Of a stretch of DNA of 36,190 nt, positions 1-36,190 are shown in pieces. The position numbers and the translations under genes are program-made. Under the pieces are notes generated by a model. It was not told the origin of the DNA and did not search any database. It was given only the letters and a program-made list of their open reading frames with translations. The DNA comes from Candidatus Hydrogenedentota bacterium (GTDB lineage Bacteria > Hydrogenedentota > Hydrogenedentia > Hydrogenedentales > CAIZGN01). How positions within the stretch are numbered: the first letter of the stretch is position 1; each line of letters begins with the position of its first letter. Location of the stretch: NCBI GenBank assembly GCA_903932505.1, contig CAIZGN010000464.1, forward strand, positions 1 to 36,190, written 5' to 3'.

Positions 1-96
1 ATTGCCGTAAAATCCTTTTCTCTGACTGTATCTGAATAGATCCCGCTCACTGCATGAAACAGGCCAATATCGAGGAAAATAACTTTAAAAATAGAT
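1..96. other. AT-richer left edge with no recognisable gene
   Basis: The first roughly 110 bases are about 39 percent G+C by my count, clearly lower than the GC-rich coding sequence that follows. Neither strand encodes anything I recognise. One minus frame stays open to the window edge but does not resemble a FabH C-terminus. The segment abuts the point where fabH similarity stops, so it may be an assembly junction or a real rearrangement. Confidence 0.5.
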
Positions 97-903
97 TCAT
101 GAACAGCCGCTGCCAGTGGAAGACCTGCACCGCTGGTTTGCCTGATGCGGCAAAAACCACGTAATATCGCTTGCTTTCAGCCCTGTTGGCTCGAGGGCTT
201 TTTGCGTCGCTTCACCAAACGCCAGTACCGCGCGCTTGTACAGCGCCCGGCCGTCCATAATCACGGTCATCTCCGCCTCATTGACATTGTCCGGCGTGAT
301 AATCTGCTTCGTACCCCCCGCAGGAATGCAAAGAATATCCCCCGCGCTGCCATCCGCGTTCGTGTACGTCGACAGGACCCCACGGCCCGTGAAATCGGCA
401 CGAAGCACGGCGGCACCCGATCCATCCCCAAACAATATCGCGGTATTGCGGTTCGTGAAGTCCAGCCTCGCCGTCAACACCTCCGCACCCACCACCAGTA
501 CCGTCCGGTGTGTACCGCCGCGAATAAACGCGTCCGCAATCTGAAGCCCGTACAGAAACCCCGAACACGCCGCGTTGATGTCCATCGCGCCTGAGTTCTT
601 GATCCCCAACTTGTGCTGCATCACACACGCGGTCGCTGGAAACAAATAGTCCGGCGTGATCGTCGCGCAGATAATAAAGTCCACCTCGCTGGGTGAAACG
701 CCCGCCGCATCCAGCGCCCGCTTCGCCGCTACCGCACCCAAATCTGATGGTCCCGTCCCAGGTTCCGCCATGTGCCGCTGCACAATTCCGGTGCGTTGAC
801 GAATCCACTCGTCACTTGTGTCCATCAGGTGTTCCAGGTCTGTGTTGGTTACCACCTTATCCGGCAAACACCGTCCGGTACCAATAATGCGTGTTCGAAT
901 CAT
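97..903 (-). CDS. fabH: beta-ketoacyl-ACP synthase III (FabH), C-terminally truncated
   Basis: FabH condenses acetyl-CoA with malonyl-ACP to start fatty acid synthesis in the cytoplasm. The 268-residue product has the family N-terminus (GTGRCLPDKVV, residues 8-18), the nucleophile cysteine in AACSGF (C113) and the histidine in LPHQAN (H253). Complete FabH is about 320-335 residues and carries a third catalytic residue, the Asn of a YGNTS-type motif. Here similarity ends just after HQANQR and a stop follows 11 codons later, so that Asn and the last ~55 residues are missing. The ATG at 903 is chosen because the residues after it match the family N-terminus and AGAGGA lies 6 bases upstream; an upstream GTG would add seven residues. 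A separate promoter is visible at 993-1022. It is either a pseudogene or the product of an assembly break near base 130. Confidence 0.85.
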   Translation of the reverse strand: MIRTRIIGTGRCLPDKVVTNTDLEHLMDTSDEWIRQRTGIVQRHMAEPGTGPSDLGAVAAKRALDAAGVSPSEVDFIICATITPDYLFPATACVMQHKLGIKNSGAMDINAACSGFLYGLQIADAFIRGGTHRTVLVVGAEVLTARLDFTNRNTAILFGDGSGAAVLRADFTGRGVLSTYTNADGSAGDILCIPAGGTKQIITPDNVNEAEMTVIMDGRALYKRAVLAFGEATQKALEPTGLKASDITWFLPHQANQRCRSSTGSGCS

Positions 904-992
904 GATTATCCTCTTCGCGACCACGCGGAATATCCGCCGTTATGCCCGCGCATCCGCGAGCGCCAATCTCCCCAGAGAAAATTCGACGCTTT

Positions 993-1022
993 ATTATTCA
1001 ACGTCTAACAGTATGATGTCAA
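993..1022 (-). promoter_or_regulatory. sigma-70-type promoter for fabH
   Basis: Read on the minus strand, TTGACA (1022-1017) is followed after 18 bases by AATAAT (998-993), a perfect -35 and a 5/6 -10. It lies about 90 bases upstream of the fabH start, inside the 184-base gap after the PAS gene, so fabH can be transcribed independently. This is a consensus match only. Confidence 0.55.
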
Positions 1023-1087
1023 TCATAAGGAGTGGGATTTTCAAAGTAGTGCTGAATGAAGAATACAACCCCCGCCCAGACGTAGCC

Positions 1088-1705
1088 CTACGTTTTCCCG
1101 TAGTGCTCTTCCATGCAGGTCGGGCAGACCCCATGACTGAACATCGCTTCCGAGTGCTCACTGACAAAGGTTTCCAGATTGCTCCAGTACCCTGCATCAT
1201 CGCGAATTTGCTTGCAGAACGAGCAAATCGGCACGATCCCGCTCAACACCTTGATTTGAGCCCGGGCCTCTTCCAGCGCGCGATTCTTTGCGGAAAGTTC
1301 ACGGGTGACATTGAGAAGGTCATTGGACATCCTCGTCATCTTTTCCACGGACTCGTCTTTTGCCACCAGAGGTTGCCCCCCCAACAGAAGATAGCCGGAG
1401 GAGGTTCTGTAGACAGCACAATCGAGCGAAAAGAGCGTTTGGTCGGGGGCAATGAACGTCAAGCGCCGCCCCGACCCGGCCAACGGGTCGCTGAACGGAT
1501 GGTCACCCGGAGTCTCCAGAAGCAGGTAATCCAGCACCGGCCGACCTGAAAAATCCACCTCGCCCGACATCAAACGGGAAAAGGCACCGTTGCAGGCCGA
1601 TATGTTGATCTGCTCATCAAGCACGACCACGACGACATGCCCGACGGTGTTCAAATAGTTCTCAACGACTTCGGGCGGATAAGGATGAGGGAGGGGTTCA
1701 GGCAT
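1088..1705 (-). CDS. PAS-domain protein with C-terminal four-cysteine module
   Basis: The 205-residue soluble protein has an N-terminal PAS-like sensory fold (about residues 12-115), a short helical, probably coiled-coil linker (about 116-152), and a conserved tail. The tail begins LSGIVPICSFCKQIRDD and contains two CxxC pairs (C161/C164 and C194/C197). From memory, this module ends many PAS and response-regulator proteins; the spacing suggests metal binding, but its biochemical role is unsettled. No kinase, GGDEF or DNA-binding domain is visible. The ATG at 1705 is preferred because it overlaps the upstream stop by 8 bases (ATGCCTGA); a longer start at 1747 would overlap by 50. The gene follows the cobalamin-binding protein in the same operon, so the two probably act in one signalling route. 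PAS ligand and output are unknown. Confidence 0.75.
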   Translation of the reverse strand: MPEPLPHPYPPEVVENYLNTVGHVVVVVLDEQINISACNGAFSRLMSGEVDFSGRPVLDYLLLETPGDHPFSDPLAGSGRRLTFIAPDQTLFSLDCAVYRTSSGYLLLGGQPLVAKDESVEKMTRMSNDLLNVTRELSAKNRALEEARAQIKVLSGIVPICSFCKQIRDDAGYWSNLETFVSEHSEAMFSHGVCPTCMEEHYGKT

Positions 1706-2819
1706 AATGACTTCGATCCCACTGGTTCGCAACTTTCTTCGCGCCATCGATGCTTAGCGCAAAACCATCCGCACCAAGATCTGCCCAACGATCCTCATAG
1801 CCCGCCAAACCACGCCCACCCACCATGATCTTCGTGTACTTGAGCAAAAAATGCGCCCGCAGCGAACCGATGATGGCCCTAGCTTTCTCGACATTAAAAG
1901 GCATGGTGACCGAAATGGCGAGCACATCCGGGCGGAAAGTCGACAAGGACTCCATCAACTCGGTTTCCGGCACATTCGCGCCCAGATAGCGCACATCCCA
2001 GCCATCGTTCGCTAGAATGTCGGCAATCATCCACGCCCCGATCTCGTGAAACTCGTTCGGTGAAGAGGTGACCACAAGCCTGCCCTTGTGTTTCGATGAC
2101 TGGATGACCGTCATGCTCACCGTCGCCATAATCTGCCCTACAATGGCGGAAGCAAGATGCTCTTGGGCGACCGATATCTTCCCTTGTTCCCAAAGCATAC
2201 CAATTTCATACAGGACTGGCCGGATAACTTGTGCGTAAAAGGGCTCGACATCGGAGGGCACCTTCACATGTTCTTGGGCAAGCGCATTGCATTGCTCCCG
2301 CTCGCCAGCGACTAGGAGTTTCTCAAACGTACTCCGCATCGCCAACCATTCGGGCTTCAAAGGCATTTCATAGTTCAAATCGGATTGGGCAAGCTGTACG
2401 AAGTCCTCATGGTGCTCAATGAACCAGGCATAAACCACACCGATGCTTTTCCTCGAAATCTCGCTTAAATAGGTGTCCACCGCCCCCTGCCACCCCTGAA
2501 GCTGCACGAGAAAATAATCCCAGGAAAATCCGTTCGAATGCAGCAGACGATAAAGCCACGGGGCCATCTTGCAAAGGCAGTCGTAATCACTGAGCGCAAA
2601 AATAGTCGACATGAACGTGCCATGTTGCACATGATTATTCTGCATCCTGGTCACAGGATTGCCGCCAATAAGCAAATCCAGCGGCCCCGCGCTGGAAACG
2701 GCGTCATCCACATACTGAACCATCTCAGGGAGATGCAGCCTATACTCGGCCACTGCGGCAAAGGGGACGCACGGCAAACGCTCGGCGTCGCTCAATAAGT
2801 CATCCGTCACCACACTCAA
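1698..2819 (-). CDS. Cobalamin-binding photosensor-like protein without DNA-binding domain
   Basis: The 373-residue protein has a helical N-terminal region (about 1-160) with conserved-looking NNHVQH and WLYRLLHSNG stretches, a B12 cap domain (about 165-245) and a Rossmann-like B12-binding domain (about 247-365). The cap holds W210 followed, nine residues later, by E220-H221: the W-x9-EH signature of CarH/LitR photoreceptors, in which Trp and Glu pack against adenosylcobalamin. The B12 domain holds E256-F-H258-E-I-G261, the ExHxxG form whose His is the lower cobalt ligand. The residue after W210 is Glu, whereas the light-state His ligand of Thermus CarH sits there, so the photochemical outcome may differ. 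No MerR-type helix-turn-helix is present. TTG at 2819 is the start: AGGAGG ends 7 bases upstream. Light or B12 sensing is inferred from the motifs. Confidence 0.8.
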   Translation of the reverse strand: MSVVTDDLLSDAERLPCVPFAAVAEYRLHLPEMVQYVDDAVSSAGPLDLLIGGNPVTRMQNNHVQHGTFMSTIFALSDYDCLCKMAPWLYRLLHSNGFSWDYFLVQLQGWQGAVDTYLSEISRKSIGVVYAWFIEHHEDFVQLAQSDLNYEMPLKPEWLAMRSTFEKLLVAGEREQCNALAQEHVKVPSDVEPFYAQVIRPVLYEIGMLWEQGKISVAQEHLASAIVGQIMATVSMTVIQSSKHKGRLVVTSSPNEFHEIGAWMIADILANDGWDVRYLGANVPETELMESLSTFRPDVLAISVTMPFNVEKARAIIGSLRAHFLLKYTKIMVGGRGLAGYEDRWADLGADGFALSIDGAKKVANQWDRSHYA

Positions 2820-2906
2820 ACCAGCACCTCCTGAATTAGTCGTCTAAAGCAGCTATAACAACGAGATCCTTCATTATAATCCCCACTTCGATCTTGTATA
2901 TTTCCA

Positions 2907-2935
2907 ATGCTATCAAATTTCTCGAAATGAGTCAA
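2907..2935 (-). promoter_or_regulatory. Candidate promoter of the cobalamin-sensor/PAS operon
   Basis: On the minus strand TTGACT (2935-2930) is followed after 17 bases by TAGCAT (2912-2907). A second -10-like TATAAT lies closer to the gene at 2878-2873 but lacks a good -35. The TTG start codon is at 2819. The intergenic region is AT-rich compared with the coding regions. Consensus match only. Confidence 0.35.
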
Positions 2936-2978
2936 CAAATAACCAATTCAGCGCGATGATGAGGTTCGCAGCCCGGGG

Positions 2979-3008
2979 TTGCAGGCGACTGCGGCCTTGG
3001 GGTATGCT
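2979..3008 (+). promoter_or_regulatory. Weak candidate promoter of the lipoprotein gene
   Basis: TTGCAG (2979-2984), an 18-base spacer and TATGCT (3003-3008) form a weak sigma-70-like match 75 bases upstream of the lipoprotein start. A small hairpin follows in the presumed leader (GTGCGG 3017-3022 with CCGCAC 3030-3035). Confidence 0.25.
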
Positions 3009-3082
3009 TTCATCCCGTGCGGAGAAATCCCGCACCTTGGGCGCTTCAAAGTCAACCTGTGTGAGACGAAAGGAAAATAACC

Positions 3083-3745
3083 ATGAAGAATGCGATGCTG
3101 ATTGCCCTATTAATGGGCGGTTTGTTCTTGGGTACGGGCTGTGGCGACAGCTCCAAAGCCATCAATGTCACCGAAACGCGTGTTAAGCCCCCGGCGGAAA
3201 AGGCGGCCACCCTGGCCGATCCTGCGCAAAATGCGGCAAATCCACATGCGGGCATGGACATGAACGCTATGGGCGCTATGGGCGCGATGGGGGCTCCCGC
3301 AGAGAACTCTCTCAAACTTGAATGGGACGCGCCCGCCGAATGGGAAGCCAAGCCCGGCACCTCCATGCGGGTGGCCAACTTTATTGTCAAGGATCACCCG
3401 GATACCCAGTGCTACGTCGCCGTCCTCGCCGGTGCCGCTGGTGGCAAGGAAGCCAACATCAACCGTTGGCAGGCCGAGCAAATGGGCCAGAAAGCCCTCA
3501 CCCCTGAAGAAATTGCCGCGCTGCCCCAGCTCGACGTGCTTGGGCAGAAAGCCCCCTTCCTGGAAGTCTCTGGCAGTTTTTCGGGTATGAGCGGCGAGGC
3601 CGCAAAAGATGCCACGCTCTACGGTGCCGTTTGCGAACTCGGCGCGCAGACCGTCTTCATCAAAATGACCGGCCCCCAAGCTGTGGTACAGACTCAAAAG
3701 GATATCTTCCTGAACTTCTGCAAGACCCTGCGTACTGCGAAGTAA
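3083..3745 (+). CDS. Predicted lipoprotein of unknown function
   Basis: The 220-residue product begins with a lipoprotein signal: KN, a hydrophobic stretch, and LGTGC with C20 as the acylation site. A low-complexity segment (about 45-75) contains a Met-rich run with GAMGAMGA repeats. The C-terminal ~145 residues form a globular domain with W-rich signatures (WDAPAEW, then INRWQAEQMGQ). I associate this pattern with small secreted proteins found in planctomycete-like genomes, but no function is established. AAAGGAAA precedes the ATG. The gene is a single transcription unit: it is divergent from the cobalamin-sensor operon and ends at a strong terminator before the flagellar promoter. The Met/His-containing segment could bind metal, which is speculative. 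Confidence 0.75.
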   Translation: MKNAMLIALLMGGLFLGTGCGDSSKAINVTETRVKPPAEKAATLADPAQNAANPHAGMDMNAMGAMGAMGAPAENSLKLEWDAPAEWEAKPGTSMRVANFIVKDHPDTQCYVAVLAGAAGGKEANINRWQAEQMGQKALTPEEIAALPQLDVLGQKAPFLEVSGSFSGMSGEAAKDATLYGAVCELGAQTVFIKMTGPQAVVQTQKDIFLNFCKTLRTAK

Positions 3746-3764
3746 CCCTCCCCCGACCCTCTGC

Positions 3765-3811
3765 GGCGGGAATCGCTTTTCCAAAAAGCGGTTCCCGCCC
3801 TTTCTTTTTTT
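3765..3811 (+). terminator. Rho-independent terminator after the lipoprotein gene
   Basis: GGCGGGAATCGCTTTT (3765-3780) pairs with the arm ending at 3799 with one G-T wobble, around a short CC-centred loop, and is followed by TTTCTTTTTT. This is a textbook intrinsic terminator that separates the lipoprotein gene from the flagellar operon. Confidence 0.9.
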
Positions 3812-3930
3812 CACCCATCGGCAGAAACTTCCCCGGTCGGGCACAGATTGCCGCCCCCGCACGCTCTACCTTCAGCCCAGACTTGCATTAAGTCCTTTAG
3901 GGTAGGGTACTTAGACCGCATCACCCAAGC

Positions 3931-3945
3931 TGGCACAATCATTGC
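3931..3945 (+). promoter_or_regulatory. Sigma-54 (-24/-12) promoter of the flagellar operon
   Basis: TGGCACAATCATTGC matches the sigma-54 consensus TGGCAC-N5-TTGC. The invariant GG (3932-3933) and GC (3944-3945) are exactly 10 bases apart. It lies 47 bases upstream of flgB, directly after the preceding terminator and in the right orientation. Transcription would begin near 3957 and require an enhancer-binding ATPase, which is not encoded in this window. Confidence 0.75.
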
Positions 3946-3991
3946 TGTATAGGAAGCGCGTGTGTAAACCACGCCAACGAGGAGTAAGACT

Positions 3992-4390
3992 GTGGACGCG
4001 TTTGGAGGTGTCGATACGATCCGGCTTTTGACCGGCGGACTCAAAACCGCCGAGATCAACCATCGCCTGATCGCAAACAACATCGCCAACGTGGATACCC
4101 CCAATTTCTCGCCAACGACGCTGGACTTCGAAAAGACCTTACGCGACAATCTCGAGGGAAGGGGCGGGTTTGCTCTCCGCACGACCCGACCCCGACACCT
4201 CGACTTTCGCGCGGAACGTCCACAATTCGAACGTCTTGCATTTTTGTCCAAAAATGATTACAATAAAGTAGACATGGACGAGCAGTTGGCGAAGTTGGGT
4301 GAAAACGCTTCTCGGTATACGACTTACGCACGATTGCTCAGAAAGAAATTTGAAACCCAGAAGAGCATGTTGAGTGCGCTCGGACGTTAA
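3992..4390 (+). CDS. flgB: Flagellar basal-body rod protein FlgB
   Basis: FlgB forms the proximal rod of the flagellum. The 132-residue product is of normal length and carries the rod-protein N-terminal motif ANNIANVDTPNF (about residues 29-40), used in export and helical packing, and a C-terminal amphipathic helix. The GTG at 3992 is the start, with GAGGAG 8 bases upstream. It is the first gene behind the sigma-54 promoter and lies 11 bases before flgC, the usual flgB-flgC-fliE order. Confidence 0.9.
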   Translation: MDAFGGVDTIRLLTGGLKTAEINHRLIANNIANVDTPNFSPTTLDFEKTLRDNLEGRGGFALRTTRPRHLDFRAERPQFERLAFLSKNDYNKVDMDEQLAKLGENASRYTTYARLLRKKFETQKSMLSALGR

Positions 4391-4401
4391 GGATTCCATA
4401 C

Positions 4402-4824
4402 ATGCTTCAACCAATGTCGGCAAGGGAAATTGCGGTAAGCGGGCTGAGGGCTCAGCGGACCCGCATGAACGTCATCGCCAACAATCTCGCCAACGCGCAA
4501 ACGACGCGAATGGCCAATGGTGGTGGTGCCTTTCGCCGACAGCTCGCCCTGTTCCGTGGTGGCCCCTTCGGTGCCGCCGACGGAAGAACGCCTCAGGGTG
4601 TGCAGGTGGAGAAGATTGTGGACGACCGCTCGGACTTGCGCGCGGTGTTCGATCCCAACCACCCCGATGCGGACAAGGACGGATATGTGAAGTATCCCAA
4701 CGTCGACATCGCCGTTGAGATGACGGATCTTATCGCCGCGCAACGCGCCTACGAATCCAACCTCGCGGTTATGGCTGCGGGTAAGCGAATGGGTGAGCGC
4801 GCGCTTGACATCATGGAAGTGTAA
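4402..4824 (+). CDS. flgC: Flagellar basal-body rod protein FlgC
   Basis: FlgC is a proximal rod subunit assembled outside the inner membrane after type III export. The 140-residue product has the N-terminal ANNLANAQTTR motif (residues ~27-37), the central YVKYPNVDIAVEMTDL segment and the C-terminal rod signature AQRAYESNLAV. Length is typical. It sits between flgB and fliE, 14 bases upstream of fliE, consistent with one polycistronic message. Confidence 0.93.
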   Translation: MLQPMSAREIAVSGLRAQRTRMNVIANNLANAQTTRMANGGGAFRRQLALFRGGPFGAADGRTPQGVQVEKIVDDRSDLRAVFDPNHPDADKDGYVKYPNVDIAVEMTDLIAAQRAYESNLAVMAAGKRMGERALDIMEV

Positions 4825-4838
4825 TGGAATAAGGCACC

Positions 4839-5156
4839 ATGGCTGATCCCCTGCGAATAGATAGCCTGCGTAAAGGGCCGATTGAAATCAACGCCACGCA
4901 GATGCGAACACCCTCACCCCGAGTGAGTGAGGGGGGGCGATCTTTCCAGGAAACACTTACCGACGCGATGACCGAAGTTCAGCGCCTCCAATCCGAGGCG
5001 GACACCACCACCAAACAACTGGTGGCTGGAGAACTCAAGGACGTCTCGGAAGTCATGGTGGCTGTGGAAAAGGCCGACGTCGCCTTTCAAACGATGATGA
5101 CCGTACGCAACAAGGTAATGACGGCGTACGAAGAAATCATGCGGATGCAAGTGTAG
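4839..5156 (+). CDS. fliE: Flagellar hook-basal body protein FliE
   Basis: FliE is the adaptor joining the MS ring to the rod. The 105-residue product has the typical C-terminal half: ELKDVSEVMVAVEKADVAFQ, then MMTVRNKVMTAYEEIMRMQV, which ends the protein as in the family. It is the third gene of the flgB-flgC-fliE block. An unusually long 419-base gap separates it from fliF, where many bacteria have these genes nearly touching. Confidence 0.92.
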   Translation: MADPLRIDSLRKGPIEINATQMRTPSPRVSEGGRSFQETLTDAMTEVQRLQSEADTTTKQLVAGELKDVSEVMVAVEKADVAFQTMMTVRNKVMTAYEEIMRMQV

Positions 5157-5319
5157 ACTGCGTATCCGCGACTTAGGTTGAAACCGGGTTTTCGCGTGCA
5201 AGCAACCGGAGGCGGGCTGCCCTCGATTGCAGGCGCAAGATAGCACCGGGTACGGGATGGGCCTAGTGCCCGTTCAGTGGATGAGCGGAGATTAAACTTG
5301 AATAGTATGCCGCGAAGAT

Positions 5320-5341
5320 ACGGAACCTGAAAGGGTTCCGT
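5320..5341 (+). repeat. Perfect 8-bp stem-loop upstream of fliF
   Basis: ACGGAACC (5320-5327), a TGAAAG loop and GGTTCCGT (5334-5341) form a perfect hairpin. It lacks a T-run, so it is not an obvious terminator. It lies in the noncoding fliE-fliF gap. Confidence 0.6.
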
Positions 5342-5485
5342 GAATGAGGGTGAGAATCGAGCAGTCTGGAACACAACGGACGTCGAATCGGAATCGGGGT
5401 GATTGCGGGAAACCCTCGATTTTTCCCAAAAATGGCGCGCCATGGGCGCGCAGGCGCAAGACGAACGCGGCAGCCACCGTAGCAA

Positions 5486-5519
5486 CCCAAGCATACCCCA
5501 CGGCGGGGAAATGCTTGGG
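5486..5519 (+). repeat. Long stem-loop about 56 bases before fliF
   Basis: CCCAAGCAT (5486-5494) pairs with ATGCTTGGG (5511-5519). Inside, CCCC (5496-5499) pairs with GGGG (5505-5508) around an ACGGC loop, with an A/AA internal bulge. The 13 base pairs are mostly GC. No T-tract follows, so an RNA structural, processing or stability role is more likely than termination. Confidence 0.65.
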
Positions 5520-5575
5520 GTGTACGAGTTTGTGGACACGGGTAAACCCCGGTCCCAACCAGCGAGGTGTGGATC

Positions 5576-7153
5576 GTGAATTTCTTGCGCCAACTTGCCC
5601 TGGGCACCGCCCAAGCCTGGCAGCAGCTCAGCATGAGCGCCCGGGTGAATATCGTCATTGCCGGCCTGGCCGTTGCCGGCGTCATCGGGTATCTCGTACT
5701 CACCGGCGCCCAACCCCAATACGTCACCATCCGTGAAGGTCTGGAACCGCAGGAAGCCGGAAAAATCGGCGAAATACTCGCCGCCAAAAAGTTTCCCTAC
5801 ACGCTCTCGGAAAAGAATTCCACCGTCAAAGTGCCTGTTGCTCAGTTCGACGAGGCGCAATTGGCTCTCCTCGAGGCGGAAGCACCCACAGGCCGACCCA
5901 AACTCGAGGGGTGGGGTCGTCTCGACCGCACCGATATGATGAGCACCAAGTGGCTCGAAGATCGACGATTCATGGTTGCGGTTCAGGAAGAGCTCGCGAA
6001 ACAGCTCATGGCCTTCGACTTTGTTCGAGCGGCCAACGTTACCATCACCCACGCCAAAGAAGAATTGTTTTCGAAGGAACAGAAGCCTTCGGCCGCGTCC
6101 GTCGTGCTCGACGTCAACAGACCCCCGACACAACGCCAGATCAAAGGCATTGTCCAGATGGTCAGCCGCTTCGGTTCGCCAAATCTCGACGAGCAGCACA
6201 TCACAGTGGCCTTGAGCAACGGGGAATTCATCTACCTGCCCCAAAGCGACCGCCCCGCCTTTGTCGCCGGATCACGCAACGAGGTGCGTCGCGATGAGGA
6301 GGAAGTGCGCGAGCGTAAGATCGAAGAAAAACTCAAGGCCATGGGCATCAACGGCGTGGTCACGGTGAGCGCGGTCATGAATTTCGACCAGAAGACCATC
6401 GAGCAGCGCAAAGCCGAGGAAGGCGCTGAAATAAGCACCTACAGCAAGAAGGACGACTACACGACTCAGGATCGCGCACCCGAAGGCGCACCCGGTGCCA
6501 CCACCAATGTCCCCGAGGGCACTGGACAGAACCAGACCGGCCAGACCAGCAAACAAGCGTCCAAAGAAACCATCACCAACCTCGAGCCCTCCTTCACCAA
6601 TACAAAAACCGCCACGGACGGCGGCACAGTGGTACAATACATGGTGACGGTGGCGGCCGAAGGAAAACACGAATCGGCCCCCGACCCGAACGACAACACG
6701 AAGACCGTCGACCAATATGTGCCGCTGACCACTGAACAAATCAGCACGATTGAGTCCGTGGCAAAAGCCGCCGTCGGCGATGGCGAAATGCCAACCACGG
6801 TCAAGGTGCAGGATTGGCAGCGGCCCGCCATACCGAAGGAAACGGTCGCACAGATCGAAGAGATGAAGGCCTCAAAGTCGCGCGAAGGAATGCAGCAAAT
6901 GGGTTGGACCATCGCACAGATTGTCGGTATTATTCTGGGTTTCTTCCTCATCCGGATGTTCCTGCTCCGCGCCATTGAGCGCCCCGGGGAGGAAGAGGAA
7001 GAAGAAGACACAACGCCCCTCGAACTCACGGAAGCCACGCGCGAGGACGTGCGTCGTGAGCGGGTGGCTGAACAGGTGATACAGTTGGCAGAAACCGAGC
7101 CCGACTTGATGGCCCAGTTGCTTCGAACCTGGTTGAGTGAGGAAGAAGACTAA
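5576..7153 (+). CDS. fliF: Flagellar MS-ring protein FliF
   Basis: FliF builds the inner-membrane MS ring on which the rotor and export gate assemble. The 525-residue product has an N-terminal transmembrane helix (about 23-43), a large periplasmic region with the YscJ/FliF ring-building domains, a low-complexity Gly/Gln/Thr linker (about 300-340), a second transmembrane helix (about 440-465), and an acidic cytoplasmic tail with an EEEEEED run that ends in LLRTWLSEEED, the FliG-binding region. The GTG at 5576 is preferred because GAGGTG lies 6 bases upstream; an upstream GTG at 5567 has no ribosome-binding site. The stop lies just before fliG. Confidence 0.93.
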   Translation: MNFLRQLALGTAQAWQQLSMSARVNIVIAGLAVAGVIGYLVLTGAQPQYVTIREGLEPQEAGKIGEILAAKKFPYTLSEKNSTVKVPVAQFDEAQLALLEAEAPTGRPKLEGWGRLDRTDMMSTKWLEDRRFMVAVQEELAKQLMAFDFVRAANVTITHAKEELFSKEQKPSAASVVLDVNRPPTQRQIKGIVQMVSRFGSPNLDEQHITVALSNGEFIYLPQSDRPAFVAGSRNEVRRDEEEVRERKIEEKLKAMGINGVVTVSAVMNFDQKTIEQRKAEEGAEISTYSKKDDYTTQDRAPEGAPGATTNVPEGTGQNQTGQTSKQASKETITNLEPSFTNTKTATDGGTVVQYMVTVAAEGKHESAPDPNDNTKTVDQYVPLTTEQISTIESVAKAAVGDGEMPTTVKVQDWQRPAIPKETVAQIEEMKASKSREGMQQMGWTIAQIVGIILGFFLIRMFLLRAIERPGEEEEEEDTTPLELTEATREDVRRERVAEQVIQLAETEPDLMAQLLRTWLSEEED

Positions 7154-7154
7154 C

Positions 7155-8213
7155 GTGGGCATGCGCAAACCCAAAAAGGATCAGAAGAAGGAAAAGCCCA
7201 GCATACTCGATGAGATGTCGGGCCGGAAGAAGGCAGCCATGTTCCTGGCCTGCCTTGGTCCCCAGCGTGCCAGCAAGGTTCTGGGGAAGTTGAGAGAGGA
7301 AGAAGTCGACCAGATGACCCTCGACTTGTCGGGCTTGGGCAACGTCGACCCTGAAGTTCGTTGCGCGATCTTCGACACCCTCTACGAAATGGCCGTCGCA
7401 AAGAACTTCGTCACCGTCGGCGGCATCGACCTCGCCAAAGACATGCTGGAAAAGACCTTCGGCGCGGAAAAAGCCTTCGAAATCCTGAGCCGACTCCAAA
7501 GCAGTCTTCAGGAAGTCCCCTTCCAATTCTTGAAAAAGGCTGATCCCGCACAGATTTCCAGCTTCATCCAGGACGAACACCCCCAGACCATCGCGCTCAT
7601 ACTCGCGCACATGGAACCCAATATCTCCGCCGTTGTGCTGTCGGCCCTGCCCCAGGACACCATGTCGGATGTCGTCCGACGCATCGCGACGATGGATCGC
7701 ACCGCCCCGGAAATCGTGCGTGAGGTGGAACGAGTACTCGAACGCAAGATGGCCGCTGTTTTCAGCCAAGGATTCACATTCGCGGGCGGAGTGAAAGACG
7801 TCGCCGAAATTCTCAACCGGGTGGAGCGCACCACCGAAAAAGCCATCATGACCGATCTGGAAGAGCGAGACCCGGAACTCGCCGACGAAATCTCCCGTTT
7901 GATGTTTACCTTCGACGACATCGTCTTCGTGGACGATGCTGGTATCCAGAAGGCCCTGCGCGAAATTGAAAGTAAAGACCTCGCACTCGCGCTCAAGTCA
8001 GCCGGGGAAGAGGTTTCGGACAAGGTCTTCAGGAACATGTCCGAACGCGGCCGCGCAATGATTCAGGAAGAAATCGACTACATGGGCCCCACGCGCATGA
8101 AGAGCATCGAGGAAGCCCAGCAGAAGATTGTCGCAGTCATCCGACGCCTCGAAGAATCCGGCGAATTGATCGTCAGCGGTCGTGGCGAGGGTGGCGAAGA
8201 GATCATGGTGTGA
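7155..8213 (+). CDS. fliG: Flagellar motor switch protein FliG
   Basis: FliG is the C-ring subunit that binds FliF and receives torque from the stator. The ~352-residue product has a Lys-rich N-terminus, the middle-domain EHPQTIAL motif (residues 141-148), a Gly-Gly hinge before VKDVAEILNRV (~211), and the C-terminal torque domain with MFTFDDIVFVDD (~250-261) and conserved charged helices. The GTG at 7155 directly follows the fliF stop, with an AG-rich GAGGAAG about 9 bases upstream. An ATG two codons later is an alternative, and an in-frame GTG at 7137 inside fliF is less likely. It precedes fliH in the standard order. Confidence 0.93.
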   Translation: MGMRKPKKDQKKEKPSILDEMSGRKKAAMFLACLGPQRASKVLGKLREEEVDQMTLDLSGLGNVDPEVRCAIFDTLYEMAVAKNFVTVGGIDLAKDMLEKTFGAEKAFEILSRLQSSLQEVPFQFLKKADPAQISSFIQDEHPQTIALILAHMEPNISAVVLSALPQDTMSDVVRRIATMDRTAPEIVREVERVLERKMAAVFSQGFTFAGGVKDVAEILNRVERTTEKAIMTDLEERDPELADEISRLMFTFDDIVFVDDAGIQKALREIESKDLALALKSAGEEVSDKVFRNMSERGRAMIQEEIDYMGPTRMKSIEEAQQKIVAVIRRLEESGELIVSGRGEGGEEIMV

Positions 8214-8241
8214 TAACGCCTCTGGCGGAGAGTGACCCTGC

Positions 8242-8943
8242 ATGGCACGTGTGTTGAAATCTTCGGATATTTCGGCGAGGAACGCCTATTGCATCGGCAG
8301 CGATGATCTCGAGGAGTTCCCCGACCGGATGCCGCTTGACTGGGGCAATACACTCCCCGACGACGAGCCCGGTGACTACGTCGAAGAAGAACCACTGAGC
8401 CCCGAGGCCCTCCGTGAGGCTGTGCTCCAGGAGGCCCGCGAAGAGGCCGAACGCAAGGTCAAGGAAGCCTATGCGGAGGGACGCCAGCGCGGCATTGAAT
8501 CGGGCCGGCAGGAATTCACAAACGCCGTCGCCGGATGCGCGGAGGCCCTCCAGCAAGCCATTGCCGACATGACGCAAGCTCGGGAAACCTTTCTCGAATC
8601 ACTCGAGCCTCAGATCCTCGAACTCACGACCTTGATCGCGCGCCGAGTCATCTCCCGCGAGCTGAAAACCCCTGAGGCTATCATCCAGAACACCGTTCGA
8701 AAAGCGATCGCCGTCCTATCCGACCGCCAGCGGCTGATTGTGCGATTGAACCCCGAAGACCTCGAACAAATCAGGGCGCACGAGGTCATGCTGCTCGAAG
8801 AATTTGCAGGCATCGAGCAACTCGAAGTTGAAACAGACGATAGCATCACCCGGGGCGGCTGCGAAGTGCATTCGGAAACCATGGAAGTCAACGCCCGTCT
8901 CGAAGTTATCCTCGACGAAATACTGTCCGAACTGGGCGGCTGA
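8242..8943 (+). CDS. fliH: Flagellar assembly protein FliH
   Basis: FliH is the peripheral stalk and negative regulator of the FliI ATPase in type III export. The 233-residue product has an acidic N-terminal region, a long charged helix (about 50-85) containing AEGRQRGIESGRQ with Gly spaced every few residues as in FliH, and a C-terminal domain related to the F/V-ATPase peripheral stalk, including LSDRQRLIVRLNPEDLEQI and DDSITRGGCEVHSE. GGAGAG precedes the ATG by about 10 bases. It lies directly upstream of fliI, its partner. Confidence 0.85.
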   Translation: MARVLKSSDISARNAYCIGSDDLEEFPDRMPLDWGNTLPDDEPGDYVEEEPLSPEALREAVLQEAREEAERKVKEAYAEGRQRGIESGRQEFTNAVAGCAEALQQAIADMTQARETFLESLEPQILELTTLIARRVISRELKTPEAIIQNTVRKAIAVLSDRQRLIVRLNPEDLEQIRAHEVMLLEEFAGIEQLEVETDDSITRGGCEVHSETMEVNARLEVILDEILSELGG

Positions 8944-8950
8944 AAAAGCC

Positions 8951-10267
8951 ATGACCACCATCCATCTTCAAGACCACACCGATCGCGTGCGACAGGCCCA
9001 GCCCTTCGTCCCACGCGGACGCATCGTCGAGGTCGCAGGATTGACCATTCAGGCCACCGGGCCCCACATGAGTGTGGGCGACCTCTGCTATCTGGAACAC
9101 GGAAACGGTCGCGAGCGCGTTCCCGTCGAGGTCGTGGGATTCCGGGGTGACCGCGTTCTGCTCATGCCCCTCGGCGAAATGTACGGGATCGGGCCCGGTA
9201 GCGCCCTCATCCCCACGTTCAAGCCACGCTCCGTACGGGTGGGTTCGGATTTGCTCGGCCGCGTGCTCGGCAGCATGGGACAGCCCATTGACGGGCGCCC
9301 CGCCCCTCAATGGGAAGAAGAGGTTCCCCTTCTCGCCGCCCCACCCAACCCGATGACCCGACCGCTCATCCACGAACCCCTCGCCACGGGCGTTCGGGCT
9401 ATCGACGGATGCATCACCTGCGGCAAGGGACAGCGCGTCGGCATCATGGCAGGTAGCGGCGTGGGAAAGAGCAAGCTCATCGGCATGATCGCCCGCAATA
9501 CGAACGCCGACGTCAACGTCATCGCCCTCATTGGCGAACGCGGTCGCGAAGTGCGCGAATTTATCGAAGACGCGCTGGGCCCCGAAGGCCTCGCCCGTTC
9601 GGTCGTTGTCGTCGCCACCTCGGACGAACCCGCCCTCCTGCGCGTCAGCGGGGCCTACACCGCGACGGCGGTCGCCGAATGGTTTCGAGGGCAGGGTGCC
9701 GACGTCATGCTGATTATGGATTCGATCACGCGATTCGCAATGGCCCAGCGCGAAGTCGGTCTGGCCATCGGCGAACCGCCCACCACACGGGGATACCCGC
9801 CCTCGGTTTACGCGCTTCTGCCGAAATTGCTCGAACGCGCGGGCACCGACGCCTCGGGAAGCATCACTGCTTTTTACGCGGTGCTCGTCGAGGCGGACGA
9901 CCTCAACGACCCCATTGGTGACCACGTGCGCAGCATTCTCGATGGTCACATCGCCCTGTCCCGTGGGCTTGCATCCCGTGGACACTACCCCGCCATCGAT
10001 GTCCTCGAGAGCATCAGCCGCGCCATGATCGAGGTCGTCTCCCCTGAACACCGACAACTGGCGATCGAAATTCGCAGCGTCTTGGCCACCTACCGCGACG
10101 CCGAAGATCTTGTCAACATCGGCGCATACGTTCAAGGCAGCAATCCCGACATCGACCGGGCCATCCGCCTCATGCCGAAAGTGCGCAGTTTCCTCCAGCA
10201 AGACTTGAAAGTCCGCACCGAATTCAGCACGATGGAGGCGGACATGATCGCCGCATTGAAAGGATAA
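8951..10267 (+). CDS. fliI: Flagellar type III export ATPase FliI
   Basis: FliI is the cytoplasmic hexameric ATPase that prepares substrates for flagellar export. The 438-residue product is of normal length. It has a beta-barrel N-terminus, Walker A GSGVGKSK (168-175), the catalytic-glutamate segment IGERGREV (E196), Walker B around VMLIMDSITRFA (~252-263), and the type III ATPase features RGYPPSVYALLPKLLERAG and DLNDPIGDHVRSILDGHI. The ATG at 8951 follows the fliH stop by 7 bases; the Shine-Dalgarno is weak, suggesting translational coupling. fliJ follows after 5 bases. Confidence 0.96.
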   Translation: MTTIHLQDHTDRVRQAQPFVPRGRIVEVAGLTIQATGPHMSVGDLCYLEHGNGRERVPVEVVGFRGDRVLLMPLGEMYGIGPGSALIPTFKPRSVRVGSDLLGRVLGSMGQPIDGRPAPQWEEEVPLLAAPPNPMTRPLIHEPLATGVRAIDGCITCGKGQRVGIMAGSGVGKSKLIGMIARNTNADVNVIALIGERGREVREFIEDALGPEGLARSVVVVATSDEPALLRVSGAYTATAVAEWFRGQGADVMLIMDSITRFAMAQREVGLAIGEPPTTRGYPPSVYALLPKLLERAGTDASGSITAFYAVLVEADDLNDPIGDHVRSILDGHIALSRGLASRGHYPAIDVLESISRAMIEVVSPEHRQLAIEIRSVLATYRDAEDLVNIGAYVQGSNPDIDRAIRLMPKVRSFLQQDLKVRTEFSTMEADMIAALKG

Positions 10268-10272
10268 GCCTC

Positions 10273-10755
10273 ATGATGCGCACACCCAGACAGCTCGACA
10301 CCCTGTTGCGAATTCGCCGTCGACAAGAAGATCTGCGAGCTTCAGCCCTGGCCACCGCACGCCGGGAAGAGAGCCTGGCCCGCCATCAGCACACCATGCT
10401 CCAGGAAGAGCAGATCTGGGCCCTTGAAAAAGGGGCCAACAAGGCCCGTGGCGAGTTTGACGCAGCGGTCGTCCGGCAGTACTATCAATACGAGCGCCAC
10501 CTCGCCCGCCTCAGTGTGGATAAGGAGGCCGAGGTCACCCGTCTGCACCGAGCGGCGGAAGGACGACGAAACGAGCTGGAGGACGCCATGAAACGGCGGC
10601 GGATTATCGAACGCCTGAGAGAGCGCCGTCAAGAGGCGTGGACGGCCGAACTAAACAAAGCGGAACAAATACTGCTCGATGAAGTGGCCACCAACTACGC
10701 GGCCCGAAGTCGGAGCGCGACCCCACCCTCTAAGAAGGAACACGAGCCCGTATGA
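10273..10755 (+). CDS. fliJ: Flagellar export chaperone/stalk protein FliJ
   Basis: FliJ inserts into the FliI hexamer like the gamma subunit of F-ATPase and engages the export gate. The 160-residue product is almost entirely charged helix, rich in Arg, Glu and Gln, consistent with a two-helix coiled coil, and ends in a short disordered tail. Identification rests on the coiled-coil profile, the LLRIRRRQEDLRA N-terminal segment and its position directly after fliI. The ATG at 10273 is followed by a second ATG. Its stop overlaps the next start (ATGA). Confidence 0.85.
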   Translation: MMRTPRQLDTLLRIRRRQEDLRASALATARREESLARHQHTMLQEEQIWALEKGANKARGEFDAAVVRQYYQYERHLARLSVDKEAEVTRLHRAAEGRRNELEDAMKRRRIIERLRERRQEAWTAELNKAEQILLDEVATNYAARSRSATPPSKKEHEPV

Positions 10756-11363
10756 AGATCTTGATTTTGGTGTTCCTGCCGCTCTTAGTCTTCGTTGGCA
10801 CCCTCATCGGCGCACTCGCCGCCACGGGAAACCTCAATCAGGAAGCTTTCCAGAAAATGATGGGGAAGGAAGTGGTCAAGGAAGAAAAGGGCGAAGAAAA
10901 GAAAGTCACTGCCGACAACATGGGCGCACTCGCCGAGCAACTCAAACAGCGAGAAGCTGCACTGGCCGCCAAAGAAAAAGAAATCGCCGAAAACGAGACC
11001 CGTCTAGAAGCCCGGAAAAAGAGCTTGGATCAGCAGACGACCGAACTAAAAACACTGATGCAGCAAATCGACGGCAACCTCGCCCAAGCTGAACAGGATC
11101 GCCAGGCCAAGATCAAGGCCCAAGCACTATCCGTGGCAGCTATGGACGCCGAAAGCGCTGCGAAAGCCCTCGAATCTCTGCCCACCCAAGACGCCGCCGC
11201 CATCCTTCTCGACGTCAAAGACAAGCAGCGAGGCGAAATCCTAAACACCATGACCCCTGAAAAAGCGGCCAGCATTCTCAAAGCGCTTCAAGACGTACCC
11301 CGGCCCGCGCCACCCAAAACCGGGGCGGCAGAAAAAGCCCCAGCCCCCAAAGTCGGCGCATAA
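10752..11363 (+). CDS. MotE-like flagellar protein (MgtE N-like domain)
   Basis: The 203-residue protein has an N-terminal signal anchor (about 1-24), a Lys/Glu-rich coiled coil (about 60-125), and a C-terminal helical repeat domain: AAKALESLPTQDAAAILLDV, then MTPEKAASILKAL (~135-180). This resembles the MgtE N-terminal/FliG-middle fold found in MotE and in Bacillus YlxF. MotE proteins assist stator assembly in the periplasm; YlxF-type genes occupy this same fliJ-fliK slot. The tail is Pro/Ala/Lys rich. The start overlaps the fliJ stop (ATGA), indicating translational coupling. The assignment is by architecture and position; direct MotE function is inference. Confidence 0.7.
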   Translation: MKILILVFLPLLVFVGTLIGALAATGNLNQEAFQKMMGKEVVKEEKGEEKKVTADNMGALAEQLKQREAALAAKEKEIAENETRLEARKKSLDQQTTELKTLMQQIDGNLAQAEQDRQAKIKAQALSVAAMDAESAAKALESLPTQDAAAILLDVKDKQRGEILNTMTPEKAASILKALQDVPRPAPPKTGAAEKAPAPKVGA

Positions 11364-11399
11364 AACAGCTACAACCGCCTCCCCCCAAAGGAAGCGAGT

Positions 11400-11492
11400 A
11401 TCCCCACTTCGAAGGGGATCGTATTGTTAGGCACGCGAAGCGTGTCGAAAATCCCCTTTTCGAAATGGGTGGCGCGAAGCGCTAGGGGATGT
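11400..11492 (+). repeat. Cluster of inverted repeats between motE-like gene and fliK
   Basis: The 215-base gap holds ATCCCC/GGGGAT around TTCGAA (11400-11419), CACGC-GAA-GCGTG (11432-11444), and a larger ATCCCC...GGGGAT arm pair (11451-11490) enclosing GCGC-GAA-GCGC (11472-11482). The segment 11467-11492 (GGGTGGCGCGAA, six bases, GGGGATGT) recurs with identical spacing at 33981-34006. This looks like a dispersed palindromic intergenic element. No gene is visible here; the fliK ribosome-binding site AAAGGAG follows at 11562-11568. Confidence 0.7.
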
Positions 11493-11578
11493 AGCACCTG
11501 CGATAACCACTCCAGGCCCCATGACGCACCCCATCCCGTCTCAAAGCCCTAACCACATCCGAAAGGAGCTAAACCGGT

Positions 11579-12790
11579 ATGATAGTAGCCTGCGCACCCA
11601 AGAGCATTCCGGAATCCACCGCTCCGGAATCGGTTTCCTCCTCCGCGTCCGATACCCCTCCAGCGAGCGGCCCAGGTTCCTTTCTTGAAGCGATGGAATC
11701 CCTCTCACGAACCCAAAAAAAGGACGCTGCGGAAACAGCCGCCAAGACCCAGTCCACCACTGCGCCCACCAGTGAAACCGAAGAGTCCACTGAAGTCAAA
11801 GACACCAGTGACGATGAAAACAGCGAGACCGCCGAAGCACTACTCGCGGTGCTGGTCGCCGAATCCCCCAGTCAATTCCTCCGAGTGCCCCTCAGCGCGA
11901 TGACCAGCGGAGGCAGCACAACAACGGCCAACGACACTAGCGAAGAAACGTCAGCGGTCGACAGCGCGTCTACATCAGCAAGCCCTGGCTCAAGCGCTAC
12001 GACGCCACTACCCTTGGCCGCCGCGCTCCCCAACGCCGCATGGCGGGGCCCACAGAATACCGCGGAGTGGCTGGCCTTCCTCATGCCGCAAACCTCCGAC
12101 AACGCTCCCGATGCCCCGAAAACAAGCGAGGGAACAAACCCCCCGGCCTTGATAAGCGGGGAACAGCTCGCACTGCTGGGTCTGGAACCGGTGACAGACA
12201 CCGCCCCCGAGACCCCGGGATCAAAACTCTCCGCAAAGGGCGTCCCCGAAATCCAAACCACGCAAAGCGTTGCCCCGACAACGATGACAGCCAAACCGCC
12301 TGCGGTCGAACTCGCATCCACCAATGCTACCCCCAGCACCACCGAGTCGGTGCTCAAGGCGCTGGACACGGTGCAGGTTCAGGCGGTTCGCAATGTGCGG
12401 TATCTCGTGGATCGGAACGGACACGTGATGTCGGTGCGACTCGTGCCCGAGTCCCTTGGCGAACTGCATATTCAGGTACAAACGCGCGGGGACGAGATGA
12501 CCGTGCGACTCGTAAGTTCAAATCCACTCGTCCGCGATGCGCTGGAAGATCAGATGGCCGGATTGCGTCAGGCGTTGACGCGTCCGGGCGGGCCGGTTCC
12601 TGAAGTGCAGGTCGCCGCGCACATGGGTCAGAGTTTCTCGCCGGGGGGCGATACCCGGCAAGACCAGGGGCAAGGGGGTTCAGCCACCCGTTACGACCCT
12701 ACTCCCCCTGTGGACGCGGCGACCGGCGCAGGAAAAAGTTCTCCGAAAGAACGACAAGGACAGGACGGAAGTCTGAATCTCCTCGTCTGA
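11579..12790 (+). CDS. fliK: Flagellar hook-length control protein FliK
   Basis: FliK is a secreted molecular ruler that fixes hook length and triggers the export switch. The 403-residue product has a very long Ser/Thr/Ala/Pro-rich disordered N-terminal part (about 1-265) and a compact C-terminal hook-control domain (about 270-345) with MSVRLVPESLGELHIQVQ and LRQALTRPGG, followed by a Gln/Gly-rich tail. Divergent N-termini are normal for the family. AAAGGAG lies 10 bases before the ATG. Position between the motE-like gene and flgD supports the call. Confidence 0.85.
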   Translation: MIVACAPKSIPESTAPESVSSSASDTPPASGPGSFLEAMESLSRTQKKDAAETAAKTQSTTAPTSETEESTEVKDTSDDENSETAEALLAVLVAESPSQFLRVPLSAMTSGGSTTTANDTSEETSAVDSASTSASPGSSATTPLPLAAALPNAAWRGPQNTAEWLAFLMPQTSDNAPDAPKTSEGTNPPALISGEQLALLGLEPVTDTAPETPGSKLSAKGVPEIQTTQSVAPTTMTAKPPAVELASTNATPSTTESVLKALDTVQVQAVRNVRYLVDRNGHVMSVRLVPESLGELHIQVQTRGDEMTVRLVSSNPLVRDALEDQMAGLRQALTRPGGPVPEVQVAAHMGQSFSPGGDTRQDQGQGGSATRYDPTPPVDAATGAGKSSPKERQGQDGSLNLLV

Positions 12791-12823
12791 AACACATCCA
12801 ACAACAGAAAGGAGGATGAGTAC

Positions 12824-13456
12824 ATGAATGCACTGATTTCGTTTCGAAGCAACGGGGCTGGGAATCTCTCCCCAACCTCCGCCCAACGGCGTGCCGCGAC
12901 CGAACAGCTCAGCGCGAATTTCCAGGCACAGATCAACGGTGTCTTGCGGGATGAAATCGCGAAATCGGGCCAGACATCCGCCGACCCCGCCAAAGCGGCC
13001 ACGTCCAGCAGTTCCACGAGCGGGACCTCTGGGACATCCACGAGCACGACAACCAAGAGCAAAGATCTTGACCGGGATGCCTTTTTGCAGTTGTTGGTGA
13101 AACAAATGCAAAATCAGGATCCGCTGGATCCGATGGACAACTCCGCGATGATCGCGCAACTCGCCCAATTCTCGTCGCTCGAGCAGATGAACAACCTCAA
13201 CACCAGCTTTGAGGGTGTCAAAACAAGCATGAGCACCCTTTCAGGCAACATCGACCAGCTCAATTTCATCTCCGCGCAAGCCATGCTTGGCCAGCAGGTG
13301 CAGGGCGTGTCGGAGGCCGGAACCCTCGTCACGGGTAATGTCGATTCGGTGCACCTCGATGGCACCAATGTCCTGCTCAGTGTCGGCGACGCACTGCTGC
13401 CGATGGCGGGCGTGGTCAGCATTGGGCAGCCTGCTGCCGTGGGGAAAAAATCATGA
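12824..13456 (+). CDS. flgD: Flagellar hook capping protein FlgD
   Basis: FlgD caps the growing hook and permits FlgE polymerisation. The 210-residue product has a Ser/Thr-rich linker (about 58-78) and the highly conserved block DRDAFLQLLVKQMQNQDPLD followed by MDNSAMIAQLAQFSSLEQMN (~80-125). The C-terminal part (about 145-205) fits the FlgD beta-rich domain but is short. AAAGGAGG precedes the start. The stop overlaps the next gene's ATG (ATGA). Confidence 0.93.
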   Translation: MNALISFRSNGAGNLSPTSAQRRAATEQLSANFQAQINGVLRDEIAKSGQTSADPAKAATSSSSTSGTSGTSTSTTTKSKDLDRDAFLQLLVKQMQNQDPLDPMDNSAMIAQLAQFSSLEQMNNLNTSFEGVKTSMSTLSGNIDQLNFISAQAMLGQQVQGVSEAGTLVTGNVDSVHLDGTNVLLSVGDALLPMAGVVSIGQPAAVGKKS

Positions 13457-13854
13457 CTTATCAAGGAAGCTTGGCCATGGCCCCACCGGGAGCCCTGGGC
13501 AGCGTACGCCTCTCCGCGCACGCTGCCCAACGATTACTGCACCGGGGCATCCGCCTCACCAACGAAGATCTCTCCACCATCGGAGCGGCTGTCGATTTAG
13601 CGGCCCGCAAGGGCGCGCGCGAAACCTTGGTCATTCGGGGCCCGCTGGCACTGGTTGTCGGCGTGCCCAGCCGCACGATTATCACCGCCCTCGAAACGGA
13701 CGGCGATGGAACAAATGTCTTTACTCAAATTGACAGCGTGGTGATGTTGCCGGGAACGGCCACATCACCCGCCACCGGGCTGGACCCCGTTGGGGAGGCC
13801 CCCATCGCCGCAGAACGTCTGATGCGGCGCAACACAAAGGAGATAGTGTCATGA
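13453..13854 (+). CDS. Flagellar operon protein, flg_new (TIGR02530-like) family
   Basis: The 133-residue protein matches the small family found between flgD and flgE in many bacteria. It has RLSAHAAQRLLHRGIRLTNEDL (two pieces near residues 19-40), then a helix and beta segment ending VIRGPLALVVGVPSRTIITAL. The typical family pattern is FSxHAxxRLxxRGI...AVxxAAxKG...L...R.VITA. Its precise role is unknown; a hook-assembly function is assumed from gene order. The last ~45 residues look poorly structured. ATGA overlaps at both ends couple it to flgD and flgE. Confidence 0.75.
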   Translation: MTYQGSLAMAPPGALGSVRLSAHAAQRLLHRGIRLTNEDLSTIGAAVDLAARKGARETLVIRGPLALVVGVPSRTIITALETDGDGTNVFTQIDSVVMLPGTATSPATGLDPVGEAPIAAERLMRRNTKEIVS

Positions 13855-15101
13855 GCGTAGCAATGAATACCGGTGTGAGCGGGATGCTCGCCCAACAGCG
13901 GCGTCTGGATGTGGTGGCCAACAATATCGCAAATGTGAATACCGTGGGCTATCGGTCCTCAAGGGTGATCTTCCAGGATCTCTTCTCCCAGACCTTGCAG
14001 GGTGGCGTGGGTGCCACCGACACCTTTGGCGGCACCAACCCGATGCAGGTGGGCATGGGTGTGTCCTTGGGCAGCATTGACGTTGTCCATACTGAGGGTT
14101 CTCTCCTGACCACAGGCATCAATACCGACGTGGCGATTCAGGGGAACGGCTTTTTTGTCCTTTCCGACGCCAACGGCCAGACCTATTCGCGTGACGGATC
14201 CTTTCAGCTCAACTCACAAGGCACATTGGTTGACCCTGCATCCGGAAGAACGGTGCAGGGTTGGATTGCCGACAGCGCAGGCACCCTTGATGTCACGACC
14301 CCGCCGGGCGACATCCAATTGGGGATCGGCGGCGTTGCCACAGCCCGCGCCACCAGCTCCGCCTCCTTGATCGGCAACCTCGATTCCGATGCCCTCGTCG
14401 GAGATGTGGTGACACGCACTGTGCGGGTCTATGACTCCCTGGGCACCCCGCGCGATTTGGCTCTCAATTTCACCAAACTTGCCGCCCCCGCCAATTCCTG
14501 GACCTGGGATGCGCAATTTGGTGGCGCATCCGTTGGCACGGGCACACTCACGTTTAACGCGGACGGTAGCATGCCCGCCGGTACCACCGGTGCGATAAGC
14601 ATCCCTTCCGCTTCTCTGGCCAGCACCGGATCAGCACCCGCCGACCTTAACATCACCGTTGATTACTCAAGCGTCACCCAGCTCTCGACCACCGCCCAGA
14701 CAGGCAGCGATGTCACCCTGCGCACGCAGGACGGATACGCGTACGGCACTCTGGAGAGCTTCACCGTGGGCAACAACGGTCAGCTTACCGGGGTTTACAG
14801 CAACGGCTTGCGTCGCACCATCGGCCAGGTCGCCCTCGCCACCTTCTCCAACGTCGGAGGCCTCGCGCGTGGCGGAAGGAACAGCTTTGTCGAGACCACC
14901 GCCTCGGGTGTTCCGCAAATTGGAGTGCCGCAAACTGGCGGGCGTGGTTCGGTCGCAGGCGGGGTGCTCGAAGGCTCAAACGTGGACTTGGCCACTGAAT
15001 TCAGCAATCTCATCATCACCCAGCGCGCCTTCCAGGCCAATTCGCGAACCATCACCGCAGCCGACACCATGCTGCAGGAAACCGTGAATCTCGCCCGCTA
15101 A
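13851..15101 (+). CDS. flgE: Flagellar hook protein FlgE
   Basis: FlgE polymerises into the hook joining rod and filament. The 416-residue product has the N-terminal rod/hook signature ANNIANVNTVGYR (~24-36), the flagellar basal-body central motif DVAIQGNGFFVLSD (~92-105) with YSRDGSFQLN, a Thr/Ser/Gly-rich surface domain, and the C-terminal signature SNVDLATEFSNLIITQRAFQ. Length is typical of a compact FlgE. It closes the first transcription segment: a stem-loop and a new promoter follow before fliL. Confidence 0.95.
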   Translation: MSVAMNTGVSGMLAQQRRLDVVANNIANVNTVGYRSSRVIFQDLFSQTLQGGVGATDTFGGTNPMQVGMGVSLGSIDVVHTEGSLLTTGINTDVAIQGNGFFVLSDANGQTYSRDGSFQLNSQGTLVDPASGRTVQGWIADSAGTLDVTTPPGDIQLGIGGVATARATSSASLIGNLDSDALVGDVVTRTVRVYDSLGTPRDLALNFTKLAAPANSWTWDAQFGGASVGTGTLTFNADGSMPAGTTGAISIPSASLASTGSAPADLNITVDYSSVTQLSTTAQTGSDVTLRTQDGYAYGTLESFTVGNNGQLTGVYSNGLRRTIGQVALATFSNVGGLARGGRNSFVETTASGVPQIGVPQTGGRGSVAGGVLEGSNVDLATEFSNLIITQRAFQANSRTITAADTMLQETVNLAR

Positions 15102-15129
15102 TAGGGGCCGGAAGTGATTAGATTTCATT

Positions 15130-15164
15130 GTTGGACGCTGCCGCCCAAAACGGCGGCGTCCAAC
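15130..15164 (+). terminator. Strong stem-loop after flgE (no clear T-tract)
   Basis: GTTGGACGCTGCCG (15130-15143) pairs with CGGCGGCGTCCAAC (15151-15164) with one wobble, giving 14 pairs around CCCAAAA. The following plus-strand bases are AAATGG, so it is not a canonical intrinsic terminator. It may reduce read-through or protect the 3' end of the flgE message. Confidence 0.5.
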
Positions 15165-15167
15165 AAA

Positions 15168-15196
15168 TGGACACCCCACCCCAATGGTGCTAGAAT
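15168..15196 (+). promoter_or_regulatory. Candidate sigma-70 promoter for fliL-fliP
   Basis: TGGACA (15168-15173), a 17-base spacer and TAGAAT (15191-15196) lie immediately after the flgE stem-loop and 58 bases before fliL. It would allow separate transcription of fliL-fliN-fliO-fliP. Consensus match only. Confidence 0.4.
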
Positions 15197-15253
15197 AACA
15201 AGCGCAGCGTGTGCCCACCGGTAGGTGTCGCCCCGCGCGAGGAGGTAGGTTCA

Positions 15254-15808
15254 ATGTCGGAAACGCCGCCCGTTGAGGGGCAAGAGAAAAAGAAATCGTC
15301 GATGCGTGGTACCCTGATCATGGTCGGGATAGCCGTGCTCGTGCCCCTGTGCCTCGCGATACTGGTTTATCTCATGGTGCTAAAGCCAATGCTCACCCCC
15401 GCTGAAGGTGAAGGGGGCGAAGGCGAAAAAAAGGTGGAGGAGGAAGCCCCTGTCGAGGACATCCCCGCCGGCGCGAAGGTGCTGAGCTTCCCCGACCTGA
15501 AGGCCAACGTCCTACCTGAGGAAGGAGCGGCACCCGCCATTGTTATTTTCAGCGTGGTTCTGGTCTGCAACGAGGAAGTCTTCAAGATGTTCGAGGAAGG
15601 CAAGGAGTACAAGGATCTCTTCACCGCCGAGATTACCGAGCGCATGCGGGGTCGGACCCGGGTGGAACTGGAGAACGCTCAGGTTCAGGAATCCATCCTC
15701 AAGCAGGTTCAACAGCGAACCAATCAGTTGGTGCGCCAGTTGGAACCCAAGAAGGAATGCGAAATTTTCAAGGCGAAATTCAAGGAACTGGTGATCGCGG
15801 AAACATGA
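15254..15808 (+). CDS. fliL: Flagellar basal-body-associated protein FliL
   Basis: FliL is a single-pass inner-membrane protein near the stator that supports motor function. The 184-residue product has a short Lys-rich cytoplasmic N-terminus, a transmembrane helix (19-43), an acidic linker (about 50-70) and a periplasmic domain with the pattern of FliL: VLSFPDLKANVL early, then ITERMRGRTRVELENAQV and a C-terminal helix. The ATG at 15254 is chosen because GAGGAGG precedes it by about 9 bases; an upstream in-frame GTG at 15209 is less likely. It overlaps fliN by ATGA. Confidence 0.78.
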   Translation: MSETPPVEGQEKKKSSMRGTLIMVGIAVLVPLCLAILVYLMVLKPMLTPAEGEGGEGEKKVEEEAPVEDIPAGAKVLSFPDLKANVLPEEGAAPAIVIFSVVLVCNEEVFKMFEEGKEYKDLFTAEITERMRGRTRVELENAQVQESILKQVQQRTNQLVRQLEPKKECEIFKAKFKELVIAET

Positions 15809-16155
15809 GTAAAATACACGGACACGCAGCCAACATACCGGAAGAGGGGACCCCTCAGGAAGAGTTGGGTGAATTCTCCGGATCGAGCGACACACTCACC
15901 GTCCGCTCGATCCGCAAGGTTCGGCTGCCGGTCACGGCCCAGCTCGGCCACTGTCGCCTCTATGTGCGCGATGTGCTGCAGTTGCAACCGGGTGCTGTCT
16001 TGCATCTCGACAAACTGGCGGGGGAGATGGCCGACATCTGCGTCTGCGGATTACCCCTCGCGCGCGGTGAAGTTGTTGTGCTTGGCGACATCCTTCATGT
16101 GCGCATTGCCGAGATTGTGGGCATGGCGGAGCGGGAGGCCGAAGAGTATGCGTAG
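15805..16155 (+). CDS. fliN: Flagellar motor switch protein FliN
   Basis: FliN forms the lower C-ring and docks the export ATPase complex. The 116-residue product has a ~40-residue variable N-terminus and a SpoA/surface-presentation domain (about 45-116) with LPVTAQLGHCRLYVRDVLQL, then GAVLHLDKLAGEMADI and GEVVVLGDILHVRIAEIV, typical of FliN. The ATG overlaps the fliL stop (ATGA), and the stop overlaps fliO by 8 bases. fliM, usually between fliL and fliN, is absent here. Confidence 0.88.
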   Translation: MSKIHGHAANIPEEGTPQEELGEFSGSSDTLTVRSIRKVRLPVTAQLGHCRLYVRDVLQLQPGAVLHLDKLAGEMADICVCGLPLARGEVVVLGDILHVRIAEIVGMAEREAEEYA

Positions 16156-16945
16156 CATCCTCTTCCTCGGGATTGTAGCGTTGGCCCTTTGTGCCGGATT
16201 CGGGCAATCCGCATTTGCCCAAGACCCACCTAACGCCCAGACCCTCGAGGAAAACGGCCGCAACGGCGTACAATTCGGTACGGTACCCGACCCGCCCATC
16301 GAAGGTTCTCTCCCCCTTCCCAGCCATGAGGCAGAAACGCCACCGCCTCCGACGCCAGCCAATACAACCACCGGGGAAAGCACCGCTAACCCCGAATGGT
16401 GGAAGGAAACACAAAAAGCCTTGGCGGGGGCGGGCCCCGCAAGCCCCGCCCGACCCGACGCCGAAACCCCACCTGTGGCTCCTCGCAGCGAAATGGGTAG
16501 CCAGCTCATTCGAACCCTTTCGTGGTTGCTGGTGCTATGCGGGGTGATCGTGCTAGGGGGCTATTTGCTGCGACGCTATGGAAAAGGCACCCCGCTGCTC
16601 GCCGGACAACATTACGGACAGGTACTCGCCAAGGTCTATCTCGGACCAAGGGCCGCACTCCATTATGTCCGGTCAGGAGGACGGGTTCTTGTGATCGGAT
16701 TGACCCAGAACCAGATGTCGTTGATTACCGAATTCGACGCGGAAGCCTTTGAGGACGCCCAAGCCTCCGCCCCCTCGGCGGAAAGCGCGGGGCCTGAAAG
16801 CTTTCTCGATGCTTTACGCGCGGCCTCCAAACCGCCCACCGCCAAGGCGGCCGTGCCGGAGGATGACGAATTGACGTCGCTGCGGGGCGACGTGCAACGC
16901 CTTCAACGCTATTTGCAGGATAATATTCGTGAAACTGCGGACTAG
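16148..16945 (+). CDS. fliO: Flagellar biosynthesis protein FliO
   Basis: FliO helps assemble the FliP ring of the export gate. The 265-residue product has a cleavable-looking signal (1-24, ending AFA-Q), a Pro/Thr-rich extracytoplasmic region (about 50-110), a transmembrane helix (about 119-141), and a cytoplasmic FliO domain with LAKVYLGPRAALHYVRSGGR and VLVIGLTQNQMSLI. A C-terminal helical tail ends in LQRYLQDNIRETAD. The extended N-terminal region is longer than in enteric FliO. It overlaps fliN by 8 bases and fliP by 17. Confidence 0.83.
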   Translation: MRSILFLGIVALALCAGFGQSAFAQDPPNAQTLEENGRNGVQFGTVPDPPIEGSLPLPSHEAETPPPPTPANTTTGESTANPEWWKETQKALAGAGPASPARPDAETPPVAPRSEMGSQLIRTLSWLLVLCGVIVLGGYLLRRYGKGTPLLAGQHYGQVLAKVYLGPRAALHYVRSGGRVLVIGLTQNQMSLITEFDAEAFEDAQASAPSAESAGPESFLDALRAASKPPTAKAAVPEDDELTSLRGDVQRLQRYLQDNIRETAD

Positions 16946-17699
16946 ATTGGCGGCCCTCGCCCTGTTGGCCGCCATTTTTATTGGTGTGTCGCTGGAAGCC
17001 TATGCCCAGCCCCCGGCCACGCCGACCGGGCCTGATTTGTTCCGCGCCATGCAGCAGGCGGGCGCACCCGAGAACGTCTCCTCCTCCTTGGGGGTCATGC
17101 TGCTCATCACCGTCATTTCACTGGCCCCCGCCATCCTCATCATGACCACCTCCTTCACCCGAATCATCGTCGTGCTTGGATTTCTGCGTCAGGCCATGGC
17201 GACCCAGCAAACCCCGCCCAATCAGGTTCTTGTCGGCCTCGCCCTCTTCCTCACCTTCTTCATCATGTCCCCCACCTACGTGAAAGTAAACCAAAACTCG
17301 ATACAGCCTTACACCCGTGGAGAAATCACCCAGGCCCAGGCCGTCACTGAGGCACTCAAGCCGGTGCGCGAATTCATGTTCCGTCAAACCCGTCCCAATG
17401 ACCTGCGCACTTTCTTGTCCATCGCAAAGCTACCTCTGCCCGCCACCCCGGACGATGTGCCCACCACCGTGCTCATCCCCGCCTTCATCATCAGCGAAAT
17501 GACCACCGCCTTTTTCATCGGATTCATCATCTACATCCCGTTCCTCATCATCGATATGGTGGTCGCCAGTACGCTCATGGCCATGGGCATGATGATGCTC
17601 CCACCCATCTTCGTATCGCTCCCCTTCAAAATCGTCATGTTCATTCTTGCCGATGGATGGAACCTCCTCATCGGCTCACTCGTGAGGAGTTTTCACTGA
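16929..17699 (+). CDS. fliP: Flagellar export-gate protein FliP
   Basis: FliP is the core pore subunit of the flagellar type III export gate. The 256-residue product has a signal peptide (1-26, AYA-Q), the conserved MTTSFTRIIVVLGFLRQAM segment, NQVLVGLALFLTFFIM, and the C-terminal membrane segments with IPAFIISEMTTAFFIGF and DMVVASTLMAMGMMMLPP. The GTG at 16929 is used, with AGGA 8 bases upstream, inside the fliO 3' end. Unlike most clusters, fliQ, fliR, flhB and flhA do not follow. Confidence 0.96.
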   Translation: MKLRTRLAALALLAAIFIGVSLEAYAQPPATPTGPDLFRAMQQAGAPENVSSSLGVMLLITVISLAPAILIMTTSFTRIIVVLGFLRQAMATQQTPPNQVLVGLALFLTFFIMSPTYVKVNQNSIQPYTRGEITQAQAVTEALKPVREFMFRQTRPNDLRTFLSIAKLPLPATPDDVPTTVLIPAFIISEMTTAFFIGFIIYIPFLIIDMVVASTLMAMGMMMLPPIFVSLPFKIVMFILADGWNLLIGSLVRSFH

Positions 17700-18142
17700 T
17701 GGACGCAATCAAAAAACTGGCGATCATCGCATTGCTCGTCTTTATATCCTTTCCCTTCGTCGTGCGGTACTGGCCCAAGCCTGCATCTCCCGACCGCGCC
17801 AAGCTCGCCTTTGAGACGGCGGGCATGACCGTCGAAAACTATGCCACCACGGATAATCCCGGCCTTGGCGGCGATCAGGGTGCGAATATGACCGTCGACG
17901 GAGCCATGGTCACGGTCTACCATTTTGCTGATGAAGGAAAAATCGCCACCCAGTTTGAATACCAGAAGAAGGACGTGGGATCCGCGATCGTGGAGTCGAT
18001 GAATCTCGCCCAGCAACTCGGTGCGGCACAAACCAAGCAGATACCCAGCGCCGCCGCGCGCAACGGCATGTACATGATCGTGGCCACCGGCCCCGATGAG
18101 GCCGTCGTAAAAAGGATCGCCTCCATTTTCGGCGGACTTTGA
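17699..18142 (+). CDS. Membrane-anchored protein of unknown function after fliP
   Basis: I do not recognise this 147-residue protein. It has an N-terminal transmembrane helix (about 6-22, followed by RYWPKP), then a soluble domain with several beta-forming stretches (MTVDGAMVTVYHF) and a C-terminal MYMIVATGPDEAVVKRIASIF that looks like an alpha/beta end. There are no cysteines. The start overlaps the fliP stop (TGATG), so translation is coupled to FliP, which argues for a membrane or flagellar-linked role, but position alone does not prove it. A promoter for cmk follows immediately. Confidence 0.7.
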   Translation: MDAIKKLAIIALLVFISFPFVVRYWPKPASPDRAKLAFETAGMTVENYATTDNPGLGGDQGANMTVDGAMVTVYHFADEGKIATQFEYQKKDVGSAIVESMNLAQQLGAAQTKQIPSAAARNGMYMIVATGPDEAVVKRIASIFGGL

Positions 18143-18150
18143 TCGCGCGT

Positions 18151-18180
18151 TTGTGCGAACTCCGAATCCCGTGCTACGAT
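18151..18180 (+). promoter_or_regulatory. Candidate promoter for cmk-recJ
   Basis: TTGTGC (18151-18156), an 18-base spacer and TACGAT (18175-18180) lie 36 bases before the cmk TTG. If used, it rules out an upstream GTG start at 18153 and separates cmk from the flagellar transcript. Confidence 0.45.
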
Positions 18181-18215
18181 TTTCATCAGGTGGTATCTCT
18201 GAAAAGGAAACTCCT

Positions 18216-18890
18216 TTGAGCAGCGCAACAAAAATCATCGCTATCGACGGTCCTGTGGGCACCGGCAAAAGCACGGTGGCCAAGGAAGTGGCCCGCCGTA
18301 TGGGTTTCGCATTTCTCGACACCGGCGCCATGTACCGCGCCGCCACCTGGCGCGCACTACATCTCGGGCTGAGCCTCGATGATGCACCGGCTCTCGCTGA
18401 ATCGACCCGCGCCATGAAGCTCGAAATCTGCGAGAATGAAAACGGACAACAGGTGCTCGTTGACGGACACGATGTCACCGACGCCATTCGCACACCCGAA
18501 ATCACCAAGCTCATCTACAAGCTCGACCAGGAACCCGCCGTCCGGCGGCATCTCGTCGCATTGCAGCAAAGTTTCGGGGAAATGCAGCCCACCGTGGCTG
18601 AGGGGCGCGACATCGGCACGGTCGTCTTTCCCAAGGCCAAGTGCAAGATCTACCTCGACGCCTCCGTTGATGTGCGTGCTGAACGACGCGCCCTCCAGAT
18701 GGAAGAAAAGGGGATGACCGTCGATCGCGACCAATTGAAGGCCGACATTGCCGATCGTGACCACAAATCCATGACCCGCGCCGATTCACCCTTGCGGCAG
18801 GCCGAGGACGCCATCTTGGTGGATACTTCCCATCTCACGATCGAAGAGGTTGTGGAACGTTTGCTCAGCCTCGCCCGGGAGCGCCTGTGA
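18216..18890 (+). CDS. cmk: Cytidylate kinase
   Basis: Cmk phosphorylates CMP and dCMP with ATP, feeding pyrimidine nucleotide pools. The 224-residue product is of normal length. It has the P-loop GPVGTGKS (12-19), the family segment FLDTGAMYRAATWRAL, the CMP-binding-region EGRDIGTVVFP, and the lid with RADSPLRQAEDAILVDTS. The TTG at 18216 is preferred: AAAAGGAAA lies about 7 bases upstream and the length fits. Its stop overlaps recJ's GTG (GTGA). Confidence 0.94.
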   Translation: MSSATKIIAIDGPVGTGKSTVAKEVARRMGFAFLDTGAMYRAATWRALHLGLSLDDAPALAESTRAMKLEICENENGQQVLVDGHDVTDAIRTPEITKLIYKLDQEPAVRRHLVALQQSFGEMQPTVAEGRDIGTVVFPKAKCKIYLDASVDVRAERRALQMEEKGMTVDRDQLKADIADRDHKSMTRADSPLRQAEDAILVDTSHLTIEEVVERLLSLARERL

Positions 18891-20584
18891 ACGGCGTCAC
18901 CACCGCCCGCCAATGGGCCATTGCAGAACCCGATTGGCCTCGCGCCAGAGCCTTGGCGAACGAGGCGGACATTCCGCCATTAGTCGCCCATCTCCTCTTG
19001 CGACGCGGCATTGAGACGAAGGAAGCCGTCCGCGTCTTCTTGTTTCCCGCCTTGTCCCAGCTCACCGATCCCTTCCTCTTGACCGACATGGATCGCGCGG
19101 TCGCGCGCATCACACAGGCACGGGATCGGGGCGAGCGGGTGATGATATTCGGCGATTATGATGTCGATGGCGTCACGGGGATGGCCATCCTCGTCCAGGG
19201 CTTTCATCGATTCGGTTTGACCAATTTCAGTTACGGCATGCCGTTGCGCCTGACCGAGGGCTATGGAATTAACCCCGATCATGTCAACGCGGCCCACGCC
19301 GACGGAGTCACCCTCATCGTCACCGTGGACAACGGCATGGGGGCGCATGCGGCCGCTGATCGCGCCCGTGAACTCGGCGTTGATCTCATCATCAGCGACC
19401 ACCATGCCATCGAGGAGCCCATGCCGCACGCCCTCGCCGTGCTCAACCCCAAGCGCGAAGGCCCGGACTATCGCGGGATCCATCTCTGCGGGGCCGGAGT
19501 CGCCTTCAAGCTCTCCACCGCCCTCAACGGCACCCCCAACGACCTTGACATCGCCGCTGTGGGCACAGTCGCGGACATTGTGCCCCTGCTTGATGAAAAC
19601 CGGGTAATCGTCGCGCTCGGAATCCGGCATATGACCAAATATCAGCGCAACGGTCTCGCCAAGCTGGCTTGGCAAGCTGGTTTCGCGCTACCGAAAGTCT
19701 CCGCCGAAAAAATCGGCTTTCAACTGGGGCCGCGCATCAACGCTGCCGGTCGTCTCGACGATGCCGCCGCCGCGCTCAAACTTCTTCTCACCGAATGTCC
19801 CAACGAAGCGGGCGACCTCGCCCGTCTCCTCAACAAGGCCAACGAGGAGCGCCGCAACATCGAGAAAGGCATATTCGAGGAGGCCGCCGCCGAGCTCGAC
19901 GCCTGTTTCACCGCCGAAAAACGAAGCATCGTGCTCGGACGCCCGGGATGGCATCCCGGCGTCATCGGCATTGTCGCCTCCCGTATCGAAAGCCAATACC
20001 ACCGCCCCGTTGTGGTCATTGCCATCGATGATGAGGGGCTCGGTCGCGGCTCTGCACGCGGTGGCCCCCACTTCGATCTCGTGGGTGCACTCGCTGCCTG
20101 CAGTTCGCACCTCGTCAAATACGGTGGACACCGCGCCGCCGCCGGAATCACTATCCGTCAGGAAAACATCTCTGCCTTTGCCGCCGCCTTTGAGGAAGAA
20201 GCTATGCGCCGCCTCGGTCCCGGCGAAATAATCCCCGAACTCGAAATTGACGCACTCGCCGCATTCAGTCAGGTGGACGCCGCCCTCATAAAGGCGCTCG
20301 AATTGCTCGAACCCATCGGTCGCGACAACCCCGGGCCCATCTTCTGTTCCCTCGGCGTCGAGGTTGTTCCGCAGTCCGGGCAAGTTCTCAAGGAGCGTCA
20401 TCTCAAGATGCTCGTGCGCCAGGGTGATGTGTCCTTCGAGGCCATCGGTTTCGGCATGGCCGAACTCCTGTTTCAAAATGCCCTGCGTGGGTCGCTCGAT
20501 ATCGCGTACACCCCGCAGTTCAACAACTGGAACGGCGAGACCAGGATCCAGCTCTTGCTCAAGGACGTTCGGAAAGCCGAATAG
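18887..20584 (+). CDS. recJ: Single-stranded-DNA-specific exonuclease RecJ
   Basis: RecJ is a 5'-3' single-strand exonuclease used in recombination and mismatch/base-excision repair. The 565-residue product is of typical length. It has motif I DYDVDG (90-95), the DHH motif (171-173), GTVADIVPL, the DHHA1-domain signature GSARGGPHFDLVGAL and GGHRAAAG. These Asp/His residues bind the catalytic metals. The GTG overlaps the cmk stop (GTGA), so the two are coupled. The glycosyltransferase gene follows after 35 bases. Confidence 0.96.
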   Translation: MNGVTTARQWAIAEPDWPRARALANEADIPPLVAHLLLRRGIETKEAVRVFLFPALSQLTDPFLLTDMDRAVARITQARDRGERVMIFGDYDVDGVTGMAILVQGFHRFGLTNFSYGMPLRLTEGYGINPDHVNAAHADGVTLIVTVDNGMGAHAAADRARELGVDLIISDHHAIEEPMPHALAVLNPKREGPDYRGIHLCGAGVAFKLSTALNGTPNDLDIAAVGTVADIVPLLDENRVIVALGIRHMTKYQRNGLAKLAWQAGFALPKVSAEKIGFQLGPRINAAGRLDDAAAALKLLLTECPNEAGDLARLLNKANEERRNIEKGIFEEAAAELDACFTAEKRSIVLGRPGWHPGVIGIVASRIESQYHRPVVVIAIDDEGLGRGSARGGPHFDLVGALAACSSHLVKYGGHRAAAGITIRQENISAFAAAFEEEAMRRLGPGEIIPELEIDALAAFSQVDAALIKALELLEPIGRDNPGPIFCSLGVEVVPQSGQVLKERHLKMLVRQGDVSFEAIGFGMAELLFQNALRGSLDIAYTPQFNNWNGETRIQLLLKDVRKAE

Positions 20585-20619
20585 TTCAGCCCCAGCCAGA
20601 TTTCGGTGCGAATACAACT

Positions 20620-21531
20620 ATGGAAAACGTCCCGCTTATGAAGGACATCAAAATCAGCGTGGTGATCCCCTCGTTTAATCCGAGACCCGATCACCTCCAA
20701 ACCCTCTACCAGTCCCTGCTCGCGCAGTCCCACGATAATTTTGAGGTCATATTGGTGGACGATGCCTCCACCCGGGCGGACTATAGCGCGATCACCGATC
20801 CCCGTTTTCAGATCCTGCGCCGTGCCAGGAATTCCGGTCCTGCGGCCTGTCGCAATGCCGGTGTTGCTGCGGCCTCTACGCCCTATGTCTTCTTCACCGA
20901 CACCGATTGCGAATTGGTGCCGGACACCTTGGCCGAGGCCGCACGGCATATCCACTCGGAAGCGATTGTCATGGGCAACACCACCACGCGGGTGCTCACC
21001 CCCTTTGGAAAAGCCGTGGCCCTGCTCGGTTTTCCCGGCGGCGGTATTCTAGGTTTCGACCAGGTGTGGCGCGTCGATGCCGCCGGTTATACCACCAGTT
21101 TCAGCAGCTGCAACCTCGCGTTTCAGAAGTCCGTCTTCGAGTCGCTGGGTTGCTTCAATGAAACGTTTCCCGTCGCGGGTGGCGAGGATACCGTTCTAGC
21201 GCGAAAAGCGGTCGAATCCGGCCTGCGCATTAAGTACTCGCCCAACCAGATCGTCTACCATGTGCAAAAGGACACCCTGCGCGATTTCATCCGCTGGCAG
21301 CTTACAAGAGGGCGCGGCAACTACCACATCAAACAGCACGTCGCCTCGGTCGACGGCTACCTCAAGCTCCGCGTATGGACCTTCAAGAATAGTTTCGCCC
21401 GGGCCGGAATAGCCTATGCCCCCTGGGTGCTGATCCTGCTGCTATTGTCCGTGTCCTGCCAAATACTCGGCTTCTATCTCGAAAAATCGAAGCCCCGGTT
21501 GCCGCAACCACCGACGGATGCTCCCGCATGA
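20620..21531 (+). CDS. Family 2 glycosyltransferase with C-terminal membrane segment
   Basis: The 303-residue product is a GT-A fold enzyme: VVIPSFN (14-20), the nucleotide-binding DDAS (47-50), a DxD metal site in DTDCE (94-98), and an acceptor-side GGED motif (~188). A hydrophobic helix near 265-288 anchors it to the membrane. Such enzymes transfer a sugar from a nucleotide donor to a lipid-linked or surface glycan; donor and acceptor cannot be read from sequence. The start is uncertain: ATG at 20620 has a poor ribosome-binding site, and ATG at 20638 is preceded by GGAAAA. The stop overlaps the next ATG (ATGA). Confidence 0.85.
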   Translation: MENVPLMKDIKISVVIPSFNPRPDHLQTLYQSLLAQSHDNFEVILVDDASTRADYSAITDPRFQILRRARNSGPAACRNAGVAAASTPYVFFTDTDCELVPDTLAEAARHIHSEAIVMGNTTTRVLTPFGKAVALLGFPGGGILGFDQVWRVDAAGYTTSFSSCNLAFQKSVFESLGCFNETFPVAGGEDTVLARKAVESGLRIKYSPNQIVYHVQKDTLRDFIRWQLTRGRGNYHIKQHVASVDGYLKLRVWTFKNSFARAGIAYAPWVLILLLLSVSCQILGFYLEKSKPRLPQPPTDAPA

Positions 21532-22970
21532 CCTGCCGCGCCCCACAGGCCTGCGCACTCCTCCTGGTCGTGGCCACTGGACTCGCACAATACGCCCTCT
21601 ATCAGCACGGGTTTTACGCCAAGTCCGGAGACGAATCCGCCCGCATCATCCTCGCCCGTGAATGGGCGGAACATAAACTGCGCCTCCAACCGGAGATTTG
21701 GCTGCCATTTCCAAAATACCTCACAGGCGTGGCGCTTGAGGTCTATGACGACACCATGGTCGCCCCGTGGGTCGCCAACGGCATCGTGGGCACCTTGCTG
21801 GTCGCCGCGCTGGGCGCGCTGACCTGGTCACTCTTCCGGCAAGGCGAAACAACCCTCTTCTCCATGCTTCTGGCGGCCTGCTTTGGGCCGCGACTCGTCA
21901 TCGCCGCCGTCCCTTGGAGTGAATCCCTGTATTGCCTCACCCTCGTGCTGGCATTAACCTTTCTGGCCCGATGGCTCTCCACCCACAAAACAAGCGACCT
22001 CTGCGCTACGGGGTTCTGGGCCTTCCTCAGCACCGGCACCCGCTACGAGGCCTGGCTGGTCGCCGCCTGCCTTGCCGCTGTCTGCATGATCCGCCTGGTC
22101 CGCGACGCTAAAACCCTCTCAACCTTAGGAATCCTCCTCGCGACCTTGGCCTATCCCGTGTTCTGGGTCGGCTTGTGGCAGACGGCAGGCGGTCACGCCT
22201 TCGGCTTCTTATCCGCCAGCGGAAACCGCTATTTTGAGCTCGCCAACCCCAACCACCTTTTCTTCAAGACGTTTTGCGACAGTATGCCCGCTCAGTTCTT
22301 TGCGCAAAACGCCATGACGATGAATCTCTTGGGCCTCGCCGCGATTATTCCGCTCTCCCTGCGCCAAGGCCCCCTGCGAACCTGGCTGATGGTTCCGCTA
22401 CTCTCCTTCGCAGCCATGGCAGCCGTCTCCCTCGCGGGCCTCGGCCTCCCTTCACACAACTTCTGGCGCACCCCCGTGCTATGGAGCCTCCTGCTCATCC
22501 CCTTCACCGCTCACTGGATCATGGCGCAAACCGGTTTCCTCGGTGGTAAGGCGCGGTATGCCCGACTCATCGCCGGTGCCGTCCTTATCGCCGCCTTCCT
22601 CCTTCAAGCCGCCTACATGACCCGAAAGTCCGATATGGATACCCCCGATTTCGAAGCTGGACAAGCGGTCCGAAACTTTCTCGAACGCCCCGACCGCAAA
22701 GCCACAGACAGCGTCCATATCCAGGGAGGCCGATACCACAACCTCCATGTCGCGGTGGCGTCCGGGCATACCCTCGCCTTCCTCAACCCTTGGCACACTA
22801 GCGGGGAAAACGACAAAGAAACCATCGACCTGCCGGCCCTGAAAAAACGTGGCGCACGTCTTCTCGTCCTGCCGCAGCAACAATGGGCAAAGACCCCAAT
22901 AGAAGGCCTCCACGTCCTCCACACCAATCCCCGCTGGGTCGTCGCCGAGTGTCCACCCCCTCCATTCTGA
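21528..22970 (+). CDS. Polytopic membrane protein, GT39/ArnT-like glycosyltransferase
   Basis: The 480-residue protein has about nine to eleven hydrophobic helices and a soluble C-terminal domain (about 365-480). An acidic SGDESARIILAREW stretch (~34-47) follows the first helix, in the place of the acidic loop motif of GT-C enzymes such as GT39 mannosyltransferases and ArnT; the GTRYEAWL segment also fits. Such enzymes use polyprenyl-phosphate sugars on the outer face of the inner membrane. Similarity is weak and the class call is inferred from topology and the acidic loop. ATGA overlap with the GT2 gene suggests they act together. Confidence 0.6.
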   Translation: MTCRAPQACALLLVVATGLAQYALYQHGFYAKSGDESARIILAREWAEHKLRLQPEIWLPFPKYLTGVALEVYDDTMVAPWVANGIVGTLLVAALGALTWSLFRQGETTLFSMLLAACFGPRLVIAAVPWSESLYCLTLVLALTFLARWLSTHKTSDLCATGFWAFLSTGTRYEAWLVAACLAAVCMIRLVRDAKTLSTLGILLATLAYPVFWVGLWQTAGGHAFGFLSASGNRYFELANPNHLFFKTFCDSMPAQFFAQNAMTMNLLGLAAIIPLSLRQGPLRTWLMVPLLSFAAMAAVSLAGLGLPSHNFWRTPVLWSLLLIPFTAHWIMAQTGFLGGKARYARLIAGAVLIAAFLLQAAYMTRKSDMDTPDFEAGQAVRNFLERPDRKATDSVHIQGGRYHNLHVAVASGHTLAFLNPWHTSGENDKETIDLPALKKRGARLLVLPQQQWAKTPIEGLHVLHTNPRWVVAECPPPPF

Positions 22971-23049
22971 GAACATTCGCGTTCAGTGCTACAGGAAGTT
23001 ACAATGCGCTGTCCTATTCAAAAACTTACATCACGGAGAACACCCCACA

Positions 23050-25128
23050 ATGAACCTCATCGCGGCACTTATACTCATTCCCATGCACGCACTGGCCGCA
23101 TCACAGGCCGTGGATACCTCGGTAACGCCGCTCATCGATTTCGGTGCGATGGCTTTGCCTGATTTTGTCGTGCTCAACAACACCACCCTGGAGCGGGTGC
23201 CCTTTGAGAAGGGCAACGCCCGACTGGTGCATTTTGCGAAAGTCAACTGGCCCAACGTCTTCTTTCAGGCTCCGAATACCCCTTGGGATTGGAGCGGATA
23301 CACCGGCGTCGCTGTGTCGCTCTTCAACCCCGGTGAAGAGTCCGTAACCGCCTGCATGCGCGTGGACAATGCCGGGGGCGATGGGCAGCAGCACTGCAAC
23401 AGCGCCGAGGCTGGTATACCGCCCAAAGGCCACGCTGTGCTGACGCTGCGCTTCAACACCGGAACCGATGATCAGCTTTGGGGAATGCGGGGCGTGCCGG
23501 GGCTTGGGCCACGCGGCATCGGGCCAACGCTCGACGCATCCAAGATAACCGCCTTTCAAGTCTACCTTGGGCGTCCCACCACAACTTGCGAGCTTGTCTT
23601 CGAGAAGGCCTGGCTTTTTGGCAAGGGCAAACTCCCGGTGGCGATGCCGTTCATCGATCGTTTCGGTCAGTACAAGCACGCGCAATGGCCGGGTAAGCTT
23701 ACAAAGGAATCGGCCCTGCAGAAACGCCGAACGGCCGAAGCGCGCGAACTCAAGGCACGTCCTCAGGTCGCCGCGCGAGATAGCTTTGGTGGTTGGGCGG
23801 ACGGACCACAGCGAGAGGCAACCGGCTGGTTTCGCACCGAAAAAATCGATGGAAAGTGGTGGCTCATCACCCCCGAAGGCCACCTCTTTTTTTCGCTCGG
23901 CGTGGACTGCGTGAACACCGGCGAGCTTACCTTTGTCACTGGTCGCGATGAATGGTTTGCTGAACTGCCCGACCGCAATCAGGGATCCTTCGCTGCACTA
24001 TACACTGAAGTGCAAGGGGCCCACAGTGGCTCCGAAATTATCGGAGGAAAAGGCTGGGCCTTTAGTTTCTATCGCGCCAATCTAATCCGCAAGTACGGCG
24101 ACAACTGGGGCGAGCAATGGCGCAACCTTGCGTATGCGCGTCTACGCTCCTGGGGTTTCAACACGGTCGCCAATTGGTCACAGGCGGATGTTATCAACAG
24201 CTCCACGCTGCCCTATGTCGTCAGCACCAGCATCAGCGATGTGCGCCCCATTACTGGCGGCACAGGGTATTGGTCAAAAATGAAGGACGTCTTCGCCCCC
24301 GAATTCGAGGCCCGCGCTGACGCCGCCTTCCAGTGGGTGGCGGCCGCCCATGCGAAAAACCCCCTCTGCATCGGTTACTTCGCGGATAACGAATTGGCGT
24401 GGGAAGGCTTCCAGCGTGGCATCCTCGAAAGCCCAACAGACCAACCCTGTCGACAGGCATTCATCGCTGACCTGCAGGCGAGATACACAAGCCTCCCCGC
24501 ATTGAACACGGCGTGGGGCACGACCGCAGAATCCTGGGATGCCCTGCGCACCCCCGGTACGCCCAACCCTGCGGCCAAAGCCGATCTGGACGCGTTCCTC
24601 TATCGCTTTTCCCGACGCTATTTTGACGTTGTCGCCGCCGCCTGCCGCAAATATGCGCCGCACCAGCTCTACCTGGGATGCCGCTTTGCAGGACCGCCCA
24701 CCCGCGAAACCGAACGCGCCTGTGCCGAAGTTGTTGATGTCATGAGCTACAACCTCTATTACAGCACGCTCCCCGCCGACCAATGGGTCGGCGACCGCGA
24801 TTTGGGCAAGCCCATCGTAATCGGGGAATTTCACTTCGGTGCGCTGGATCGGGGCATGTTCCATACCGGACTCCGCGCCACCGCGAACCAGAAAGAGCGC
24901 GCGGAATGCTACGCAAAATACGTGCGCAGCGTGGCCAGCCATCCCGCCTTCGTCGGCTGCCATTGGTTTCAGTTCGTCGACGAACCCAACACCGGCCGCT
25001 GGTTTGACGGCGAAAACTACAACATCGGATTCATCGACGTTACCGACACCCCCTACAAGGAAATGGTCAAATCAGCCCGGCGCGTCCACGCGGAGCTTTA
25101 CCCCTATCGCTACGCCCAAGCCCAATAA
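23050..25128 (+). CDS. Secreted GH50/agarase-like glycoside hydrolase
   Basis: The 692-residue product has a signal peptide (1-17, ALA-A), an N-terminal beta-rich domain (about 25-195) resembling a carbohydrate-binding module, and a TIM-barrel catalytic region. Family-like signatures are FIDRFGQYKHAQWPGK (201-216), DGKWWLITPEGHLFFSLGVD, FADNE (444-448) with E448 as probable acid/base, and VIGEFHFG (590-597) with E593 as probable nucleophile. The layout DxxGQ...GKWWLVxPEGHxFFS resembles GH50 beta-agarases; the substrate could be another galactan or glycan. GGAG lies about 11 bases before the ATG. The gene sits alone between glycosyltransferase genes and a convergent operon. Confidence 0.75.
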   Translation: MNLIAALILIPMHALAASQAVDTSVTPLIDFGAMALPDFVVLNNTTLERVPFEKGNARLVHFAKVNWPNVFFQAPNTPWDWSGYTGVAVSLFNPGEESVTACMRVDNAGGDGQQHCNSAEAGIPPKGHAVLTLRFNTGTDDQLWGMRGVPGLGPRGIGPTLDASKITAFQVYLGRPTTTCELVFEKAWLFGKGKLPVAMPFIDRFGQYKHAQWPGKLTKESALQKRRTAEARELKARPQVAARDSFGGWADGPQREATGWFRTEKIDGKWWLITPEGHLFFSLGVDCVNTGELTFVTGRDEWFAELPDRNQGSFAALYTEVQGAHSGSEIIGGKGWAFSFYRANLIRKYGDNWGEQWRNLAYARLRSWGFNTVANWSQADVINSSTLPYVVSTSISDVRPITGGTGYWSKMKDVFAPEFEARADAAFQWVAAAHAKNPLCIGYFADNELAWEGFQRGILESPTDQPCRQAFIADLQARYTSLPALNTAWGTTAESWDALRTPGTPNPAAKADLDAFLYRFSRRYFDVVAAACRKYAPHQLYLGCRFAGPPTRETERACAEVVDVMSYNLYYSTLPADQWVGDRDLGKPIVIGEFHFGALDRGMFHTGLRATANQKERAECYAKYVRSVASHPAFVGCHWFQFVDEPNTGRWFDGENYNIGFIDVTDTPYKEMVKSARRVHAELYPYRYAQAQ

Positions 25129-25132
25129 GATC

Positions 25133-25164
25133 AAAAAAGGCGCGAATCCAAAAGGATACGCACC
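25133..25164 (-). terminator. Rho-independent terminator of the cysC operon
   Basis: Read on the minus strand, a stem with two mismatches (arms 25164-25154 and 25149-25139, TTTT loop) is followed by a six-T tract (25138-25133). It lies 37 bases past the cysC stop and just after the convergent hydrolase gene ends, so it could also limit plus-strand read-through. Confidence 0.65.
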
Positions 25165-25200
25165 TTCACAAAAAATTGAAGAAAAGGCGGGAGGCCGCGC

Positions 25201-25815
25201 CTACGCCGAAAGAAACACTCCACGACCCTCAAGGTACGCCAGCACCTTGGCGGCCGATTCCTCAAGACTATCCACGCCGGTGTCAATGACTAGTTCCGCG
25301 TTTTCAGGTTCTTCATACGGTGCCGAGATGCCCGTGAATTCCGGAATAAGCCCCGCACGCGCTTTCACGTACAAACCCTTGGGATCGCGCTGCTCGCAAA
25401 CGTCCAGTGCGCACTTCACATAGATCTCGATGAAGGAATCCGCGCTGATTTCACGCGCCTTGTCGCGATCGGCACGATACGGGGAAATGAACGCCGTCAG
25501 GGCAATCACGCCCGCGTCACAAAACAGCTTCGAAACTTCGCCGATGCGACGAATGTTCTCTTCGCGATCCGCCGGACTGAAACCGAGGTTCTTGTTCAGG
25601 CCGTGGCGGATGTTGTCACCGTCCAGCACATAGGTGCGGCATCCGCGATCGAAAAGCGCGTTTTCAACCGCATGCGCCAGCGTGGATTTTCCGGATCCGG
25701 AAAGCCCCGTGAACCACAAAACGACCGCCTTGTGCCCGTTTTGCTTTTCGCGATCCGCCCGAACGACATCGGCATGATGCCAGGTGATATTGGTTGCTTT
25801 GACTTCGTCAGCCAT
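25201..25815 (-). CDS. cysC: Adenylylsulfate (APS) kinase
   Basis: CysC phosphorylates adenosine 5'-phosphosulfate to PAPS, the sulfate donor for reduction or sulfotransferases. The 204-residue product has the P-loop GLSGSGKS (37-44), [11 protein letters not shown] (64-74), the conserved [10 protein letters not shown] (109-118) with Ser111 at the position of the E. coli phosphoserine, and GLYVKARAG. It is a stand-alone kinase without fused sulfurylase. The ATG at 25815 has AAAGGAG about 9 bases upstream. It is last in a minus-strand operon after a UDP-sugar dehydrogenase, suggesting PAPS for a sulfated surface glycan rather than assimilation; that is inference. Confidence 0.94.
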
Positions 25816-25904
25816 GATACTCCACTCCTTTGGTGATATTTCGTAGTAGGGTTCAGGAAGTTGGGAGTATAACAAGAGAACCCGTCGGGAAACCAACCCG
25901 TCAT

Positions 25905-27164
25905 TCATGCACTCGCCGCACCCAGACGCCGCACGTGAAACCCGGCCGCACGCCACGCCTCGGCGTTTAGCGCATTGCGTGTGTCAAAAAGCCGCCGTCC
26001 GCGCATGAGCTGCCCCGCAACCGCCGGGTCGATGGCTAGATATTCGCTATGGTCGGTGAGCAGCGCCACGCAATCGGAGTCCCGGAGCGCATCCTCCAGA
26101 CTCGCGGTCCACGCTGAACCTTCACTCACATGCGGGTCATACGCGCAAACGGTAAGCCCCGCCTCCATCAACCCATGCACCACATGAACCGCCGGACTTT
26201 CCCGGACATCATCCACATTGCCTTTGTAGGCCAGCCCCAAGATGGTGACTTTCGGCTTTTCGAGGCCCTCCGTCATCTCCCGCAACACCGACACCACATG
26301 TTTGGGCATTGAATCATTGCGCTCGCGGGCCATGCGGATGAGTTTTGCCTCTTCCGGGCACTTTTCCACCAAGAACCACGGATCAACCGAAATACAGTGT
26401 CCACCGACCCCCGGCCCGGCCGTGTGAAGCTGAACTCGAGGGTGACGGTTGGCAAAACGTGCCACTTCCCAATAATCGATCCCCAACTGCTCGCACAAGA
26501 GGGCAGCCTCATTGGCCAGCGCGATGTTCACATCGCGAAACGTGTTCTCCATGAGTTTCACCGTTTCAGCGGTCGTGTCTGTCGTCAGAAAAATCGTTCC
26601 CGCAGCAAAAGCGGCATACAATTCCCGCGCACGCTCTGCGCAGGCGGGTGTATGCCCGCCAATAATACGGTCATTCTCGATAAGCTCCCGCAGGATTTTT
26701 CCCGGCAGCACCCGTTCTGGACAATGCGCCAAAAAGAGGTCGGCCCCAATGGTCCATCCCGCGCTTTCAAACAGCGGCTTCAAGAGATTCGCACAGGTGC
26801 CCGGTGGCGAAGTGGATTCCAGAATGACCAGATTGTCCCGCCGCAGATGCGGCACGATCGATTCCGCTGCTGCCTTTACAAAACGCATGTCCGCGCGTTG
26901 ATCCGCTGTCAAGGGCGTGGGAACCGCGATGATAAACACATCTGCCGGGGCCGGTTCACGCACCGCTCGAAGATTGCCCGATTGCACGGCCGCCCGCACC
27001 ACGGTCTGAAGCCCCGGTTCCTCAATGTGAATCCCGCCCCCGCCCACCGTCTGTACAATAAAATCCGACACATCGACGCCCAGCACCTCAAAGCCGTTCG
27101 TCGCCAGCACACTGGCGGTCGGCAACCCGATATATCCCAAGCCCAACACACAAATCTTCTGCAT
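25905..27164 (-). CDS. wecC: UDP-N-acetyl-D-mannosamine dehydrogenase (WecC-like)
   Basis: The enzyme oxidises a UDP-sugar to the uronic acid with two NAD+. The 419-residue product has the Rossmann motif [10 protein letters not shown] (8-17), the ESTSPPGT segment (116-123), HCPERVLPG, the catalytic cysteine in [15 protein letters not shown] (C257), and a C-terminal UDP-binding domain with [25 protein letters not shown] is characteristic of the UDP-ManNAc dehydrogenase subgroup, but UDP-glucose or UDP-GlcNAc substrates cannot be excluded. It lies 29 bases after the CoA-transferase gene and 89 before cysC on the same strand. Confidence 0.88.
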
Positions 27165-27193
27165 GAAAATTTCTCTGCCTTCCTAAGCCAAAA

Positions 27194-28891
27194 TTACTTC
27201 TTGAATTCCAATCGAAACCCTTTCCCGGTCACAATGGAATCCTCCACCACCTGCACCTTGCCATCTTCAGGCAATACGATTCGCATCGGGCATTGCTCAA
27301 TAATATCCTTCTGCACATCGATGCCTGGCATCACCCGAAAAAGCTCCATGCCACGCGCCGTGAGCCGAAACGCCCCCACATGGGTCACATAGAACACATC
27401 TTTGCCCCGCTTCAGGGCCTCCGGCCCGCTAAACGTGACTTCACTCACACGCTCCACAAACTTGGGCTTGCCTGGATTGACCACACGCATTTTACCGCGC
27501 TCGATACGCAAGTCTGCACCCGCGCCCCAAGCGCAACAGAAAATGACGTGCTTCGCGCAGGTGGACAGGTCAATAAATCCACCGGGCCCGACGTAATTGA
27601 TCGCTCCTTCCCCCCGATACGACACGTTGTTGTTGCCCTCGGAATCAATTTCGAGCGCACCCAGAATGGCCGCATCAAGCCGCTTGTATATGCGCTCAAA
27701 GGCCTCCTTGGAAGATATGATTTCTTCGGGATTCACGGCCGCCCCGAAAAAGATGCCGGGGGTGGGCAAGCCGCCGAAAACGCCGCTTTCCGTCAGTAGG
27801 GTAATGTCGCGCATGGCACCGCTCTTGAAGAGCAGCCGGGACACCTCCTCGGGCAATCCAATACCAATATCCACAAAGTCACCCTTGTGCGCATGCTCGA
27901 CAAAAACCGAGGCGGTCAGCCGCGCAAGGGCATCGTCGACAGGCTTTCGTCGCGGCGTGATACCCAGCGTCTGGTTGACGAAGCGCACACGAGCGATGCT
28001 CTCGGCCATGCTGGCCTTGCTCTCCAGCGTGAAACAGTCCCAATGGCGACGGTGCGGAATGCTGGCCGTTTGCTCGGTGCCTTTCCAGACCACCACCGCA
28101 TCCACCTCACTGGCAGACAGCAAAATCTCGCCATGCCCCTTCTCGACAATCCGCCCGACATTGGCTATCACTGGCCCACCGTTGCGGCGGGCTGCCCGCG
28201 CCATCGCAACCGTATCCGCCACCAATGCCGCGTTCTTCCAATAGATATTACCCTCGCGGTCAGCGGAAGGCGCGTTGAAAACGGTCGCCTCGACCGGGGG
28301 CAGCGTAAACTTCAGACGTTCCTCCACCACCTCCACCAACTGGGCGTGGTCGCCCACAATGGGGGTGCCGCGTCCGGTACGCGGGTCGACAAAGGTGCCG
28401 ATTCCCGTATCGGTAATAATGGAATTCTCCCCGTGATCCATTCCACCGACCACCTGAACGAGAACCCCCAAGGGCAGGCAGTGAAATTCAATTTCCCCGC
28501 GATCCGTGAGGCGCAACAAGGTCTTGTAGGTTTCCGCATGGCCGGTGATGAATCGCTTGAGCAGGCCGGGCAGGCCTAGTTCCTCCATCGTGCCCGGAAT
28601 GCGTCCACGACCTCCGCTCCCGCCCAAGGTAATCGCGGTGAGGTTGTTGGGATGGCCTGTGGCTTCGAATTGCTCGCGAATCGCCCAGTAGAGAATGGAA
28701 CTGCGCATACTGGCGGCGAAACCCGCGACCCCCAGGGTTGCTCCGTCCGGAATGAGCTTCACGGCCTCACGCGCACTCATGAACTTCGGATTACCGGGCA
28801 CACGCTGGCAAGCCCCGGTGTTACGCTTATCCCAGGTTAGTCGCCAGCGCAGAATGTGCGCCAGAAGCCAGGCTTTGGTGGCAAGATTCAT
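27194..28891 (-). CDS. Family I acyl-CoA:carboxylate CoA-transferase (PCT/YdiF-like)
   Basis: The enzyme moves CoA between short-chain acids through a glutamyl-CoA intermediate. The ~565-residue product contains both CoA-transferase halves fused, as in propionate CoA-transferase and YdiF: LIPDGATLGVAGF near 47-58, then the C-terminal half with TESGVFGGLPTPG (E368, probable nucleophile), FGAAVNPEEII, SEGNNNVSYRGEGAINYVGPGGFIDLS. About 35 residues precede the family's usual start, with a hydrophobic AWLLAHILRW stretch. ATG 28891 has GGA 7 bases upstream; ATG 28903 is equally possible, while an upstream ATG at 28942 would sit at the predicted transcript start. Substrate acids are unknown. Confidence 0.85.
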   Translation of the reverse strand: MNLATKAWLLAHILRWRLTWDKRNTGACQRVPGNPKFMSAREAVKLIPDGATLGVAGFAASMRSSILYWAIREQFEATGHPNNLTAITLGGSGGRGRIPGTMEELGLPGLLKRFITGHAETYKTLLRLTDRGEIEFHCLPLGVLVQVVGGMDHGENSIITDTGIGTFVDPRTGRGTPIVGDHAQLVEVVEERLKFTLPPVEATVFNAPSADREGNIYWKNAALVADTVAMARAARRNGGPVIANVGRIVEKGHGEILLSASEVDAVVVWKGTEQTASIPHRRHWDCFTLESKASMAESIARVRFVNQTLGITPRRKPVDDALARLTASVFVEHAHKGDFVDIGIGLPEEVSRLLFKSGAMRDITLLTESGVFGGLPTPGIFFGAAVNPEEIISSKEAFERIYKRLDAAILGALEIDSEGNNNVSYRGEGAINYVGPGGFIDLSTCAKHVIFCCAWGAGADLRIERGKMRVVNPGKPKFVERVSEVTFSGPEALKRGKDVFYVTHVGAFRLTARGMELFRVMPGIDVQKDIIEQCPMRIVLPEDGKVQVVEDSIVTGKGFRLEFKK

Positions 28892-28950
28892 TGAGTATTC
28901 CATCTTGGGGTTTGGGTGCTTGCCTGCCATGCCGCAAAACACCGCGCGTG

Positions 28951-28980
28951 ATTATAGGGCTAGTCGGGCTCCTGCGGCAA
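28951..28980 (-). promoter_or_regulatory. Promoter of the CoA-transferase/wecC/cysC operon
   Basis: On the minus strand TTGCCG (28980-28975) is followed after 18 bases by a perfect TATAAT (28956-28951). Transcription would start near 28944, giving a 40-55 base leader. It lies divergent to the clpC promoter region. Confidence 0.5.
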
Positions 28981-29052
28981 GAACCATGGACTTAAGTCGA
29001 AGCACCCTGGCCAAGGCTGTCAAAAAAGGCGACTTGCGGGGTTGAGATGCGC

Positions 29053-29058
29053 TACAAT
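29053..29058 (+). promoter_or_regulatory. Candidate -10 element of clpC
   Basis: TACAAT lies 70 bases before the clpC ATG. The region 16-18 bases upstream (GACTTG) is a poor -35, so either an activator is needed or another sigma factor is used. No CIRCE-type inverted repeat (TTAGCACTC-N9-GAGTGCTAA) is visible. Confidence 0.35.
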
Positions 29059-29128
29059 ACCCGCTGGCAGACATTATGGGCCGCCGTCTGGACTCTCGGT
29101 TCAGGTGCGCGTAAAGAGGAAGATGTTT

Positions 29129-31588
29129 ATGTGGGAACGATTTACTGAACGTGCGAAGCACGTGGTAAGCACAGCGCGCGAGGAAGCTTCGCGCTTGGGC
29201 AGCGAATATGTCCGCACGGAGCACATCCTGCTGGGCCTGTGCCGTGAACCCGAAGGCATTGCAGCAAAGGCACTCAGTAACCTCGGCGTCGACACGGATG
29301 CCCTCGCCAGCGAAATCGAGCAGCAAATACAGCATGGTAACGCCGTCGTCGCCGGTGACGATATCGCTTTTACCCCCAGGGCCAAAAAGGTTCTCGAGCT
29401 AGCCGTCGAAGAGGCGCGGCGTTTCAACCATAGCTATATTGGCACCGAGCACATTCTTCTTGGCCTTCTCAAGGAAGGCGAGGGAATCGCCGCCAAGGTA
29501 CTCCAGGATATGAAGATAGACCTCGGCCGCATTCAGGCCGAAGTCGTCCGCCTGCTGGGCGACCAAGGAGCCAGCCCCTCGCAAGAAGCCCAAACCGCCC
29601 GAAAATCACAAACCCCGGCCCTCGATGCCTTTGGGCGGGATCTCACCCAATTGGCACGGGAAGACCGCTTGGATCCCGTCATTGGCCGTGAAAGCGAAAT
29701 TGAGCGTGTCATTCAGGTTTTGAGCCGACGCACCAAGAATAATCCCGTGCTCATTGGCGAAGCGGGCGTTGGTAAGACTGCCATCGTCGAGGGACTCGCC
29801 CAAGCCATTATCAACGGCGAAGTCCCCGATCTCCTGCTCAACCGTCGGGTTTTGACGCTCGATTTGGCCGGGGTGGTCGCAGGTACCAAGTATCGCGGAC
29901 AATTTGAAGAGCGCATGAAATCCGTCATGAAGGAAATTCGCCGCGCGGACAATATCATCCTTTTCATTGACGAATTACACACCATCGTGGGCGCAGGCGC
30001 GGCCGAAGGCGCGGTGGACGCCGCCAACATGCTCAAACCGGCTCTGGCGCGTGGCGAGCTGCAGTGTATCGGCGCTACCACCATGGACGAATACCGCAAA
30101 TACATCGAAAAGGATGCTGCCCTCGCACGTCGCTTCCAGATGATCATCGTCGAGGCACCCTCCGTCGCCCAAACCGTCGAAATCATCAAGGGCTTGCGCG
30201 ACAAATACGAGGTTCATCACCGCGTCAAATATTCTGACGAGGCCGTGCTGGCCGCCGCCAAGCTCTCCAACCAATATATTGCCGACCGTTTCCTTCCCGA
30301 CAAGGCCGTCGATGTGATCGACGAGGCGGGCAGTCGCGCACGTCTGCAAATTACCACGCGCCCCAAAGAACTCAAGGAAATCGAGAAGAATATCGAGGCG
30401 GTCACGCAGGAAAAAGAAGACGCCATCCGCCATCAGGAATATGAGAAGGCTGCCAGCCTCCGCGACAAGGAGCGAACCCTCATCGCCTCGCTTGATGAAA
30501 AGAAACGGGCTTGGGAGCGTCAGCGGGACTCCTCCGAATCCATCATAACCGAGGAAGACATCGCCTACATCGTCTCAAAGTGGACCGGTGTGCCCCTCAC
30601 CAAGATCGAGGAATCCGAGACCGGCCGTCTACTGCGCATGCGCGAGGAACTTCACCGTTCCATCGTCGGCCAGAATGACGCCATCGACGCCATTACCCGC
30701 GCCATACAACGCTCGCGCGCGGGCCTGCGCGATCACAATCGACCCGTCGGCTCTTTCCTCTTCCTCGGGCCTACCGGGGTTGGCAAGACCCTTCTGGCCA
30801 AATGCCTCGCCGAATTTCTCTTCGGCAACGAAGAAGCCCTCATCACCATCGACATGTCTGAGTATATGGAAAAATTCGCAGTTTCGCGCCTCGCAGGCGC
30901 GCCTCCCGGCTACGTCGGCTACAATGAAGGTGGGCAACTGACCGAGCAGGTGCGTCGTCGCCCCTATTCCGTTGTACTCTTCGACGAAATCGAAAAAGCC
31001 CATCCCGATGTCTTCAATACCCTCCTCCAAATTCTTGAAGAAGGGCAGATGACGGACTCCACCGGGCGCAAGGTCGACTTTCGTAACACAGTCATCGTTA
31101 TGACCTCCAATGTCGGGGCGCGCCGCATGGCCCAGAACGTCTCTCTGGGATTCCACCGCGACGTCGAAGGCGAAGAATATCAGCGAATGCGCGACCGGGT
31201 TGTCGAAGAAGCGAAGAAGATTTTCAACCCGGAATTCATGAATCGCGTGGACGAAGTGCTCACCTTCCACCGCCTTAGCGAAACCGAAATGCTTACGATT
31301 GTTGACATTCAGGTGTCCAAAGTGATAGATCGTGTAGCTGAGAAGGACTTGTATATCGCTCTGAGTGCTGAAGCCAAGGCGTTCTTGGTTCAGCACGGCA
31401 GCAGTGAGGAATATGGTGCGCGACCGTTGCGTCGCGCGGTACAGCGTTACGTCGAGGATCCCTTGGCGGAGCTCTTGCTGCGTGGCGACTTGCCGGTTGG
31501 CACCCGCATTGACGTACATCCGTGTGAAACGGAAGACCGGCTCCAGTTCGAAACCGCAATCTTGGCCGCGGAAGGAATAGCTCCTTGA
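29129..31588 (+). CDS. clpC: ATP-dependent Clp protease ATPase subunit ClpC
   Basis: ClpC unfolds substrate proteins and feeds them to ClpP. The 819-residue product has two Clp-N repeats (about 3-145), NBD1 with Walker A GEAGVGKT (210-217) and Walker B LFIDELH (278-284), a UVR-type middle segment (about 425-450), NBD2 with Walker A GPTGVGKT (547-554) and [12 protein letters not shown] (~617-628), a ClpP-docking LGF loop near residue 668, and a short C-terminal domain. The UVR motif distinguishes ClpC from ClpA and ClpB. The ATG at 29129 is preferred: AGAGGA is about 9 bases upstream, whereas the ATG two codons earlier is only 3. The stop overlaps bamA's TTG. Confidence 0.95.
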
Positions 31589-33882
31589 AAAGTTACACTT
31601 TAGGTGCCGCAATTGTCGTGTTGTTGGCGGGAATTGCCCAAGCACAGGATCAGACGGGACGCGCCGTGGCCTCCGTCCAAATCTCAGGTCTTGAACGCGT
31701 AAGCGAACAGGTCGCTCGTGCCAAGCTGGAGGTTCAGGCAGGTCAGCCGTACAATCCGCAGATTGTCGCCCGCGACATCCGCCATTTGTATGACCTCGGC
31801 TTTTTCGCCTCGGTCAAAGCCGATGCTGGCCCCGCAGGGGATCAGGTGGCCGTTACCTACATCGTCGAAGAAAAGCGCGTTATCGACAGCATTGAGATCG
31901 TCGGTAACAAAAAAATGAAAAAGCGCAAACTACTCGGCAGCCTAACCTTGCGCGAAGGCGACTCCTTTGTTCAAGATGCCCTCAAAGAAGAGCGTGATGC
32001 CCTGATCAAGACCTACGAATCCAAAGGCTTTGCGAACACCATTGTTGACGTCGTCGCGGAAAAGACCGGCCCCTCGCGGGTCAAGCTCGTCTACAATATC
32101 GAAGAAGGCAAGAAGGCCCGCATCCATACCATCCAGTTCGTCGGCAATGACGCATTGACCCGGCACCAAATCAAAAAGGTCATGAAGACCAAACCCGCCT
32201 TCTGGTTCCTCGGCGGCAAATACGACGAAGACAAGCTCGAAGCCGACCTTAAGAACGTTCTCGACGAATACGGCAACCACGGCCGCCTTGAAGCCGATAT
32301 TCCCAAGACCGACCTCGTTTATACCAAAAACGGACGAGGCATGGATCTCACCGTCTTTCTGCAGGAAGGCCCCGAATACCATGTCGATACCCTTGAGCTG
32401 GACAATAACAAGGTCTTCGACGATGATGAGTTGATGGACAAAGTCAAGGTGCAGGCGGGCGATGTCCACAACAAAGGCCAGGTCGCCAAAGACGCCGACG
32501 CACTCACCAAGGACTATCAGGACAGCGGATTCGTTCGCGCCGAAGTCGAGCCGCGCGTTACCCTCGACCGCGACAACAAGACCACCCACGTCATTCACCA
32601 TGCCGATGAAGCCGAACTTAAATATGTCCGCGAGATCAAAGTCACCGGAAATGACACCACCAAGGACGAAGTCATCCGCCGCGAGATGTTGACCACCCCC
32701 GGCGAGCGTTATGACGGTGGCTCCGTGCAGGAAAGCCGCCGCCGCCTTGACAACACGCGCTACTTTGACTCCATCCGCATCAACCCCGAAGACTTTGAGC
32801 TCGACGAACGCTACACCGACCTCCTCGTCGATGTCGAAGAAGGCAAGACCGGCACCTTCAACTTCGGCGCAGGGTACAGCACCGAAGACGGCGTTGGTGG
32901 TTTCGGCGAACTGCGCCTCAACAACTTCGATGCCACCAATTGGCCCACATTCTCGGGTGGCGGGCAGCAATTCCGACTCAAACTCAATCGCGGTGACCGT
33001 CGCAACGAATACTCCATGAGCCTCACCGACCCCGAAATGTTCGGCTACCCCATTGCCGGCGGATTCGACCTGTTCAACGAATCCTACCGCGTCCGTGGCG
33101 GTGCCAACTACAAAGAAGCCCAGCAGGGCGGCCAGATTCGCTTTGGCAAATCCCTCTCTCCCTACGTGACCGCTCGTTCCTCCTGGCGATTCCAGGAGAC
33201 CGAACTTTCCGAACTGCCCTTCTTCGTCAACTGGGACATTCGCCGCCAGCGCGGCACCAGTACCACCGTCAGCAGCACCTGGCAACTGGAGCGCAACACC
33301 ATCAACCTCTACCGCGACCCCACCCGCGGCGGACGCCACTTGGTAAGCTCCGAGATTGCCGGTCTCGGCGGCGACCATGAATTCTGGAAATTGGAACACG
33401 ACTCCATTTGGTATCTCCCCCTGAACAAAGACGAAAAATGGGTTATGTCCCTCCAACTCCGTGAAGGCTGGATGACCACCTACGGAAACTCCGATTACGT
33501 TCCCTTGGAAGACCGCTTCTACGCCGGTGGCAGCACCACTGTCCGAGGCTACGATACCCGCGAAATCGGCCCCAAAGGCAAAGAATACCTCTTCTGGGGC
33601 AACAGCTTCGCCCTCGGCGGAAACCTGCGCGCCATCGGAAATGTTGAGCTAAAATATCGGGCCAGCGAACTCCTCCGACTCTACATGTTCGCGGACTCCG
33701 GCGGCGTCTGGGCTGACACCAGCGACTTCAGCTTCGGTGACTTCAAACACAGCGTAGGCGTAGGCATGGGATTCGACATACCCCGTATGGGCCCCATCCG
33801 CATCGACTATGGCTTCCCCCTCAACCCCGACAAAGACCAAGGCAGTGGCCGCCTTCACCTGAGCACCGGCTTCCGCTTCTAG
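31585..33882 (+). CDS. bamA: Outer-membrane protein assembly factor BamA
   Basis: BamA folds beta-barrel proteins into the outer membrane. The 765-residue product has a signal peptide (1-20, AQA-Q), five POTRA domains (about 25-105, 105-185, 185-270, 270-350, 350-430) and a C-terminal barrel (about 430-765) ending in Phe (LHLSTGFRF), a typical outer-membrane sorting end. The lid motif VRGY (653-656) lies in FYAGGSTTVRGYDTREIG. The start is TTG at 31585, overlapping the clpC stop (TTGA) with GAAGGA upstream. The usual neighbours rseP, skp and lpxD are absent. Confidence 0.95.
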   Translation: MKSYTLGAAIVVLLAGIAQAQDQTGRAVASVQISGLERVSEQVARAKLEVQAGQPYNPQIVARDIRHLYDLGFFASVKADAGPAGDQVAVTYIVEEKRVIDSIEIVGNKKMKKRKLLGSLTLREGDSFVQDALKEERDALIKTYESKGFANTIVDVVAEKTGPSRVKLVYNIEEGKKARIHTIQFVGNDALTRHQIKKVMKTKPAFWFLGGKYDEDKLEADLKNVLDEYGNHGRLEADIPKTDLVYTKNGRGMDLTVFLQEGPEYHVDTLELDNNKVFDDDELMDKVKVQAGDVHNKGQVAKDADALTKDYQDSGFVRAEVEPRVTLDRDNKTTHVIHHADEAELKYVREIKVTGNDTTKDEVIRREMLTTPGERYDGGSVQESRRRLDNTRYFDSIRINPEDFELDERYTDLLVDVEEGKTGTFNFGAGYSTEDGVGGFGELRLNNFDATNWPTFSGGGQQFRLKLNRGDRRNEYSMSLTDPEMFGYPIAGGFDLFNESYRVRGGANYKEAQQGGQIRFGKSLSPYVTARSSWRFQETELSELPFFVNWDIRRQRGTSTTVSSTWQLERNTINLYRDPTRGGRHLVSSEIAGLGGDHEFWKLEHDSIWYLPLNKDEKWVMSLQLREGWMTTYGNSDYVPLEDRFYAGGSTTVRGYDTREIGPKGKEYLFWGNSFALGGNLRAIGNVELKYRASELLRLYMFADSGGVWADTSDFSFGDFKHSVGVGMGFDIPRMGPIRIDYGFPLNPDKDQGSGRLHLSTGFRF

Positions 33883-33897
33883 CCAGCAAAGACAAAC

Positions 33898-33933
33898 AAA
33901 CCCGGCGTTGCCCACCAGACAACGCCGGGTTTT
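33898..33933 (+). terminator. Rho-independent terminator after bamA
   Basis: AAACCCGGCGTTG (33898-33910) pairs perfectly with CAACGCCGGGTTT (33920-33932) over a 9-base loop, followed by T. The T-tract is short (TTTT) but the 13-bp stem is very stable. It ends the clpC-bamA unit; on the minus strand the same stem could serve the convergent gene. Confidence 0.8.
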
Positions 33934-33936
33934 GCA

Positions 33937-34218
33937 TATAAAGCACCCACCGCCGAAGAGGGAAAAAACGGTGTCCAAGGGGGTGGCGCGAAAGGCCGGG
34001 GGATGTCAACCCAACATTACCACCGCACCCCACCACCAAAACTACCCGTCCCCCTAACGTAGGCATCGTGCCGCTCGCCCCCAGCCCCAAAGGGGCCTAA
34101 CAAAATAGCCGTGGGGGACGCCCACGGTGACCATCCCAAAATAGAACCCAACCCTGAAGGGGTTGAACAACATTGCCATCCCCGCAAGTCGATGCAGGCC
34201 GAACAAACGGCACCATGT
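33937..34218. repeat. Intergenic multi-hairpin repeat region
   Basis: No gene is visible. At 33981-34006 lies GGGTGGCGCGAA-N6-GGGGATGT, matching the element at 11467-11492. Three short hairpins follow, 12-25 bases apart: GCCCC-AAA-GGGGC (34084-34096), CCGTGGG-GGACG-CCCACGG (34109-34127) and CAACCC-TGAAG-GGGTTG (34149-34165). The series of distinct small hairpins looks like a composite dispersed intergenic repeat of the REP/BIME kind; I recall similar arrangements in other environmental genomes but cannot name a family. Confidence 0.65.
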
Positions 34219-35247
34219 TTAAGGCAACTGAATCTTTTCCCACTGATTGTAGCTGGCAGTGTTGTCCGCCAAATAACGTGCGACAAAGGCCCAAATCACA
34301 ACTCGATGCTTAGCAAGTCCGTCTGTACCCATTTGAGCCAAGCGCCGTGGTACTGCAGGCCCGCCCGCACCCATACCAATGTGCGCCACAGGAAATCCGA
34401 TATCGAACGAAAGTTGTGCCGCGAGCGACGCGCTGGCATTGGCGTAAACAAATGTATAACTATCACCGATGAGAAGAATCGGCGACTCGCTATCGGGCTT
34501 GAAGGTCGACCCGTTCCCGCAAAGTATGCGCCGCACGGTCGTCGTTTCCGCCGGCAACCTCCCCTCAAAGCTCGCGTACGCTGTTAGAACTTGAAAATCT
34601 TCTGTTTTTACCCGGTAGTCCTGCGCCTTTTGGGGCGATTTAATAAAATCATAGCGCCGCAACCGCTCGGCAAGAACCCCGGCTACCACTTGTGCACCCG
34701 TATTGGAATAGTGAGTGTCGGTTTTCAACGAAAGCGGCTGCCCTTGCCGCAAAGCCTCATGCAAAAAGGGCAGCACATCCACTGCCTCGACATCCCGCTG
34801 CAGCAGAGCCTCGATAAACTGCAGACGCTGCGGCGTAACTTCCTGATCCGCAGCTGTGCCAGGCACAAGCTTGTCAGGTTCAACCTCCGGGCGGGGTGGA
34901 ATCGGAACAACAATCAAATCGATCCCCCGCCGCCTCTGCTGGCAGTGAATGTCCGTAATGACTTCGATTGGTGCGACCCACCGCGCAGCTCGATCCGAAG
35001 CGGCCTTGGGCTTCACCAGATTAGGGCACAAAAGATAGCCACAGTCCCAGGCCCGACCGAAGAGGTAACCCTCCTGTGTTAGGAACGTGTCTGCTTGTAT
35101 TTCGGCAACGTAGGGAGCCCCCGGCAACAAGGCCACGGCGTCCTGAAAAGTCCGAAGAGAAGACCACCACGCCTCCCAGCCTCCGTGTTTGGAGGATTCA
35201 CCCTGAATCGCCTCCAATTGCGTAGCGATGTCCTTGGCCCGCTGCAC
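34219..35247 (-). CDS. AlgJ/AlgX-like SGNH-fold polysaccharide acetylation protein (copy 2)
   Basis: AlgJ/AlgX proteins transfer or handle O-acetyl groups on exported polysaccharide in the periplasm. The ~342-residue product has an AlgX-type N-terminal module with FLTQEGYLFGRAW (~55-67), the Asp-His pair in TDTHYSNTG (D177, H179), and the nucleophile serine in IGDSYT (S263). No signal peptide or anchor is visible. The first possible start is GTG at 35247, with no good Shine-Dalgarno, 21 bases after the upstream homologue's TAA and in the same frame. Translation may therefore depend on coupling, or the pair arose from a fusion or duplication. The paralogue shares the VPxP...PDKxVP, GDSY and FVARYL patterns. 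Confidence 0.75.
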   Translation of the reverse strand: MQRAKDIATQLEAIQGESSKHGGWEAWWSSLRTFQDAVALLPGAPYVAEIQADTFLTQEGYLFGRAWDCGYLLCPNLVKPKAASDRAARWVAPIEVITDIHCQQRRRGIDLIVVPIPPRPEVEPDKLVPGTAADQEVTPQRLQFIEALLQRDVEAVDVLPFLHEALRQGQPLSLKTDTHYSNTGAQVVAGVLAERLRRYDFIKSPQKAQDYRVKTEDFQVLTAYASFEGRLPAETTTVRRILCGNGSTFKPDSESPILLIGDSYTFVYANASASLAAQLSFDIGFPVAHIGMGAGGPAVPRRLAQMGTDGLAKHRVVIWAFVARYLADNTASYNQWEKIQLP

Positions 35248-35268
35248 AGTTGGCGTTGATGGATCCGA

Positions 35269-36190
35269 TTACTGCTGACGTTTTTTCTCTACCCCGCCAA
35301 TTGCTGCGGAAACAACCGGCCCAGGCAACACCGCCGGACGCCAATCCTTGGCGTTGTTAGCCTCGAGATAACGGGCCACAAAACACAACACAAAGGCCTT
35401 TCGTCCCTGAAAGAATTCCTGGGGCTTGCGTGCAAGCATCTGGGACAGCCCGGGCCCCCCGCCACCCACGGACTGCTCACTCACCGGCTCACCCAATGCT
35501 GCCGCCAGATGCGCACCAATGCCCGCGCCCAGTTTGGCGTACATATCGACATACGAATCACCGAGAATTGCCACAGTCGCGGACTCAGGCGCACGATAGG
35601 GTACACCCGCCCCATCCAGAACTTGCTCAATCGACACGTCCGGATCCGCATACACGCGGGCATCGTCCTCAGACAGACGGCTCGTCAAAGTCCCACCCTG
35701 ATTTTTTCGCGTCTCCGACCTGCACGCATACACAACCGTTCCCCCACACCCCCAACCCCGCAAACGCTCCGCCATGAGTTTGGCGGCGATCTGAATGCCA
35801 CGCGTATCCCAGTGCGGATCATTTTCTCGACAAAGAAGAGCCCCACCCTGCTTGCGCGCTTCTTGGAAGGCGGGCATCAGGTCTAGGGTTTCTACTTGAT
35901 TCTCCAAAAGGCGTGCGACGAATTCCGCGCGCAGTGGGGATACAGGAATATCCGGGGCATTGGGCACAATCTTATCCGGGTAAACTTCCTCGTTGCTCGG
36001 CACCGGAACAACGAGCGTGTGGATGCCGCGTGCTGCAAGATCCCGCGACAACTGGGTAAAACAATTAACCGCAGCCTCCATCGCCTTGGTATCCCCCTGG
36101 GTGAGTAGGTATTGCATCCGGGCGATGGAAAAAAGAAACCGGTCCGCGCCCATGAAAACATCAGCTTTCCCGTTAACCCGTTGCTGTTCG
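35269..36190 (-). CDS. AlgJ/AlgX-like SGNH-fold polysaccharide acetylation protein (copy 1, 5' partial)
   Basis: The frame stays open to the right edge, so the N-terminus lies outside the window; the visible ~306 codons begin near VNGKADVFMGADRFLF, which matches the AlgX-type entry module. The protein has VVPVPSNEEVYPDKIVP, the Asp-His motif NDPHWDTRG and the nucleophile serine in LGDSYVDMY. The region carries the same blocks as the downstream copy and ends KKRQQ. An internal ATG at 36153 is probably not the real start. Acetylation genes (AlgI-type MBOAT) may lie beyond the edge; none is visible here. Confidence 0.75.
   Translation of the reverse strand, partial: EQQRVNGKADVFMGADRFLFSIARMQYLLTQGDTKAMEAAVNCFTQLSRDLAARGIHTLVVPVPSNEEVYPDKIVPNAPDIPVSPLRAEFVARLLENQVETLDLMPAFQEARKQGGALLCRENDPHWDTRGIQIAAKLMAERLRGWGCGGTVVYACRSETRKNQGGTLTSRLSEDDARVYADPDVSIEQVLDGAGVPYRAPESATVAILGDSYVDMYAKLGAGIGAHLAAALGEPVSEQSVGGGGPGLSQMLARKPQEFFQGRKAFVLCFVARYLEANNAKDWRPAVLPGPVVSAAIGGVEKKRQQ

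Follow-up and report, generated by a model that had tools for sequence, protein, structure and literature searches.

The locus analysed here raises the question of how a CarH-like cobalamin protein that carries no DNA-binding domain could pass on its signal, and to what. In the window, which is the whole stretch of 36,190 nucleotides that was analysed, a first-pass annotation had described a cobalamin sensor and a co-translated partner. Both open reading frames were found on the minus strand, the sensor at 1698-2819 and the partner at 1088-1747. The partners of related sensors begin near Met15 of this frame, and thus the partner probably starts at 1705 and not at 1747. The genes and their signals are as follows.

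1698-2819, minus strand: sensor gene, 373 amino acids, an N-terminal domain and a cobalamin-binding domain made of a cap and a Rossmann part (open reading frame, Pfam, relatives)
2827-2832, minus strand: ribosome-binding site AGGAGG of the sensor gene, 7 nt ahead of its TTG start (sequence)
1088-1705, minus strand: partner gene, encoding a PAS domain, a coil and a four-Cys module (frame open to 1747; starts of relatives)
1698-1705, minus strand: overlap of the sensor stop and the partner start, ATGCCTGA, 8 nt (sequence)

The TTG start codon of the sensor lies at 2819, and the ATGCCTGA overlap suggests that the translation of the two proteins is coupled. The W-x9-EH motif was seen once in the window's 167 long open frames, as was C-x2-C-x29-C-x2-C. 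The pair had also been placed beside a flagellar cluster, and flagellar genes (Flg_bb_rod proteins, FliE, FliF and FliG) do begin at 3992. This proximity looks incidental: inspection by eye revealed that the relatives lie in unrelated gene contexts, and a role in motility, suggested by the flagellar neighbours, was dropped. On the other side of the pair, a FabH-like gene (97-924, minus strand) stops after its HQANQR motif at the contig end and is probably incomplete or cut by an assembly edge.

Pfam recognised only B12-binding_2 and B12-binding in the sensor, and the domain was resolved into the following features.

2121-2324, minus strand: B12-binding_2 cap, four-helix, residues 166-233 (Pfam)
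2157-2192, minus strand: adenosyl-pocket signature W210-x9-E220-H221 (sequence, alignment)
1767-2081, minus strand: B12-binding Rossmann domain, residues 247-351 (Pfam)
2046-2048, minus strand: H258 in N-E-F-H-E-I-G, predicted lower axial cobalt ligand (sequence, alignment)

The positions given earlier for W210, E220, H221 and H258 proved exact, and these residues were invariant across 14 full-length sequences, as was G207, which completes the cap signature (GxxW and W-x9-EH). The published light signature of AdoCbl-dependent photoreceptor cobalamin domains includes GxxH and GxxxP (PMC11796333). GxxxP was present in the sensor as G280-x3-P284; GxxH was absent and replaced by N255-x2-H258, with the Asn invariant in the 14 sequences. 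Database mining with the published signature would therefore overlook this clade. Glu211, the residue next to W210, is invariant in the sensor family and occupies the column of TtCarH His132. The earlier suggestion that a Glu in place of this second cobalt-ligating His implies different photochemistry was weakened, because CtMerR, SasPcob and AbDPcob, which respond to light in experiments, have Arg, Gln or Tyr at the equivalent position (PMC11796333); since these proteins vary there too, Glu211 alone is no evidence of a new mechanism.

The top Foldseek matches of the whole sensor were the light-responsive CtMerR, SasPcob and CarH, in a search that was dominated by the cobalamin domain and did not address the fold of the N-terminal domain. 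In a cobalamin-domain tree, the sensor stood apart from the CarH clade of its own phylum (support 100/100); it fell with photocobilin and split domains on deep branches that were poorly resolved. The NCBIfam scores could be taken to mean that the sensor is a corrinoid methyl-carrier protein of a methyltransferase system, as MtgC (63.4 bits) came near CarH (68.1 bits), both far under their cut-offs. However, the methyl-carrier proteins of related genomes lacked W-x9-EH and formed a clade from which the sensor was separated with a support of 100/99, and its conserved neighbours are signalling partners and no methyltransferase. We consider a methyl carrier extremely improbable, and this identity was rejected on the signature and the tree; a grouping with corrinoid methyltransferase proteins, which the first-pass annotation had named as the finding that would speak against it, was thus looked for and not found. 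The first-pass reading of a cobalamin domain of CarH/photocobilin type, with no DNA-binding domain, was supported. Of 18 genomes, 17 encode an adenosyltransferase, among them the window's own.

The region ahead of the cobalamin domain had been described as about 160 helical residues in place of a MerR domain.

2376-2768, minus strand: N-terminal helical domain, residues ~18-148, probably of divergent photoglobin type (alignment, model, profiles)
2634-2636, minus strand: Asn62, in the column of SasPcob Asp270 (profile mapping; role of Asp270 from PMC10979010)

The helical character was borne out by a well-predicted structure model, and in residues 1-160 Pfam gave no match and no MerR DNA-binding domain. 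Searches with this domain against Pfam, NCBIfam and PDB sequences returned chance matches only. Profile comparison refined the description. By hhalign, the domain aligned with a pooled photoglobin set at a probability of 78 and a score of 37.5, and 100 column-shuffled controls scored at most 16.5. The largest contribution came from the N-terminal region of split-locus partners (45.3), and bona fide photoglobins alone gave 21-23. The HMM of the domain also matched, in the same register, the canonical N-terminal photoglobin of a photoglobin-cobalamin protein in genome G227 (E 3e-4). These results suggested, with moderate confidence, a divergent photoglobin-type domain. Its invariant residues are N62, H63, H66, F69, M70, W88 and Y90.

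This relationship would fit a full photocobilin, whose N-terminal domain would bind a bilin (biliverdin or another) so that the pair senses several colours; heme oxygenase is indeed encoded in the window's own genome and in G127 and G268. In SasPcob, Asp270 and Trp296 were described as biliverdin contacts (PMC10979010). When the SasPcob chain was mapped with a residue offset inferred from His108, the Trp296 column corresponded to W88, but the Asp270 column held the invariant Asn62. Furthermore, heme oxygenase was absent from all 14 pair genomes tested, and from G092 and G131, in a search that covered the PF01126 family only and in which most of the 14 were MAGs of unstated completeness. The copy in the window's genome accompanies a different sensor on a separate contig. 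Because the Asp column is an invariant Asn and PF01126 is absent from the 14 genomes, bilin is probably unused by the sensor; a bilin-binding photocobilin was disfavoured on the same two grounds and appears quite improbable.

Two loci with heme oxygenase were recorded in addition. The second operon of the same genome (L110, 631-3811 of contig C740) encodes a W-x9-EH cobalamin protein and a PAS-coil-histidine kinase, followed by a heme oxygenase and then a response regulator; the C-terminal extension of this heme oxygenase resembles photoglobins weakly (E 3.6e-4). In G268 (contig C247; L105, 1072-2169), a 365-residue protein with up to three photoglobin-like repeats adjoins a cobalamin-domain protein, and the same contig carries a heme oxygenase at a distance of about 5 kb.

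A scan of GTDB contigs yielded 16 full-length sensor relatives (L069-L084; best-segment identity 35-44%) from Desulfobacterota, Spirochaetales, Candidatus Sabulitectum (Fermentibacterota), Chitinivibrionales and Myxococcota. Further members were found in the cultured Ilyobacter polytropus DSM 2926 (Fusobacteriota) and in G092, G127 and G268 of a domain-wide sample. The N-terminal domain profile matched seven of the 386 sampled genomes; within the window's own phylum it matched two other genomes of 68, both without a cobalamin domain in the same frame. The pair was kept across at least six phyla. The first-pass annotation had proposed checking how often the two genes co-occur, and a PAS-type partner lay directly downstream in 19 of the 21 fused sensors, i.e. 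the window, L069-L084, Ilyobacter, G092, G127 and G268; the sensors of L072 and L074 (Desulfamplus) had none. The Myxococcota sensor of L079 (3134-4449) occupies two frames that overlap, which probably reflects a frameshift in the MAG. In Ilyobacter, a cultured anaerobe and thus suited to bench work, the full-length relative overlaps a PAS-coil-GGDEF gene (L092, 1925-3968; pair WP_013388897/WP_013388898).

The output of the partner varied. Four-Cys modules were found in 13 of the 19 partners of fused sensors, GGDEF domains in five (L080, L081, Ilyobacter, G127 and G268) and histidine kinases in two, one beside a fused sensor (G092) and one at a split locus (G131). At the latter, the cobalamin protein, the PAS-histidine kinase and the N-terminal domain are three overlapping genes, an arrangement that supports a functional link among them. 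The output swap falls at a single point, immediately past a conserved helix that follows the PAS domain.

1364-1666, minus strand: partner PAS domain, residues 28-128 (AlphaFold2 model and Foldseek; PAS_9 in relatives)
1274-1351, minus strand: conserved coil, residues 133-158, KMxxLxNEMxNxxRELQRKNREL, proposed docking helix (alignment, HMM searches)
1097-1252, minus strand: four-Cys C-terminal module, C175-x2-C178-x29-C208-x2-C211 (sequence, profile searches)

The PAS domain and the C-x2-C-x29-C-x2-C tail claimed earlier were both present in the partner, with the start site moved. Pfam did not recognise the PAS domain in the window's protein; the assignment came from three relatives that score as PAS_9 and from the AlphaFold2 model, which matched solved PAS domains by Foldseek, PpsR among them. 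The tail had been described as lacking a recognised output domain, and searches of Pfam, NCBIfam and PDB gave it no relatives beyond chance matches; a literature search with words from its sequence found no paper. The description was improved to that of a recurring C-terminal module. Its core is a fixed 37 residues in 32 of the 33 proteins listed, its position is always C-terminal, and it is joined to REC, PAS, GAF, HAMP/Cache, 7TMR-DISM and regulator-propeller inputs. It occurred in 118 of 386 genomes (about 30%, in a sample in which the window's own phylum is over-represented). Because kinase or GGDEF domains occupy the same place, the module is most likely an output or adaptor, and it probably binds zinc. 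Elsewhere in the same genome (contig C19; L007, 1450-2127 and 61-1431), a cobalamin-type protein without the EH residues adjoins another four-Cys protein, and G055 (L024) has the same arrangement; these proteins are perhaps a non-adenosyl variant of the same sensor-partner idea.

The helix between PAS and output keeps 31% identity across output types, and the mean identity of the PAS domains is 15%. A 26-residue HMM of the helix, trained on 13 four-Cys partners only, was searched against the 2049 open reading frames of the collected loci. All 11 held-out matches at E<0.05 adjoin W-x9-EH cobalamin genes, and the next match had E=1.1. The held-out matches were four-Cys proteins with a different N-terminal region (L011, L010), GGDEF proteins (L092, L080, L081, L104, L102) and histidine kinases (L106, L107, L110, L101). 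The motif was absent from 29 other four-Cys proteins inspected, and among the 2049 frames the HMM missed two GGDEF partners, those of G127 and G268. When 386 whole genomes were searched, the top six matches (E up to 6e-5) all adjoined W-x9-EH genes; weaker matches were mostly short, generic RELxxKNREL stretches without such a neighbour. The helix also extends to the group of canonical photoglobin-cobalamin proteins, since these have the coil-bearing proteins of L101, L102, L104 and G347 (L130) as partners. The L101 locus (952-3321), on a plasmid of the well-studied cultured strain Azospirillum brasilense Sp7, has a photoglobin-cobalamin gene followed by that of a coil-bearing histidine kinase.

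Previous work has reported that the cap domains of AerR and AppA contact the Q-linker helix of the PAS proteins CrtJ and PpsR (PMC9144470). With this precedent, the specificity of the coil and its conservation through the output swaps, the best reading is that the helix would be the docking site of the sensor. Linkage to a PAS partner was supported, and action through protein-protein contacts, as first suggested, is probable.

From the observed gene pair, residue signatures, domain swaps and helix specificity, we infer cobalamin binding, a light response, docking and the role of the four-Cys module. We lean towards a two-protein, photocobilin-like signalling unit in which the sensor would act in trans through the coil. 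In the dark, adenosylcobalamin would sit between the cap and Rossmann domains, with W210/E220-H221 on one side and H258 on the other. On illumination, the Co-C bond would break and the sensor would take up another conformation or oligomeric state; the N-terminal domain, a divergent and probably bilin-free domain of photoglobin type, would protect the corrin or pass the change on. Next, the sensor would engage helix 133-158 of the partner and switch the output behind it, here the four-Cys module and in relatives a diguanylate cyclase or histidine kinase. A stand-alone photocobilin is known to alter diguanylate cyclase activity in trans (PMC10979010). Against such a unit stand the NxxH in place of GxxH, the partnerless Desulfamplus sensors and the two partners missed by the HMM; in addition, many relatives belong to anaerobic lineages of a sediment type, which may seldom meet light.

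The mostly anaerobic relatives, the NxxH motif and the absence of PF01126 from 14 pair genomes would also fit a sensor of cobalamin status (adenosylcobalamin level or redox state) that uses the same partner and docking helix without responding to light, and SAerR binds several cobalamins irrespective of light (PMC9144470). We regard this reading as rather unlikely, though clearly the strongest competitor: the adenosyl-contacting W/E/H signature is invariant, and the genome's second W-x9-EH protein belongs to a heme-oxygenase operon, which suggests that the organism uses tetrapyrrole photoreceptors.

For the favoured light-responsive unit, the closest known kind of sensor is the photocobilin (SasPcob, AbDPcob; PMC10979010), which shares the W-x9-EH cobalamin domain and probably a photoglobin-type domain. 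In contrast to photocobilins, the probable globin-type domain here is N-terminal and divergent and has Asn where SasPcob has the bilin-contacting Asp; heme oxygenase is usually absent from the pair genomes, and the pair has a dedicated co-translated effector with a conserved proposed docking helix and a four-Cys output. CarH/LitR proteins share the cobalamin fold and adenosyl-pocket residues but differ in their MerR DNA-binding domain, in the His132 that is Glu here and in their separate clade. AerR/PpaA and AppA-SCHIC likewise have a cap domain, of cobalamin or heme type, that does not bind DNA; AerR is co-transcribed with a PAS protein and AppA acts on one, by contact with a helix next to PAS, to which the pair is likened. 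Unlike CrtJ/PpsR, however, the partner is no transcription factor and its outputs are swapped, and the sensor has a probable globin-type domain at its N-terminus. BBAG-2 globins (PMC10151467) show a genetic link between globin and B12-binding protein similar to the split loci here, but they bind biliverdin, and genes for heme oxygenase and bilin reductase belong to their clusters. The pair would accordingly be a new form of photocobilin-like sensor with a trans effector, in which light sensing, cobalamin binding and docking are predicted.

A broader proposal, to which we give slightly less than even weight, is that bacteria use a B12 photosensor kit of the plug-in type: a globin-cobalamin sensor would act in trans on any effector with the docking helix, and the four-Cys module would be a widespread, undescribed output. 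If true, B12 photoreception would work through swappable effectors recognised via a short helix, which might be grafted onto kinases or cyclases for green-light control. Photocobilin-like sensing would reach apparently bilin-free, largely anaerobic lineages, and about 30% of the sampled genomes would have an unannotated output module behind PAS, GAF, REC, HAMP and 7TMR-DISM inputs. Finally, on Streptomyces plasmids (L088, L094, L099), photocobilin-like genes were found flanked by a PP2C phosphatase gene and a STAS-domain gene, which suggests that they control a partner-switching stress pathway.
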